From assembly GCA_011389965.1 (NCBI GenBank), contig JAABTF010000008.1, positions 1 through 60,101 on the forward strand: 60,101 nucleotides of DNA, in the 5' to 3' direction. The DNA comes from Halothiobacillus sp. (GTDB lineage: Bacteria > Pseudomonadota > Gammaproteobacteria > Halothiobacillales > Halothiobacillaceae). The first letter of the stretch is position 1. Each line of letters starts with the position of its first letter. A program made the translations under genes and the position numbers. Positions 1 to 60,101 of this stretch are shown here, piece by piece. Below the pieces are notes generated by a model. It made no database searches. It was not told where the DNA came from and was given only the letters and a program-made list of their open reading frames with translations.

Positions 1-645
1 GGTGGGCCGGGCAATCCGGGCGAGGCCGCCTCCGCGTGGGAAGCGATTGACGGGGCCCCGGCGGTGCTGGAGAAGATGATCGATTTCGAGCGCGAGGTCT
101 CGATCGTGGCCGCGCGCAGTCGCACCGGCGAGATCTGTTTCTACCCGCTGGCGACCAATCTCCATCGCGCGGGCATCCTCTGGGAGACCACCGTCGGCAT
201 CGGCGATCCACTGCAAGTTGCTGCCGAAGAGGCGGCCCGGCTGGTGCTGGAGAAGCTCGACTATATTGGGGTGCTGGCGATCGAGTTCTTTGTCCAGGAT
301 GGCCGCCTGCTGATCAACGAGATGGCGCCCCGGGTGCACAACTCGGGCCACTGGAGCCTAGGCGGGGCGCGCACCTCCCAGTTCGAGAACCACATTCGCG
401 CGATTCTCGGCTGGCCGCTGGGAGACCCTTCGCCGGCCGGATGGGCGGCCATGCTGAACCTGGTCGGCACTCTCCCCGATGCCCGGGCAGTGCTGGCCGT
501 GCCCGGCGTGTCCTGGCACGACTACGGCAAGGCGCCTCGTCCGCGTCGCAAGCTGGGGCACCTGACGGTAACCGCACCGGAGCCCGGCGAACTCGAGTCC
601 CGTCTGGACCGGCTAAAGGCCCTGATTGTGCCACCGGATGCCTGA
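1..645 (+). CDS. purK: N5-carboxyaminoimidazole ribonucleotide synthase, 3' part (PurK)
   Basis: The reading frame is open from base 1, so the gene starts upstream of the window; 214 C-terminal residues remain of a protein usually about 360-390 long. PurK uses ATP and bicarbonate to carboxylate aminoimidazole ribonucleotide in purine synthesis. The visible part is the end of the ATP-grasp domain and the C-terminal domain: the metal/ATP-binding stretch NEMAPRVHNSGHW near the middle is diagnostic of PurK, followed by TSQFENH and, near the end, HDYGK and RKLGHLT. purE would be expected just upstream. The product assignment is firm; only the N-terminus is unseen. Confidence 0.95.
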   Translation, partial: GGPGNPGEAASAWEAIDGAPAVLEKMIDFEREVSIVAARSRTGEICFYPLATNLHRAGILWETTVGIGDPLQVAAEEAARLVLEKLDYIGVLAIEFFVQDGRLLINEMAPRVHNSGHWSLGGARTSQFENHIRAILGWPLGDPSPAGWAAMLNLVGTLPDARAVLAVPGVSWHDYGKAPRPRRKLGHLTVTAPEPGELESRLDRLKALIVPPDA

Positions 646-709
646 GCGGCGGGGTGGCCGACAGGAAGGCGATCTGCAGACTGCACCTTGTGAACCGCAG
701 GAACAGCCC

Positions 710-1342
710 ATGCGCAATCTTCCCAACCGCACGCCACGATGCCTTGCCCTGATCGGGCTGGCTGCCCTGGTATCCACCTGGCTGTCACCGGCGTCGGCCA
801 CCAAGGTCTACCAGTACCAGAACAGTGCCGGGGAGACGGTGTTTACCGATCAGCCGGTCGAGGGGGCCACGGTCCACGAGGTCGAGTCCGCACCGGTGAT
901 CCCCATGGAGCCCGTCGCGCCGACCGAGGTGCTCACCGCGGACGACCTGCATCAGCCGGAGCCTGCCGAGGCCGATGCGCAATCCGGGCAATCCGGGCAG
1001 CAGGCACCGGAGTCGGCCGAATCGCCGCCGGCAGTCTCGGGTAAAACGGCCGTCGCCTATGACCATTTCCAGATCGTCGAGCCGGTCGATGGCGAGGTGG
1101 CCAGCCGCGTGAGCGGCAGCATCACCATTGAGCTGGTCATCCAGCCGGCCCTGCAGTCGGGTGACCGGCTGCGGGTACTGATTGATGGTCAGCCGTACGT
1201 GAAGGATTCCACCGGCAGGCGACACCTCGTGAACGGCCTCCCACCGGGCGAGCACGTGATCACTGCGCAGATTCGCCGCGATGGCGAAGTGGTTAGGGAG
1301 GCACCGGCGGTGAGGTTCCGACTGATCACGGCTGCACAGTAA
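710..1342 (+). CDS. DUF4124 domain-containing periplasmic protein
   Basis: A 210-residue exported protein of unknown function. The ATG at 710 is preferred over an in-frame ATG at 626 because AGGA lies 7 bases upstream and the protein then starts with a normal signal peptide (basic start, hydrophobic stretch to about residue 25, SPASA cleavage region). Right after it comes the DUF4124 signature (KVYQYQNSAGETVFTDQP), a short beta-rich domain of proteobacterial envelope proteins. The middle is acidic and low in complexity (about residues 70-110). The C-terminal part (from VEPVDGEV) looks like an Ig-like beta domain, an inference from its alternating pattern. It follows purK by 64 bases. Confidence 0.8.
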   Translation: MRNLPNRTPRCLALIGLAALVSTWLSPASATKVYQYQNSAGETVFTDQPVEGATVHEVESAPVIPMEPVAPTEVLTADDLHQPEPAEADAQSGQSGQQAPESAESPPAVSGKTAVAYDHFQIVEPVDGEVASRVSGSITIELVIQPALQSGDRLRVLIDGQPYVKDSTGRRHLVNGLPPGEHVITAQIRRDGEVVREAPAVRFRLITAAQ

Positions 1343-1363
1343 CCGGGCGGTCGACTATCCTTG

Positions 1364-1380
1364 TGCACTGCAACGGTGCA
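1364..1380. promoter_or_regulatory. NtrC-binding enhancer site
   Basis: TGCACT-GCAAC-GGTGCA is a 17-bp dyad that differs by one base from the NtrC consensus TGCACC-N5-GGTGCA. It lies about 95 bp upstream of a sigma-54 promoter and about 190 bp upstream of glnL, the usual distance for an enhancer. This suggests NtrC controls its own operon. The match is seen directly; binding is inferred. Confidence 0.75.
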
Positions 1381-1474
1381 AAAGACGCCGCCCTGGACCT
1401 CCCCAGGTAATCAATCCGCCTCTGCAGGCGCCGTACGGCGAGCTTTGGGGCTTTTCCGGGGCTGAGTGGGCAGT

Positions 1475-1490
1475 GGGCATGCTACTTGCA
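1475..1490 (+). promoter_or_regulatory. Sigma-54 (RpoN) promoter for glnL-glnG
   Basis: GGGCAT-GCTAC-TTGCA places the invariant GG (1476-1477) and GC (1488-1489) exactly 10 bases apart, as in the -24/-12 consensus TGGCAC-N5-TTGCA. It lies 79 bases before the glnL start and downstream of the NtrC dyad. The rest of the 226-base gap between the DUF4124 gene and glnL shows no other clear feature. Confidence 0.65.
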
Positions 1491-1568
1491 CCAAAATAGC
1501 CAGCCGTTCCGGCCCCAGGGTGTTTAGCACCTTAGCCGGTCCCGTTTCCGCGCCGCGGTGGAGTGCCC

Positions 1569-2696
1569 ATGACCCCGAGATCCGAACCCCGGCTTGCCGA
1601 CACCCTCAACACCGCCATCGTGGTGCTCGACGAGCGAAACCGGCCGATCTATCTCAATTCGGCCGCCGAGCAGTTTCTGGGCACCAGCTACAGCGCTGCA
1701 CTCAAGTCCGGTTTTGATGCCGTGTTTGCTGCCAATTCCCTCCTTGCCGACACCATCGACGAGGCGCTGGTCAGCCAGCAGGTGATGACGCTGCGCGAGG
1801 TCAAGCTGGTGCTGGCGCATGAACTGGTCCGCGTCGCCGACTGCGCGATCACTCCTAGACCGGAGTATCCCGGTGCCCGGGTGATGCTGGAGTTCAACGA
1901 CATCGAACGCCATCTGCGCATTTCGCGCGACGCACGCATCAACTCGCTGCAGATGACCACGCGGCAGATGATGCGCGGGCTGGCCCATGAGTTGAAGAAT
2001 CCCCTGGGGGGACTGCGCGGCGCGGCACAATTGCTCGAGCGCGAACTGCCCGACCCGGCGTTGACCGAATACACCCACATCATCCTGCAGGAAACCGATC
2101 GGCTCCGCGGCCTGATCGACCGCATGCTGGGGCCCAATGATCGCCCCAACCAGCGCTGGGTCAATGTCCACGAGCCCCTTGAGCAGGTGCGGCAACTGCT
2201 GCGGATTGAGGTGGGCGACGCCCACCTGGACTGGCGACTGGACTACGACCCGAGCCTCCCGGATGTCTGGGCCGATCGCGACCAGTTGGTCCAAGTGCTT
2301 CTGAACTTGGCCCGCAATGCCGTTCAGGCAATGCGCGAGGGCGGCACAGCGGCCCCGCGACTGACCTTCCGCACCCGCGTGCTGCGCCAGTTCACCATTC
2401 ACGGCAAGCGCCACCGCCTGGCGGTGCGCATCGATGTCGAGGACAACGGCCCCGGCGTCCCCGAGGATCTGGTGGAAACGCTGTTTCTGCCGATGGTCAG
2501 TGGCCGGGCCGGCGGTAGCGGGCTGGGTCTGTCGCTGGCGCAGACCATCGCCGAGCGTCACCACGGCATGATCGAGTTCGTGCCCAAGCGCCGCGTGACC
2601 CGCTTTTCCCTGATTCTCCCCATTCATCCCGAGGACGATCCCTCCCCGGCGCCACCCCGGCGACCGGCAGGGACGTCCGCTGTCTCCAGTGAGTGA
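1569..2696 (+). CDS. glnL: Nitrogen regulation sensor histidine kinase NtrB (GlnL)
   Basis: NtrB phosphorylates and dephosphorylates NtrC in response to PII, coupling gene expression to nitrogen supply in the cytoplasm. The 375-residue protein has an N-terminal PAS domain (about 10-110), a dimerization/phosphoacceptor helix with His140 in the motif LAHELKNPLGGLRGAAQLL, and a C-terminal ATPase domain with DNGPGVP and GSGLGLSLAQ. There is no membrane segment, as expected for NtrB. The ATG at 1569 follows GGTGGAG with 5 bases spacing; a GTG two codons earlier is less well placed. It is followed directly by glnG, and glnD at 46.6 kb would act upstream in the same cascade. Confidence 0.96.
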   Translation: MTPRSEPRLADTLNTAIVVLDERNRPIYLNSAAEQFLGTSYSAALKSGFDAVFAANSLLADTIDEALVSQQVMTLREVKLVLAHELVRVADCAITPRPEYPGARVMLEFNDIERHLRISRDARINSLQMTTRQMMRGLAHELKNPLGGLRGAAQLLERELPDPALTEYTHIILQETDRLRGLIDRMLGPNDRPNQRWVNVHEPLEQVRQLLRIEVGDAHLDWRLDYDPSLPDVWADRDQLVQVLLNLARNAVQAMREGGTAAPRLTFRTRVLRQFTIHGKRHRLAVRIDVEDNGPGVPEDLVETLFLPMVSGRAGGSGLGLSLAQTIAERHHGMIEFVPKRRVTRFSLILPIHPEDDPSPAPPRRPAGTSAVSSE

Positions 2697-2703
2697 GTCG
2701 ACC

Positions 2704-4164
<1,461 letters not shown>

Positions 4165-4252
4165 AGCCCGGCCTGTCTGCGGGCACGGGGCCGCCTTCAG
4201 CCCCTGCCTATAACCCTCGGCCACTTCCAGAGCATCTCTGTCACAAGATTCG

Positions 4253-4284
4253 AACCTGCCCGGTGCTATGCTCGCGGGCAGGTT
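4253..4284. repeat. 10-bp inverted repeat between glnG and the ParA-type gene
   Basis: AACCTGCCCG (4253-4262) and CGGGCAGGTT (4275-4284) form a perfect 10-bp stem with a 12-base loop. It follows glnG by about 90 bases and ends 25 bases before the next start codon. With the short TTT after the stem it may be a weak terminator for glnL-glnG. An operator or leader hairpin for the downstream gene is equally possible. Confidence 0.5.
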
Positions 4285-4309
4285 TCAGCAGTCAGGAGCA
4301 GAGAGTCGC

Positions 4310-5053
4310 ATGGCCCAGACGGTGGTGTTGTATTCAGTCAAGGGCGGGGTCGGCAAGACCGCCTCGGCGGTCAATCTCGCGGCGCTGTCGGCGGCCGCCG
4401 GACGGCGTACCCTGGTCTGGGATCTCGACCCCCAGAGTGCCGCGTCCTGGTACCTGCAGACCGAGGCCGGCGCCGAGCAGCCGGTAAAGAAGCTGCTCAA
4501 GCCCAAAGGGCTGGCCGCGGTCGTGCGACCCACGATCCATAACAACTTGTGGGTGCTGCCGGCACTGCCCGGCCAGCAGGCGATCGAGCATCACCTGGCC
4601 GACAAGAAGGACGCCGGCTTTCGCCTGGCCAAGCTGATCGACCCGCTCGCCGAGCAATTCGACGAGATCTGGATCGACGCCCCGCCCGGTCTGTCGCTGC
4701 TGGCCGACAATGTCTTGCGCGCCGCGCATATGGTGCTGGTGCCGATGGTGCCCACGCACCTGTCGGAACGCACCTGGTTTCAGCTCAAGAACCACCTGCG
4801 CGAGCGCAAGATCCATCCCGAGCACCTCAAGAGCTTCCTCACCCTGGTCGATCGTCGCCGCACCATGCACCGCGACTTCGCCGATCGGCATCGCCACGAC
4901 ATGCCGGAACTGCTCGAGGCACAGGTGCCCTATGCCTCGGTCATCGAGCAGATGGGCGACCGACAGCAGCCCAGCGTCTATACCGAGCCTCGCCACCCGG
5001 CCAACCGCGCCTACCAGTCGCTCTGGAACGAGATCGACGCGCTGTTTGCCTGA
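4310..5053 (+). CDS. ParA/MinD-type P-loop ATPase
   Basis: A 247-residue cytoplasmic ATPase with the deviant Walker A motif KGGVGKT at residues 11-17, a DLDPQ motif around residue 40 and the DAPPG motif typical of ParA proteins. Members position DNA or protein cargo on the nucleoid or at the pole. There is no ParB partner nearby, and the chromosome-partition parAB pair is normally near gidA/atp, so this is probably an orphan ParA of unknown cargo. ATG 4310 is chosen because the ATPase fold begins immediately after it and AGGAG/GAGAG lie upstream. The next gene is convergent and ends only 7 bases away. Confidence 0.85.
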   Translation: MAQTVVLYSVKGGVGKTASAVNLAALSAAAGRRTLVWDLDPQSAASWYLQTEAGAEQPVKKLLKPKGLAAVVRPTIHNNLWVLPALPGQQAIEHHLADKKDAGFRLAKLIDPLAEQFDEIWIDAPPGLSLLADNVLRAAHMVLVPMVPTHLSERTWFQLKNHLRERKIHPEHLKSFLTLVDRRRTMHRDFADRHRHDMPELLEAQVPYASVIEQMGDRQQPSVYTEPRHPANRAYQSLWNEIDALFA

Positions 5054-5060
5054 TCGCCGA

Positions 5061-7529
5061 TCAGCCCCGCAGTGCCTTCGCTGGTGCCACCTGCGTCATG
5101 CGTCGGCCCAGCAGCGGGGTGACCAGGACGGCCAGCAGGGTGCCTGCCGCCAGCCCCCACAGCAGCAGCCAGGGGTTGGCGGAAGCGGGGAGGTCGAATA
5201 CCTGCGCCGAGAGCAGCATGCCCACCGCCATGGCGGCCCCCGCGGCCAGCACCCCCACCAGCAGCCCCAGTGCCAGGAACTCGATCCACAGCGCCCGGAA
5301 GACCATGCTGCGGCTCGCTCCCATGACCCGCAGCACGGCGGCGTCGTGGATGCGCTGGCGTTCGCTGGCGCCAAAGGCGGCCAGTAGCACCACCAGGCCG
5401 GCGGCGACCGTGAAGGCGAACACGTATTCGACCGCCTGACTGGCCCGGGCGATCAGCGTGCGCACTTCCTCTAGGATGCGGGAGACGTCGAATAGCGTCA
5501 GGGTGGGAAATTCACGCAGCAGGTCGACCTGGAATCCTTCACGTCCCTCGTCGAGATGGAAGCTGGTGACGTACTGGGCGGGGGTGTCCTCCAGCAGCTG
5601 CGGGGCGGCGATGACGAAGAAGTTCGGTCGCATGCTGTCCCACTCGACCGTGCGCAGGCTAGTGATCTTGGCCGAGACCGGCTGGCCGTTGACGCGGAAG
5701 GTGAGCACATCGCCGATGGACCAGCCCAGCGTTTCAGCGAACTCGCGTTCCACCGAGAATCCCCCCGCCGGGAACTCGCCCTTGACCACCTTGTTGTCAC
5801 CGGGCAACTCGTCGCCATAGGAAAGGTTGAACTCCCGTGTGGCGAAATTGTGGGCGCGGCCCTCGTATTGGTCCAGGTCGACTGGTTCGCCGTTGATCTC
5901 GCTCCAGCGGGCGCGAATCATCGGATACAGCCCGGCATCCTCGACGTCGTTGGCGGCAAGGAACGACTGCAGTGGCGCGACCTCGTCGGGCTGGATGTTG
6001 ATGGCGAAGACATTGGGCGCATCGGGCGGGATCTGCCGTTCCCAAGTATCGATCAGGTCGTTACGCACCACCGAGAGCAGCAGCACGGCGGTTACCCCCA
6101 GGGCGAGCGCGGCGATCTGTGTGGCCGATACCCAGCGCGCCCGCGCCATACGCGCCAGCCCGAAGCGCGCCGCGCCACGGGCCGGCCAGCGGCGCAGCAG
6201 GGTCACTAGCCCGGCGGCGACGACGAGAAACACGATCACGCTGGCCCCGAGTCCTGCCAGCACGTAAAGGGTCAGTCGAGTGTCGCGGGCCTGGAACCAG
6301 ATCAGCAGGGCGATGGCCCCCACGCCGGCGCCGAAGAGCAGCGCCGAGGCCGGCCTCGGCGCTGCGGCCAAGTGGTTGAGCACCCGCAATGGCGGTGTGT
6401 GCTTGAGCTGTACCAGGCTGGGCAGGGCAAAACCGAACAGGGCGACCAGTGCCACGGCCAGCCCCAGGCCGACCGGGGCCAGGCCCGGGGCGGGCAGGTC
6501 GACGTCCAGCATCGTCCCCATCAAGCCGGCCAGCAGCAATTGCGTGACCGCGCCGATGGCGATGCCGGGAATAGCGGCGAGCAGGGCCAGCATCAGCAGG
6601 CGCGAGCGATAGACGCGCCCGATAACCTGCGAGGAGGCGCCCAGCGCCCGCATCAGGGCGGCGGCCTCCTGCTGAACGCGGTTGTAGTGCCGGGCGGCGA
6701 TCACCAGTGCCGCGCCCGCCAGTAACACGGCGACCACGGCGGCCAGCCCCAGAAAGCGTGCAGCCCGGTCGAATGCAGTCTGGAAGGCCGGCTGGCTGTT
6801 CTCCGGGCGCTCCAGGTTCAGCCCGGCATCCAGCTGCTCCTCCAGCCGATCGAGTTGCCGACGACGATCGTCGGCGTCGCTTGCCACCAGCAGGGCATGC
6901 TGAACTCGGCTGGTTTCGGTGACCAGCCCGGTGGCCTCGATGTCATCGACGTGGATCATCAGTCGCGGCGCGGCCTGGGCGAACACATTGCCCACGTCCG
7001 GCTCGCGCTCGAGTATCGCCGAGACGGTCAGACGGGTCCGGCCGACCTCGATCGTCTCTCCGGTCTCGATGCCCAAGGACAGCATCGCCCGGCGCGCCAG
7101 CCAGGCCTCGCCCGGCGGCGGGCCGCGCTCGACGGTCTGCGTGCCGTTTTGGCCGCGGTCGATGCCCAGCGTGCCGCGCAGCGGATAGGCGTCATCCACC
7201 GCCTTGAGGCCCACCAGCAGGGTCTGGTCTCCGGCCACCACCACGGTGGGAAAGGTCAGTTGCCGGCTGGTGGTCAGGCCCAGCTCTTGGGCCAGTTCGG
7301 CCTGCTCGCCCAGCGGGTCGGGTGACTCCACCCGCCCGTCGGCGGCCAGGAATTCCGCCGCTTGGGCGCGCATGGCCCCGTCGACCCGGTCGACGAAAAA
7401 GCCCACCGCCGTGACCGCCGAGACAGCCACCAGCAGGGCAAGCAGCATGGGCGTGAGCAGGCCGCTCTGGACCTCACGGACCAGGCCCTGCCATGCCAGT
7501 CGCCAGATGTTGGGTCGCATGGCGCTCAT
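5061..7529 (-). CDS. ABC transporter permease, FtsX/MacB type (YbbP-like)
   Basis: An 822-residue inner-membrane permease with an N-terminal membrane anchor (about 25-45), a large periplasmic domain, and two FtsX-type four-helix blocks (about 255-440 and 695-815) with extra helices between. This is the double-FtsX layout of YbbP. The family forms mechanotransmission or lipoprotein/lipid export complexes rather than classical importers. Its start overlaps the stop of the ATPase gene by 4 bases (ATGA), so the two are translationally coupled. In E. coli ybbA-ybbP also lie divergent from tesA, the same arrangement as here. The substrate is unknown. Confidence 0.88.
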   Translation of the reverse strand: MSAMRPNIWRLAWQGLVREVQSGLLTPMLLALLVAVSAVTAVGFFVDRVDGAMRAQAAEFLAADGRVESPDPLGEQAELAQELGLTTSRQLTFPTVVVAGDQTLLVGLKAVDDAYPLRGTLGIDRGQNGTQTVERGPPPGEAWLARRAMLSLGIETGETIEVGRTRLTVSAILEREPDVGNVFAQAAPRLMIHVDDIEATGLVTETSRVQHALLVASDADDRRRQLDRLEEQLDAGLNLERPENSQPAFQTAFDRAARFLGLAAVVAVLLAGAALVIAARHYNRVQQEAAALMRALGASSQVIGRVYRSRLLMLALLAAIPGIAIGAVTQLLLAGLMGTMLDVDLPAPGLAPVGLGLAVALVALFGFALPSLVQLKHTPPLRVLNHLAAAPRPASALLFGAGVGAIALLIWFQARDTRLTLYVLAGLGASVIVFLVVAAGLVTLLRRWPARGAARFGLARMARARWVSATQIAALALGVTAVLLLSVVRNDLIDTWERQIPPDAPNVFAINIQPDEVAPLQSFLAANDVEDAGLYPMIRARWSEINGEPVDLDQYEGRAHNFATREFNLSYGDELPGDNKVVKGEFPAGGFSVEREFAETLGWSIGDVLTFRVNGQPVSAKITSLRTVEWDSMRPNFFVIAAPQLLEDTPAQYVTSFHLDEGREGFQVDLLREFPTLTLFDVSRILEEVRTLIARASQAVEYVFAFTVAAGLVVLLAAFGASERQRIHDAAVLRVMGASRSMVFRALWIEFLALGLLVGVLAAGAAMAVGMLLSAQVFDLPASANPWLLLWGLAAGTLLAVLVTPLLGRRMTQVAPAKALRG

Positions 7530-8275
7530 GTCCCGCTCTGGGTGGCCGCCGGGCTCTGCAACGCCTCGGGGTCCGGCTGCCAGTCGCTCACCCGTCCCGC
7601 CTGCACCTGAAAGCCGCGATCGCAGCGTGCCGCCAGAGCCGGGTCGTGTGTGACCAGCACCAGGGTGGTGTGATGGCGCTCGCGCAGCCGGAACAACAGC
7701 TCGATGACCTGCTCGCCGGTGGCTGTGTCCAGCGAGCCGGTGGGCTCGTCCGCGAACAGGATGGCCGGCTCGCCGACGAAGGCCCGGGCCAGGGCGACGC
7801 GCTGTTGCTCGCCGCCCGAGAGTTGCCGGGGCATGTGGCGCAGGCGCTCGCCCAGGCCGACCTCGGCCAGCGCCTCGCGGGCACGACCATCGGCGTCGCG
7901 CTGCCCGGCCAGTTCCAGTGGCAGGGCGACGTTTTCCAGGGCGTTGAGTCCGTCGATCAGATGGAACGACTGGAAGACGAAGCCCACCTTGCCGGAACGC
8001 ACGGCGGCGCGGCCGTCTTCATCAAGTGTCTCCAGGGGGGTGCCGTCGAGCTCGATGCGCCCCGAGGTGGGCGTGTCCAGCCCGGCCATAAGCGCCAGCA
8101 GGGTCGACTTGCCCGCCCCAGAGGGACCGACCAGCGCGACCGCCTCGCCGGGGAAGATTTGCAGGGAGGCCTCATGCACAATGGTGAGTGGCTCGGGGGT
8201 GCGCACGGTCTGCGTCACCCGCGCGATGCTCAGCACGGGGCGGGCCTGATTGCCTAACGGCTTGGATGAGGACAT
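7526..8275 (-). CDS. ABC transporter ATP-binding protein (YbbA/LolD-like)
   Basis: A 249-residue ATPase partner of the downstream permease. It shows Walker A GPSGAGKS (residues 50-57), Q-loop VFQSFHL, signature LSGGEQQR, Walker B ILFADEP and the switch histidine in LVTHD. It groups by pattern with the MacB/LolD/YbbA set that energizes FtsX-like permeases. The ATG at 8275 leaves 5 bases to the divergent tesA start. An alternative ATG at 8305 would lengthen the protein by 10 residues and overlap tesA; neither has a strong ribosome binding site, so the N-terminus is open. Confidence 0.93.
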   Translation of the reverse strand: MSSSKPLGNQARPVLSIARVTQTVRTPEPLTIVHEASLQIFPGEAVALVGPSGAGKSTLLALMAGLDTPTSGRIELDGTPLETLDEDGRAAVRSGKVGFVFQSFHLIDGLNALENVALPLELAGQRDADGRAREALAEVGLGERLRHMPRQLSGGEQQRVALARAFVGEPAILFADEPTGSLDTATGEQVIELLFRLRERHHTTLVLVTHDPALAARCDRGFQVQAGRVSDWQPDPEALQSPAATQSGT

Positions 8276-8280
8276 AAGAA

Positions 8281-9039
8281 ATGCGGGTTTCCGGTTGGTT
8301 GCCATCGATGCCTGTCGGGGCCATGTTGTTGCTCGGCCTGGTGGTGGCGGTGGCGAGTATAGGCGACAGTCGGGGTGGTTCGCCGGAACCCACCCGAGTG
8401 CTGGTTTTCGGCGACTCGCTTTCGGCGGCCTACCGCCTGCCGATCGAGCAGGGCTGGGTAGCCCAACTCGAGCGGCGCCTCGAGGCGCGCGCGCCCGAAT
8501 CCTTCGAGATCGTCAACGCCTCGGTCAGCGGCGAGACCACCTCGGGTGGATTGTCGCGCCTGCCCGAGATCCTGGAAACGGCCGAGTTCGACTGGGTGCT
8601 CCTGGAGCTGGGTGCGAATGACGGCCTGCGGGGCCTGCCACTCGGACGTATCGAGACCAACCTGCAGGCACTGATCGACCGGGCCGAGGCCTCCGGCGCC
8701 GAGGTGGTGTTGCTGGGCATCATGCTGCCTAGCAATTACGGTCCGGCCTACGCCGAACCGTTTCGCGAGATGTACGCCACGCTGGCCAAGACCAATGACC
8801 TCCCGGCACTGCCCTTCCTGCTCGAGGGGATCGCCGATGATCGCGAGCTGATGTTTGATGATGGGATTCATCCCAATGCCGCCGGACAGGAACGGGTGCT
8901 GGGAAATGTCTGGGAGGTGGTGGCGCCGTTGTGGGGGCTGGATGACATGGAAACACCCGAGGAAGCGCGCTTCGGACTCTACACTTGTGTCGCTGGGAGT
9001 CGTTCCAAGGGACGTTTACGCGGCGCATCCGCCGTTTAA
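8281..9039 (+). CDS. tesA: Arylesterase / acyl-CoA thioesterase I family (TesA, SGNH hydrolase)
   Basis: A periplasmic or envelope esterase hydrolysing thioesters and aryl esters. The SGNH blocks are complete: Ser46 in FGDSLSAAY, Gly in the SGETTSGG block, Asn113 in LGANDG, and Asp194/His197 in DDGIHPN. A hydrophobic segment at 13-27 acts as signal or anchor. The start is supported by GAGGA 8 bases upstream. The C-terminus (about 30 residues after the last conserved block) is longer than in E. coli and its final codons, including the stop, lie inside a large palindrome (9019-9064), so the end may have been remodelled. Confidence 0.9.
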   Translation: MRVSGWLPSMPVGAMLLLGLVVAVASIGDSRGGSPEPTRVLVFGDSLSAAYRLPIEQGWVAQLERRLEARAPESFEIVNASVSGETTSGGLSRLPEILETAEFDWVLLELGANDGLRGLPLGRIETNLQALIDRAEASGAEVVLLGIMLPSNYGPAYAEPFREMYATLAKTNDLPALPFLLEGIADDRELMFDDGIHPNAAGQERVLGNVWEVVAPLWGLDDMETPEEARFGLYTCVAGSRSKGRLRGASAV

Positions 9040-9064
9040 CGCGTTAAGCGGCGGATGCGCCGCG
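9019..9064. repeat. 46-bp near-perfect palindrome overlapping the tesA stop
   Basis: Two 23-base arms (9019-9041 and 9042-9064) abut with no loop and differ at one position. The outer part is GC-rich and the centre contains TTTAACGCGTTAAG. The tesA stop codon (9037-9039) is inside the left arm. No T-run follows on either strand, so it is not a classical intrinsic terminator. It marks the edge between the GC-rich core and the AT-richer island. Confidence 0.75.
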
Positions 9065-9198
9065 TGACACACCTGAAGAGAGTCTCGATAGCGAGCTTAA
9101 TAACTTGATTTGTAGTCATAAGCAGGCCGAGTCTGCGTTGGTCACAAGACGTTATGCGGTGCTTAGGGCGCCCATTTGTAGTTATGCAGTTGGTGTTT

Positions 9199-9227
9199 TT
9201 GTCATTAATATTGACGTGAGATATAGT
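9199..9227 (+). promoter_or_regulatory. Sigma-70 promoter for the diguanylate cyclase gene
   Basis: TTGTCA (9199-9204), a 17-base spacer and TATAGT (9222-9227), in AT-rich sequence 40 bases before the start codon. The remainder of the gap 9065-9266 holds a possible cassette boundary GTTATGC at 9151. Confidence 0.6.
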
Positions 9228-9266
9228 CTATATTTAGGGAAAAATTTACCAAAATAGGACATCAGT

Positions 9267-10229
9267 ATGATTAAGCCGGAGTCGCCCGCCAATGAAGCAG
9301 AAAGGCTGCATGCCTTAAGAACGCTCGAAATTCTTGATACTTCTCATGAAGAACGATTTGATCGCGTAACTAGAATGGCCAAGCGTATGTTTGGCGTAGA
9401 AATTTCACTGGTTACCCTAGTTGATGAGGAAAGGCAGTGGTTTAAATCAAAGCAAGGGTTGGACGCACCTGAGACATCAAGGGAAATATCATTCTGTGGC
9501 CATGCCATCAATCAGGATGGTTTGTTTATTATTCCAAATGCGGTTGAAGATGAGCGGTTTTATGATAACCCTCTCGTTACCGATGGGCCCAATATCCGGT
9601 TTTATGCAGGTTATCCGCTGAAGTTAAGGCAAGGTATCAACCTGGGGACTTTGTGCCTTATCGACTCAAAGCCAAAGCATTTGAATGAAGAGGATGAGCA
9701 GTTATTAAATGACTTGGGAGCAATGATTGAGCAAGAGATCAAATCAGTTCAGTTAGCAACACTGGATGAATTGACCTTGATATCGAACCGAAGGGGATTT
9801 TTGACATTGGCTGATCATAGCCAAAAAGTTTGTCGACGCAAGAAAATTCCGATGTCAATAATTTTATTTGATCTCAATAAATTTAAGCCAATTAATGATA
9901 ACTACGGGCATCATGAAGGTGATTTTGCTTTAAGGAAGTTTGCAGAGGTAATGCGTAGTGTATTCCGTGAGAGTGATGTGATTGGCAGATTCGGTGGTGA
10001 TGAGTTTGTGGTCATGCTTACTGATTCCAGCAATGAAGTAATTACCAGCATTCTGGACCGATTTAGAACAGAAATGGACGCAATGAATAAGGTGATTAGC
10101 AAGCCTTACCGTATCGAATACAGTTCCGGCGTGGCAAGCTTCTCGTATGATACAGAGCAATCGTTAGAAGAAATGATTGCGCAAGCCGATGCAGCAATGT
10201 ACGAAAAAAAGAAAGACAGGGAGCGATAG
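9267..10229 (+). CDS. Diguanylate cyclase with N-terminal GAF domain
   Basis: A 320-residue cytoplasmic enzyme making cyclic di-GMP. Residues about 10-155 form a GAF sensor domain of the type that opens with AERLHALRTLEILDT; residues 160-318 form the GGDEF domain. The active site GGDEF (243-247) is intact and the inhibitory I-site RxxD (RESD, 234-237) sits five residues before it, so product inhibition is likely. The SD AGGA is 7 bases before the ATG. Base and codon use are clearly AT-richer than in the flanking core genes, and an attC-like site follows at 10299-10406. Both point to horizontal acquisition, probably as a gene cassette. Confidence 0.93.
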   Translation: MIKPESPANEAERLHALRTLEILDTSHEERFDRVTRMAKRMFGVEISLVTLVDEERQWFKSKQGLDAPETSREISFCGHAINQDGLFIIPNAVEDERFYDNPLVTDGPNIRFYAGYPLKLRQGINLGTLCLIDSKPKHLNEEDEQLLNDLGAMIEQEIKSVQLATLDELTLISNRRGFLTLADHSQKVCRRKKIPMSIILFDLNKFKPINDNYGHHEGDFALRKFAEVMRSVFRESDVIGRFGGDEFVVMLTDSSNEVITSILDRFRTEMDAMNKVISKPYRIEYSSGVASFSYDTEQSLEEMIAQADAAMYEKKKDRER

Positions 10230-10298
10230 ACCTAGTGGATTCGTCTGTGTTGCCACGATATGGTCATTAAAATAACTTCTAAGAAGCCGTGAGCGACC

Positions 10299-10406
10299 GC
10301 ATAACAAGTGCAATCAATCGGACTTGGGTTAGTTGTCACCATTTTTGCTAAAAGTCGCAAAAAAAACTGCGCCATCTAACCCAGACCGGAGGTGCTAGCG
10401 TTATGG
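10299..10406 (+). other. attC-like recombination site (integron cassette end)
   Basis: An imperfect palindrome bounded by GCATAAC (10299-10305) and GTTATGG (10400-10406). Inside, GGACTTGGGTTAG pairs with CTAACCCAGACC, and the left L-type box CAATCAATCGGACT resembles that of Vibrio-type attC sites. Length (108 bp), outer R boxes, unequal arms and a central unpaired stretch all fit attC. It lies 70 bases after the GGDEF gene and 18 bases before the next start codon, as in cassette arrays. No integrase gene is in the window. The structure is seen; the attC identity is inferred. Confidence 0.55.
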
Positions 10407-10423
10407 GGTCATAGGTCCTGGTC

Positions 10424-10679
10424 ATGGCATTCAGTGAAATCGAAATGGCACGATACAAAAGGGAGGTCGGTGCCTACGTTGATGGCAAGCGTCCCCCGTC
10501 CCATATTCGAAAACAACTTGATATAGGTTTGCGTATCAAGGGGCAGTCCGTAGAAATGTTCGAGAGCCAGTCTCGCTGGGATGACCCGCAAGAAATAATG
10601 GAGAATCGCTGGTGCGAAAACAACGTATGTGAAAACACAAAAAGTAGGGAAGGTGTTTTGGCAGCGTGCTGACCTTGGT
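10424..10679 (+). pseudogene. DUF3024 protein gene, frameshifted and truncated by the IS30 element
   Basis: The start matches the DUF3024 family well (AFSEIEMARYKREVGAYVDG, then RPPSHIRKQLDIGLRIKGQS, ending IMEN). At about 10598-10606 the conserved pattern jumps one frame: the continuation TTYVKTQKVGKVFWQRADL is readable in the next frame up to 10677, where the insertion element begins. The uninterrupted frame instead runs to a stop at 10672 with an unrelated tail. The usual C-terminal third (after RADLKWH) is missing, also on the far side of the element. So the gene is broken twice. Its position directly after the attC-like site suggests a second cassette. Confidence 0.75.
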
Positions 10680-11757
10680 CTCAAGAAGCAAGTGCAACAC
10701 TTTCGGCGAACTGGTTTGACTCTTCGGCCATGACTTCATTGGGTGTTTTGAAATCGAGCGCCTTGCGTGGCCGATTGTTCATCAGGTCGGTGATGTCTTT
10801 GAGCTGGGTCTGCGTTACCTGACTCAGGTCGGTGCTTTTGGGTAGAAACTGTCGAAGCAGGCCATTGGTGTTCTCGTTGCTGCCGCGTTGCCAAGGGGCG
10901 TGCGGATCGGCAAACCAAATGGTCATGTTCAGCCGCTTGGAAAGTTCGGCGTGAGGGGCCATCTCACTGCCACGGTCATGGGTCATGGTCTCGCGTACGC
11001 AGGCGGGCATGTGGCGCATCTGCCGGGTGAGGCTGTCGAGGGCAGCGGTCGCCTCGCAACCTCTCATGCGACACAGAACGACATAACGGGTCTTGCGTTC
11101 GACCAGCGTGCCGACAGCCGAGCGGTTGAAGGCGCCCTTGATGAAGTCGCCCTCCCAGTGGCCGGGAGCGAGCCGCCCCTCGATCTCTTCGGGGCGGTGC
11201 CGGATGCGCAACTCGTCGGGCACCATCGGGCTGCTGGCGAGCGTTCGGTGGCGACGAGGCCCTCGCTTGCTGCGTTGTTGGCGGAGCGCCTCGATCATCT
11301 CTCGGCGCAGCGCGCCCTTTGGATGGGCATAGATCGCGGCGTAGATGGTTTCGTGACTGACTCGTTTTTCGGGGTCTTCGGGATGCATGCGCCTGAGTCT
11401 GCCGGCAATCTGCTCGGGAGACCAGCAGCGATAGAGCAAACCTCGCCTGACCGTCTCGTAGAGCGCGGCGTCAGGGCTGAGCTTGCGGCGGCGACGGGAA
11501 TAGACCCGCCGCGCTTGAGACGCTTTAGTGGCGGCCGTTGGGCAGTAGCCCTGATCGTCGTCCTGGCCACGGCGCAACTCTCGACTGATCGTGCCGGGAT
11601 TTCGACCAATACGCTGGGCGATTTCTCGGCCGGAACAGCCCTCCAGGTGGAGGAGAGAAATCTGGGCGCGCTCGACGGAATTGAGGTGCTGGTATTGCTG
11701 GCTCATTGACTCATCCTGACAGGCTCAGAGTGGCCTGTGTTGCACTTGCAGGTTGAG
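10680..11757. mobile_element. IS30-family insertion sequence, complete
   Basis: About 1.08 kb with one transposase gene. Terminal inverted repeats: GCAAGTGCAACAC at 10688-10700 and its complement at 11737-11749, with the match resuming further out as CTCAA after three variable bases, which sets the ends near 10680 and 11757. No target duplication is visible (left flank GGT, right flank TCT). The two flanks belong to unrelated genes, both cut by the element, so the insertion was probably followed by an adjacent deletion. The end positions are uncertain by a few bases. Confidence 0.85.
10681..11706 (-). CDS. IS30-family transposase
   Basis: A 341-residue DDE transposase. The N-terminal helix-turn-helix region (about 8-50, LNSVERAQISLLHLEG and GRNPGTISRELRR) binds the ends. 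The catalytic core has Asp in GHWEGDFIKG, Asp in MTHDRGSE and Glu in PWQRGSNENTNGLLR. The frame is uninterrupted and the motifs are complete, so it may be active. The last codons read through the terminal inverted repeat, common in this family. GC content resembles the core genome rather than the AT-rich cassette beside it. Confidence 0.96.
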   Translation of the reverse strand: MSQQYQHLNSVERAQISLLHLEGCSGREIAQRIGRNPGTISRELRRGQDDDQGYCPTAATKASQARRVYSRRRRKLSPDAALYETVRRGLLYRCWSPEQIAGRLRRMHPEDPEKRVSHETIYAAIYAHPKGALRREMIEALRQQRSKRGPRRHRTLASSPMVPDELRIRHRPEEIEGRLAPGHWEGDFIKGAFNRSAVGTLVERKTRYVVLCRMRGCEATAALDSLTRQMRHMPACVRETMTHDRGSEMAPHAELSKRLNMTIWFADPHAPWQRGSNENTNGLLRQFLPKSTDLSQVTQTQLKDITDLMNNRPRKALDFKTPNEVMAEESNQFAESVALAS

Positions 11758-11843
11758 TCTGCCCAGGTTCCGCCCCCGATGAACCCCGCTGCCAGAGCGA
11801 TGACAACGGCAAAGATCGTCAGGATCCAGTACTCGGCTTCCAT
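11758..11843 (-). pseudogene. 5' fragment of a small membrane protein gene, cut by IS30
   Basis: ATG at 11843 is preceded by AAGGAG with 5 bases spacing, a strong ribosome binding site. It encodes MEAEYWILTIFAVVIALAAG and a glycine-rich turn, a typical single membrane helix, and then runs into the insertion element at 11757. The frame continues into IS sequence for 18 codons and stops at about 11704. The original C-terminus is lost, so the family cannot be named. The stretch upstream (11844-12036) shows no other gene. Confidence 0.55.
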
Positions 11844-12036
11844 ATCCACTCCTTCGCACCCGATTGCCGGGCGCCGGTGCGCACTGCGGGCACCTGCGCC
11901 CGATTGTTCGCTTCTTCTCCCAACGCTACGCTATCACCGCCATCGCGTCTGCGGTTGATTGCATCCAGCCCGCCCCCGCAAAGCGCTTGCCAGCTGCGCT
12001 AGGATCAACAATGTAGGCAGCCAACGGATTCCAAGC

Positions 12037-12145
12037 ATGAACCCGCGCCAGTTGTAGCAGGCCCTCGAGCGCATCGACGGCAAAGCTTACAAAGCGACCA
12101 AGACATCGCCGGCCGCCCGAATTCGAGCGCTTCGAAGTGGAAAAG
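12037..12145 (+). pseudogene. 5' remnant of an ABC-class predicted ATPase gene
   Basis: ATG 12037 begins MNPRQL, then an in-frame amber codon at 12055-12057, then QALERIDGKAYKA. After a frameshift near 12095 the text continues as PEFERFEVEK (12116-12145). The order QALxxIDGKxYKA...DIAG...FxxF is that of the N-terminus of the large predicted ATPases of the ABC class. Only about 36 codons remain. The stop, the frameshift and the abrupt end at the RAYT remnant show a dead fragment. The assignment is from memory of the family pattern. Confidence 0.55.
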
Positions 12146-12149
12146 CGAA

Positions 12150-12265
12150 AAAAGGGGTCAGGCCTTGCAATCCAACATATCGCCGTTAGCCATGTTGCCA
12201 TGACAAGACCACCTCGCATTGAGTTGGCTGGCGGGCTATATCACGTCACCCCGCGCGGTACCCGA
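12150..12265 (+). pseudogene. 5' remnant of a REP-associated tyrosine transposase (RAYT) unit
   Basis: ATG 12200 encodes MTRPPRIELAGGLYHVTPRG, the hallmark N-terminus of RAYT/Y1 transposases (IS200/IS605-related), and then loses similarity after about 22 codons. The preceding GGGGTCAGGCCTTGCAA stretch (12154-12170) is the type of leader often seen in front of these genes. The catalytic HUH and Tyr motifs are absent, so this is a dead 5' stub truncated next to yoeB. Confidence 0.7.
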
Positions 12266-12292
12266 CTATTCGCCGAGGTGCCCCCTTGTGGA

Positions 12293-12547
12293 TCAGTAGT
12301 GGTACCGAAGCTGGGCGATGAGCAAGGCGTCTTCCGTGACCTTGTAGACCATCCGGTGCTCTTCATTGATCCGGCGTGACCAGTAACCGGCGAGGCTGTG
12401 CTTGAGGGGCTCGGGTTTGCCGATGCCTTCGAAGGGTTCGCGCCTGGTTTCCTTGATCAGCTTGTTGATGCGGCTGAGCAGTTTCTTGTCCGTTTTCTGC
12501 CAGTAAAGGTAATCCTCCCAGGCGTGCTCGGAGAAGACGAGCTTCAT
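12293..12547 (-). CDS. yoeB: Toxin YoeB (RelE/ParE-superfamily mRNA interferase)
   Basis: An 84-residue toxin that cleaves mRNA on the ribosome when freed from its antitoxin. The sequence is typical: FSEHAWEDYLYWQKTDKKLL near the start, the GKPEPLKH segment, and the C-terminal SRRINEEHRMVYKV with ...LRYHY at the end, which carry the catalytic Glu, Arg, His and terminal Tyr residues of YoeB. The start codon overlaps the antitoxin stop by 4 bases (ATGA), the usual coupling. The toxin appears intact. It lies at the border of the accessory island, and such modules are commonly mobile. Confidence 0.95.
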   Translation of the reverse strand: MKLVFSEHAWEDYLYWQKTDKKLLSRINKLIKETRREPFEGIGKPEPLKHSLAGYWSRRINEEHRMVYKVTEDALLIAQLRYHY

Positions 12548-12795
12548 TCGAGGAGTTCCTTTTCCTGACCTCCGCCTTGCTCCAGTTCGGCAACGGATTC
12601 CAGCAAACGGCGGGCGTTCTTTGGTGCGCGCAGGAGATAGGCGGTTTCTTGCAGCGCTTCGTAGTCCTCGAGGGAGATCATGACCACGGACGTTGACTTG
12701 CTTCGGGTAATGATCACGGGGGAATGGTCTTCGCAGACCCGCTCCATGGTTTTTGCCAGATGGCTTCTGGCGGCTGTGTAACTGATGGCATCCAT
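12544..12795 (-). CDS. yefM: Antitoxin YefM (Phd/YefM family)
   Basis: An 83-residue antitoxin: the N-terminal Phd/YefM DNA-binding domain (MDAISYTAARSHLAKTME; PVIITRSKSTSVVMISLEDY) and an acidic, probably disordered C-terminal arm that wraps YoeB. AGGAG is 7 bases before the ATG. It is the first gene of the pair and would autorepress the operon together with YoeB through the TGTACA boxes at 12807 and 12825. Confidence 0.95.
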   Translation of the reverse strand: MDAISYTAARSHLAKTMERVCEDHSPVIITRSKSTSVVMISLEDYEALQETAYLLRAPKNARRLLESVAELEQGGGQEKELLE

Positions 12796-12806
12796 GATGC
12801 TGCTCC

Positions 12807-12858
12807 TGTACAGGAAATTGGCTATGTACAGAATAGCGTACGGTTCGGTGTCTGGCAA
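12807..12858 (-). promoter_or_regulatory. yefM-yoeB promoter and TGTACA operators
   Basis: On the minus strand, TTGCCA (12853-12858), a 17-base spacer and TATTCT (12830-12835) form a near-consensus promoter. Two TGTACA palindromes at 12807-12812 and 12825-12830, 18 bases apart, overlap the start site region. TGTACA is the core of the YefM-YoeB operator in E. coli, so autorepression is expected. Confidence 0.75.
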
Positions 12859-12896
12859 TCGGCGGCACAGGGGCCGGTTATCCGAGGCCTGGCGGC

Positions 12897-12969
12897 TGCA
12901 AACCGGCTGGCTAAGCCTGCCGTTGGTTTGCACCGTTGCAAATTGGCTCCACCCTCCACCGGTGGAGGG
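12897..12969. repeat. Cluster of inverted repeats upstream of murJ
   Basis: Three dyads lie side by side: TGCAAACC (12897-12904) with GGTTTGCA (12925-12932) enclosing GGCT/AGCC; TTTGCA-CCGT-TGCAAA (12927-12942); and the perfect 18-bp palindrome CCCTCCACC-GGTGGAGGG (12952-12969). None has a T-run. They sit between the toxin-antitoxin promoter and murJ. The rest of this 317-base gap shows nothing recognisable. Confidence 0.55.
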
Positions 12970-13112
12970 CGGCGGCGTACTCCATGGACGGGTAGCTCAA
13001 CCGAGTCTCCGGATCGCCGTACCACATCGTCGGTGCTCCGGTTGACCGGTCGTCATCCATCGAGCGGTTCATGCCAGAATGTCCGCTCGATCAGGGGAGG
13101 GCGACACAACGC

Positions 13113-14699
13113 ATGAGCATCTGGAAGAGCAGCGCGGTTTTCGGGTCGATGACCATGCTGTCGCGCATCCTGGGGTTCGTGCGCGACATGCTGCTCGCGC
13201 GGGTCTTCGGCGCCAGCGCGGCCATGGATGCCTTCTTCGTGGTCTTCAAGATCCCCAACTTCCTGCGCCGACTGTTTGCCGAAGGCGCCTTCCAGCAGGC
13301 CTTCGTGCCGGTGCTCTCGGAATACCGCGAGACCGGCACGCGCGCCGAGCTTAAGGATTACGTCGACCACATGTTCGGCACGCTGGCGGCCGTGCTGGTG
13401 GTGGTCGTGGCACTGGGGCTGGCCGGCGCGCCGCTGTTGATCTTGCTGTTCGCGCCGGGTTTCACCGACGACCCGGCCCAGCGCGAGCTGGCCGAGCAGA
13501 TGCTGCTGATCACCTTTCCCTATCTGCTCTTCATTTCGCTGACCGCGTTTGCCGCCAGCGCCCTGAATGCCTTTGGGCGCTTCGCCATGCCGGCGCTCGC
13601 GCCCATCTGGCTCAATCTCAGTCTGATCGCGGCGACCCTGTTGGCCGCCCCGCTGTTCGAGCAGCCGGTGATGGCGCTGGCCTGGGGCGTGTTCATCGCC
13701 GGTGTGCTGCAGCTGTTCTTCCTGCTGCCGTTTCTCGCCCGGCTGGGGTTGCTGCCGCGCCCGCGGCTGGGCCGGCATGCGGGGGTGAGAAAGACGCTGC
13801 GCCTGATGTTGCCCGCGATGTTCGGTGCCTCGGTCACCCAGATCAACCTGCTGGTGGACACCATCCTGGCCTCCTTGCTGGTGGCCGGCTCGGTGAGCTG
13901 GCTCTATTACAGCGATCGGCTGGTCGAGTTGCCGCTGGGCGTGTTCGGCGTGGCGATCGGCACCGTGATCCTGCCCGCCCTTTCACGAGCCTTCGCCCGG
14001 GGCAGCGACGAGGATTACAATCGCACCGTCAACGGCGCGTTGCGGCTGACGCTGCTGATCGGCGTGCCGGCCATGGCGGGCCTGATCGGGCTTTCCGTAC
14101 CGATCCTGGCGACGCTTTTCCAGTACGATGCCTTTACCGCCACGGACACGCAGATGGTGTCGATGGCGATGATGGCCTACGCGCTGGGCCTGCCCGCGTT
14201 CCTCCTGATCAAGATCTTCGCCCCGGGGTTTTTCGCTCGCCAGGACACGGCCACGCCGGTACGGATCGCGGTGATCTCGGTGCTCGCCAATCTCGGCTTC
14301 AAGGCGGTGCTGGTCCTGCCGTGGATCTTCTGGTTCGGCGGGCACCTGGCCCACGTGGGCCTGGCCCTGACCACGGTGATGGCCGCCTGGGTCAACGCCC
14401 TCCTTTTGGGCTGGACCTTGCGCCAGCGCGGCGCTTGGCAGCCGGAGGCGAGCACGCGGCGGTTTATCGGTCAGATCACCCTGGCCTCGCTGGTCATGGC
14501 GGCCTTGCTGTTCTGGATCAGCCCGGCGGCGGTTGTCTGGACGCAATGGGATGCGGGCATGCGGCTGGCCGCCGTCGCTGGCTTGATTCCGTTGGGCATG
14601 CTGGTCTTCCTGGTGGTCACCGCGGCCCTGGGCCTGACGCCGCGCCGCCTGATGGCCGTGGTCACCTTCGACCGCAACGTGCCGCCCGAACGCAACTGA
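13113..14699 (+). CDS. murJ: Lipid II flippase MurJ
   Basis: A 528-residue inner-membrane protein that moves lipid II to the periplasm for peptidoglycan synthesis. About 14 hydrophobic segments run through the length. The N-terminus SSAVFGSMTMLSRILGFVRD and the following FVVFKIPNFLRRLFAEGAF are the conserved MurJ (MviN) start. The ATG 13113 is chosen because the family N-terminus begins there; the SD GGGGAGG is slightly far (12 bases). An in-frame ATG at 13071 adds a non-conserved leader. ribF follows after 22 bases, a common gammaproteobacterial neighbourhood. Confidence 0.95.
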   Translation: MSIWKSSAVFGSMTMLSRILGFVRDMLLARVFGASAAMDAFFVVFKIPNFLRRLFAEGAFQQAFVPVLSEYRETGTRAELKDYVDHMFGTLAAVLVVVVALGLAGAPLLILLFAPGFTDDPAQRELAEQMLLITFPYLLFISLTAFAASALNAFGRFAMPALAPIWLNLSLIAATLLAAPLFEQPVMALAWGVFIAGVLQLFFLLPFLARLGLLPRPRLGRHAGVRKTLRLMLPAMFGASVTQINLLVDTILASLLVAGSVSWLYYSDRLVELPLGVFGVAIGTVILPALSRAFARGSDEDYNRTVNGALRLTLLIGVPAMAGLIGLSVPILATLFQYDAFTATDTQMVSMAMMAYALGLPAFLLIKIFAPGFFARQDTATPVRIAVISVLANLGFKAVLVLPWIFWFGGHLAHVGLALTTVMAAWVNALLLGWTLRQRGAWQPEASTRRFIGQITLASLVMAALLFWISPAAVVWTQWDAGMRLAAVAGLIPLGMLVFLVVTAALGLTPRRLMAVVTFDRNVPPERN

Positions 14700-14721
14700 T
14701 TATCGCCAACCGGTCCACTGC

Positions 14722-15723
14722 ATGCAGCTGACACGCCTTTCCATTGCCCAGCCGAAGACCATCCCGGAGCCGAACGGGCCGGCTGCCGTGGTTACCATCG
14801 GTAATTTCGACGGCGTGCACCGCGGGCACCAGGCGGTGGTGCGGCAAGCGGCCGCGCGCGCCCGTGAAACGGGGCTGCCGTTGTATGTGGTCATCTTCGA
14901 ACCGTTGCCACGGGAGTTCTTTGCCGAAGGGCAGGGAGGCGCACCGGTGGCCCGCCTAACCCGGTTGCGGGAGCGATTTGTCGCCTTCGATCGCCTGGGC
15001 GTGGTCGACCGGCTGGTGCTGCTGCCCTTCAATCGACGGCTGGCCGGATTGTCCGCCGAGACGTTCGTCACCAGATTGCTGTGTGGTGCGCTGGCGGTGC
15101 GCCATGTGGTGATCGGCGACGATTTCCGTTTCGGCGCTCAGCGCCGCGGGGATTTCGCCCTACTCGAAACGCTGGGCCGGACGCATGGATTTTCCGTCGA
15201 GCGCGCCCAGACGGTCGAGTTGGCAGGCGAGCGGGTGTCCTCGACGCGCGTGCGGGCCGCACTCGAGGCCCGCGACGTGGTGACGGCGGCCCGCCTGCTC
15301 GGCCACCCGTACTTTCTCTGCGGACGGGTGATGCACGGCGACAAACGTGGCCGCCAGCTGGGCTTCCCCACGGCGAACATCGCATTGCGACGCCGTCTGT
15401 CGCCCCTGCGTGGTGTCTTTCTGGTGCGAGTGGCCGGTATTGGCGGGCGATCGCGGTACGGGGTAGCCAATATCGGCACGCGGCCCACGGTCGACGGTGT
15501 CGAGGCGCGCCTGGAGGTGTTCCTGCTGGATTTCGACGGCGACATCTATGGGCGACTGGTGGAAGTGGACTTTCTCGCCGCGATACGCGACGAGCGCCGT
15601 TTCGAATCGCTGGATGCGCTGATCGAGCACATCCACCACGACGTGGCCCAGGCCCGGGCCCTGATCGACGCACACGAGCAGACCGGCGATCCCTGGCCGG
15701 TCGATCAAGAGGAATTGTTGTGA
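14722..15723 (+). CDS. ribF: Bifunctional riboflavin kinase / FAD synthetase RibF
   Basis: A 333-residue enzyme converting riboflavin to FMN and FMN to FAD. The N-terminal nucleotidyltransferase domain shows TIGNFDGVHRGHQ (about 25-37) and VIGDDFRFGAQRRGD, and SSTRVRAAL near the end of that domain. The C-terminal kinase domain has GRVMHGDKRGRQLGFPTANI and the NIGTRPTVDG motif. The gene precedes rmuC with a 4-base stop/start overlap. FAD supply is relevant to the sdhA/sdhE genes elsewhere in the window. Confidence 0.96.
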   Translation: MQLTRLSIAQPKTIPEPNGPAAVVTIGNFDGVHRGHQAVVRQAAARARETGLPLYVVIFEPLPREFFAEGQGGAPVARLTRLRERFVAFDRLGVVDRLVLLPFNRRLAGLSAETFVTRLLCGALAVRHVVIGDDFRFGAQRRGDFALLETLGRTHGFSVERAQTVELAGERVSSTRVRAALEARDVVTAARLLGHPYFLCGRVMHGDKRGRQLGFPTANIALRRRLSPLRGVFLVRVAGIGGRSRYGVANIGTRPTVDGVEARLEVFLLDFDGDIYGRLVEVDFLAAIRDERRFESLDALIEHIHHDVAQARALIDAHEQTGDPWPVDQEELL

Positions 15724-17246
15724 CCGAACTCGATGTATTGCTTTCCCAGCCCCTGGCCTGGGGGTTGCTGGGCCTGCTGGGCATTGTCATCGCCTGGCTG
15801 GCCGCTCGCCTGCGCCAGGAACGGGCGGGTGTGCGGCGACTCGACGCCGAAGTGGAGCGGTTGACCGAGGAGGCCGGTTCGCTGGCCGAGCGTTTGGCCG
15901 AGGAGCGTCATCGGCTGGTGCGGCTGGAATCCGATCGTGAACATCTGTCTGCGGCCCGCGAGGCAGTCGAGGCGCAGCGGCGCGAAGTGGTCGAGGCCCT
16001 TACCCAGGAACAACAGGCCGTCGCCGAATTGAAGGCGGAGAAGGCTGAACTCAACGAGCGCCTGGTGCAGGAGCGCGAGGCGTCACGGGAGAAGCTAGAG
16101 TTGCTCGACGAGGCGCGCGAAAAGCTCGGCGATGCCTTCAAGGGGCTGTCGGCCGATGCCCTCTCGCGCAACAACGAGTCGTTCCTCAAGCTTGCGCGCG
16201 AGAACCTGGAACGCTTCCAGCATCAGGCCAAGGACGATCTCTCCGCGCGTCACAAGGCGATCGAGCAGCTCACCGGCCCCATTCGGGAGCGGTTGGAGAA
16301 GTTCGACACCAAGCTCGATGGGCTGGAGCAGGCGCGCACCGGTGCCTATTCGGCCCTGAGTCAGCAGGTCAACGACCTGCTGCAGACGCACCTGCCCCGC
16401 CTGCACCGCGAGACCGCCGACCTGGTCAAGGCGTTGCGCCAGCCGCAGGCCCGGGGGCGTTGGGGCGAATTGCAGCTCAAGCGCGTGGTCGAGATGGCAG
16501 GGATGCTGGAGCACTGCGATTTCGAGGAGCAGGTCAGTCAGTCCGGTGAGGACGGCCGCCTACGCCCGGACATGATCGTCCATCTGCCCGGCGGGCGGCA
16601 GGTGGTGGTCGATGCCAAGGCGCCGGTGGATGCCTACCTGCAGGCCGTCGAGGCCCCCGACGAGGCTGGACGCAAGGCCGCGCTGGTCCGTCACGCCCGC
16701 CAGGTGCGCACCCACGTAGGCCAGCTGGCGAAGAAGAGCTACTTCGACCAGTTCGACCCCAGCCCCGAGTTCGTGGTGCTGTTCGTCCCCGGCGAGGCCT
16801 TCTTCTCCGCCGCGTTAGCCGAGGACCCGGGACTGATCGAGTACGGGGCCGAGAACCGCGTGATCCCGGCCAGCCCGACCACGCTGATCGCCCTGCTCAA
16901 GGCCGTCTCCTATGGCTGGCGGCAGGAGGCCATGGCGCAGAATGCCGTCGAAGTCGCCGCGCTGGGCAAGGAACTCTACGAACGGATCGGCACGCTCGCC
17001 GAACACTGGACCAAGGTGGGTAAAAGCCTCAACCAGACGGTCAACGCCTACAACAGCTCCGTGGGCACGCTCGAATCGCGGGTGTTGCCCAGCGCGCGCA
17101 AGTTCCGCGACCTCAAGACCGTCTCGGCCGACAAGGAAATCGCCTCCCCCGAACCGGTCACCCAAGAGACGCGCCCGCTGTCTGCGGCGGAGTTGACCGA
17201 GGCGTTGTCGAGTCCCTCCGACGAGGATGTGTCCAAGGACACGTAG
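15720..17246 (+). CDS. rmuC: DNA recombination protein RmuC
   Basis: A 508-residue protein of the RmuC family, which limits rearrangements at inverted repeats and is nuclease-like by fold. It has an N-terminal membrane anchor (about 8-30), a long coiled coil (about 40-190, rich in Glu, Arg and Leu) and the conserved core with RGRWGELQLKRVVEMAGM, then VVVDAKAPVDAY and FVVLFVPGEAFFSAAL. Start GTG 15720 overlaps the ribF stop (GTGA) and has AAGAGGA 6 bases upstream. The reading frame is open far upstream inside ribF, but that part is a shadow. Confidence 0.93.
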   Translation: MTELDVLLSQPLAWGLLGLLGIVIAWLAARLRQERAGVRRLDAEVERLTEEAGSLAERLAEERHRLVRLESDREHLSAAREAVEAQRREVVEALTQEQQAVAELKAEKAELNERLVQEREASREKLELLDEAREKLGDAFKGLSADALSRNNESFLKLARENLERFQHQAKDDLSARHKAIEQLTGPIRERLEKFDTKLDGLEQARTGAYSALSQQVNDLLQTHLPRLHRETADLVKALRQPQARGRWGELQLKRVVEMAGMLEHCDFEEQVSQSGEDGRLRPDMIVHLPGGRQVVVDAKAPVDAYLQAVEAPDEAGRKAALVRHARQVRTHVGQLAKKSYFDQFDPSPEFVVLFVPGEAFFSAALAEDPGLIEYGAENRVIPASPTTLIALLKAVSYGWRQEAMAQNAVEVAALGKELYERIGTLAEHWTKVGKSLNQTVNAYNSSVGTLESRVLPSARKFRDLKTVSADKEIASPEPVTQETRPLSAAELTEALSSPSDEDVSKDT

Positions 17247-17268
17247 TCTGCCCAGGGGCATGACCTCG

Positions 17269-17291
17269 ATTGGGATATCCCCTGTCCCAAT
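17269..17291. terminator. Hairpin between convergent rmuC and tetR
   Basis: ATTGGGA (17269-17275) pairs with TCCCAAT (17285-17291) across a 9-base loop, between two convergent genes. No clear T-run follows, so its strength is uncertain. Confidence 0.4.
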
Positions 17292-17310
17292 GGCCCACTG
17301 GTGGCGATGG

Positions 17311-17901
17311 TTAGATGCTGCGGAGGACAGTCTGCAGGAGATCATCGACGATCTCGTGGACGAGATCCCGCCCGCCGGGCATGCGGGCGTACACCCGCAG
17401 GCCGAAGATGCCTGTCATCAGCAGTCGCGCCTGGCGTGCCGGGGGCGTCGTCGTCCGAATCGATCCGTCGGCCTGACCCGCTTCGAGCACCGCGGCGAAA
17501 CGGCCTTCCACATATGCCAGTGCCTCCCCGGCCCGCTGACCCAGCTCCGGCTCGTCGGCCGGTGCCTCGAGCAGCGTGTTGATCAGCAGGCAGCCCTTGT
17601 TGTCCGGGTCTTCTCGGGTTCCCTCCAGCAGGGCTTCAAAAAAGCGGCCAATGCGCTCGGCGGCATTCCCGTCCCCTCCCAGCGCGACCTCGGTCTCCCG
17701 GCGTAATGCCCGGCTGTATAGATCGATCGACTCCAGAAAGACGCCCCGCTTGTTGCGGAAGGCCGCGTAGAGGCTGCCCGGGTTTAGGCGGGTTGCCTGG
17801 GTGAGGTCGCGCATCGAGGTGCGGTTGTAGCCCCGCGACCAGAAGACCTGCATCGCCTGGGTCAGCACCTCGTCGCGTTCGAATGCCGGCGTTCTTGCCA
17901 T
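17311..17901 (-). CDS. TetR/AcrR-family transcriptional regulator
   Basis: A 196-residue repressor. The N-terminal helix-turn-helix covers about 8-52 (FERDEVLTQAMQVFWSRGY, then TSMRDLTQATRLNPGSLYAAF). The C-terminal ligand domain has the CLLINTLLEAP stretch seen in regulators of the YcdC/TetR_C subgroups with a possible redox or electrophile role. ATG 17901 matches the usual start; a TTG four codons upstream is possible. Two palindromes of TetR operator style lie in the divergent intergenic region, so it very likely represses the AhpD-like gene and itself. Confidence 0.9.
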   Translation of the reverse strand: MARTPAFERDEVLTQAMQVFWSRGYNRTSMRDLTQATRLNPGSLYAAFRNKRGVFLESIDLYSRALRRETEVALGGDGNAAERIGRFFEALLEGTREDPDNKGCLLINTLLEAPADEPELGQRAGEALAYVEGRFAAVLEAGQADGSIRTTTPPARQARLLMTGIFGLRVYARMPGGRDLVHEIVDDLLQTVLRSI

Positions 17902-17945
17902 GGTGAATATCAATTCCGGTGGGTGATGTGTCGGGGATGTTTATT

Positions 17946-18000
17946 TGAACGACCGTTCAGCATGGTATACGTTCCATGGTGCATTGAACGTTCGCTCAAT
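17946..18000. promoter_or_regulatory. Two TetR-type operators in the divergent region
   Basis: TGAACG-AC-CGTTCA (17946-17959) is a perfect dyad; ATTGAACG-TT-CGCTCAAT (17983-18000) is a second dyad with one mismatch pair. Both share the TGAACG core. A TATAAC -10-like box (18001-18006) directly follows the second, so a repressor there would block the AhpD-like gene. Confidence 0.65.
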
Positions 18001-18025
18001 TATAACCCGTCAAGGAGTCCCGACA

Positions 18026-18589
18026 ATGTCCGACCGCTATCCCGTCCATACCAGCGAAACCGCGCCTCGAGAGGCCGCCGATTCGATCGAGAAGGCCACG
18101 GCGGCGTTCGGGTTCCTGCCCAATCTGATCGGCATCATGGCCGAATCACCGGCCCTAGCCGAGGCGTACCTGTCGCTGTCCGACATCTTCCAGTCGAAGA
18201 CTAGGCTCGATGCCGCCGAGCAGCACGTCGTGCTGCTGACCGTCAGTCGCTATCACGAGTGCCATTACTGCATGGCCGCGCACACGACCACGGCCGGGAT
18301 GATGGGGGTGGATGCCCCGGTGGTCGAGGCCATCCGCAACGACCAGCCGATCGAGGATCCCAAGCTGGAGGCCCTGCGCCGGCTGACCCACGAGATGGTC
18401 GATCGCCGGGGTTGGCCGAGCGAGCCGACTCAGCAGCGCTTCTTCGATGCGGGCTACGAGCCGTCTCAGGTATTCGACGTGCTGGTAGGTATCGCGCAGA
18501 AGACTTTGAGCAACTACACCAATCATCTGGCCGACACGCCGGTAGACGAACCGATGCAAGGCAACGCATGGACACCACCGTCGGCGTGA
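18026..18589 (+). CDS. Carboxymuconolactone decarboxylase / AhpD-like peroxidase-related protein
   Basis: A 187-residue cytoplasmic protein with the AhpD-type active site ECHYCMAAH: the CxxC pair Cys79/Cys82 and His86. Family members reduce peroxides or thiols, or act as decarboxylases; this subgroup is usually annotated as a peroxidase-related enzyme. AAGGAG 8 bases before ATG 18026 fixes the start. It is divergent from the TetR gene and lies just after two operators, so it is probably the main target of that regulator, perhaps under electrophile or peroxide stress. Confidence 0.85.
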   Translation: MSDRYPVHTSETAPREAADSIEKATAAFGFLPNLIGIMAESPALAEAYLSLSDIFQSKTRLDAAEQHVVLLTVSRYHECHYCMAAHTTTAGMMGVDAPVVEAIRNDQPIEDPKLEALRRLTHEMVDRRGWPSEPTQQRFFDAGYEPSQVFDVLVGIAQKTLSNYTNHLADTPVDEPMQGNAWTPPSA

Positions 18590-18632
18590 ACTAACCCTGT
18601 AACTGTTCCCAAAAAGCAGACGGAGTGACGTG

Positions 18633-19109
18633 ATGAGCCTCAAGACATTGTTTTCAAGATTGCGAGTGCTGCTGGTGCTGCCGGCCTTCGCCCTGCCGGT
18701 CGCGGCCGTGGCCGATAACGGGCTGACGGTGGTGGACAGCCAATACAGCGTGGTCGAGACCGAAGAGCGCCTGATCGAAGCGGTCGAGAGCAAGGGGCTG
18801 ACGGTCATGGCCCGGGTCGATCATCAGGCCAATGCCGAGACGGTGGATCTGGATATGCCGGCGACGCGCTTGGTGATCTTCGGCAACCCGAAGGCGGGGA
18901 CCCAGTTGATGAAGTGCGCGCCGACGGTGGCGATCGACCTGCCCATGAAGATGCTGATGTGGGACGACGGCGAGGCGGTGAAGGTGGCCTACAACCGCGC
19001 CGAATACCTGGCTGAGCGTCATGGTCTGGGTGACTGTGCCGGCACGGTGCAGGACAAGATCGCGCAGGCGCTGGATGGATTTGCTCGCCAGGCCGCGGGC
19101 GTCCAGTAG
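18633..19109 (+). CDS. DUF302 domain-containing secreted protein
   Basis: A 158-residue exported protein. A signal peptide (about 1-28) is followed by a DUF302 domain (about 30-155). DUF302 proteins are small, of unknown function, often in envelope or sulfur/thiol contexts. Here the motif DHQANAE and RLVIFGNPKAGTQLM match the family, with Cys at CAPTV and GDCAG. GGAG 7 bases before the ATG 18633 sets the start. The next gene encodes a periplasmic thioredoxin-fold protein, so the pair may cooperate, which is inference from adjacency. The 237-base gap after it shows only an ACCCGTTGACGGGT dyad before the next SD. Confidence 0.85.
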   Translation: MSLKTLFSRLRVLLVLPAFALPVAAVADNGLTVVDSQYSVVETEERLIEAVESKGLTVMARVDHQANAETVDLDMPATRLVIFGNPKAGTQLMKCAPTVAIDLPMKMLMWDDGEAVKVAYNRAEYLAERHGLGDCAGTVQDKIAQALDGFARQAAGVQ

Positions 19110-19346
19110 GCGTGGTCTTATCATTTGCAAGGCCAGGATCGATTGGCCGGAGTTGGCCGTACAGTTGAATGGCCGGATCTCGGCCATGTCCATCCTGATC
19201 TGGCCACCGGTCAGGACAAAGGGAGCGTATGCTGCCATGCTGGCGGGCAGCCGACCGGGTGATGAAGGCCACCCGTCCCTTGAACAGACGCGCGGGGCGC
19301 GGCTGCAGGAAAGTCTCACCCGTTGACGGGTAAATGAGGAAAGAGA

Positions 19347-19931
19347 ATGAGTGAAGCAAGGAAAAGCCGGCTTTTTGCGGGTGGCGGATTGGCCCTGGCG
19401 CTGTGCCTGTTCGCGTCGCCCGGCCTGGCCGAGGCCCGTGATGCCGGTGCCGTGGCAGGTGATGATCCGGCCGCGCAAACGGTGCGCTTTGTCGACCATT
19501 TGTCGGATGTGCCGGCCGACCTGGCCTGGATGCGGGCCGAGCAGAAGCCCATGATGATTTTCTTCCACGCCAGCTTCTGCGGTTACTGCAAGATGATCGA
19601 CGAGGAATTCATCATCCCTATGCGGCTCAAGCCGAAATACCAGGGACGATTGTTGATTCGCCGCGTTCAGACGGATGCCGACCATACCTTGATCGGGCCG
19701 GACGGCGAGACGGTTTCGACCCTGAAGTTCTCCCAACGGCTGGGCGTCACGGGCGTGCCCTATGTCCTATTCATCGCGCCCAATGGTGAGCGCATCAGCT
19801 CGATCACCGGCACGGCCCCGGGGTTCTACAACCATTATCTCGAGCGCAATGTCGATTTGGCCGAGCGCTGCGCGCGGGACATGAGCCCGCCGGAATGTCG
19901 CAAGGAAGTCGAGGAGCCCGGGCTGTACTGA
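19347..19931 (+). CDS. Periplasmic thioredoxin-fold protein (SoxW-like)
   Basis: A 194-residue exported protein with a signal peptide (about 1-29) and a thioredoxin fold whose active site is FHASFCGYCK (Cys78, Cys81). The cis-proline region appears as VTGVPYVLFI. It resembles thioredoxins of the SoxW type and DUF255-like periplasmic thioredoxins; a specific partner cannot be named. GAGGAAAG lies upstream of ATG 19347. Two extra Cys near the C-terminus (RCARD, ECRKE) may form a disulfide. It is convergent with cusA, with a terminator between them. Confidence 0.8.
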   Translation: MSEARKSRLFAGGGLALALCLFASPGLAEARDAGAVAGDDPAAQTVRFVDHLSDVPADLAWMRAEQKPMMIFFHASFCGYCKMIDEEFIIPMRLKPKYQGRLLIRRVQTDADHTLIGPDGETVSTLKFSQRLGVTGVPYVLFIAPNGERISSITGTAPGFYNHYLERNVDLAERCARDMSPPECRKEVEEPGLY

Positions 19932-19970
19932 CCGTCGCGGGCGGACGGAGTCACCAACCCGGAAAAAGAT

Positions 19971-19995
19971 CGCCCCCGGCAAAAAACCGGGGGCG
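19971..19995 (-). terminator. Intrinsic terminator of the cus operon
   Basis: CGCCCCCGG / CCGGGGGCG form a 9-bp stem with a 7-base loop. On the minus strand it is followed by ATCTTTTT, so it ends transcription from cusA; it may also serve the convergent gene. Confidence 0.8.
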
Positions 19996-20023
19996 ACTGC
20001 ATTGTGCGGATTGAGAAGCGGCG

Positions 20024-23000
20024 CTAAGCGGCCTTGGGCAGCCGGCGTCGCTGCCATAGCCAGTAGATCACCGGCAGCACGATCATCGACAGGATGGGCG
20101 CGGTGATCATCCCGCCGACCATCGGGGCGGCAATGCGCGACATCACCTCCGAGCCGGTGCCGTGCCCGATCATGATCGGCATCAGGCCGGCCAAGATCAC
20201 GGCCACGGTCATGGCCTTGGGGCGCACCCGCAGCACCGCCCCTTCCATCAGTGCGTCCTTGAGGTCCTCGCGCGTGTTCAGCCGACCTTCCTCTCGCCAG
20301 TTCGCGATGGCCTGGTCGAGGTAGATCAGCATGATCACGCCGAACTCGGCGGCCACGCCCGCCAGCGCGATCAGCCCCACGGCCACCGCGATTGAGAGGT
20401 TGTAGCCCAGCGCCCACAACAGCCAGAAACTGCCGATCAGGGCGAACGGCAGGCTGCCCATGATCATCACCGCCTTGCCACCGTGACGGAAGGTGAGATA
20501 CAGCAGCACGAAGATGATCGCGAGGGTCAGCGGCACCACCTGTTTGAGCCGCTCGGTGGCGCGCTCCATGTAGCGGTACTGGCCGGCCCACTCGAGGGCG
20601 TAGCCGGGCGGCAGATCGACGTTCTCCTTGAGGGCCTGCTTGGCGCGAGCGACATAGCCGCCCAGGTCAACGCCGCTGGTGGTGACGAAGACGAAGCCGG
20701 CGGGCCGGCTGTTCTCCGACTTGATCACCGGCGGGCCGGACTGCACTTCCACCGTGGCGATCTGGCCCAGGGCGACCGCGGCCCCACCCGGCGTGACAAT
20801 GGGCAGGTCGCGCAACGCCTCGACCGAATTCCGGTCGGCCTGCGGATAGCGCAGGCTGACCGGGAAACGTTCCAGCCCCTCGACCGTGTCGGTCACCTTG
20901 ACGCCGCCGACGGCGAGGCTGATCACCTGCTGGATGTCGCCGATGTTCAGGCCCACGCGGGCGGCCTTGGCGCGATCCGGGGTGATCACCACGTACCTCC
21001 CGTCCGAGGTGCGGTCGGCGAAGGCGCTGCGCGTGCCCGGCAACTGCTTGAGGGCGGCTTCCACGTCCTGGCCGACCGCCTCGATCCGGTCAAGATCCGG
21101 GCCGGTGATCTTGATGCCGATCGGCGTCTGGATGCCGGTGGTCTGCATGTCGATGCGGGTCTTGATCGGCATCACCCAGGCGTTGTTGAGGCTGGGGAAG
21201 TCGATGGTCTCGTTGAGCCGCTCGATCAGGTCATCCAACGTGACGCCCTCGTCCCATTCCTCGCGTGGCTTAAGCGTGATGCTGGTCTCGATCATGGTCA
21301 GCGGGGCCGGATCGGTGGCCGTCACGGCCCGACCGATCTTGCCGAACACGCGCTCGACCTCCGGCTGCTCGGCGATCAGCTTGTCCACCTGCTGCAGCAG
21401 GATGCGCGCCTCGCCGATCGACAGGCCCGGCAGGGTGGTCGGCATGTAGAGCAGATCACCTTCGTCGAGCTGGGGCATGAATTCCGAACCCAGGCCGCTG
21501 CCCAGAGCGGCCAGTCGCGGCGAGTCGTCGAACCAGCCGCGCCATTGCTTTTCAATGTCCGACTGCCAGTCACTGACCTTGGCCTGCCAGTCGGTGTCCC
21601 CGGCCCACTTGAGCGGGCTCAACAGACTGGAGGCCCCGGCGAAGGGCAGCACCGCCGAGACCAGCAAGAGCACGGCGCCGACCAGAACCGTCTTGGGAAA
21701 ACGCAATGCCCCGGCCAGCAGGGGGCGGTAGCCCCATATCAGAAAGCGGTTGAGGGGGTTCTTGTCCTCCGCGGGAATCCGTCCGCGAATGAAGTAACCC
21801 ATCAGTACCGGCACCAGGGTCACGGCCAGGCCGGCGGCTGCGGCCATCGCATAGGTCTTGGTGTAGGCCAGTGGCGCGAACAGTCGTCCCTCCTGGGCCT
21901 CGAGCGCGAACACCGGCACGAACGACAGGGTGATCACCAACAGGGAGAAGAACAGGGCCGGGCCCACCTCGGAGGCGGCCTTGGCAATCAGGCCCCAGTG
22001 CACCTCGCCTCGCGGGGTCTCGCCGTGCTTTTCCCGATAGCGGGCCAGGTGCTTGTGGGCGTTCTCGATCATGACGATCGCCGCGTCCACCATGGCGCCA
22101 ATGGCAATCGCGATCCCGCCGAGCGACATGATGTTGGCGTTGATGCCCTGCCAGTGCATGACGATGAACGCCATCAGGATGCCCAGCGGCAGGCTGACGA
22201 TCGCCACCAGCGCCGAGCGCAGGTGAAACAGAAACACCAGGCTGACCAGTGCCACCACCACCAGTTCCTCGATCAGCTTTTCCTCGAGAAACGACACGGC
22301 CCGCTCGATTACGCCACTGCGGTCGTAGGTGGTCAGCACCTCGACGCCCTCGGGCAGTCCCGGCTTGATATCGTCGAGTTTTTCCTTGACCGCGGTGATC
22401 ACCTCGCGGGCGTTTTCGCCGTGGCGCATCACCACGATGCCGCCGACCACTTCGCCCTTGCCGTCCAGATCGGCGATGCCTCGGCGCTCGGCCGGGCCCA
22501 CCTCGACGCGACCCAGGTCGCGCACCGTGATCGGCGTGCCTGTGTCAGAAACGCCCACTGGGATCTGCCGGATATCCTCGACCGAGCTGAGATAGCCACG
22601 GCTGGTGATCATGTATTCGGCCCCGCCGCGCTCCATCACGCCGCCACCGACCTCGCGGTTGGCCTCGGCGATGGCCTTGCGCAGCGTGTTGATCGAGATG
22701 CCGAAGGTGCGCAGTCGTTGCGGGTCGACCTCGATCTGGTACTCCCGCACCATGCCGCCGACCGTGGCCACCTCGGCCACTCCTTCGACGGACTCGAGCT
22801 GGAACTTGAGAAACCAGTTCTGCAGCGTGGTCAGTTCGGACAGGTCGTGCCGCCCGGTCGGGTCGTTGAGCGCGTACTGGAACACCCAGCCCACGCCGGT
22901 GGCATCGGGGCCCAGGCTTGGGGTGACGCCCTCCGGCAGGTCGCCGGCCGCCTGGTTGAGGTATTCGAGTACCCGTGAGCGCGCCCAGTAGAGATCGGTG

Positions 23001-23299
23001 CCCTCCTCGAAGGTGACGTAGGTGTAGGAGTCGCCGAAGAACGAATAGCCGCGCACGGCCGTCGATCCGGGCACCGCCAGCAAGCGGGTGGTCAGCGGGT
23101 AGGTGACCTGGTCCTGGACCACCTGGGGTGACTGGCCCGGGTAGCTGGTCTTGACGATGACCTGCGTGTCCGAGAGGTCGGGAATGGCATCCAGCGGAGT
23201 CGCCTTGAAGCTGGCCCAGCCGATCGCAGCGATCAGTCCGGCGAGCAGGATGACCAGCACCCGGTAGCGGATGGATGCATGGATGATGCGTTCGAGCAT
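20024..23299 (-). CDS. cusA: Heavy-metal RND efflux pump, CusA/SilA type
   Basis: A 1091-residue inner-membrane RND protein that exports monovalent Cu/Ag by proton antiport. The N-terminus MLERIIHASIRYRVLVILLAG and the block DLSDTQVIVKTSYPGQSP are typical of the HME1 (Cu/Ag) subfamily. The transmembrane helix-4 motif and the LYMPTTLPG metal-path segment are present. Compared with E. coli CusA there is an extra hydrophilic stretch of about 40 residues (around 545-590, Trp-rich) before GSEFMPQLDEGD. It is the last gene of the small protein-cusC-cusB-cusA operon, 12 bases after cusB. Confidence 0.95.
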   Translation of the reverse strand: MLERIIHASIRYRVLVILLAGLIAAIGWASFKATPLDAIPDLSDTQVIVKTSYPGQSPQVVQDQVTYPLTTRLLAVPGSTAVRGYSFFGDSYTYVTFEEGTDLYWARSRVLEYLNQAAGDLPEGVTPSLGPDATGVGWVFQYALNDPTGRHDLSELTTLQNWFLKFQLESVEGVAEVATVGGMVREYQIEVDPQRLRTFGISINTLRKAIAEANREVGGGVMERGGAEYMITSRGYLSSVEDIRQIPVGVSDTGTPITVRDLGRVEVGPAERRGIADLDGKGEVVGGIVVMRHGENAREVITAVKEKLDDIKPGLPEGVEVLTTYDRSGVIERAVSFLEEKLIEELVVVALVSLVFLFHLRSALVAIVSLPLGILMAFIVMHWQGINANIMSLGGIAIAIGAMVDAAIVMIENAHKHLARYREKHGETPRGEVHWGLIAKAASEVGPALFFSLLVITLSFVPVFALEAQEGRLFAPLAYTKTYAMAAAAGLAVTLVPVLMGYFIRGRIPAEDKNPLNRFLIWGYRPLLAGALRFPKTVLVGAVLLLVSAVLPFAGASSLLSPLKWAGDTDWQAKVSDWQSDIEKQWRGWFDDSPRLAALGSGLGSEFMPQLDEGDLLYMPTTLPGLSIGEARILLQQVDKLIAEQPEVERVFGKIGRAVTATDPAPLTMIETSITLKPREEWDEGVTLDDLIERLNETIDFPSLNNAWVMPIKTRIDMQTTGIQTPIGIKITGPDLDRIEAVGQDVEAALKQLPGTRSAFADRTSDGRYVVITPDRAKAARVGLNIGDIQQVISLAVGGVKVTDTVEGLERFPVSLRYPQADRNSVEALRDLPIVTPGGAAVALGQIATVEVQSGPPVIKSENSRPAGFVFVTTSGVDLGGYVARAKQALKENVDLPPGYALEWAGQYRYMERATERLKQVVPLTLAIIFVLLYLTFRHGGKAVMIMGSLPFALIGSFWLLWALGYNLSIAVAVGLIALAGVAAEFGVIMLIYLDQAIANWREEGRLNTREDLKDALMEGAVLRVRPKAMTVAVILAGLMPIMIGHGTGSEVMSRIAAPMVGGMITAPILSMIVLPVIYWLWQRRRLPKAA

Positions 23300-23311
23300 G
23301 TCTGCTTCCCC

Positions 23312-24994
23312 TTAGTGCTGGTGGCCGGGTTGGTCGCCGGCCGCCTGCCCGTCGTCCATGGCCTTTTCGGAACCCTTGCTCGAACCGGACAGGCGCGCGA
23401 AGGCGGCCTGAACGTTCGATTCGGAGTCGATCAGGAACTGACCGGAGGCGACTACCTGCTCGCCTTCTTCCAGGCCGGAGAGGATCTCGGTGTGACCGCC
23501 GGCCTCGGTGCCGGTCTCCACCGCGATCGGGCGGAAGCGACCCTCGCCGGTGCGCGTGACCACGCGGGCACCGTCCGGTGCCGGGATGATGGCGGTCGAA
23601 GGCACGGTCAGGACCTCGGGGGCATTGGCCGCCGACAGGGTGACCTCGGCGAACTGGTTGGGGCGCAGCGTGCCGTCCTCGTTGTCGAAGACCAGCCGGA
23701 CGCGGAGCGTGCGTGACTGCGGATCGAGTTCGGGGTAGACAAAGTCCACCTCGCCCTCGAAGACCCGGCCGGGTACCCCGTCGACCTTCATCCGTGCGGT
23801 CTGGCCCACGCCTACCGACTGCATGCGCCGTTCAAGGACGTCGACGTTCACCCAGACGCGGTCACGCCGGGCGATGGTGTAGAGCTCTAGCCCCGGCTGA
23901 ATGTACATGCCCTCGCGCAGATTGATCGCGGCCACATAACCGTCCTGAGGGGCGAGCAGCGGGATGCTGCGTTCGACCTGACCGCGCTGGCGGACGCGAT
24001 CGATGGTCGAACTGGGCACGTTGAGGAGCTCGAGCCGAGCGCGCGTGGACTCGATCAGATCGGTCATGCCTCGCCGCAGGGCGACCAGATAGTCCTGTTG
24101 GGCAGCGACGATGTCGGGTGAGTAATACTCGAACAGCACATCACCCTTGGCGACCGAGGCGCCCACCGAAGCGATGCGGAGCGTCTCCACCCAACCCTCG
24201 GTGCGCGGGTGAACATGGGCGAGCAGGTCCTCGTCATAGCCGACCGTGCCCACCGTGCGGATCTCGGCGGCCAGCGAGCGCCGCGTGGCCTCCCCGATCA
24301 CCACGTTCATGTGTTGCACCGTGATCGGATCGACCGAGACACTGGGGAACGTTGCTGGCTGCGGTCGGGCGCTGCCGGCGTCTTGGGTCACCTCCTCGGC
24401 CGGATATTCCTTCTCTACCAGGTCCATGCCGCAGATGGGGCAGGTGCCCGGCTCGTCCTCGACGATCTGCGGATGCATGGGACAGGTAAAGCGGGTGACG
24501 GTCTCATCATTCGAGGCGGATGCCTGGGCGTGGTCATGCCCGACATGTGATTCCTGTTCGGCTTGTGCGTCGGTCGACTCGGCCGGAAATTCCTTTTCCA
24601 CCAGGTCCATGCCGCAGATGGGGCAGCTGCCGGGTTCGTCTTCGACGATCTGTGGGTGCATGGGGCAGGTAAAACGGGTAACGGTCTCGTCGCTCGAGGC
24701 GGCTGCCTGGGCGTGATCATGGCCGGCATGGGGATCCTCTCCGGCCTGGGCATTGGTCGATTCGCCCGCGTATTCCTTTTCCACCAGGTCCATGCCGCAG
24801 ATGGGGCAGGTGCCGGGCTCGTCCTCGACGATCTGCGGGTGCATGGGACAGGTATAACGCGTGACGCTCGACTGGCTGGCCGCGGCCATCGCGGTGGTGA
24901 TGGGCATGGCCACCAAGACGGTTGCCGGGGCCAGCAGGGCGGTGCCCAACAGGCCGATGCGGGTGATGCGAAGTGGAGTAGTGCGGATGCTCAT
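23312..24994 (-). CDS. cusB: RND periplasmic adaptor CusB with three tandem heavy-metal-binding domains
   Basis: A 560-residue membrane-fusion protein joining CusA to the outer-membrane channel. After a signal peptide (about 1-38) come three copies of the heavy-metal-binding domain with CPMHPQIV and [12 protein letters not shown] (starting at residues 45, 106 and 167), each spaced exactly 61 residues, with His-rich GHDH linkers. Most relatives have none or one. From about 215 on it is an ordinary adaptor: barrel-sandwich hybrid, hairpin and beta-barrel, membrane-proximal domain. The start overlaps the cusC stop by 4 bases (ATGA). The repeats probably deliver or buffer Cu/Ag, an inference from the motifs. 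Confidence 0.93.
24392..24862 (-). repeat. 183-bp in-frame tandem repeat inside cusB
   Basis: Three copies of the metal-binding-domain coding unit, two full (183 bp each) and a third lacking the linker. The same bases recur at 24418, 24601 and 24784, exactly 183 apart. The copies differ by scattered, mostly silent or conservative changes, so the duplication is not very recent but is still maintained. Confidence 0.9.
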
Positions 24995-26220
24995 GCGGCG
25001 GTCTCCAGCAGGTAGCGCAGGTCAATCAGTCGGTCGGCTCGGTCGAGTTGCAGGTCCAGTTGCTGCTGGCGGGCCTCTATCACGGCCTGTTCGGCCTCGA
25101 TCAGGGCACTGAACTCGCCGCGCCCGGAGCCGATCTCGCCCCGGATCATTTCGGCGACCTGTTTGAGTTCGGGAATGATGGATTGCTGGTAGCGGCTGAT
25201 GCGTCGTTCCAGGGCATCGAGGTCGGCGCGGATCGACTCGGTTTCGGCGGCCAGGTCGCGGGCACGCTTGGCCAGGGCCAATTGCGCGGCCTGGGCCGAT
25301 TGTTGTGCCCCACGCAGGCGGGGCGATTGGCGACGTTCGGAGAAGATCGGCAGGCTGACGCTCACCCCTGCAGACAGGGTGTTGGGCTCGCTGCCCGCGC
25401 GAAGGCCATACCCCATTTGTAGGCCGATTTCGGGCTTGAACTGAGCCTCGGCCTCGCCCACGCGGGCCTGAGCCGCTTGGAGTTCGGCCCGTAGGCGATC
25501 GAGTTCGGGTTGTTGTTCGATCCGGCCTTCGGGGGTCTGCTGCAGCGCGGCGGGTAACTCGTCGGGCAGGGGGCGGTCGGCCGCGGCGCCGATCCAGCGT
25601 CGCAGGCGCGCGCGGGCTTGATCCGACTCGCCTTGGCGACGGTCGAGGGCGTCGTCCAGTCGGGCGAGTCGCACCTGCAGGGTGACCAGGTCACTGCCAC
25701 GGGCGTCGCTGACCTGATAGGCGGTGCGTGCGCTTTCGAGCAACTCGCCATAGAGGTGGCGCTCCTGTTCGAGCAGGCGGGAGAGGGCATCCTGCCGGTA
25801 GAGCTCCAGCCACAGGCGGCGGATTTCCTGGCGCAGGCGCCGGTCCTGGGTCTCCAGGCTCGCCTGCTGGCCGCTGACTTTTGCCTGGGCAGCCCGGGCA
25901 CGCTGCGCGAGCGTGTCGCCGGGCGGGAGCGTCTGCGAGAGCGTGACCATGGTCTGGGTCATGGGCGAGTCGCTGAGGCTGAAGTTGTCGGTGGGCACGT
26001 TCTGCATGGCCACCGATAGACGCGGGTCGGGCAGTTGGTCGGCGGCCTTTGCCTCGGATGCGGCGCTATGACGGCGCATTTGGGCGGCCTGCAAGCCCTC
26101 GTCGGACTCGAGGGCGGTGCGTTCCGCCTCTTGCAGGGTGAGCACGGCGGGAACTGCGGCGGCGCTCGCCGGGGCGGCGAGTGCCAACAGCAGTGGCAAA
26201 TATCGTTTTGCAAGGGTCAT
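24991..26220 (-). CDS. Outer-membrane efflux channel protein (TolC/CusC family)
   Basis: A 409-residue outer-membrane channel subunit for the Cus pump. A signal peptide (about 1-22) precedes two repeats of the long alpha-helical barrel domain (about 25-205 and 210-405), rich in Ala, Gln, Arg and Glu heptads typical of TolC proteins. There is no lipobox cysteine, unlike E. coli CusC, so it is closer to the unlipidated CzcC-like type. GAGGAA 7 bases before the ATG sets the start. It is followed by cusB with a 4-base overlap. Confidence 0.9.
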
Positions 26221-26356
26221 GGTCGTTCCTCGGTTGCGCTAAACATCAGCGGGGTGCTGGATTAGCCGAGGAGGCCCGGTTGATCACGGCGACGCATATG
26301 GGCACGCCTGCGAGTGGTCGCCGACCTTGGCGGGCGGCGACGGGCCCTCGGCCGGA

Positions 26357-26698
26357 TCAGGCCGAGAGGGGAGGTCGGAAGGGGGTGTTCGGGATGCCTG
26401 CGGCCACCTGGTCGGCGAGCAGGCCATCCGGGGCGATGCTGGCCGGGCGGATGGCCGGGGGCGTACCTTGGGGTGGCATGGTGAAACCGCCGAGGAGTAC
26501 GCAGTTGGCGCAGTGATCACAGCCCGATTCGGTACTGGCAGGAGTGTTCGAGTCACCGCCCATGCTCGGGCAGTCGGCCGGGTGTTCGGACATCTCGTTG
26601 GCCGTCATGGGGCAGTCGACCATCGACGCACCGGCGCTCACCGCATTGAGCGGAGCCCAAAGGGCGAGCAGCAGGGTGATCAGGTGCATCGGTTTCAT
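26357..26698 (-). CDS. Small periplasmic Cys/Met/His-containing protein at the head of the cus operon
   Basis: A 113-residue secreted protein with a signal peptide (about 1-22) and a Cys- and Met-containing core: DCPMTANEMSEHPADCPSMG, then CDHCANC. Such small CopL- or DUF2946-like proteins stand at the start of many copper operons and may bind Cu. A family name cannot be confirmed by eye. The promoter at 26708-26736 places the transcript start only about 3 bases before the ATG, and no ribosome binding site is visible, so it may be translated from a leaderless mRNA. 136 bases separate it from cusC. Confidence 0.7.
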   Translation of the reverse strand: MKPMHLITLLLALWAPLNAVSAGASMVDCPMTANEMSEHPADCPSMGGDSNTPASTESGCDHCANCVLLGGFTMPPQGTPPAIRPASIAPDGLLADQVAAGIPNTPFRPPLSA

Positions 26699-26707
26699 GG
26701 TTGCCAG

Positions 26708-26736
26708 ACTATAGAGCGCGATCCTGCTGGCTGCAA
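26708..26736 (-). promoter_or_regulatory. Promoter of the cus operon
   Basis: On the minus strand TTGCAG (26731-26736), a 17-base spacer and TATAGT (26708-26713). The predicted start site at about 26701 is 3 bases before the ATG. The spacer is the ordinary 17 bases, not the 19-20 of CueR/MerR promoters, so control by another kind of regulator is likely if the operon is metal-induced. Confidence 0.6.
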
Positions 26737-26750
26737 GCCAGTGCTGGTGC

Positions 26751-27893
26751 TCATGGGGTGTTTGAATGCTGGTCGCGTTTTGGGGTGACGTAGAGCAGGC
26801 GGCCGTTTTGGTGGTCGGTCAGCAGGTAGAGCCCGCCCTGCGGAGCGGTTGCCACGCCCCGAATGCGCCATTCGCGCCCGGCGAGCAGGCGCTCTTCTTC
26901 GATCACCTGCTCGCCGTCCAGCGTCAGTCGGGCCAGGTGCGTCTGGGCCAGCGCGCCGACGAAGAGATTGCCATGCCATTCGGGATAGCGCGGGTGTTCG
27001 TGGAACGCCATGCCCGAGGGGGCGATCGACGGCGTCCAGTGATGGATCGGGCCGGTCACGCCCTCAACCTCGTCCGGCGCGATCTCGGGGCCGAAATATT
27101 CCCGCCCGTAGGTCTGGATGGGCCAGCCGAAGTTCGCCCCGGCCGCCGGGATGTTGATCTCGTCGCCGCCACGCGGTCCGTGCTCGTGAATCCAGACACG
27201 CCCGCTCACGGGGTGGGTCGCCGCACCTTGCGGATTGCGATGACCAAAGCTGTAAATCGCCGCCGCGGCATCCTCGCGATCGACAAAGGGATTGTTTTCG
27301 GGGATGGCGCCGTTCTCGTCGAGTCGCAACATCGAGCCGTTGTGATCGGATAGGTCCTGCGCCCGACTTCTTTCACCCCGATCCCCGACCGTCATGAACA
27401 GAAAGCCGGTCCGGTCGAAGGTCAGCCGCGAGCCGAAATGGATGCCGGAGTCGACGAACGGGGTGGCCACGAACAGGGTCTCGAAATCGACCAGGCGGTC
27501 CTCGACCAGCCGGCCGCGCCCCAGATGGGTGGCATTGCCGCCCTCGCCCTTGCCCGCCCAGGTCAGATAGACCCAGCCGTTGCGCGCGAACTCGGGATGC
27601 AGGGTCACGTCGAGCAGACCACCCTGGTTGCGATGGTCCACGGGCGGGAGGCCACCAATTCGCCGGGTTTCGCCGTTGATCGGTGCGACTCGCAGCAGGC
27701 GCCCCCGTCGTTCGGTGACCAGCAGGTCGCCGTCGGGCAGCACGGCCATGCCCCAGGGGTGATGCAATCCCTGGGTGATGGTGTTGACGATGATTTCGCT
27801 GTCGCCGTGGGCCTCGCCTTGCTGGTCCGCTTCCTGGGCGGAGCAGGCGGGCATCAACAGCAGGCAGCCCAGCAGGATGGCGAGGCGTGACAT
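26751..27893 (-). CDS. PQQ-dependent soluble aldose sugar dehydrogenase family lipoprotein (YliI-like)
   Basis: A 380-residue six-bladed beta-propeller protein of the Asd/YliI family, which oxidizes aldoses in the periplasm with PQQ. It begins with a lipoprotein signal (LLMPAC, lipid Cys17). Family motifs: HPWGMAVLPDGDLLVTER, the active-site region VDHRNQGGLLDV, GHRNPQGA and HEHGPRGGDEINIP. PQQ synthesis genes are not in the window. It is transcribed toward the cus operon but has its own 5' region, so it is probably a separate unit. The specific substrate is unknown. Confidence 0.9.
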   Translation of the reverse strand: MSRLAILLGCLLLMPACSAQEADQQGEAHGDSEIIVNTITQGLHHPWGMAVLPDGDLLVTERRGRLLRVAPINGETRRIGGLPPVDHRNQGGLLDVTLHPEFARNGWVYLTWAGKGEGGNATHLGRGRLVEDRLVDFETLFVATPFVDSGIHFGSRLTFDRTGFLFMTVGDRGERSRAQDLSDHNGSMLRLDENGAIPENNPFVDREDAAAAIYSFGHRNPQGAATHPVSGRVWIHEHGPRGGDEINIPAAGANFGWPIQTYGREYFGPEIAPDEVEGVTGPIHHWTPSIAPSGMAFHEHPRYPEWHGNLFVGALAQTHLARLTLDGEQVIEEERLLAGREWRIRGVATAPQGGLYLLTDHQNGRLLYVTPKRDQHSNTP

Positions 27894-28129
27894 GGGCGAC
27901 TCCCGCGTTAAATTGGCGTCTACAAGAGACTAGACGAGCGCCCGGCCGCCCGCCGCAAAGTGTGGGTGCGGGCAGAGGGTGCCGGGCGCAGTCGTCCCGG
28001 ATTGAGCGCCCGTGTCGGCCATTCCTGCCTCGCAGGGAGTGAAGTCGGCGTGCGGTCCCCGCGGTGTTCCATCCTGGCAGCGCCCGGTGCTGCATTCAGC
28101 GTTCCGTGGCATGGGATGCGCATAAGCGG

Positions 28130-28157
28130 TTGTTTTTATCGGGGAATGGGCTAAAAT
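28130..28157 (+). promoter_or_regulatory. Promoter for the KamA-family gene
   Basis: TTGTTT (28130-28135), a 16-base spacer and TAAAAT (28152-28157), 57 bases before the start codon. The remaining part of the 320-base divergent gap 27894-28213 is GC-rich, and I see no further feature in it. Confidence 0.55.
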
Positions 28158-28213
28158 TCGCCGGCCATCGGTCGGGGCCTGCCCCGATGCCCATGCGCAC
28201 CAGACGAGGTTTT

Positions 28214-29617
28214 ATGACGACTGTTGCCAAACGAACCATTCCCGAAATGCGCGGCGCGGGCGTGCCCGACGAGGCACCCAAGCTGCAGGTCTTCACCGAT
28301 CGCCACCTGGACAAGATCGAGCCGCTCCAACGCCTCGGCGAGCAAATGCTATTCGAGATGAAGGTGGTCGCGAGCGTGCTGCCGTTTCGCGTCAACAACT
28401 ACGTCATCGAGAACCTGATCGACTGGGAACGGGCCCCCGACGACCCGATCTTTTCCCTGACCTTCCCGCAGCGCGGCATGCTCGACCCCGAGATGTACGA
28501 GCAGATGGCCGAGCTGCATCGCCGCGAGGCGCCCAAGGAGGAGATCACGGCGCTGGCCTGGAAGCTGCGACACCAGCTCAATCCGCACCCGGCCGGCCAG
28601 ATGGAGATGAACCTCCCCGAGGTCAACGGCGAGACGGTCGAAGGCGTGCAGCACAAGTACCGTGAGACCGCGTTGTTCTTCCCCAGCCAGGGCCAGACCT
28701 GCCACAGCTATTGCACCTTCTGCTTCCGCTGGGCGCAGTTCATTGGTGACAAGGATCTGAAGATCGCCTCCAAGGAGGCGGGCCAACTGCTCGACTACCT
28801 CGCTGCCCACCCGCACCTGTCGGATCTGCTGATGACCGGCGGCGACCCCATGGTGATGAAGACCAAGCACCTGGCGCCGTATCTCGAGGGGCTGCTGGAC
28901 GAGCGACTCGACCATGTCCAGACGGTGCGTATCGGCACCAAGGCGCTGTCCTTCTGGCCGTACCGGTTTGTTACCGACAAGGATGCCGACGAGCTGCTGG
29001 GGCTGTTCGAGCGGCTGGTCGAGTCCGGCAAGCACGTCGCGGTGATGGCGCACATCAACCATTATCAGGAGATGGAAAACCCCATCTTCCGCGAGGCGGT
29101 CAAGCGCATCCGGGCAACCGGCGCCGAGATCCGCACCCAGAGCCCACTGATCAAGCACATCAACGACTCGGGCTACGCCTGGGCGCGCATGTGGCGCGAG
29201 CAGGTGCGTTTGGGCATGATTCCCTACTACATGTTCGTCGAGCGCGACACGGGCGCGAAGTATCGCTTCGAGGTTCCGCTGGCCGAGGCCTACGACATCT
29301 ATCGCGAAGCGATGAAGCAGGTCTCCGGCCTCGCGCGTACCGCGCGCGGACCTTCTATGTCGGCCGGCCCGGGGAAGGTCGAGATCCAGGGTGTCGCCGA
29401 GATCAAGGGCGAGAAGGTATTCGTGCTGCGCTTTATCCAGGGACGCAACCCGGACTGGGTGCAGCGCCCGTTTTTCGCACAATACGACACCGAAGCCACC
29501 TGGCTGGATGAACTCAAGCCGGCTTTCGGCGAAAAGGCCTTCTTCTTCGAGGAAGAGTACGTGGCCATGCAGAGCGATCATGGACTGAAGGTCATCGACG
29601 CGGCCGAGGTCGAGTAA
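28214..29617 (+). CDS. KamA-family radical SAM protein (lysine 2,3-aminomutase-like)
   Basis: A 467-residue radical SAM enzyme. The 4Fe-4S motif CxxxCxxC is Cys163, Cys167, Cys170 (CHSYCTFCFRW), followed by the SAM-binding LMTGGDPMVM. The block TQSPLIKHINDSG and the later PYYMFVERDTGA match the KamA family, which moves the alpha-amino group of lysine to the beta position using PLP. It is longer at the N-terminus than EpmB. No acetyltransferase partner for beta-lysine osmolyte synthesis is adjacent, so substrate and role stay open. ATG 28214 follows GAGG by 4 bases; an upstream open frame from 28064 lacks conservation. Confidence 0.88.
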   Translation: MTTVAKRTIPEMRGAGVPDEAPKLQVFTDRHLDKIEPLQRLGEQMLFEMKVVASVLPFRVNNYVIENLIDWERAPDDPIFSLTFPQRGMLDPEMYEQMAELHRREAPKEEITALAWKLRHQLNPHPAGQMEMNLPEVNGETVEGVQHKYRETALFFPSQGQTCHSYCTFCFRWAQFIGDKDLKIASKEAGQLLDYLAAHPHLSDLLMTGGDPMVMKTKHLAPYLEGLLDERLDHVQTVRIGTKALSFWPYRFVTDKDADELLGLFERLVESGKHVAVMAHINHYQEMENPIFREAVKRIRATGAEIRTQSPLIKHINDSGYAWARMWREQVRLGMIPYYMFVERDTGAKYRFEVPLAEAYDIYREAMKQVSGLARTARGPSMSAGPGKVEIQGVAEIKGEKVFVLRFIQGRNPDWVQRPFFAQYDTEATWLDELKPAFGEKAFFFEEEYVAMQSDHGLKVIDAAEVE

Positions 29618-29675
29618 CGAACCTCGCCGTCATCGATGTCCCCTTCGGTCAGTGATGCCAAGTCCCTGACCGGAC

Positions 29676-29704
29676 TTGACGAGCAGGGCGCGGATCGCTA
29701 ATAT
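29676..29704 (+). promoter_or_regulatory. Strong sigma-70 promoter of rplU-rpmA
   Basis: TTGACG (29676-29681), a 17-base spacer and TAATAT (29699-29704): near consensus, 78 bases before rplU. A 7-bp dyad, CGGTCAG/CTGACCG (29646-29672), ends just before the -35 and may terminate the KamA transcript. Confidence 0.8.
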
Positions 29705-29782
29705 TGCGCGCCTTCAAGAACGCCCGCCGGTGACTCGCAGGGTTGCCGGCTCCATTACGCATAAACATTCGGGTTTTACAGC

Positions 29783-30094
29783 ATGTACGCAGTGGTCGTT
29801 ACCGGCGGTAAGCAGTACCGCGTCGAGCAAGGCAGCAAGGTGCGCGTCGAGAAGCTCTCAGGCGAAGCCGGCAGCACCGTGACGCTGGATCAGGTTTTGA
29901 TGGTCGGCGACGGCTCGGACATCAAGGTGGGTGCGCCGACCGTTGATGGCGCGAGCGTCACCGCCGAAATCGTCGGTCAGGGTCGCGGCAAGAAGGTGGA
30001 AATCATCAAGTTCCGCCGCCGCAAGCACCACATGAAGCGTCAGGGCCACCGTCAGGCCTACACCGAACTCAAGATCACCGGCATCAGCGCGTAA
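29783..30094 (+). CDS. rplU: 50S ribosomal protein L21
   Basis: A 103-residue ribosomal protein, normal length, that binds 23S rRNA with L20. It starts [17 protein letters not shown] and carries the C-terminal basic signature [16 protein letters not shown]. It is the first gene of rplU-rpmA, with a strong promoter 78 bases upstream. The order rplU-rpmA-obgE is conserved across bacteria. Confidence 0.98.
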
Positions 30095-30129
30095 AACCGC
30101 GTCGGTGACCAGACAACGGGAGTTGAAAC

Positions 30130-30387
30130 ATGGCACATAAAAAAGCAGCAGGCTCCACCCGGAACGGCCGCGACAGTGAAAGCAAGCGCCTCGGCGTGAA
30201 GCGTTTCGGTGGCGAATCGGTTTCGGCGGGCAGCATCATCGTTCGCCAGCGTGGCACCAAGTTCCACGCCGGTTCCAATATGGGCGTTGGGCGTGACTAC
30301 ACGCTGTTCGCACTGACCGACGGCAAGGTGAAGTTCGAGGTCAAGGGCCCGAAAAGCCGCCGTTTCGTCAGCATCGATCCGGCCTGA
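30130..30387 (+). CDS. rpmA: 50S ribosomal protein L27
   Basis: An 85-residue protein of normal length. The N-terminus [16 protein letters not shown] reaches the peptidyl-transferase centre, and the block [19 protein letters not shown] is diagnostic. GGGAG lies upstream of the ATG. It is 35 bases after rplU and followed by a terminator, so obgE has at least partly separate expression. Confidence 0.98.
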
Positions 30388-30445
30388 TCCGGAACGAGAC
30401 ACCGTTGCCGGGGCCGGTATGGCTGGCCCGGTAATCGTGAGTCCG

Positions 30446-30476
30446 AGCCCCGCCCGCGTGCGGGGCTTTCGTGTTT
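30446..30476 (+). terminator. Rho-independent terminator after rpmA
   Basis: AGCCCCGC (30446-30453) pairs with GCGGGGCT (30460-30467) across a 6-base loop, followed by TTCGTGTTT. It is placed between rpmA and obgE. Confidence 0.85.
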
Positions 30477-30520
30477 GTGGTCCGACTGCGTGGGCGGTCG
30501 TGGCCGTCATTGGGGAATGA

Positions 30521-31603
<1,083 letters not shown>

Positions 31604-31605
31604 GC

Positions 31606-32724
31606 GTGCGCGAGCAGGTCAGGGGCTATCAGCGCTGGGTGGTCAAGATCGGGTCGGCGATGGTGACCGGCGATGGCCGCGGCCTGGATCGCGAGGCGAT
31701 CGCCGCCTGGGCCCGCCAGCTGGCCGAGCTGCGGGCCGAAGGCCGCGAGATCGTGATCGTGACGTCCGGCGCGGTCGCCGAGGGGATGGCCCGACTTGGC
31801 TGGGAGGAGCGTCCCGACTCGTTGCCCAAGCTCCAGGCGGCTGCCGCCGTCGGCCAGATGGGGCTGGTTGAGGCCTACGCCGAGGGCCTGGCCCGTCACG
31901 GCACCCATTCGGCTCAGATCCTGCTGACCCATGACGACCTCGTCGACCGATCGCGCTATCTCAACGCCCGCAGCACCCTGCGCACGTTGCTGGGGCTGGG
32001 GGTGGTGCCCGTGGTCAACGAGAACGACACCGTGGCCACCGACGAGATCCGCTTCGGGGACAACGACACCCTCGCCGCGCTGGTGGCCAATCTGGTCGAG
32101 GCCGACATGCTGGTGATCCTTACCGATCAGGCCGGTCTATTTGACGCCGACCCGCGCAAGGATCCCGATGCCCGCCTGCTCCACGAGGTCACCGCGGGTG
32201 ACCCGTCGTTGGAGGCCATGGCGTCGCCCGAGGGCGGGCGCCTCGGGCGGGGTGGCATGTACACCAAGGTGATGGCGGCCGCTCGTGCCGCGCGTTCCGG
32301 TGCAGCCACCGTCGTGGCGGCCGGCAGCGAGGCCGATGTGCTCTGCCGCCTGGCCGCGGGCGAGTCGCTAGGCACGCATTTCCGCCCGGCAACCAACCGG
32401 CTGGCCGCCCGCAAGCAGTGGCTGGCGGGCCAGTTGCGGGTGCGCGGCCGTCTGCAGGTGGATGCCGGGGCGGCACGGGCGGTGGCAGAGCAGGGACGTT
32501 CGCTCCTGCCCGTGGGCGCGACCGCCGTTACCGGCAACTTCTCGCGAGGCGAGTTGGTCTCGATCGTCGGTCCGGACGGTCGCGAGTTCGCCCGGGGGCT
32601 GGTCAACTACCCCAGTGACGACGCCGAGCGGTTGATCGGCTGTGCGAGCGCGGATATCGCCGATGTGGTCGGCTACCGCGAAGAGAACGAGTTGGTCCAT
32701 CGGGACAACCTGGTGCTGCTCTGA
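31606..32724 (+). CDS. proB: Glutamate 5-kinase ProB
   Basis: A 372-residue enzyme catalysing the first step of proline synthesis, phosphorylation of glutamate. The amino-acid kinase domain (about 8-260) has [24 protein letters not shown] and [11 protein letters not shown]; a C-terminal PUA domain (about 275-365) follows. GTG 31606 is preferred because GGAGG is 7 bases upstream; ATG 31600 (overlapping the obgE stop) would touch the SD. Control by proline feedback is expected for the family. It is convergent with dapE; the 132-base gap between them shows nothing clear. Confidence 0.96.
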
Positions 32725-32856
32725 GCGAGTGTCAGCCGAGTTCTTCGCTGAGCCGCCTCGGGGCCTAACGCTAGATCCCCTTCTTCCCTTGTTGATGGCC
32801 GGCTTCCCGGTCGGCAGCCTTCTCGTTTCACCAGCACCGGGCGCCACCGGCCGGCG

Positions 32857-34008
32857 TCACCCGGCTTTTCGCGCCTCGCTCTCCAGCCTGTCCAGCATCC
32901 GCTCGTAGATGCGTGACAGGGTCGTCAGGTCCGCTGCATCGACGTGCTCGTCGATCTGATGGATGGTGGCGTTCAGCGGGCCGAGTTCAATTACTTGTGC
33001 GCCAGTGGGCGCAATGAAGCGCCCATCCGAGGTGCCGCCGGCAGTCGACGGCTTGGGTCGGGTGCCCAGTTCGGCTTCCACCGCTTCTTCCACCGCGCCC
33101 ACCATCGGGCCGTCGTCGCGGGTGAGAAACGGTTCGCCGGACAGATGCCAGCTGATGCGCGCGGTCAGGCCGTGCCGCTGGAGCAGCTTGTCGACCCGCT
33201 CCTCGATCGCCTCGACCGAGGTTTCCGTGTTGAAACGCAGGTTGAACTGCACCGCCAGCGTGCCGGGGATGACGTTGTTCGCGCCCGTGCCGGCATGGAT
33301 GTTGGCAATTTGCAGGGTCGAGGGGGGGAAGTGGGCATTGCCCTGGTCCCATTCGATGCCGACCAGCTCGTCGAGGAACGGCGCGGCCCGATGCACCGGG
33401 TTGTCGGCCAGGTGCGGGTAGGCGACATGCCCCTGGCGGCCTTCGATCACCAGATCGGCGGTGATCGAGCCGCGCCGGCCAATCTTGTATTCATCGCACA
33501 GGCGTTCGCGGCTGGACGGCTCACCCACCAGGCACCAGTCGATCTTCTGTCCCTTCTCGCGCAGCCACTGCATGACCCGCTTGGTGCCGTGGCGTGCCGG
33601 CCCCTCTTCGTCACTGGTGATTAGAAAGCCCAACCGGAATGACGGCTCCGGCTGGCGGGCGAGAAAACGTTCCACGGCCGTGACCATGGCCGCGACCGAG
33701 CCCTTCATGTCGGCGGCTCCGCGCCCGTAGAGCTTGCCCTTGTGGATGTCGGCGGCGAACGGCAGGTGGCTCCACAGGGTTTCATCGCCCGTTGGCACCA
33801 CGTCGGTGTGTCCGGCGAAGACGAACAAGGGGCCCCGCTTGCCCTGCACGGCCCAGAGGTTGTCGACCTCCTCGAAGCGCAGGGCCTGAATGGCAAAACC
33901 CAGCGGAGCGATTCGCTCGGCGATCAGCGGCTGGCATCCTCGATCATCGGGGGTTATCGACGGTCGCCGAATCAGTTCGCGGGCCAGATCGATGGTCGCA
34001 TCGCTCAT
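32857..34008 (-). CDS. dapE: Succinyl-diaminopimelate desuccinylase DapE
   Basis: A 383-residue zinc enzyme of the M20 family that frees LL-diaminopimelate from its succinyl form. Metal and catalytic residues appear in FAGHTDVVPTGD, GRGAADMKGS, ITSDEEGPA and LVGEPSS; the C-terminal STAGGTSDGRF and LGPLNATIHQIDEHV are also typical. AGGAGGT 6 bases before ATG 34008 sets the start. It overlaps the ArsC-like gene by 4 bases. dapD and dapC lie about 5-9 kb away, giving three succinylase-branch genes in the window. Confidence 0.97.
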   Translation of the reverse strand: MSDATIDLARELIRRPSITPDDRGCQPLIAERIAPLGFAIQALRFEEVDNLWAVQGKRGPLFVFAGHTDVVPTGDETLWSHLPFAADIHKGKLYGRGAADMKGSVAAMVTAVERFLARQPEPSFRLGFLITSDEEGPARHGTKRVMQWLREKGQKIDWCLVGEPSSRERLCDEYKIGRRGSITADLVIEGRQGHVAYPHLADNPVHRAAPFLDELVGIEWDQGNAHFPPSTLQIANIHAGTGANNVIPGTLAVQFNLRFNTETSVEAIEERVDKLLQRHGLTARISWHLSGEPFLTRDDGPMVGAVEEAVEAELGTRPKPSTAGGTSDGRFIAPTGAQVIELGPLNATIHQIDEHVDAADLTTLSRIYERMLDRLESEARKAG

Positions 34009-34349
34009 CGCAGCACCTCCTGCCACTTTTCCATATCGAAGCCGACCAGCGTGCCCCCGTCGTGTTCGACGATCGGGCGCTTGATCAGGCTGGGGTTGGT
34101 CAGGGCGGCCTCGGTGGCGCGCTCGACGTTCATGGTCTCGCGCTGCGTCTCGGGCAGGCGGCGCCAAGTGGTGCCTCGGCGGTTGATCACCGTCTCCCAG
34201 CCGAAGCTTTCGATCCAATCGCCCAGTCGATCGGCGGGCACGCCTTCTTTCTTGTAGTCATGGAGGCGGTATTCTAGCCCCTGTGCGTCAAGCCAAGCCC
34301 GTGCCTTCCTGACGGTGTCGCAGCTTCTGATGCCGTAAACGGTGATCAT
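34005..34349 (-). CDS. ArsC/Spx-family protein (YffB-like)
   Basis: A 114-residue thioredoxin-fold protein of the ArsC/Spx family. It has a single Cys in GIRSCDTVRKARAWL, the YffB-type active-site region, and the typical LIKRPIVE motif. YffB is commonly encoded just upstream of dapE, as here (4-base overlap ATGA). It is not expected to be a true arsenate reductase; glutathione-dependent thiol activity has been suggested for the family. A small AT-rich gap (34350-34488) separates it from the divergent cytochrome gene. Confidence 0.9.
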   Translation of the reverse strand: MITVYGIRSCDTVRKARAWLDAQGLEYRLHDYKKEGVPADRLGDWIESFGWETVINRRGTTWRRLPETQRETMNVERATEAALTNPSLIKRPIVEHDGGTLVGFDMEKWQEVLR

Positions 34350-34488
34350 CGAATAGCCCTTGTAAGAGAATTATGTTGTTCCGGATAGGAAAAATTGATT
34401 TTCGTATCAGTGGCGCCGTCCTACACTTCAACTGGTCTGGCCCTGCTTCCAGGGTCCGAAATTGCAGGAAACACAGAGGGATATTGCC

Positions 34489-34833
34489 ATGCAAAACGGG
34501 AAGACATTTGCCGTGACACGAAACCCGAGTCGCCGGCTGGGGCTTTGCCTGGGCCTGTTGGCGGGCCTGGCCATGACGGTGCCCGCTCAGGCCGAGGAGC
34601 CGGACATCTCCTGGGGCGGTGAGCTGTTCGCCGAGAACTGCTCCGAATGCCACATGGTTCCGCATGACGAGGCCTGGTTCAAGGCCCGTGCACAAGCCGG
34701 CAAGTTGGACGGCTACGACAGCCTGCGCACCATGGTCCAGGGCTGTGCGACCAATTTCGGCCTGCCGTGGTTCGACGAGGAGGTTGACGCGGTGACCGCC
34801 TGGATGAACGAGACCTACTACCACTTCGAATGA
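34489..34833 (+). CDS. Small monoheme cytochrome c
   Basis: A 114-residue exported cytochrome. A signal peptide ends at about residue 35 (PAQA); the heme motif CSECH is at 51-55. The mature part is short (about 80 residues), with MVQGC and WMNETYYHF downstream; the axial Met could be in one of these. AGAGGG 8 bases before ATG 34489 sets the start. No oxidase or dehydrogenase gene is next to it, so its redox partner is unknown. It is convergent with nadC. Confidence 0.88.
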   Translation: MQNGKTFAVTRNPSRRLGLCLGLLAGLAMTVPAQAEEPDISWGGELFAENCSECHMVPHDEAWFKARAQAGKLDGYDSLRTMVQGCATNFGLPWFDEEVDAVTAWMNETYYHFE

Positions 34834-34869
34834 TCGGTACGCGCGGCCCGATGACGAAGATCGGGCGCT

Positions 34870-35706
34870 TTACTCGACGAAGCGCATGGACAGGTCCAGG
34901 GCGTGCACGTGTTTGGTCAGGGCGCCGATGGAGATGTAGTCCACACCGGTTTCGGCCACTTCGCGGATCGTCTTCAGGGAAACGTTGCCGGAGGATTCCA
35001 GCTTCGCCCGTCCCGCATTGATGGCGACCGCCTCGCGCAAGAGGTTGGGTTCGAAGTTGTCTAGCAGAATGCGTTTCACGCCGGCCCGCAAGGCCTCTTC
35101 CAACTGGGTCAGGTCTTCCACTTCCACCTCCAGTGGCAGGTCGCGGGCAATCACACTGGCGGCACGCACCGCTTCGGTGATCGAGCCCGCCGCGCGGATA
35201 TGGTTCTCCTTGATCATCACCATGTCGTGCAGGCCCATGCGATGGTTCTGCCCCCCGCCGTCCACCACCGCTTTTTTCTGCGCGTAACGCAGTCCCGGCA
35301 GGGTCTTGCGCGTGTCCAAGATGCGCGCGCCGGTCCCCTCGACCGCCTTGACGAATTCCCGCGTGACCGTGGCCGTGGCGCTCAGGGTCTGCAGGTAGTT
35401 CAGCGCGACCCGCTCGGCCGTCAGCATGGCCCGCGCCGGCCCGCTGACCCGGCAGAGGCTCTGGTCGGGGGAAAGCGCATCGCCGTCGGTGGCGGCCCAT
35501 TCTACGCGCACCTGGGGCGAGACCCGTCGGAAGGTGGCGTCCGCCCAAGCCATTCCGGATAACACGCCGGTTTCGCGGCTGATGATCCGGGCGTGAGCGG
35601 TCTGGTCGGCCGGGATCAACTGGGCGGAAACGTCGCCGCTGCCAATGTCTTCGGTCAATGCCCGGGCGACGTCCAGCGCGACGATTTCGGGGTCGGCGGT
35701 TTTCAT
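34870..35706 (-). CDS. nadC: Nicotinate-nucleotide pyrophosphorylase (carboxylating) NadC
   Basis: A 278-residue enzyme converting quinolinate and PRPP to nicotinate mononucleotide in NAD synthesis. Motifs: EDIGSGDVSAQLIP near the start, RVALNYLQTLSATAT, DTRKTLPGLR, KENHI and LLDNF, and SGNVSLKTIREVAETGVDYIS with its phosphate-binding glycines. Length is normal. It is a single-gene unit divergent from phoB. Confidence 0.97.
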   Translation of the reverse strand: MKTADPEIVALDVARALTEDIGSGDVSAQLIPADQTAHARIISRETGVLSGMAWADATFRRVSPQVRVEWAATDGDALSPDQSLCRVSGPARAMLTAERVALNYLQTLSATATVTREFVKAVEGTGARILDTRKTLPGLRYAQKKAVVDGGGQNHRMGLHDMVMIKENHIRAAGSITEAVRAASVIARDLPLEVEVEDLTQLEEALRAGVKRILLDNFEPNLLREAVAINAGRAKLESSGNVSLKTIREVAETGVDYISIGALTKHVHALDLSMRFVE

Positions 35707-35770
35707 GGTCGGCGCGGCTCCTGCAAGGTTGGGAACGGAATTCTAGCCCCTATTGTGGCTTCCGGGGAGG

Positions 35771-35819
35771 CGTCATGCTGTCATCTTGTCATGCAGTTGT
35801 CATGACAGGGGCGTTTAAT
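35771..35819 (+). promoter_or_regulatory. Pho box and -10 of phoB-phoR
   Basis: TTGTCAT-GCAG-TTGTCAT (35786-35803) is the 7-4-7 direct repeat of a Pho box. Two more GTCAT copies lie just upstream (35772-35776, and in CTGTCAT 35778-35784). The -10 TTTAAT (35814-35819) begins 10 bases after the box, the classic spacing where PhoB replaces the -35. It indicates autoactivation of phoB-phoR. Confidence 0.8.
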
Positions 35820-35872
35820 GCCTCCCGAACCAATTGTCGCAATGAGGGCCGGCGGCGTGCCGGTGGAGTCGG

Positions 35873-36559
35873 ATGCAGAAGACGATACTGATAGTCGAAG
35901 ACGAAAAGCCGATCCGCGAGATGGTGGTTTTCGCGCTGGGACGGGCAGGCTACGACCTGGTGGAGGCCGGCGATGTCGTGGAGGCCTACGAGCAGATCTC
36001 CCGCAAGATGCCGGACCTGGTGTTACTCGATTGGATGCTGCCGGGCGCAAGCGGTATCGAGTTTGCTCGCCGACTCAAGCGTGACGAACTCACCAGTGAC
36101 GTCCCCATCGTGATGCTCACCGCGCGAGGTGAGGAAGAGGACAAGGTCAGCGGGCTTGAGGCCGGTGCCGATGACTACGTCACCAAGCCATTCTCGCCGC
36201 GCGAGCTGATGGCGCGCATCAAGGCGGTGTTGCGACGCACGGCACCCGATACGGAAAGCCCGGTGCTCGACGTGGCCGGCCTGAAACTCGACCAGGAGAG
36301 CTATCGTGTGACCGCGGCCGATGAGGCCATCGATATTGGACCTACCGAATTCCGACTGTTGGCGTTTCTCATGGGGCATCCGGATCGGGTCTTCAGTCGG
36401 GCCCAGTTGCTAGACCGGGTCTGGGGACAGAATGCCTATGTCGAGGAACGCACTGTCGATGTGCACATTCTGCGCCTGCGCAAGGTGTTGGCCCCCAGCG
36501 GGTATGATGCTCTGATTCAGACTGTCCGCGGAGTGGGTTATCGCCTGTCGGCCAAGTAG
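35873..36559 (+). CDS. phoB: Phosphate regulon response regulator PhoB
   Basis: A 228-residue OmpR-family regulator activating genes of phosphate acquisition. The receiver domain (1-120) has EDE and phosphoacceptor Asp53 in LLDWMLPG, Thr in MLTARGEE and Lys in TKPFSP. The winged-helix domain (about 130-225) ends [17 protein letters not shown]... GVGYRLS. GGTGGAG 5 bases before ATG sets the start. phoR follows after 48 bases; a Pho box precedes it. Confidence 0.97.
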
Positions 36560-36607
36560 GCCGGCCGTGGGGAAAAGCCCCTTGCGCGAGGCTACCCGGA
36601 AGTTGAG

Positions 36608-38029
36608 ATGAGCCAGAATGACCCGCGACCGCCCCTGACCGCCCGCCTTGGGGAAGGCGATAGCCGAGAGCGCCGCAGCCGCGCGCGTTTGGCCCGGCGT
36701 GCCCAGGCCCGCGTGCAAGCCTGGCGCGAGGAAGCGCTGTTGCTCGCCGCGGCGGCGCTACCTGCCCTGATCGCCGGTCTGCTGCTGACGGCCTGGATGC
36801 CTGCCCGGACCGGCCTTTGGGGCTGGTGTGCTGCGTTGGGTTTGGGCGCCTATGCCGTCAGTCTGTTGTGGCGGGTGGCCTATCTGGCCCGCAGCCTGCC
36901 GATTGCCCGGGAGCGCCGGCGCGTTCCCGGGGTGCCGGGTCTGGTGCAGGCGCGTCAGCGTCGTTTGCGACGCACCTGGTACCGACGCCAGCGCCGCCTG
37001 GCCCGTCTGCTCAAGCGCTATCACCACTCCGCCATGTCCGTGCCCGATGCGATGGTCGTGCTCACCGAGGAGCGGGAGATCGCCTGGCTCAACCTCGCAG
37101 CCATCGACATGCTGGGTCTGAGCCGCGCCGATATCGGCCTGCGTCTGGACAACTTGTGGCGGGCACCGGCCTTCACCGACTGGCTCGACCAGGGCAGCGA
37201 TCAGCCCCCCCTCGAGATCGCCGCCCCCGGTGACGAGACCCGCACCCTGAGTCTGCGCATCGAGCCCTACGGCTCGGATCGCTATCTGCTGATCGGTCGG
37301 GACGTGACTGCATTGCATCGCTTGCAGGGCGTGCGTCAGGACTTCGTCGCCAACGTCTCCCACGAACTGCGCACCCCGCTGACGGTGCTGGCCGGTTACG
37401 TCGAGACCCTGATGGATGCCGAGGAGGAAATGGATCCGCAGATGCAGCGCATCCTGTCGAACATGCATCAACAGGCAGACCGGATGCGGCGGATCGTCGA
37501 GGACCTGTTGCTGCTCTCGCGCCTGGAAACCTCGCAGCCCGACGAGGAGCTGTTCGAGGAAGTGGACGTCACCCACCTGGTCGAGCCGATTCTTGCGGAT
37601 GCCCGCCTGGTCTCCGGTGAGGAAGGCCACCAGATCACCGCGCATATCGAACCGTCCTTGCATCTGCGGGGCGTGCCGCGCGAACTGCAGTCGGCGTTTT
37701 CCAATCTGGTGTTCAATGCGGTCAAATACACGCCCGCCGGGGGGCGGGTCGATGTGCGCTGGGAGCGGGATGAAACCGGAAGGCCGGTGTTCGCTGTCCA
37801 CGACAGCGGCATCGGCATCGAGGCAAGGCACATCCCGCGGCTGACCGAGCGCTTCTATCGGATCGATGTGGGGCGCTCGCGCTCGCGGGGCGGCACCGGC
37901 CTGGGCCTGGCGATCGTCAAGCACGTCGCCCTGCGCCACGGCGCGCGATTGCAGATCGACAGCAGTCCCGGGAAGGGAAGCTGCTTTCGCATACTCTTCC
38001 CCGTCGAGCGGGGCATCGAGTCGCACTGA
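36608..38029 (+). CDS. phoR: Phosphate regulon sensor histidine kinase PhoR
   Basis: A 473-residue membrane kinase for PhoB. A basic N-terminal stretch (about 1-42) precedes two membrane helices (about 43-65, 70-95), a short PAS domain (about 130-230), the phosphoacceptor His252 in FVANVSHELRTPLTVLAGY, and the ATPase domain with NLVFNAVKYTP and GGTGLGLAIVKH. The lack of a large periplasmic domain is typical of PhoR, which senses through the Pst/PhoU complex. The Arg-rich N-terminus is longer than in E. coli. Confidence 0.96.
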   Translation: MSQNDPRPPLTARLGEGDSRERRSRARLARRAQARVQAWREEALLLAAAALPALIAGLLLTAWMPARTGLWGWCAALGLGAYAVSLLWRVAYLARSLPIARERRRVPGVPGLVQARQRRLRRTWYRRQRRLARLLKRYHHSAMSVPDAMVVLTEEREIAWLNLAAIDMLGLSRADIGLRLDNLWRAPAFTDWLDQGSDQPPLEIAAPGDETRTLSLRIEPYGSDRYLLIGRDVTALHRLQGVRQDFVANVSHELRTPLTVLAGYVETLMDAEEEMDPQMQRILSNMHQQADRMRRIVEDLLLLSRLETSQPDEELFEEVDVTHLVEPILADARLVSGEEGHQITAHIEPSLHLRGVPRELQSAFSNLVFNAVKYTPAGGRVDVRWERDETGRPVFAVHDSGIGIEARHIPRLTERFYRIDVGRSRSRGGTGLGLAIVKHVALRHGARLQIDSSPGKGSCFRILFPVERGIESH

Positions 38030-38100
38030 CGAAGCCCCGGGGTCGGCGGCACCATGGTTTACACTGGCACTCCATTCCATCAGCACAGGCCGAACGGACG

Positions 38101-38709
38101 ATGTCGGAATTCTGGAACGAGAAGTACGGGCAGGTCGATTTCCTCTACGGGACCCACCCCAACGAGTTCCTGCTGAGCCAAATCCATCGGTTGCCCCAGG
38201 GAGGGCGCGTGCTGGTGCTGGGGGATGGTGAAGGGCGCAACGGGGTGTGGCTGGCCGAGCAGGGCTTCGATGTCACCAGCGTCGACTACTCCGCCGTGGG
38301 TTGTGACAAGGCCCGTCAGCTGGCCGACGAGCGTGACGTCAGTCTGAGCGTCCACTGTGAGGATCTGACCGAGTGGGCCTGGGAAGAGGACGGCTTCGAT
38401 GCCGCGGTGTTGATCTACCTGCATTTCGAGCCGGCGGCCCGCCGGGAGGTCTATCGGCGGGCCGCCATGGCGATTCGCCCCGGCGGTCTGTTGATCATCG
38501 AGCTGTTCCATCCGCGCCAGCTGGCCTACCAGAGCGGAGGCCCCAAGCGGGCCGACATGTTGGTGCGTGCCAGTGATCTCGCCCAAGACCTGCCGATGCT
38601 CGACTGGCTGATTCTTGCCGAGGGCAAGGTGATGCTCGACGAGGGCCCGGGCCACCAGGGTCCCGGCTTCGTCACCCACGGCGTGGGGCGGCGCAGCGCC
38701 GACTCGTAA
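38101..38709 (+). CDS. Class I SAM-dependent methyltransferase (TehB-like)
   Basis: A 202-residue Rossmann-fold methyltransferase. It starts FWNEKYGQVDFLYGTHPNEFL, an opening shared by TehB-like and tellurite-resistance type methyltransferases. SAM motif I is VLVLGDGEGRNGVWLA, motif II VTSVDYS, and the post-motif VLIYLHFEPAARREVY. The substrate is not predictable. It lies 71 bases after phoR and ends before the dapD terminator (convergent). Confidence 0.85.
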   Translation: MSEFWNEKYGQVDFLYGTHPNEFLLSQIHRLPQGGRVLVLGDGEGRNGVWLAEQGFDVTSVDYSAVGCDKARQLADERDVSLSVHCEDLTEWAWEEDGFDAAVLIYLHFEPAARREVYRRAAMAIRPGGLLIIELFHPRQLAYQSGGPKRADMLVRASDLAQDLPMLDWLILAEGKVMLDEGPGHQGPGFVTHGVGRRSADS

Positions 38710-38787
38710 GCCGTTTTATCTCATGCAGGCCTGTTCGCCGACGTTCCAGTGCCGTTCCCGTTCTCCGTGCGTATCCCCTCCGGACGC

Positions 38788-38827
38788 AAAAAGCCCGCCT
38801 TGACCGGTGTCGGTCGAAAAGGCGGGC
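38788..38827 (-). terminator. Intrinsic terminator of dapD
   Basis: GCCCGCCTT (38793-38801) pairs with AAGGCGGGC (38819-38827), with an inner ACCG/CGGT helix. On the minus strand the stem is followed by TTTTT, so it ends dapD transcription; it may work in both directions. Confidence 0.85.
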
Positions 38828-38870
38828 CGGGAATAGGTCAGCGGTATAGCGGGCGCTCGCCCGCCGAGGG

Positions 38871-39701
38871 TCACACGTCGCGCAGCAACTCGTTGATGCC
38901 CACCTTGGAGCGGGTCTTCTCGTCGACCTTCTTGACGATCACCGCGCAGTACAGGCTGTACTTGCCATCCTTGGACGGCAGGTTGCCGGAGACCACCACC
39001 GAGCCGGCCGGCACGCGGCCGAAGTGGATCTCGCCGGTCTCGCGGTCGTAGATCTTGGTCGACTGGCCGATGTAGACGCCCATCGAGATCACCGAGCCTT
39101 CCTCGACAATCACGCCCTCGACTACCTCGGAGCGTGCGCCGATGAAGCAGTTGTCCTCGATGATGGTCGGGGCGGCCTGCAGTGGCTCAAGCACGCCACC
39201 GATGCCCACGCCACCGGACAGGTGGACGTTCTTGCCGATCTGGGCGCAGGAGCCGACAGTCGCCCAGGTGTCGACCATGGTGCCCTCGTCGACGTAGGCG
39301 CCGATGTTGGTGTAGGAGGGCATCAGTACGGTGTTCTTGGCGATGAAGCTGCCGCGGCGGGCGACGGCGTTTGGTACCACGCGCATGCCGGCTTGTTCGA
39401 AGCGGGCCTGGTCCCAGTCGGCGAACTTGGTCGGCACCTTGTCGAAGTAGTTCACGTCACCGCCGGAGACCACCTCGTTGTTGCGCAGGCGGAACGAAAG
39501 CAGCACGGCCTTCTTCAGCCACTCGTTGACCTGCCAGTCGCCCACGCCCCGGCGCTCGGCCACACGCAGCGAACCGTCGTCCAGGCCGGCCAACGCGGTC
39601 TCGACCGCCTCGACCACGTCGGCCGGGGCATTGCCCGGATTGATCTCGGCGCGGCGCTCGAAGGCCGATTCGATGGTGTCGCGAATGGAAGAGATGTCCA
39701 T
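38871..39701 (-). CDS. dapD: Tetrahydrodipicolinate N-succinyltransferase DapD
   Basis: A 276-residue trimeric enzyme of the left-handed beta-helix class that succinylates tetrahydrodipicolinate. Hexapeptide repeats occupy about 105-235 ([56 protein letters not shown]). The N-terminal helical domain has the conserved [24 protein letters not shown] precedes the ATG. A terminator-like hairpin stands 24-55 bases upstream, in the leader. Confidence 0.97.
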
Positions 39702-39724
39702 CGGATGCTCCTGAAAATGTTTGC

Positions 39725-39756
39725 AAAAACGAGCGGCCGACCTCTGTGGGTCGGCC
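39725..39756 (-). terminator. Terminator-like hairpin in the dapD leader
   Basis: On the minus strand, GGCCGACC (from 39756) pairs with GGTCGGCC across a 5-base loop and is followed by GCTCG and TTTTT (39725-39729), all just upstream of the dapD ribosome binding site. It may stop read-through from the region upstream, or act as an attenuator. Confidence 0.55.
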
Positions 39757-39848
39757 GGGAAACTGGGTAATCAACTGATGGCTATTGTAACAACAGATCG
39801 TTGATGGCGTTTGTCTCCCGGGGTGTGGGTTGTCTGTAGAGCAACCGT

Positions 39849-40140
39849 CAGGGTTTTCGCACGCCGGTTTCGCGGACGGGGTTTTGACGAGCCCGGGTGC
39901 CGGGCGCGCGAGCCCCTTTTCTTGCTTGCCCAAGAAAAGAGGCGAAAAGAAGGGCACCCCGGCGTCCTGGCCCTGCGGGCCTTCGAGCACGTACTTCGTC
40001 CGCACTCGAAGCCTCGCGATCGGTGGCTGCCTTTGGGGCCGGCTCGACGTGACTTCCTGTCACGGCGAGCCTCGGAGCGACGTCCCTGTCGCTCCGACCC
40101 CGAGTCATCCACCGGCCACGAGGCAGGACGCAAGGGGCTT
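39849..40140 (+). repeat. Multi-hairpin repeat element, copy L
   Basis: About 290 bp without coding sense, aligned in inverted orientation to copy R. Hairpins in order: H1 39917-39938 (stem TTTTCTTG/CAAGAAAA), H2 39969-39981 (GGCCC-TGC-GGGCC), H3 39981-40011 (CTTCGAG/CTCGAAG), H4 40041-40071 (outer GGCTCG/CGAGCC, inner GTGAC/GTCAC), H5 40072-40097 (TCGGAGCGAC/GTCGCTCCGA, loop GTCCCT). It lies between dapC and dapD. It resembles a class of intergenic repeats I have seen in other gammaproteobacteria, but this is unverified and no function is known to me. Confidence 0.75.
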
Positions 40141-40228
40141 TGGTTCCCAACCATCCAGCGGCGTGACTCAACTGCTCAAGGCAGCGGGAGCGTCTGGGGT
40201 CCATGTTTCAGTTTTGGGCGAAGGGGGC

Positions 40229-40518
40229 GGTTCCCCTTATGCCTTGCCTCGCGAACGAGTGGGTGCAGGGTCTGTCCGGCATGGACGCCGGCCAGAGGTT
40301 CGTCGCGACACGACGTCGCGTCGAACCGACCCGTCCGCAACCCCTTGTTCGCGAGCCTGATCGGCTCGGATTCAATCCGAGTCGATCAGGCCCGAAGGGC
40401 CAAGGCATCGGGGTGTCTTCTTTTCGTCGGTTTTCTTGGACAAGCAAGAAAATCGACTCGCGCGCCGAGCACGGCAGTGCATCGGTGTCACCTTGGCAAA
40501 CTGGCGTGCGAAACCCTG
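40229..40518 (-). repeat. Multi-hairpin repeat element, copy R (inverted)
   Basis: The second copy, read on the minus strand from 40518. Matching hairpins: H1 40431-40452 (same stem, loop nearly the same), H2 40389-40401 (GGCCC-TTC-GGGCC), H3 40356-40390 (17-bp arms, one mismatch), H4 40297-40327 (GGTTCG/CGAACC outer, GCGAC/GTCGC inner), H5 40272-40295 (CCGGC/GCCGG core, loop GTCCAT). Stems differ from copy L but still pair. The copies are separated by about 88 bp (40141-40228) without clear features. It ends 30 bases before the dapC stop. Confidence 0.75.
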
Positions 40519-40548
40519 TCGAGCGTCAATCACACTCACCAAAACGAA

Positions 40549-41757
40549 TCAGGAAAGCATCGCCCGAATCCGTTCCGCCGCCTCGACGCAGTCGTCCAGC
40601 TCGGCCACCAGCGCCATCCGCACGAACCCCGCCCCGGGATTCACGCCGTTCGTCTCACGGGACAGGAACCGTCCCGGCAGCACGGTGACGTTCTGCTCGG
40701 CGAACAGCCGGCGGGCGAAGTCGCGTTCGTCGCCCTCGACGCCGGCCCAAAGGTAGAAGCCCGCATCGGGCCGACGCACGTCGATGCCGCCGACCGGTCC
40801 GAGGATGTCGAGCACCGCGTCGAACTTCTCGCGGTAAAAGCCGCGATTGGCGCGCACGTGTGCCTCGTCGTTCCAGGCCGTGATGCTCGCCTGCTGAGTC
40901 GGCAGCGGCAGGGCGCAGCCCTGGTAGGTGCGATAGCGCAGGAAGCGCTTGAGCAGGACGGCGTCGCCCGCGACCAGCCCGGAGCGCAGACCGGGCAGGT
41001 TGGAGCGCTTGGAGAGGCTGTGGAAGACGATCACGTTCCTGAACGGATCCTCGCCCCCGCGTTCGGCGGCGACCTCGAGCAGGCCGATGGGCGGCTGGCC
41101 CTCGTCGAAGTAGATCTCGGAATAGCACTCGTCGGCGGCCACCACCACACCAAAGCGGGCAGCCTTCACCAGCAGGTCTCGGTAGCGCGGCGCGTCGATC
41201 ACCGCCCCGCTGGGATTGCCCGGCGAGCAGACGTACAGGAGCTGGGCGCGCTCCCAGATGGCCTCGGGGATCGCGTCGAAGTCCGGCAGGAAGCCGTTTT
41301 CTTCCAGCGTCGGGTAGTAATACGGCTCCGCGCCGGCGAGCAGGGCGGCCCCCTCGTAGATCTGGTAGAACGGGTTGGGCATCAGCACCACCGGCGGCTC
41401 GTCGCCGGCATCCCGATCGACCACCGCCTGGGCAATGGCGAACAGCGCCTCGCGGGTGCCGGCGACCGGCAGCACATTGGCTTCCGGATCGAGTTGCCCC
41501 TCACCCAGACCGAAGCGTCGGGTGAGCCAGTTGGCCATTGCCTCGCGCAGGGCCGGCTCGCCTTTGGTCGCCGGGTAGCGTGCGATCTCCGGCAGGGCCT
41601 CGCGCAGGGTGTCGAGAACGATGGCTGGCGGGGCGTGCCTCGGTTCGCCGATGGACAGCGGGATGTGCTTGCGATCCGCGGGTGGGCGAGCGCCGGCCTT
41701 GAGTTCGGCCAGCTTCTCGAACGGGTAGGGGTGAAGACGATCCAGATCCGAGTTCAT
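40549..41757 (-). CDS. dapC: N-succinyl-L,L-diaminopimelate aminotransferase DapC
   Basis: A 402-residue PLP enzyme of fold type I, class I/II aminotransferase. It begins MNSDLDRLHPYPFEKLAELK, a start typical of the proteobacterial DapC group. The PLP-lysine motif is FHSLSKRSNLPGLRSG; upstream are SIGEPRHAPP, NPFYQIYEGAA, CSPGNPSGAV and DECYSEIYF. It supplies the step between DapD and DapE. ATG 41757 is where conservation begins; no strong SD is visible. The open frame upstream of it is a shadow of the VOC gene. Confidence 0.93.
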   Translation of the reverse strand: MNSDLDRLHPYPFEKLAELKAGARPPADRKHIPLSIGEPRHAPPAIVLDTLREALPEIARYPATKGEPALREAMANWLTRRFGLGEGQLDPEANVLPVAGTREALFAIAQAVVDRDAGDEPPVVLMPNPFYQIYEGAALLAGAEPYYYPTLEENGFLPDFDAIPEAIWERAQLLYVCSPGNPSGAVIDAPRYRDLLVKAARFGVVVAADECYSEIYFDEGQPPIGLLEVAAERGGEDPFRNVIVFHSLSKRSNLPGLRSGLVAGDAVLLKRFLRYRTYQGCALPLPTQQASITAWNDEAHVRANRGFYREKFDAVLDILGPVGGIDVRRPDAGFYLWAGVEGDERDFARRLFAEQNVTVLPGRFLSRETNGVNPGAGFVRMALVAELDDCVEAAERIRAMLS

Positions 41758-41901
41758 GCGCGGCCGTGTCGAGGTGAATACAATGGTTGCGGAGCCTGGA
41801 CGGACTAAGGGAAGGTGCGTGCGGCTTGCCGCTGCCGTCCGAGTCCGTGCCAAATTAGATTTTGGACGGCGATTATACGCGAGTCGATGGGAGGACGAGG
41901 C

Positions 41902-42288
41902 GTGAGTGAAGAGCAAGTGCGTGGGATCGACCACGTCAGTCTGCTGGTCGCCGAGACCGACCGGGCCGAGGGTTTCTATCGGGACGTGTTGGGGCTCGAG
42001 CCGCTGGCGCGCCCCGATCTGGGTTTCCCCGGCGCGTGGTTGTCGTTGGGGGGCGGTCAGGCGCTGCACTTGCTGGAGTTGGCCAATCCGGATCCGGTAG
42101 GTGGCCGACCGGCACATGGCGGGCGTGATCGGCATTTCGCCCTGCGGGTGGCGACTACCGCGCCGTTTGCCGAGCGGCTCGACTGGCATGGCGTCGCATT
42201 CACTCGGTCCCGATCAGGGCGGGATGCGTTGTTCTTCCGCGATCCGGATGGCAATGCAGTGGAATTGGTAGGGATCGGGCCGGCTTGA
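41902..42288 (+). CDS. VOC-superfamily protein (glyoxalase/dioxygenase fold)
   Basis: A 128-residue vicinal-oxygen-chelate protein. It has the paired beta-alpha-beta-beta-beta modules: GIDHVSLLVAETDRAEGFYRDVLGLE at the start and RDPDGNAVELVG at the end, with metal-ligand candidates His in GIDHVS, His in RHFALRV and Glu in AVELVG. The substrate is unknown; small VOC proteins of this length include glyoxalase-like and resistance proteins. GTG 41902 has GGGAGG 7 bases upstream. It is divergent from dapC and convergent with sdhE. Confidence 0.85.
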   Translation: MSEEQVRGIDHVSLLVAETDRAEGFYRDVLGLEPLARPDLGFPGAWLSLGGGQALHLLELANPDPVGGRPAHGGRDRHFALRVATTAPFAERLDWHGVAFTRSRSGRDALFFRDPDGNAVELVGIGPA

Positions 42289-42350
42289 TCGCTCGATGTT
42301 GCGCAGGTGCTTCGACGGCGGCCCCATCTCCCAGTCCGCTCCGGCAAGAC

Positions 42351-42608
42351 TCAGCTGTACGAGCGCGCCTGTTCTCGGATTCGCTCCACCAACTCGGCCA
42401 GGGAGTCGTCGGTCGGACGTTCCCGGCCGAGGAGCCAGGACTGCAGGTCCTGATCGGCCGAGATCAAAAGGCGGTCGAGGGCATCGAGCTCGTCGGGCGC
42501 AAGCACGGACAGTTGCCGTTCGGCAAACGGGGCGAGCAGCAGGTCGAGCTCGCGCAGGCCGCGTCGGCAGCGCCAGCGAAGCCGGGCGCGCCGTTCCTCC
42601 TCAGACAT
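42351..42608 (-). CDS. sdhE: FAD assembly factor SdhE
   Basis: An 85-residue protein that promotes covalent attachment of FAD to SdhA. The signature RGLRELD (about 15-21) is the conserved RGxxE loop. Start MSEEERRARLRWRCRRG at 42608 overlaps the sdhB end by 8 bases, so it is the last gene of sdhCDABE. Confidence 0.93.
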   Translation of the reverse strand: MSEEERRARLRWRCRRGLRELDLLLAPFAERQLSVLAPDELDALDRLLISADQDLQSWLLGRERPTDDSLAELVERIREQARSYS

Positions 42609-43362
42609 GTCGACCCAGCATGCGTCGACGGATGCGGCCGATCGCCTCGGTGGGATTGAGACCCTTCGGGCAGACCTCGGCACAGTTCATGATGGTGTGG
42701 CAGCGAAACAGCTTGTAGGCGTCGTCAAGCTGCTCGAGGCGTTTTTTGGTGGCGGTGTCCCGGCTGTCCTCGATGAAGCGGGCGGCCTGCAGCAGTGCCG
42801 CCGGGCCGAGAAAGCGCTCCGGGTTCCACCAGTAAGACGGGCAGGCGGCCGAGCAGCAGCCGCAGAGAATGCACTCGGTCAGGCCATCGAGCCGCTCGCG
42901 CTCGGCGGGCGTCTGGTTCTGCTCCCGGTCCGGGGGCGGGGCGTCCGGCTGCAGCCAGGGTTCGACCCGCTGGTACTGGTGGTGGAAGTTGTCCATGTCG
43001 ACGATCAGATCACGGATCACCGGCATGCCCGGCAGCGGGCGGATATCCACCGGGTCGGTCAGCGTGCCCAGCCGGGTGATGCAGGCCAGCCCATTGCGCC
43101 CGTTGATGTTCATCGCATCCGACCCGCAGACTCCCTCGCCACAGGAACGACGAAAACCCAGCGTCTCGTCGATCTCGCGCAGCCGCAACAGGGCGTCGAG
43201 CAACATGTCGTCCGGGGATAGGTCGTCGAGGACGTATTCCTGCTGACGAGGTGCCTCGTCGCTTTCTGGATCGTAGCGGTAGATGGAAAAGCGCATCCGC
43301 CCGTCGCGCAGGCCGGGACGTTGCAGGAAGCGGACTGGCAGCCATTCGCGGGGTGAGCCCAT
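42601..43362 (-). CDS. sdhB: Succinate dehydrogenase iron-sulfur subunit SdhB
   Basis: A 253-residue subunit carrying three Fe-S clusters. The [2Fe-2S] site is SCGEGVCGSDAMNINGRNGLAC, with the Asp variant also seen in E. coli; the [4Fe-4S] site is CILCGCCSAACP, and the later CHTIMNCAEVCPKG supplies the [3Fe-4S] and remaining ligands. It overlaps the sdhA stop by one base (TGATG). ATG 43362 gives about 20 residues more than the usual start; a Met at MRFSIYRY is an alternative. Confidence 0.96.
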   Translation of the reverse strand: MGSPREWLPVRFLQRPGLRDGRMRFSIYRYDPESDEAPRQQEYVLDDLSPDDMLLDALLRLREIDETLGFRRSCGEGVCGSDAMNINGRNGLACITRLGTLTDPVDIRPLPGMPVIRDLIVDMDNFHHQYQRVEPWLQPDAPPPDREQNQTPAERERLDGLTECILCGCCSAACPSYWWNPERFLGPAALLQAARFIEDSRDTATKKRLEQLDDAYKLFRCHTIMNCAEVCPKGLNPTEAIGRIRRRMLGRHV

Positions 43363-45119
43363 CAGTAGACCCTCGGTTTGGGCGGAAATGATTCCACGGT
43401 CAGCGGGATGGTCCGAACCGGCTTGTAATGCATGCCGGTCTCGAGCGAGAACAGGCTGTGCACCAGCCAGTGCTCGTCGTCGCGCTCGGGATGGTCGACC
43501 CGGGAGTGCGCGCCGCGGCTTTCGGTCCGGGCCGCCGCCGCATTGATCGCCGCCAGTGCCACGTCGGCAAGATTGACCAGTTCCAGCGCCTCGATCCTCG
43601 CGGTGTTGAACACGCGCCCATGATCCCCGATCGCCAGTTGCCGGCTGCGGGCATGCAGCCGGCGGATGCGCTCGAGCCCCTCGTCCAGTTGATCCTGGCG
43701 ACGGAAGACACCGGCGTAGTCCTCCATGGTTTGCTGGAGTTCACGGCGCAGGGCGGCCACCGACTCGCCGGTCTCCCGCTTCTCGATGGCATCGGCCAGG
43801 GCCCGCGCGCGGGCGGGCGCCTGTTCCGGCAAGGGGCGACGGTCGCGGTGTGCGGCCAGGTAATCGAGCATGTGCCGGGCCGCAGCGCGGCCGAAGACCA
43901 CGATGTCGAGCAGGGAGTTGCCGCCGAGCCGGTTGGCGCCGTGCACGGACACACAGGCGCATTCGCCCACGGCATACAGGCCCTCGACGGGGGCGTCGGT
44001 GCCGTCCTCGCCCGGGCGCACCACCTGCCCGTGGCGGTTGGTGGGGATGCCGCCCATGGTGTAGTGCGCGGTAGGGAAGACCGGAATGGGATCGTCGACC
44101 GGATCGACGTTGACGAAGGTCTTCGCGGTCTCGCGAATCGCCGGTAGGCGTTCACGGATGACCTCTTCGCCGAGGTGGTCGAGCTTGAGCAGAACGTGGT
44201 CGCGATTCGGGCCGCAGCCGCGCCCTTCGCGGATCTCGGTGACGATCGCCCGGCTGACCACGTCGCGGCTGGCCAAGTCGCGGGCGGTCGGCGCATAGCG
44301 CTCCATGAAACGCTCGCCATCGGCATTGACCAGGTAGCCGCCCTCGCCGCGCACCCCTTCGGTGATCAGCATGCCCTTGCCGGCGATGCCGGTGGGATGG
44401 AACTGGACGAACTCCATGTCCTGGAGCGGAATGCCGGCGCGTAGGGCCATGGCCATGCCGTCGCCGGTGTTGATCAGTGCGTTGGTGTTGGTGCGGTAGA
44501 TCTGGGCCGCCCCGCCGGTGGCGAGCAGGGTGGTGCGTGCCTCGATGGTGGTCGTCTCGCCGCTGGCAATGTCGAGGACTTCCGCGCCGAGGATCATGCC
44601 CTGGTCGTCGACCAGCAGATCGAGCGCGTAATGCTCGTCGAAGAAGTGTGTGCCGGCGGCGAGATTCTGCTGGTAGAGCGAGTGGAGGATGGCGTGCCCG
44701 GTGCGGTCGGCGGCGGCGCAGGTGCGTGCGGCCTGCTCGCCACCGAAATCCTGGCTCTGCCCGCCGAAGGCGCGCTGGTAGATGCGCCCGTCGGGTAGGC
44801 GCGAGAACGGCACGCCGAAGTGTTCCAGTTCCCGGACCGCTCCGGGTGCGGCATGACACATGTACTCGATCGCGTCCTGGTCGCCGAGGTAGTCGCTGCC
44901 CTTGATCGTGTCGAACATGTGCCAGTGCCAATTGTCCGGCAGCGCGTTGGCCAGCGAGGCGTTGACGCCGCCCTGCGCGGCGACGGTGTGCGACCGGGTG
45001 GGGAAGACCTTGGATACCACCGCTACGCTTGTCTCGCCCTGGGCCAGCTGCAGGGCGGCGCGCAGTCCACCGCCCCCGGCACCGATCACCAGCGCATCGA
45101 CCTGTCGTGGTTTGCTCAC
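43362..45119 (-). CDS. sdhA: Succinate dehydrogenase flavoprotein subunit SdhA
   Basis: A 585-residue FAD subunit that oxidizes succinate to fumarate. The FAD-binding start is ALVIGAGGGGLRAALQ; the His that carries FAD is in FPTRSHTVAAQGG. Substrate and catalytic blocks: FHPTGIAGKG, AHYTMGGIPTN and NRLGGNSLLD. Start GTG 45119 overlaps the sdhD stop (GTGA) with GGAGGT upstream. Length equals that of the E. coli protein. Confidence 0.97.
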   Translation of the reverse strand: MSKPRQVDALVIGAGGGGLRAALQLAQGETSVAVVSKVFPTRSHTVAAQGGVNASLANALPDNWHWHMFDTIKGSDYLGDQDAIEYMCHAAPGAVRELEHFGVPFSRLPDGRIYQRAFGGQSQDFGGEQAARTCAAADRTGHAILHSLYQQNLAAGTHFFDEHYALDLLVDDQGMILGAEVLDIASGETTTIEARTTLLATGGAAQIYRTNTNALINTGDGMAMALRAGIPLQDMEFVQFHPTGIAGKGMLITEGVRGEGGYLVNADGERFMERYAPTARDLASRDVVSRAIVTEIREGRGCGPNRDHVLLKLDHLGEEVIRERLPAIRETAKTFVNVDPVDDPIPVFPTAHYTMGGIPTNRHGQVVRPGEDGTDAPVEGLYAVGECACVSVHGANRLGGNSLLDIVVFGRAAARHMLDYLAAHRDRRPLPEQAPARARALADAIEKRETGESVAALRRELQQTMEDYAGVFRRQDQLDEGLERIRRLHARSRQLAIGDHGRVFNTARIEALELVNLADVALAAINAAAARTESRGAHSRVDHPERDDEHWLVHSLFSLETGMHYKPVRTIPLTVESFPPKPRVY

Positions 45120-45439
45120 ATCACCTCCAGTAGTGCCGCGCCGAACCAGATCCCCGACCCCAGCAGCCAGCCGGCCAGTAAGGTCAGCATGACCACCCGC
45201 AGACCGGTCGGATGGACATAATCGAGCAGTACGTCGCGTCCGCCGACCCAAGCATGCAGCAGGAGTGCCAGCACGGCCAGCCAGAGCGTTACGGCATTGA
45301 GCGGTGCGGCAAGCCAGGCGCTCCACGCCGCATGCGTCCACGAGTCGGCCAAGGACAGGCGGATCACCGCGTAGACGGTGAACGCGCCGAGATAGAGCGC
45401 GGAGAGGCGCTGGATCAGCCAGGCGCTCAGCCCGCTCAT
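45116..45439 (-). CDS. sdhD: Succinate dehydrogenase membrane anchor SdhD
   Basis: A 107-residue protein with three membrane helices (about 12-32, 47-67, 82-104). The heme-ligand His region is LLLHAWVGGRDVLLDYVHP, typical of SdhD. ATG 45439 gives the 4-base ATGA overlap with sdhC; a Met two codons earlier is possible. It anchors SdhAB and forms the quinone site with SdhC. Confidence 0.93.
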   Translation of the reverse strand: MSGLSAWLIQRLSALYLGAFTVYAVIRLSLADSWTHAAWSAWLAAPLNAVTLWLAVLALLLHAWVGGRDVLLDYVHPTGLRVVMLTLLAGWLLGSGIWFGAALLEVM

Positions 45440-45834
45440 GCCCATAGCCCCAACCAGAGCCCCACTCCGGCGATCACGCCCACGCCCATCACCAGCAGCG
45501 CACTGCGGCGGGCGGTGATCCGGCTGATGCCGATGTCGACATCCAGCAGCAGATAGCGGATGCCGGCGAACAGGTGATGGGCCAGGGCCAAGGCGAGCAG
45601 CAGCCCCGCCATGCGTGCCGGCAGCCCCGTCAGCAGATCGCCTGCCCGCGTGAATCCAGCCGGACCGGACAGGCTCAGGGCAAACAGCCAGGTGGCCGGG
45701 AGCATCGCCAGGATCATCAGGATCCCGGTGACGCGATGGGCGATCGAAGCGATGGCCGATGGAGGAAAATGTATCCGGCGCAGGTCGAGGAAGACCGGGC
45801 GTTTTGGAGTGGTCTTGTGGTCCCTGAGCGGCAT
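45436..45834 (-). CDS. sdhC: Succinate dehydrogenase cytochrome b556 subunit SdhC
   Basis: A 132-residue subunit with three membrane helices. The N-terminal RPVFLDLRRIHFPPSAIASIAHRVTG and the HHLFAGIRYLLLD motif (heme His) are conserved. It is the first gene of the operon. A TATAGT -10-like box lies about 55 bases upstream, without a clear -35. SD-like AAGGACAGG precedes the ATG. Confidence 0.94.
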   Translation of the reverse strand: MPLRDHKTTPKRPVFLDLRRIHFPPSAIASIAHRVTGILMILAMLPATWLFALSLSGPAGFTRAGDLLTGLPARMAGLLLALALAHHLFAGIRYLLLDVDIGISRITARRSALLVMGVGVIAGVGLWLGLWA

Positions 45835-45971
45835 GGTGCGGATGCCCTGTCCTTCTTGTCTGTGGGCGGTGGCCTGTCGATTACTATAGGCCCTTGTTCG
45901 GCAGATGCCCGTTCACCCGCGGGCGATTGCCTCGTGATCGACCGGCAGGTTGGATTCGTGCAGACCGTTCC

Positions 45972-46637
45972 CTAGAACGGCGTTTCGCAGTGATAGGCGG
46001 CTTTCGGCCCGGTGGGGCGTTCCGGGTCGGGGAAGACCAGTCGGGCAGCATGCAGCATCAGGCGCGGGCGGCGATGCGCCTGGGGGTGATAGAGCGAGTC
46101 GCCCTGGATGGGCCGTCCCTGTGCCAGCAGATGCACGCGCAGCTGGTGCGAGCGGCCGGTGATCGGCTCGAGAATCACGCGGATGCCGTCTTCGACCGGT
46201 TCGGCCACGCGGTAGCGGGTCTGCGACGGACGCCCGCTCTCCGGGTCGATGCGGTAGCGCGGCCGGCGCTCGTGGTCCTTGCCGATGGGCAGATCGATCA
46301 GCCCCTCGGCAGCGTCCAGCGGGGCGTCGATCAGGGCCTCGTAGGTCTTGTCCACCTCCCGCGCGGCGAAGGCCTTCGAGAGGAATGAATGGGCCCGGGC
46401 GTTGCGCGCGAGCACCAGCAGGCCCGATGTATCCCAGTCCAGCCGATGGACGATGCGGGCTTCGGGGAACTCGAGTTGTACCCGGTGGATCAGGCAGTCG
46501 CGCTTTTCCGGGCCGATCCCGGGCACGGAAAGCATCCGCTCGGGCTTGGTCACCACGAGAAAGTCGCGGCGTTCGTCGACCAGTGCCCAGTCTCCCGCCG
46601 GTTGGTTGGCCGGCGCATTATGATCGATGCCGCTCAT
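45972..46637 (-). CDS. RluA-family pseudouridine synthase
   Basis: A 221-residue rRNA/tRNA pseudouridine synthase. Motifs: the catalytic Asp67 in HRLDWDTSGLLVLARN, and the GRSHQLRVHLLAQGRPIQGD block. There is no S4 domain; size and form match RluA (23S U746 / tRNA U32). Its start overlaps the glnD stop by 4 bases (ATGA). Confidence 0.92.
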   Translation of the reverse strand: MSGIDHNAPANQPAGDWALVDERRDFLVVTKPERMLSVPGIGPEKRDCLIHRVQLEFPEARIVHRLDWDTSGLLVLARNARAHSFLSKAFAAREVDKTYEALIDAPLDAAEGLIDLPIGKDHERRPRYRIDPESGRPSQTRYRVAEPVEDGIRVILEPITGRSHQLRVHLLAQGRPIQGDSLYHPQAHRRPRLMLHAARLVFPDPERPTGPKAAYHCETPF

Positions 46638-49333
46638 GTTCGCCCTCGCTCCTCGGCATCAACGTCATTGTCACCCTTGGCCGCCCGGATCAGCGCCTCG
46701 GCGATCGCCCGTTGATGCTCCCGGTCATTGATCGGGTGACCGTACTGGTCGACCACGAAGAAGGCGTCCTCGGCGCGCTCGCCCAGTGTGGCAATGCGTG
46801 CGTGCAGCAGGATCGCCCCCATTCGCCACAGGGTGTCCGACAGATCGGCGAGCAGGCCCGGCCGGTCTTTGGCCAGCACCTGGATCATGGTTCGGGCCCG
46901 GGCCACATCGGCGAAGAATTCCACTTCGGTATCGACGTTCAGGCTGGAAAGCTGAGCGGGCGTGCGTCGCTGGGTGATCGACAGGGCCTGATCCGGCTGG
47001 TGCACCACCTCGACCAGTCGTTCGTGCAGCGCTTCGATCGCGCCGGGGTCGGTCATGGCGCGCCCTTGGCGGTCCAGGACAAAGAATTCCAGCAGGATCA
47101 GCTCGGAGTTGGGCAACTGTTCGCGGTAGCCCGCCATGTCCACGGCAGTCAGTCCGCTTTCCACCACCATGGGGCGAGGAATCACGGTGATATTGGCCGA
47201 CTGGACGTTGAGGCCCTCGCGGTCGATGCCGGCGACCACGTGGGCGAACAGGGCGGGGTGATTCTGCGCCAGGATCAGGATTTGGGTGGCCTGGTGGGTG
47301 GGGTCGTCGTTGATGCTTAACGCGGGCAGGTCGGCGTCGATTGCCACGCGCGAGTGGCGCAGGATGTTGTCGATCTCGTTGCGCAGGAAGTATTCCTCGG
47401 GCATGCCTGACAGCCATGCGGCCAGCTTGCCGGCATCCATGCCCTCGCTCGACCCTTGTCGATTGGCGTCCCGGCGAGTCTCGCGCACGATCTGGGCCGA
47501 GGATCGCACCCCTTCGGCGAAGTGCTGGTGGGCCAGTTCGAACAGTCGGCGCAGGAGCGAGTCGCGCCAGGAGTTCCACAGTTGCGGGTTGGTCGCCCGG
47601 ATGTCCGCCACCGTCAGCAGATAGAGATAGTCGAGCCGTTCCGCGCTGCCTACCTGCTTGGTAAAACGCCGGATGACTTCCGGGTCTTCGATGTCCTGGC
47701 GCTGGGCGGTGAACGAGAGCAGCAGGTGCTGCTCGACCAGCCAGCCCACGAGATCGACGTCGTCGCGCGACAAGCCGTGGGAGAGGGCGAAGGCGCGTGC
47801 ATCGGTGGCGCCAAGCAGGGCATGGTCGCCGCCGCGGCCCTTGGCGATGTCGTGGAACAACCCGGCCAGATAGAGCACCTCGGGGCGGGGGATGCGGGCG
47901 AAGGCCTCGGCCGCGTTGGGGTTCTCGTCATGGTATTCCGGCAGGGCCGGACGCCGCAGGTTGCGGATCACCAACAGGGTGTGGGTGTCGACCGTGTAGG
48001 CATGGAAGAGATCGAACTGCATCAGGCCCACGATGGGCGCAAACGCTGGAATGTAGGCGGCCAGTACGCCGGTGAGGTTCATGTTGCGCAGCGCCAGGTA
48101 AACGCCCCGCTCGGCATGCAGCAGTCGCATGAACAGTGCCTTGGCCTGGCGGTTGGCACGAAAGCCCGGGTCGATCACCGACAGGTTGGCGCGCAGCTGT
48201 CGTGCGGTGGCGGCCGTCATTCCCTCGACCTCGGGTTGCTCGGCCAGCAGGAGGAACAATTCGAGTATGGCGGTAGGCGAGCGCATGAACACCTGCGCAT
48301 CGCGGGTCTCGATCAGTTGGCCGCGCTTGATAAAGCGGGGATTGATCCGTTCCACCGGCTCGAGAATCGTCGGCTGCAGTCGCTCCCGCCAGCGTTGCAG
48401 CAACAGCTGGTTGAGCCGCTCGACCTCGATGGTCGCGCGAAAGAAATGTTGCATGAAGCGTTCGACCGCGAGATTGCCGTCCTGCTCGCCCTCGTAGCCG
48501 AAGGCCGTGGCGAGGGTCTTCTGGTGTGTCAGGAGCAGGCGTTCCTCGGCCCGCTCGGCCAGGCCGTGCAGACCGATCCGGATCCGGAACAGCAGCGACT
48601 CGGCGTGCTCGAGGGCCTGGAATTCGTCATCCCGCAGCAGGCCGGCCCGGTGCATGCCGGGCAGCGCCGGCGCCCCGTCGATGCGGTTGGCCAGCCAGCG
48701 GATGGTGTGCAGGTCGCGCAGCCCGCCCGGGCCTCCCTTGAGGTGCGGCTCGATCTTGGTGCCGACGTTGTCGTGGGAGCGATACCGGTCCTGCTGTTCC
48801 TGGAGCTTGGCGGTGAAGAACCAGTCTGCCGGGAAGGCGTTTTCGTCGCGGATGGATCGGTCCATCTCGGCGAGAAGGGCCGCGTCCCCGGCGACTAGCC
48901 GGGATTCCAGCAGGCTGGTGTAGACGGTCGGGTCCTCGGCCGCCTCGATGCACTCATCGAGACTGCGAACCGCGTAGCCGATCGACAGACCGGTATCCCA
49001 GAGAGTGTAGAGGAACGCCTGCACCGGCTCGTCGTGGGCGTGATCGCGGGTCAGGACCATCACGTCGATGTCCGAATGCACGAACATCTCACCGCGGCCG
49101 TACCCGCCAACGGCCAGCAAGGCACAGGGAATGCCTTCGAGCTTGTCCTGCCAGAGGTGGCGCAGTGCGCTGTCGACACGGGCGGTCACTTCGTTGACGA
49201 AGGCGCGCGCTTCGGTATCCCCGGCCAGGGCGTCGGCCCAGTGCTGGTTGAGCATGTCGAGCTGGCGGGCCAGCGGCCGGTCCGCGGGGAAGGTGGTCTG
49301 GTCGTTGAACGATGTGGTGTCGGCTAGCGTCAT
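46634..49333 (-). CDS. glnD: PII uridylyltransferase / uridylyl-removing enzyme GlnD
   Basis: An 899-residue sensor of glutamine that uridylylates or deuridylylates PII, at the top of the cascade that ends in NtrB/NtrC (1.5-4.2 kb). Domains: nucleotidyltransferase (about 45-200) with GGYGRGEMFVHSDIDV, a central helical region, HD hydrolase domain (about 440-600) with GLFHDIAKGRGGDH, and two ACT domains (about 705-790, 820-890) for glutamine. Length is normal for the family. It lies directly after map, a common order. Confidence 0.97.
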   Translation of the reverse strand: MTLADTTSFNDQTTFPADRPLARQLDMLNQHWADALAGDTEARAFVNEVTARVDSALRHLWQDKLEGIPCALLAVGGYGRGEMFVHSDIDVMVLTRDHAHDEPVQAFLYTLWDTGLSIGYAVRSLDECIEAAEDPTVYTSLLESRLVAGDAALLAEMDRSIRDENAFPADWFFTAKLQEQQDRYRSHDNVGTKIEPHLKGGPGGLRDLHTIRWLANRIDGAPALPGMHRAGLLRDDEFQALEHAESLLFRIRIGLHGLAERAEERLLLTHQKTLATAFGYEGEQDGNLAVERFMQHFFRATIEVERLNQLLLQRWRERLQPTILEPVERINPRFIKRGQLIETRDAQVFMRSPTAILELFLLLAEQPEVEGMTAATARQLRANLSVIDPGFRANRQAKALFMRLLHAERGVYLALRNMNLTGVLAAYIPAFAPIVGLMQFDLFHAYTVDTHTLLVIRNLRRPALPEYHDENPNAAEAFARIPRPEVLYLAGLFHDIAKGRGGDHALLGATDARAFALSHGLSRDDVDLVGWLVEQHLLLSFTAQRQDIEDPEVIRRFTKQVGSAERLDYLYLLTVADIRATNPQLWNSWRDSLLRRLFELAHQHFAEGVRSSAQIVRETRRDANRQGSSEGMDAGKLAAWLSGMPEEYFLRNEIDNILRHSRVAIDADLPALSINDDPTHQATQILILAQNHPALFAHVVAGIDREGLNVQSANITVIPRPMVVESGLTAVDMAGYREQLPNSELILLEFFVLDRQGRAMTDPGAIEALHERLVEVVHQPDQALSITQRRTPAQLSSLNVDTEVEFFADVARARTMIQVLAKDRPGLLADLSDTLWRMGAILLHARIATLGERAEDAFFVVDQYGHPINDREHQRAIAEALIRAAKGDNDVDAEERGRT

Positions 49334-49354
49334 ATCGCGTGCGGGTAGCCGGGC

Positions 49355-50113
49355 TTAAGCCGGGGGCAGACTGAGGATGTCGACCCCGTCTTCCGTCACG
49401 GCGACCGTGTGCTCCCATTGTGCGGAGAGGGTGTGATCCTTGGTGACCACCGTCCAGCCGTCACCGAGTAGCTTGATCTCGCGCTTGCCGGCGTTGATCA
49501 TCGGCTCGATGGTGAAGACCATGCCCGGCTTGAGGCGCACGCCCTCGCCCGGCTTGCCGTAATGGACCACCTGCGGGTCCTCGTGGAAGTTGCGGCCGAT
49601 GCCGTGGCCGCAGTACTCGCGGACCACGGAAAAGCCGCTGGATTCGGCATGGCTCTGGATGGCATGCCCGATGTCACCGAGCGTGGCATCGGGCCGCACG
49701 GTCTCGATGCCCTTCATCATCGCCTCATGGGTGACGTCGATCAGGCGTTGAGCGCGCACCGAGGGCTTGCCGACGGTGTACATCGCCGAGGTGTCGCCGT
49801 GCCAGCCGTCCTTGATCACGGTGACATCGATATTGAGGATGTCGCCGTCCCGCAGCGTCTTCTCGCCCGGAATCCCGTGACAGACCTGGTGGTTGAGCGA
49901 GGTGCAGATCGAGGCTGGGAAGCCGTGGTAGCCGAGCGTTGCCGGCGTGCCACCCTGGACCTCGGTCATATGCTGGTGGGCGATCTCGTTGAGCTCCCCG
50001 GTGGTCACGCCCGGCTTGACGTGTTCGCGCAGCAGAACCAGTACCTCGGCGGCCAGCTGGCTGGCGTGCCGGATCTGCTCGATTTCCTCGGGGGTCTTGA
50101 TGGAGATGTTCAT
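49355..50113 (-). CDS. map: Methionine aminopeptidase type I
   Basis: A 252-residue dinuclear metalloenzyme removing initiator Met. Metal ligands lie in the blocks NIDVTVIKDGWHGDTSAMY, GHGIGRNFHEDP, FTIEPMINAG and QWEHTVAV. ATG 50113 (MNISIKTPEEIEQIR) is the conserved start; the frame upstream of it is not conserved. glnD follows after 21 bases. rpsB is usually the divergent neighbour, but here a TlpA gene and terminator take its place. Confidence 0.96.
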   Translation of the reverse strand: MNISIKTPEEIEQIRHASQLAAEVLVLLREHVKPGVTTGELNEIAHQHMTEVQGGTPATLGYHGFPASICTSLNHQVCHGIPGEKTLRDGDILNIDVTVIKDGWHGDTSAMYTVGKPSVRAQRLIDVTHEAMMKGIETVRPDATLGDIGHAIQSHAESSGFSVVREYCGHGIGRNFHEDPQVVHYGKPGEGVRLKPGMVFTIEPMINAGKREIKLLGDGWTVVTKDHTLSAQWEHTVAVTEDGVDILSLPPA

Positions 50114-50187
50114 GGCCTGTTCCGGGATTTCTTGACGGGATGTGCCCACCGGGGTGGTGTGGCGCAAAGGCCACCAGTGTAACCAAA

Positions 50188-50210
50188 AACGCCCCGTCTC
50201 GCGGGGCGTT
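50188..50210 (-). terminator. Intrinsic terminator of the TlpA-family gene
   Basis: AACGCCCCG / CGGGGCGTT form a 9-bp stem with a 5-base loop. On the minus strand the stem runs into TTTTTGG. Confidence 0.85.
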
Positions 50211-50234
50211 GGCTATCGGTCGGGCAGGGTCGCT

Positions 50235-50795
50235 TCAGGAAGAGGCCGTCAACCGGTCGAGTATCTTCTCGACACGCTCCGTGTCGAATACGCCGATCTT
50301 CTGAAACTCGATGCGGGCCTCGCGATCGAGCACGAAGGTCGTGGGCGTGACCCGCACCGGACCGAAGGCCTTGGCCGCAAGCCCGTCCTTGTCCTGCCAG
50401 ATGGTGTAGTTCATGTCCTTGTTCTCGACCATCGTGTTGATCTGGTCGAGGGGGTCGTAGCTCATGGCGAGCCCGACGATGTTCACGCCCTGGGAGGCGT
50501 ACTTTTCATGCAGTTCCTTGATGTGCGGGATTTCCTTGATGCAGCCCGGGCAGGTGGTGGCCCAGAACGTGATCAGTGTGGGCTTGCCCTTGATCGATTC
50601 CAGATCCACGGGCTTCCCGGCCAGATCCTGCACCGTCACCCCGGCGAGCGGCACGCCGCTGTCCGATAGGCAGCCGCCCAGGGCCAGTGAGAGCAGGGCG
50701 CCGGTACCGCCCAGCAACAAGCGTCGACGGGCGAGGCCGTGGTGGTCGTCCTCGGCGCGCGTGGCCGGTTGGTCGGCATGGGGGCGTGGCAACAT
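50235..50795 (-). CDS. TlpA/ResA-type thiol:disulfide lipoprotein
   Basis: A 186-residue periplasmic thioredoxin-family protein. Residues 22-42 hold a signal with RRRLLLGG and the lipobox LALGGC (lipid Cys42); the twin Arg could mean Tat export, an inference. The active site is TFWATTCPGC (Cys82, Cys85), with the peroxiredoxin/TlpA-type KPVDLESIKGKPTLI before it and cis-Pro in VTPTTFVLD after it. Likely roles are cytochrome c maturation or disulfide reduction. GAGG lies 8 bases before ATG 50795. Confidence 0.87.
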   Translation of the reverse strand: MLPRPHADQPATRAEDDHHGLARRRLLLGGTGALLSLALGGCLSDSGVPLAGVTVQDLAGKPVDLESIKGKPTLITFWATTCPGCIKEIPHIKELHEKYASQGVNIVGLAMSYDPLDQINTMVENKDMNYTIWQDKDGLAAKAFGPVRVTPTTFVLDREARIEFQKIGVFDTERVEKILDRLTASS

Positions 50796-50899
50796 TTCGA
50801 AACCTCTGATCAAAGCAAGTAAGGGGCGTGGCGGCGCCCGCCTGTGATGGACTGTTGGGTGGGGGCAAAGTTTCCGTCGCGTGTGTCGCTGACTCGGGC

Positions 50900-52849
50900 T
50901 CAACGCTCGACGATGGCCTGTTCGAGCATGGCCGCTGTCATCACGCCCAGTGTTCGGGCGTGCGGGGAACCGAGCATGCGGCGGGCGACCAGCACTTCGA
51001 CGTCGTTTTCGCGCATGACTCGCTGGGCTTGGGTCAGGGTGTAGCCCACTTCGACGTCCGCCGCACGGTAGAAGCCACTGATCTCTCGCGGATCCATCCG
51101 CCCTTCGGCACGGACCTGTGCGGCGATGGCCTCCATGTCGACGGCCTGCGGCTCGCGACCCTCGGCCGTCTCGTTGGCCTCCGGCGTCGCCTCTACCCCC
51201 TCCGGGGCCTCGACTGGTTCGGTTTCCTCGGCTTCGCTGGCCTGCCGCCGGGCTTGCTCCGCCTGGGCCTGGGCATCGAACAAAGCCTGGTTGAATGTCT
51301 GTTCGAAGGCGGCCTTGGCCGGGGCGTAGCGGATCACGCCCATCGCCTGGCGATTCTCGTCACGAATGACCAGCCAAGCAGGCTTGTCTTCCAGGGCCTG
51401 TTCAAATCGGCCCAGGGTGCAGGGGCAGGCCACCTCGGCCACCCGTCGCTCGATGATGCTCGACACGCCGATGTTGTCGCCGTTGAACCACAACGATGGC
51501 CCCGGCATCTGCTGGTCGTTGGCGCGCAGGATGGCATCGTAGAGACCGTCCTTGCCGAAGCCCATCCGGCTGACCAGTCCCGAGACCACGATGGTGATCA
51601 TCGCCGGCAGGATGGCGCCGGTATCACTGGTGAGTTCCAGTACCGCGGCCAGCGCGGCGAGCGGCGCCTGCAGTGTCGCTCCCATCATCGCCCCCATGCC
51701 CAGCACCGTGTAGAAGGCGACGTCGGTCAGGGGGATCTGGTCGAACTGATAGAGGAGGCTGCCGACCGTTCCGCCGACCACCGCGCCGGTCATCAAGACC
51801 GGGGCGATGGTGCCGATGGGCAGGCCCAGGCCAACCGTCACGCTGGCCAGCAGCCATTTGGCCAGGGCGATTATCAGCAGGGCGCCCAGTGTCAGCTCGG
51901 CGGCCGCGACCAGGTCGGTGGTGTCGTGGCCGATGCCCAGGATTTCCGGCACCCAGAAGCCGATGATCCCGGTGGCAACCCCGGCGGCGGTGAAGCGTGC
52001 CCAGACCGGCCAGTTCCAGCTGCGCGCGATGGTGCCCTCGACGATCTGTATGTAGCCGGCGGCCATGGTGCCGATGATCAGGCCCAATGCCAGCAGGGTG
52101 GGCACTTCCCAGAACGACATCTGGTGGTGAATCTCGATGGTGAAAAGGGTCTCCGGCCCGAAGACGGTCGTCGCCAGCAGGGCGCCCATCGACGAGGCGA
52201 GGATTACCGGCAGGAAACTGGCCAGCGTGTATTGCTTGATGACCACTTCGAGGGCGAAGATCACCCCCGCCAACGGCGTGTTGAAGGCTGCGGAGATGGC
52301 CGCGGCGACCCCGCAGCCGGACAGGGTGCGCACGCTGTTGTTGGGCAGGCCGAGGCTGTGGCCGAGCAGGCTGCCGCTGAAGGCCCCCAGGTGGATGCCG
52401 GGCCCTTCCCGGCCGCCGGTCAGGCCGATCAACAGCCCCCAGATGCCGGCGAAGAACTGCACGATGGCGTTCTGCCATGGCATGTCGGCGCCAAACCGGT
52501 GAAAGCGGATGATCACGTGGCCGACGCCGACATTCCGCATTCCCATCGGGAGTAAATGGAAGGCCAGGCCCAGCGCCAGCGCGCCGATGACGGGCAGCAA
52601 CAAACGCCATTCGGGGGGCAGGGATTCGTAGCGCTCGGCGCCCGGCAACCCCAGGCCGTAGACCTGCAGGCCCTCCAGGGCGAGGCGGAAGGCGACCACC
52701 AGCAGGGCCGCGACCAGGCCGGCGATCAGGCCCAGCAGGGTGACCTGCAGCAGGGCGTCCGGTTGCGCCAGTCGCAGTCGCAGTCGCTCGATGAACCGGT
52801 TGACCGGGCGGCCGAGCCAGTCCGTGATGCGGGTGAGCAGAGCGGTCAA
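50900..52849 (-). CDS. CLC chloride channel/transporter with C-terminal CBS domains
   Basis: A 649-residue inner-membrane protein: about 18 hydrophobic helices (35-430), then CBS domains split by a charged Ala/Glu-rich linker (about 535-580). The gating Glu motif is GGREGPGIHLGA. The first selectivity motif, normally GSGIP, reads GVGHV here, so the anion preference may differ. The CBS regions are about 445-530 and 580-645. It may exchange Cl-/H+ for acid or osmotic tolerance. It is a single-gene unit, divergent from argC. Confidence 0.92.
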   Translation of the reverse strand: MTALLTRITDWLGRPVNRFIERLRLRLAQPDALLQVTLLGLIAGLVAALLVVAFRLALEGLQVYGLGLPGAERYESLPPEWRLLLPVIGALALGLAFHLLPMGMRNVGVGHVIIRFHRFGADMPWQNAIVQFFAGIWGLLIGLTGGREGPGIHLGAFSGSLLGHSLGLPNNSVRTLSGCGVAAAISAAFNTPLAGVIFALEVVIKQYTLASFLPVILASSMGALLATTVFGPETLFTIEIHHQMSFWEVPTLLALGLIIGTMAAGYIQIVEGTIARSWNWPVWARFTAAGVATGIIGFWVPEILGIGHDTTDLVAAAELTLGALLIIALAKWLLASVTVGLGLPIGTIAPVLMTGAVVGGTVGSLLYQFDQIPLTDVAFYTVLGMGAMMGATLQAPLAALAAVLELTSDTGAILPAMITIVVSGLVSRMGFGKDGLYDAILRANDQQMPGPSLWFNGDNIGVSSIIERRVAEVACPCTLGRFEQALEDKPAWLVIRDENRQAMGVIRYAPAKAAFEQTFNQALFDAQAQAEQARRQASEAEETEPVEAPEGVEATPEANETAEGREPQAVDMEAIAAQVRAEGRMDPREISGFYRAADVEVGYTLTQAQRVMRENDVEVLVARRMLGSPHARTLGVMTAAMLEQAIVER

Positions 52850-53022
52850 GAGCCGGGCCTCCCGGGCGGAAGAGTCATCGATGAGCGGTCGGGCCGGGCC
52901 GAAGATGGCCCGGCTTGGCGGCCCTGCTAATATGCCACGATTGTCGCCCGGGTTCGACCGGCGACCCGCTTGGTCCTCGAGAGGGGCCGGGCCCAGGAAT
53001 ACACGAGGAGTCGAGAGCAGTC

Positions 53023-54057
53023 ATGAAGAAGATCGGAATCGTCGGCGGCACCGGGTATACCGGGGTCGAGTTGATGCGCCTGTTGGCCTACCACCCGGAG
53101 GTGGATGTGGTCGCTATGACATCGCGGGGCGAGGCCGGCCGCCGAGTCGACGACCTCTATCCGAGCCTGCGAGGTCATACGGAGTTACGGTTCACCGCGC
53201 CGGGCGAAAGCGACCTGAGCGCCTGCGACCTGGTGTTTTTCGCCACGCCCAATGGCATCGCCATGCAGGAGGCGCCGGCCCTGCTGGAGCAAGGCGTGCG
53301 CGTGATCGACTTGGCGGCGGACTACCGGCTCAAGGATCTCGACGTCTGGTCGCACTGGTACGGCATGCAGCATGCCTCGCCCGAGTGGGTGGAGCGGTCG
53401 GTCTACGGCCTGCCCGAGCTTTATCGCGACGAGATCCGTGACGCGCAACTGGTCGCCAATCCGGGCTGTCATGTCACGGCCACGACGCTGGCCGTGCTGC
53501 CCCTGATGGGCATGGACTGGATCAATCACGGCCAGATCATCGCCGACACCAAGTCGGGAGCCAGCGGAGCGGGGCGTTCGGCCGCGGTACATACCCTCAT
53601 GGCCGAGGCTGGCGAGAGCGTGCGCACTTATGCCGCCGCGGGGCACCGTCATCAGCCCGAGATCCGCCAGACCCTGCGCACCATCGCCGAGCGCGAGATC
53701 GGCCTGACCTTCGTGCCGCATTTGGTGCCGATGGTGCGCGGCATCGAGTCGACCGTCTATCTGCCGCTGGCCGGCGAGCCGTCCGAGCTGCCGCAGGGAC
53801 TCTATGAGCGCTATTATGCCGATGAGCCGTTCGTCGACGTGATGCCGGCGGGCAGCCACCCCGAGACCCGCAGCGTGCGGGGTAACAATCTTTGCCGGAT
53901 GGCGATTCACCGTCCGCTGGACGGACCGATGTTGGTGGTGTCCAGCGTGATCGACAACCTGGTCAAGGGTGCCGCGGGTCAGGCGGTTCAGAACATGAAC
54001 CTGATGCTGGGCTGCCCGGAAGCCACCGGCCTGGAAATGGTGGCGCTTTCGCCCTGA
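53023..54057 (+). CDS. argC: N-acetyl-gamma-glutamyl-phosphate reductase ArgC
   Basis: A 344-residue enzyme of arginine synthesis that reduces the acyl phosphate with NADPH. The Rossmann start is [18 protein letters not shown]; the catalytic Cys149 is in [13 protein letters not shown], and the later KSGASGAGR and GHRHQPEI are conserved. ATG 53023 follows GAGGAG and GAGAG. A TAATAT -10-like box stands at 52928-52933. erpA follows after 149 bases; argC upstream of erpA is a known order in some gammaproteobacteria. Confidence 0.97.
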
Positions 54058-54206
54058 TGGCGGTGGCTCGATCGGGCTGTTAGCAGGCGTCGGTCGTCTG
54101 GTAAAAACCCGCCAATGGTCTGATAGACTGTTGGTTTGCCGGCTCGCGGATGATCGTCGATCATTCCGCTGGGCCTTGGCAGGCGTAATCGATTGAGGTG
54201 AACGCG

Positions 54207-54584
54207 ATGAGCGAAGCAACCGACACCATGGTGGCCGAAGCCGAGGCCCCCGAGGCCGCCGCGCTGGTCTTCACAGCGAATGCGGCGCAGAAGGTCCAGT
54301 CTCTGATCGAGGAGGAGGGCAACCCCAATCTTAAGCTGCGTGTGTTCATCACCGGTGGCGGCTGTTCGGGGTTCCAGTACGGCTTCATGTTCGAGGAGCA
54401 GGCCCAAGCGGACGACACGGCCGTGGAGCGGTCCGGCGTGACCTTGCTGGTCGACCCGATGAGCCTCCAGTACCTCGAGGGGGCCGAGATCGACTACAAG
54501 GAAGACGTCTCCGGGGCGCAATTCGTGATCCGCAACCCCAATGCGGCGACGACCTGCGGCTGCGGCTCCTCGTTCTCTATCTGA
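54207..54584 (+). CDS. erpA: Iron-sulfur cluster insertion protein ErpA (A-type carrier)
   Basis: A 125-residue carrier delivering Fe-S clusters to targets. The three Cys ligands are Cys53 (TGGGCSGF), Cys117 and Cys119 (TTCGCGSSF). A nonconserved acidic N-terminus (about 1-20) precedes the domain. GAGGT is 7 bases before ATG 54207; a GTG three codons earlier lies within the SD. Confidence 0.95.
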
Positions 54585-54654
54585 TCAGTCCAGGCGCGGC
54601 TCCGAGTGGGGTCGCGTCCTGCGTTTTATTCGGGTTTTACACAAGGCGTTGTCG

Positions 54655-55809
54655 ATGGATTTCGTACCGGGTTTGCAGGGTGTGCCGGCGGCACAGTCTG
54701 CCATTTCGTATCTGGACGGTCAGGCCGGCCTGCTGACCTACCGCGGGTATCGCATCGTGGATCTGGCACGCCAGAGCACGTTCGAGGAGAGCGCGTGGGT
54801 CCTGATTCACGGCGACCTGCCCACCGCGCTCGAACTGGCGGAATTCGACGCGGATCTGCGGCGCAATCGTCGCGTCAAGTACAACGTGCGCGACATCATG
54901 AAGTTCCTGCCCATCGACGGCCACCCGATGGAGGCCCTGCAGACCTGCGTGGCCAGCCTGGGGATGTTCTATCCGGGCCAGGAGCGCATGACTGCCAATG
55001 GCATCAATGCCGACAGCGAGTTCGTCGAGCAGATGATCATCAAGATCCTGTCGAGCATGTCGACCCTGGTGGCCATGTGGGAACATATCCGCAAGGGGGA
55101 TGATCCGGTGCCGCCGCGCGCCGACCTCTCCTACGCGGAGAATTTCCTCTACATGATGACCGAGCGCGAGCCGGACCCGATCGAGGCGCGCATCATGGAT
55201 GCCTGCCTGATCCTGCATGCCGAGCACACGCTCAATGCGTCCACCTTCGCCGCGCTGGTCTGCGGTTCGACCCTGGCGCCGCCCAACCTGGTGGTCGCCT
55301 CGGCGATCGGCACGCTGGCAGGCCCGCTGCACGGCGGCGCCAACCAGCGCGTGCTGGCCATGCTCGATGAGATCGGTACGGTCGAGAACGTCACCCCCTG
55401 GCTGGAATCCAAGCTGGCCAACAAGGAAGTGATCTGGGGTTTCGGTCACCGCGAGTACAAGGTGAAGGATCCGCGGGCGGACATCCTGCAAGGCCTGCTC
55501 GAGCAGCTTCGCGAGCATCGGGGCGGCCAACTCTCGCCGCTGTACGACATCGCGCGGGAACTGGAGACCCAGGCGGCCGAGCATCTGTCCGACAAGGGTG
55601 TCTACCCCAACGTCGACTTTTACTCGGGCCTTCTCTACGCAGAGCTGGGCATCTCGCGTGACCAGTTCACGCCGATCTTCGCCATCTCGCGCACGGCCGG
55701 CTGGCTGGCGCACTGGAAGGAACAGATCGCCAACAACCGCATCTACCGTCCCACCCAGGTTTACGTCGGCGAGAATCCGCGCGATTATCAGCCCATCGGT
55801 TCGCGCTGA
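54655..55809 (+). CDS. Citrate synthase (short type)
   Basis: A 384-residue enzyme condensing oxaloacetate and acetyl-CoA. Catalytic residues are His226 (GPLHGGAN), His265 (WGFGHREYK) and Asp321 (NVDFYSG), in the 39/56 spacing of the family. Length and sequence are of the short dimeric type (as in Gram-positives and PrpC) rather than the NADH-regulated E. coli GltA. A 2-methylcitrate role cannot be fully excluded, but no prp genes are near. ATG 54655 is where conservation starts; AAGGCG lies 8 bases before it. Confidence 0.93.
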   Translation: MDFVPGLQGVPAAQSAISYLDGQAGLLTYRGYRIVDLARQSTFEESAWVLIHGDLPTALELAEFDADLRRNRRVKYNVRDIMKFLPIDGHPMEALQTCVASLGMFYPGQERMTANGINADSEFVEQMIIKILSSMSTLVAMWEHIRKGDDPVPPRADLSYAENFLYMMTEREPDPIEARIMDACLILHAEHTLNASTFAALVCGSTLAPPNLVVASAIGTLAGPLHGGANQRVLAMLDEIGTVENVTPWLESKLANKEVIWGFGHREYKVKDPRADILQGLLEQLREHRGGQLSPLYDIARELETQAAEHLSDKGVYPNVDFYSGLLYAELGISRDQFTPIFAISRTAGWLAHWKEQIANNRIYRPTQVYVGENPRDYQPIGSR

Positions 55810-55851
55810 GATCCACGGACCGTGCAAGCCGGCCGGCGTGATCCCGCAGGG

Positions 55852-57039
55852 TCAGGCCGGGTAGAACCCTCCCAACAGGCGTGGTCCGCGTGCCCCGGTC
55901 ACCTCGGGCGCATTGCCCGGTGCGCCATTCAGTAGCTGCCTTGCCAGCCAGGCAAAGGCGGCCCCCTCGACAGACTCCGGCGGCAGGCCCCAGGCCTCGC
56001 TGCTACTTATCTCGATTTTCAGGCGCGCCCGCAGGCGTTCGCGTAGCCGTCGATTGAGGGCCCCGCCGCCGCAGAGGATTACCCGCGGCGCATTGGTCTG
56101 GGCATCGCTGCCGGTAAGCCATGGCGACAAGGCATCACCAATGCTGGCGGCGGTCAGCTCCAGCAGGGTGGCCTGCACATCTTCGGCCGCCAGAGCATGC
56201 GCCAGTCCCTCGGACCGTCGGTCCAGCCAATCGAGGTTGAATTGTTCCGGCCCGGTTGATTTGGGGGCGGGCCTGCGGAAGAACGGGTCACTGAGCAGAC
56301 AAGCGAGCAGGCCTTCATGAACCTCTCCCTGGGCGGCCCATCGCCCGTCCCGGTCGAAGGGGGCGCCTTGATGGCGGCTGTGCCAAGCATCCATCAGCGT
56401 GTTCGCGGGGCCGGTGTCGAACCCCGCCGGGGACTCGCCCGGCCGAATAACGGAGACGTTGGCGATCCCGCCGAGGTTGATGACGAGGGTGTCGCGGTCA
56501 TCACGACGGTCGGGGAACAACGCCGCATGCGCCGGAGGCACCAGGGGAGCGCCTTGTCCGCCTGCGGCGAAATCGCGGCGGCGAAAGTCGGCCGCGACGC
56601 CGATGCCGGTAAGCTCGGCGATGCGGCTCGGATCGCCGATCTGCAGGGTAAAGGCCGCCGAATGCCAATCGGGGCGGTGCCGGATGGTCTGGCCGTGCGA
56701 GCCAATGGCCCGGACCGCCTCCGGCGTCACCCCGATCTGGTCCAGCAGCCAATGGACCCCGGCAGCCGTGGCCTCCGCCAGTGCCCGGTCTGCCATGCCC
56801 AACAGGTCAATGGCATCGATGGCCGGGGGTGGCAAGTCGATTGGCGGGGTGGCGCTGGCCAGAGCGCGCAGCCAGCTCGTCAGCGGTTCGCCGAGCGGCT
56901 GCTCGTGTCGGCCCACCAAGCGGGGCGGGGAATGGGAGAAGTCGAGCAGGCAGAGGTCCAGTCCATCAATGCTCGTCCCGGTCATGGCGCCGATGAAATA
57001 TTCCGGCCCGGACGCGGTGTCGATCACTGAGTCGGTCAC
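55852..57039 (-). CDS. anmK: Anhydro-N-acetylmuramic acid kinase AnmK
   Basis: About 395 residues; recycles anhMurNAc from peptidoglycan turnover to MurNAc-6-phosphate. The start is FIGAMTGTSIDGLDLCL, followed by IGSHGQTIRH, VADFRRRDFAAGGQGAPL, INLGGIANVSV and FDTGPANTLMD, all typical. Start candidates are GTG 57039 and GTG 57027; the first lies 7 bases after the M23 peptidase stop, so the two are cotranscribed. The order with the M23 peptidase and tyrS is conserved in pseudomonads and relatives. Confidence 0.95.
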   Translation of the reverse strand: MTDSVIDTASGPEYFIGAMTGTSIDGLDLCLLDFSHSPPRLVGRHEQPLGEPLTSWLRALASATPPIDLPPPAIDAIDLLGMADRALAEATAAGVHWLLDQIGVTPEAVRAIGSHGQTIRHRPDWHSAAFTLQIGDPSRIAELTGIGVAADFRRRDFAAGGQGAPLVPPAHAALFPDRRDDRDTLVINLGGIANVSVIRPGESPAGFDTGPANTLMDAWHSRHQGAPFDRDGRWAAQGEVHEGLLACLLSDPFFRRPAPKSTGPEQFNLDWLDRRSEGLAHALAAEDVQATLLELTAASIGDALSPWLTGSDAQTNAPRVILCGGGALNRRLRERLRARLKIEISSSEAWGLPPESVEGAAFAWLARQLLNGAPGNAPEVTGARGPRLLGGFYPA

Positions 57040-57046
57040 CCCCGGC

Positions 57047-58597
57047 TTAGTCTGAATCGCTGGCGTGCCGGTTCTGCGCCAGGCGGGCGGTGCGGTGGTC
57101 ACCGGTCCCGACCGAGATGCGGGCCAGTTGATCCAGCGATGCGCGGGTCTGGGCAAGGAAGTCCTTGCGGTGCTCGGAGGCGATGGGGTTGGCCTCCGGC
57201 AGCTCGACCTTGACCGGATCGAGAGGCTTGCCGTGGACCTTGAATTCGTAGTGAAGGTGGGGCCCGGTGGCCGCGCCGGTCATGCCGACGAAACCGATGG
57301 TCGCGCCCTTGTCCACGCGCGCCCCGCGCTTGAGGTTCCCCTTGAAGCCGGACAAGTGCGCATACAGCGTTTCGTATTTGGCGTCGTGTCGCACTTGGAT
57401 CACCTTGCCGTAGCCGTGTTTCCAACCCACGAAGGTGACGCGGCCGGAGGCGGCGGACTTCACCGGCGTGCCGGTGGGGGCGGCCAGGTCAACGCCGTTG
57501 TGCGGTCGGACCGTGTTGTGAATCGGGTGCAGGCGCTTGGGGTTGAAGTTGGAGCTGATGCGCGAGAACTCCACCGGGTGGCGAAGAAAGCCACGCTCGA
57601 GGCTGCTGCCATCCGGTTCGTAGTAACCCGTGGTGCCATCGGGTGAGGTGTAGCGGACGGCCTTGATGGATTGGCCGCCGGTGATGAACTCGGCGGCAAC
57701 CAGTTTGCCCGTCCCGATGGATTCGCCGTCGCGCTCGCGCACCTCGTAGATCAGCTTGAACTGGTCGCCGTTGCGCACATCGCGCAGGAAGTCGACTTTC
57801 CAGCCGAAGACCTCGGCCAGCTGCATGATCTGCGCGGGCGGAACCCCCGTGGCAATGGCCGACTGGTAGAGCGACCCCTTGATCTGGCCGCCCACGGCGA
57901 CTTCGCGGGTTTCGCTGGGCAAGTCGTTGATCTCGGCGACCAGGTCGTCGCCTGTCTCGCGAAAGATGTTGAGCTCGCTTTCGGCGTTGAGCTCGTACTT
58001 CAGTCCGGCGAACTGCTCTGCATCGTCCGTCATCAGCACCAGTGTTTCGCCCGGTCGGATGCGCTCGAGGCGGCGGGCCTCGTCCCCAAGGTCCAGAATC
58101 CGCAGGACTTCGCTGTAACCCAGTCCGGCCTGTTCGAAGATGGTCGAAAGCGTGTCGCCGGGTTTTACGGTCACGACGTGTTCCGCGACCGACTCATCGG
58201 CCTGCGGCGCGTTTTCCACCATGGCCGTGTTGTCCGCGGGGCTCTCGATGGCCTTGAGTGCTTCCTTAGCGCCGGGGATGTGAAAATTCGGCCGACTCGT
58301 CAGGCTGACCGGGCGGGTGAATGCCTGGGCTGCCTGATCGAGATTTTCGGCGTTCTCCGCGGCGGCCTTGTCCGGGGCGTCGGTCGGCAGGTTGGTGGTC
58401 GATGCGCTATCCGGCCGGTCGATCACCAGTGGAATGTCGTGGCTGTCGGTCTGGTCGACCGGCTGATGCGTGTCGCCTGTCTGGGCGAGTTGCCAAGCGA
58501 CGGCCCCCAGGGCGAAGGTGCCGATGCCGAGTAGAGCGGTGCGTCGGATCAACCTGGACGGCTTTCGCTGTTGCTTGAACAGGGGGCGTTGTTGCAT
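57047..58597 (-). CDS. M23-family peptidoglycan endopeptidase (MepM-like)
   Basis: A 516-residue envelope protein: cytoplasmic/signal-anchor region (membrane helix about 22-40), a Ser/Ala/Asp-rich linker, a LysM-like OapA segment (about 135-190, VVTVKPGDTLSTIFEQAGL), and the C-terminal LytM domain (about 355-460) with Zn motifs HNGVDLAAP and GPHLHYEF. It cuts cross-links to open the wall for growth. The promoter is at 58638-58666. anmK follows in the same transcript. Confidence 0.93.
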   Translation of the reverse strand: MQQRPLFKQQRKPSRLIRRTALLGIGTFALGAVAWQLAQTGDTHQPVDQTDSHDIPLVIDRPDSASTTNLPTDAPDKAAAENAENLDQAAQAFTRPVSLTSRPNFHIPGAKEALKAIESPADNTAMVENAPQADESVAEHVVTVKPGDTLSTIFEQAGLGYSEVLRILDLGDEARRLERIRPGETLVLMTDDAEQFAGLKYELNAESELNIFRETGDDLVAEINDLPSETREVAVGGQIKGSLYQSAIATGVPPAQIMQLAEVFGWKVDFLRDVRNGDQFKLIYEVRERDGESIGTGKLVAAEFITGGQSIKAVRYTSPDGTTGYYEPDGSSLERGFLRHPVEFSRISSNFNPKRLHPIHNTVRPHNGVDLAAPTGTPVKSAASGRVTFVGWKHGYGKVIQVRHDAKYETLYAHLSGFKGNLKRGARVDKGATIGFVGMTGAATGPHLHYEFKVHGKPLDPVKVELPEANPIASEHRKDFLAQTRASLDQLARISVGTGDHRTARLAQNRHASDSD

Positions 58598-58637
58598 CGA
58601 ATTGAGACCCGGTCAAAAAATCTGACGTAAAACCGGT

Positions 58638-58666
58638 AACATAACTGCCTTTCTGCAGCCATTCAA
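58638..58666 (-). promoter_or_regulatory. Promoter of the M23 peptidase-anmK operon
   Basis: On the minus strand, TTGAAT (58661-58666), a 17-base spacer and TATGTT (58638-58643), 41 bases before the start codon, in the AT-rich divergent region with tyrS. Confidence 0.6.
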
Positions 58667-58691
58667 CGTTATTTTTTTGCAAGGGTGAATC

Positions 58692-59888
58692 GTGTCTCAG
58701 GATCAAGCGCAGACGCTGGCGGAGTTGTGTCGGGGGACCGACGAGGTGCTCGTGGAGGAGGAGTTGGTCGAGCGATTGGCGGAGGGGCGTCCGTTGCGGA
58801 TCAAGGCCGGCTTCGATCCCACCGCGCCCGACCTGCACCTGGGGCATACCGTCCTGATCAACAAGCTCCGGCAATTCCAGGAGCGGGGGCATCACGTCAT
58901 CTTTCTGATCGGCGACTTCACCGGGATGATCGGCGACCCCACGGGGAAAAATGCCACCCGGCCCGCGCTGACCCCCGAGGCCGTGCGGGAAAACGCGCGC
59001 AGCTACGAGCGCCAGGTCTTCCGCATCCTCGACCCCCAGAAAACCGAAATCGTTTTCAATTCCGAATGGATGGGCAAGAAAAGCGCGGCCGACCTGATTC
59101 AGCTGGCCAGTCGTTACACGGTGGCGCGCATGCTGGAGCGTGACGACTTCCACAAGCGCTACCAGGAAAACCGCTCCATCGCGGTCCACGAGTTCCTGTA
59201 TCCATTGATCCAAGGCTACGACTCCGTCGAGTTGAGGGCGGACCTGGAGCTGGGGGGGACCGACCAGAAATTCAATCTGCTGGTAGGCCGGGAGTTGCAG
59301 AAGCAGTACGGCCAGAAGCCGCAGGTCGTGATGACCATGCCCATCCTCGAGGGGCTCGACGGCGTCAACAAGATGTCGAAATCGCTCGATAACTATATTG
59401 GCATCGAGGAGGCGCCGGATGACCAGTTCGGCAAGCTGATGTCGATCTCCGACGATCTGATGTGGCGTTATTTCGAATTGCTCTCGTTTCGCCCATTGCA
59501 AGAGATCGCGCGCCTGCGCGAAGAGGTCGCTCAGGGACGCAATCCTCGCGACATCAAGTTCGAGCTTGGTGTGGAGTTGGTGGACCGGTTTCATGGCCTG
59601 GGTGCCGGAGAGAAGGCTCGGGATGCCTTCATTGCCCGCTTCCAGAAGAAACAGCTGCCTGACGATATGCCGGAGGTGGAGCTGGATGAGGGGGTCGCGA
59701 TAGTCGAGGCGCTGAACAAGGCCGGGTTGATCCAGTCTAACTCCGAGGGTTTCCGGCACATCAAGGCCGGCGCGGTGAAGGTTGACGGTGAACCCGTGGG
59801 CGATCGGGCGCTGGTGTTGCCGGTCGGCGAGTCGGTGGTTCAGGTGGGCAAGCGGCGCATTGCCAAAATCATCGTCCGAGGGGGTTGA
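58692..59888 (+). CDS. tyrS: Tyrosyl-tRNA synthetase (TyrZ type)
   Basis: A 398-residue class I synthetase charging tRNA-Tyr. The HIGH-type motif is HLGH (49-52) and KMSKS is at 227-231; both are the TyrZ form rather than the E. coli TyrS form. The C-terminal S4 domain (about 335-398) holds [24 protein letters not shown] start with AAGGGTGA 5 bases upstream. A strong promoter for the downstream region overlaps its stop codon. Divergent from the M23 peptidase-anmK unit. Confidence 0.96.
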
Positions 59889-59912
59889 CGCCCCCGGCAA
59901 AGCGCGTAAGAT
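59885..59912 (+). promoter_or_regulatory. rrn-type promoter 1
   Basis: TTGACG (59885-59890), a 16-base spacer and TAAGAT (59907-59912), followed by a GC-rich discriminator (GCGCTCC). The -35 overlaps the tyrS stop. A 16-bp spacer and GC-rich start region are typical of stringently controlled rRNA promoters. Confidence 0.7.
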
Positions 59913-59984
59913 GCGCTCCTCTTCCGAGGCACAACGCCAACGCGAAACGCCCCGAAGAGTCGCCCAAAAGTTGGAAATTAAGAC

Positions 59985-60012
59985 TTGACGGGCGGCGCAG
60001 CGAGCGTAGAAT
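59985..60012 (+). promoter_or_regulatory. rrn-type promoter 2
   Basis: TTGACG (59985-59990), a 16-base spacer and TAGAAT (60007-60012), with discriminator GCTCGCTCCC. Upstream A/T-rich CCAAAAGTTGGAAATTAAG may act as an UP element. It starts 100 bases after promoter 1. Confidence 0.8.
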
Positions 60013-60074
60013 GCTCGCTCCCTTCGGCCAGATATATCGGCCGGAGGGGTTGCCAGAAAGTTGATACGAAGGTG

Positions 60075-60101
60075 TTGACAGGCGACAAAACGAGCGTAGA
60101 A
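60075..60101 (+). promoter_or_regulatory. rrn-type promoter 3 (cut by window end)
   Basis: TTGACA (60075-60080), a 16-base spacer and TAGAA at 60097, with the last base beyond the window. It lies 90 bases after promoter 2 and shares its surroundings: CCAGAAAGTTGATA upstream and CGAGCG in the spacer. Together the three suggest an rRNA operon just downstream. Confidence 0.75.

Follow-up and report, generated by a model that had tools for sequence, protein, structure and literature searches.

The composite element between dapC and dapD

The window analysed here, a stretch of 60,101 nucleotides, belongs to an incomplete draft assembly of 2.0 Mb in 132 contigs (G000). Between dapC and dapD it carries a composite element with inverted outer ends, made of two inverted arms and a spacer (Table 1). 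The two head-to-head copies that had been described at this place were confirmed by BLAST: positions 39849-40140 on the plus strand match 40518-40229 on the minus strand, with 71% identity over 240 nt. The base-pair swaps reported in the fourth hairpin (GGCTCG/CGAGCC vs GGTTCG/CGAACC and GTGAC/GTCAC vs GCGAC/GTCGC) are also correct in the sequence. The inner half of each arm, and only that half, exceeds the Rfam gathering threshold of the TwoAYGGAY family (RF01731, 43 bits), on strands opposite to those on which the copies had been read.

Table 1. Features of the dapC-dapD locus in the window, and nested elements found in arms at other loci
Feature	Position	Strand	Basis or remark
dapD (tetrahydrodipicolinate succinyltransferase), downstream flank	38871..39701	-	
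Bp1_684 (RF02421), weak match from the purine strand on, as in Caballeronia	39809..39922	-	21.2 bits
Composite element, two inverted arms of ~300 nt each, ~680 bp in total	39843-40526		between dapC and dapD
Left arm, subtype A, putative ~300-nt structured RNA, outward (leftward) reading	39843..40158	-	
Left homopurine strand AAGAAAAG, predicted triplex stem	39916..39923	-	sequence
Left hairpin 5' strand CUUUUCUU	39932..39939	-	sequence, helix of outward fold
Left predicted third strand UUCUUUUC, parallel to purine strand	39944..39951	-	sequence
Left pseudoknot strand UGCCC, partner loop GGGCA (39927-39931)	39952..39956	-	sequence, covariation
TwoAYGGAY (RF01731), left arm	39993..40142	-	Rfam, 52.7 bits, gathering 43
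Central spacer, variable, without promoter signature	40159..40211	none	
Right arm, subtype B, putative ~300-nt structured RNA, outward (rightward) reading	40212..40526	+	
TwoAYGGAY (RF01731), right arm	40244..40359	+	Rfam, 55.3 bits, gathering 43
Right pseudoknot strand UGUC, partner loop GACA (40439-40442)	40414..40417	+	sequence, covariation
Right predicted third strand UUCUUUUC; first seven bases match purine tract	40418..40425	+	sequence
Right hairpin; homopurine strand AAGAAAA at 40446-40452	40427..40456	+	sequence, helix of outward fold
ORF containing dapC (class I/II aminotransferase), upstream flank	40549..42189	-	
270-bp nested element	L037:1709-1977, L052:2156-2425, L064:1740-2009, L079:1704-1971		

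In the spacer we found no clear AT peak and no sigma-70-like site; a promoter of the element's own there was rejected, and this lack of a signal speaks against the function proposed below. The five ORF stretches across the element carry no Pfam domain, and a decayed coding sequence was rejected on this ground. Directly before dapD, a terminator-like hairpin with a U tract lies on the minus strand (39734-39757); upstream of it, TGTTGTTACAATA is kept in the ten genus genomes compared, and the two together are a possible promoter plus attenuator of dapD.

Strong intergenic hairpins could also mean that the element itself terminates or attenuates transcription between genes in both directions, and three weak terminator-like matches do fall at 40453-40473. 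However, these are 5-pair stems on the minus strand, the longest match (9 pairs) is part of the dapD leader, and the four matches found compare with 1.4 in shuffles. Moreover, on the outward strand, the U tract of the first hairpin (H1) comes before the hairpin and not after it. We consider this explanation quite improbable.

Folding, covariation and strand

On the strand read in the original prediction, both copies fold better than 200 dinucleotide shuffles (z of -5.1 and -6.5, with 0/200 shuffles each). The alignments of the genus arms, 30 of left type and 34 of right type, support an outward fold of 93 pairs in each arm type, in which 98.7% of the left-type and 98.9% of the right-type cells pair. 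Double-sided changes affect 17 of the 93 pairs in left-type arms and 19 of 93 in right-type arms. The covariation score was reached by 0/500 column shuffles in each arm type, a control that is optimistic because the alignment rows are related; none of the slid versions attained it either. The selection on structure that had been proposed from the two window copies is borne out across the genus by double-sided changes and covariation, and the proposal of a structured RNA or of an element acting as a single strand is supported as well.

Wobble-pair polarity, consensus energy and the Rfam matches place the fold on the outward strands, opposite to those originally read. The consensus energy of the left arms is -168.9 outward vs -115.1 on the opposite strand, and that of the right arms -151.6 vs -127.8; single sequences are more stable outward in 30/30 left and 30/34 right arms. 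Within the base pairs common to the predicted folds of both strands, to which the wobble test was limited, wobble cells fit the outward strand 57 times and the other strand 15 times (28 vs 5 left, 29 vs 10 right). Within this fold, loop 1 is ANGGAN in 64/64 arms, with a constant GGA and variable neighbours, and loop 2 is a pentaloop.

A pseudoknot with a predicted triple helix

H1 had been described as a hairpin. It is more than that, being part of a pseudoknot: in both window copies, as in the aligned relatives, its loop complements the strand immediately before a pyrimidine linker. The loop covaries with the upstream strand, and the CTTGCC/CTTGTC loop difference is one half of this pseudoknot covariation. 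This pairing of the loop with an upstream strand, with compensatory changes, is that of an H-type pseudoknot. Of the 30 left-type arms, 19 have UA and 11 have CG as the third knot pair, the pair-type measures being uninformative in this alignment (491 and 500 of 500 shuffles). Other families carry UGUCC/GGACA, UAUCC/GGAUA, CGGCC/GGCCG, UCGCC/GGCGA and further variants.

Outside the family, the knot was evaluated on 31 modules chosen from 61 for equal length, with one or a few per genome; modules of other lengths, those of Guyparkeria, further same-genome copies, and two loci at odds with the knot (L257 and L267) were left out. In this set 89.7% of the cells are paired and 5/5 pairs are doubly changed; the knot covariation is 0.560 vs 0.235 in shuffles and was reached by 0/500 of them, while for two weaker measures 40 and 29 of 500 shuffles did as well. 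At least four Watson-Crick knot pairs are present in 102/110 modules, and reassigning the loops among these in 200 trials lowered the mean pair run from 4.52 to 3.62 or less. When the loop was defined more strictly, at least four knot pairs were present in 147 of 211 modules.

The linker, UUCUUUU or a variant, matches the purine strand of the hairpin in parallel and base for base, with U above A and C above G; an apex of mostly 8 nt separates the tracts. Since the match is a mirror and not a Watson-Crick one, an alternative duplex does not explain it. Among 140 hairpins from loci that were not fetched via the third-strand pattern, many of which came from BLAST with a window copy, linker included, the full third strand lies on exactly one DNA strand in 132, on none in 8 and on both in 0. 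Its presence in 58/58 modules picked with patterns containing the third strand is by construction.

Of the 165 modules whose linker matches over 5 nt or more, 140 have an exact third strand. For the tract types AAAGAAAA, AAGAAAA, AAGAGAAA, AAAGAAA, AAAAGAAA, AAGAAA, GAAAAAA and AAAAA, the commonest linker is their own third strand, and the ninth type, GAGAAAA (2 modules), gives a tie of one and one; the rarer types are represented by 1 to 6 modules, and the off-diagonal cells of the tract/linker table contain linkers one U longer and some wrong-strand reads. Two copies of one genome (G138) present a three-way change, from CUCUUUU with GAGAAAA to CUUUUUU with GAAAAAA, and a third copy combines CUUUUUU with GAGAAAA, a one-base mismatch that speaks against the triplex.

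The linker is parallel and isosteric to the purine strand and covaries with it, which we read as the signature of a predicted U.A-U/C.G-C major-groove triple helix; that it would form in RNA is a prediction from sequence comparison. Against it, C+.G-C triples favour acidic pH. A pseudoknot with its first loop in the major groove of stem 2 has the topology of telomerase RNA, and in the triple helices of telomerase RNA and MALAT1/ENE a purine-rich stem takes up a pyrimidine strand in its major groove. The predicted U.A-U and C.G-C triples are likewise those of these RNAs, and the topology is as in telomerase; the element differs in being bacterial, multi-copy and predicted from covariation only. 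To our knowledge, most long pseudoknot-locked RNA triple helices have been described in RNAs of eukaryotes and viruses.

Among bacterial repeats, ITxF and TM-ECO/BoxC also contain a three-strand motif (PMC4666352). The Hoogsteen-pyrimidine-purine order found here is their class IV, whereas the named motif is a GC-rich purine triplex studied as DNA; the paper, which does not use the word 'pseudoknot', searched with loops of 1-6 nt, against the apex of mostly 8 nt here. As proposed for other bacterial triplex motifs, the triplex could act in DNA, as H-DNA or an intrastrand triplex, and make polymerases pause or the site unstable; the linker and stem are indeed a mirror repeat. However, a long single strand is required by the covarying loop-to-upstream pairing and by the multi-helix fold, and the wobble polarity is strand-specific. 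An action in DNA is, in our judgement, very improbable.

Pairs, subtypes and inheritance in the genus and its relatives

In a set of 57 genomes (the window's own plus relatives), copies were found in 18 by BLAST and RF01731 in 19, with 0/14 in controls. The profile search, run on 80 stretches around listed matches and on the window, gave 182 matches, partial ones included, and the 111 near-full copies of the genus cluster into two large subtypes. All of the compact inverted pairs (25/25; inner gap 92-140) consist of one arm of each subtype, and the pair therefore seems to have been passed on as a single composite. In nine wider pairs (211-307), and in one at 546, both arms come from the same large cluster.

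The full pair is present between dapC and dapD in 8/11 genomes of the genus. The same place holds only the two outer ends in G008, a 160-bp gap without the element in G005, and a gap of ~65 bp without it in G004 (an assembly 64% complete, with a dapD piece 63% identical). The element is therefore dispensable at this locus, a point against the function proposed below. The G008 gap (L164) looks like a remnant with both outer ends, as if left by a deletion between inverted arms.

One way to explain multi-copy, dispersed, inverted pairs is a non-autonomous mobile DNA (REPIN- or MITE-like), in which the inverted pair is the transposition unit and its single-stranded DNA hairpins are recognised by a transposase acting in trans. 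The mixed subtypes of the compact pairs, the patchy distribution over genera and the recurrence of whole units of ~450-680 bp in G266, G172, G112, G323, G158 and G274 agree with it. So do the copies whose nearest relative lies at another locus, in another genome (48/111) or in the same one (2 of the 4/111 with a nearest relative in their own genome), counted on locus groups that are incomplete. On the same count, however, 59/111 copies are nearest to the same locus group of another genome. Mean identity is 0.78-0.93 among orthologous arms and 0.70-0.80 among same-genome arms at other loci, and is higher among orthologous arms in 10/10 group comparisons, with single same-genome matches up to 0.93.

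Compensatory changes also occurred in place, which speaks against mobile DNA. Among the eight dapC-dapD orthologs, double-sided changes are found in 12 left-arm and 10 right-arm pairs, and one-sided changes keep or break pairing 20 and 8 times in the left arm and 24 and 7 times in the right, orthologous copies not being independent. Gene conversion between copies could be the source of some of these in-place changes. The dapC-dapD copies are, on this comparison, old residents kept under selection for structure, and orthologous copies in general are mostly residents.

The cognate Y1 transposase points the same way. The original prediction had raised a RAYT-type partner; its domain (PF01797) is present in 9 and missing in 10 of the 19 RF01731 carriers, the latter including the incomplete assembly of the window, and RAYT was rejected as a general partner. 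The element resembles REPIN/BIME in being inverted, multi-copy and structure-conserving; it differs in its much longer arms, in the pseudoknot with predicted triplex and in the lack of a consistent RAYT link. At the empty site of G005 and at the remnant of G008 no MITE target-site duplication was established. The nine wider-spaced pairs with both arms in one cluster, the missing matches in phages and, by pattern, in IMG/VR contigs, and the wobble-rich, strand-specific folding, which suits RNA better, also argue against mobile DNA, which we regard as rather unlikely.

The window element had no match in plasmids or phages. Three distant units matched 6, 11 and 4 plasmid-collection records over 7-11% of the query, several of these records being of chromosome or megaplasmid size; one of these units had no phage match, and the pattern scan of IMG/VR viral contigs gave 0. 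Plasmid or phage cargo was rejected on these results.

Left-type arms are interrupted in four species by a 270-bp nested element with 33-bp terminal inverted repeats (Table 1), at about the same arm position, in at least three different loci and in reverse orientation in one of the four. The predicted folding energy of 286-291-nt stretches surrounding it is -180 to -201 kcal/mol. Since the nearest relative of three of the four split arms is an unsplit one from their own locus group, the element more probably inserted repeatedly, and it was rejected as proof of single-arm dispersal. In G011, arms stand in alternating arrays with a period near 685 bp that reach the contig ends (L098, L100); tandem repeats with a period up to 500 were not found in two G011 stretches.

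Spread beyond the genus

Class-wide sampling confirmed that relatives exist in further Gammaproteobacteria, as the original prediction had stated. The exact module pattern occurs in 46/369 sampled genomes and 38/271 genera, four of the genomes belonging to this genus, while the reversed control pattern listed one genome (G204). RF01731 matches were found in 24/369 genomes, 16 of them above the cut-off, with 7 candidates scored per genome. In 20 loci fetched by the H1 pattern, no TwoAYGGAY match was listed at E up to 1, in a listing that leaves out one lower-scoring overlapping clan member, and the knot therefore seems more general than the TwoAYGGAY domain. The arms at these loci share the layout, and we infer that they are homologous to the window arms beyond the knot. 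One Pseudoalteromonas record carries both the knot and the TwoAYGGAY domain.

Adjacent modules (within 900 bp, by RNA strand, with pairs of the same genome, distance and orientation collapsed) are 13 divergent and 2 tandem in the genus, 8 convergent and 3 divergent in the rest of the family, and 20 divergent and 1 tandem in other families.

TwoAYGGAY corresponds to the inner two-hairpin domain of both arms, on the same strand, and its match excludes the pseudoknot/triplex module and the outer hairpin. In its table row of Weinberg 2010 (PMC2864571) it is rated a probable RNA, probably not cis-regulatory, and that row does not mention inverted pairs. The family shares the Rfam clan CL00106 with RsmW and RsmV, and a passage of the RMfam paper (PMC4333381) proposes CsrA binding. 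In such a role, ANGGAN hexaloops would titrate CsrA/RsmA or allow control of neighbouring messages. The GGA of loop 1, invariant despite its varying neighbours, fits this proposal, as does the presence of CsrA in 49/57 genomes, including that of the window. However, loop 2 carries GGA in only 36/64 arms and CGA in 28, the 20 pattern-fetched loci have no listed TwoAYGGAY, and CsrA is nearly as common without the element (32/38 genomes) as with it (17/19). As an account of the whole element, CsrA binding is unlikely; within the TwoAYGGAY subclass it may come as an additional role.

The outer part of the arm recalls a second family, Bp1_684 (RF02421), whose score in the window is far below the gathering score of 44 bits, which the Caballeronia loci L290 and L292 exceed. 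On three Caballeronia records we found 36 matches, 30 of which form 15 divergent pairs. The Caballeronia match runs from the triplex hairpin's purine strand across the outer part of the arm, and the model leaves the linker uncovered. Even so, among the 30 of the 36 loci that were examined, 25 have the full third strand and a GCUGC/GCAGC knot; the others are 1 with a one-base mismatch and 4 without the hairpin. Class-wide, with strict filters and 9 candidates per listed genome, RF02421 had no match in 369 sampled genomes. The family derives from Burkholderia sRNA candidate 684, listed as validated by RT-PCR and treated, in the available part of its paper, as a single sRNA (PMC3521395), whereas here it is half of a pair. 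In Caballeronia, Bp1_684 is a piece of such divergent pairs, and its listed RT-PCR validation is the one hint that such elements are transcribed.

A literature search turned up no account of this triplex element, though one may exist. The related pairs across many Proteobacteria suggest a widespread, little-described kind of RNA element. With a probability slightly short of even, we propose a widespread unrecognised class, composed of divergent structured-RNA pairs in which a telomerase-like triplex knot closes each RNA at its 3' side. Such pairs would be scattered over the Gammaproteobacteria, among them Burkholderiales, and kept at their loci; of this class TwoAYGGAY and Bp1_684 would be fragments. 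If true, two unexplained Rfam families would be joined.

Two further loci presented other repeats. In L228 (G315), repeats of ~230-260 bp occur, one with the 26-nt inverted ends TAAATTATCACTGCTGCC and a TwoAYGGAY match just below threshold; this is perhaps another carrier type. The spacer of L270 (1110-1155, G323) contains a GGATCCCGG...CCGGAATGACG palindrome of the common proteobacterial REP-like kind.

Possible function of the inverted pair

The reading we prefer, tentatively and at not quite an even chance, is a composite of inverted arms, each an outward RNA with a triplex pseudoknot, acting as an RNA stabiliser or insulator. The sequence comparisons made here show the structure, its folding strand, the covariation of pseudoknot and third strand, the inverted pairing and the positional inheritance. 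Read outward, each arm would be an RNA of ~300 nt with a multi-branched 5' domain (here TwoAYGGAY), the pseudoknot and an outer hairpin, and the pyrimidine linker would run along the hairpin's homopurine strand in the major groove, forming the U.A-U/C.G-C triple helix. Since the arms are inverted, read-through from either neighbour would hold one correct arm, with the triplex knot at its 3' side. This knot may stop exonucleases that attack from the 3' end, or insulate the upstream message in some other way. The element would then resemble a BIME/REP stabiliser that serves both directions, except that its triple helix is of the telomerase or ENE kind. Stabilising or insulating RNA regardless of orientation is the most likely function, and one we still hold to be doubtful. 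If true, it would explain the inverted-pair layout, as a function in either direction of transcription. Three-strand covariation in a multi-copy bacterial element would also offer an abundant natural system for genetic tests of triplex function.

The confident gene contexts are 8 co-directional, 2 convergent and 0 divergent in 10 locus groups, with 22/50 units called confidently and 10 of the other 28 reading divergent; the window background is 6 divergent of 28. Since confident contexts are few, flanking orientation is not decisive. In a coarser assignment, 33 contexts were co-directional, 5 convergent and 5 divergent, with 31 unassigned. The pairs of genus g3 point inward and those of G011 alternate, arrangements that an orientation-independent stabiliser explains less well.
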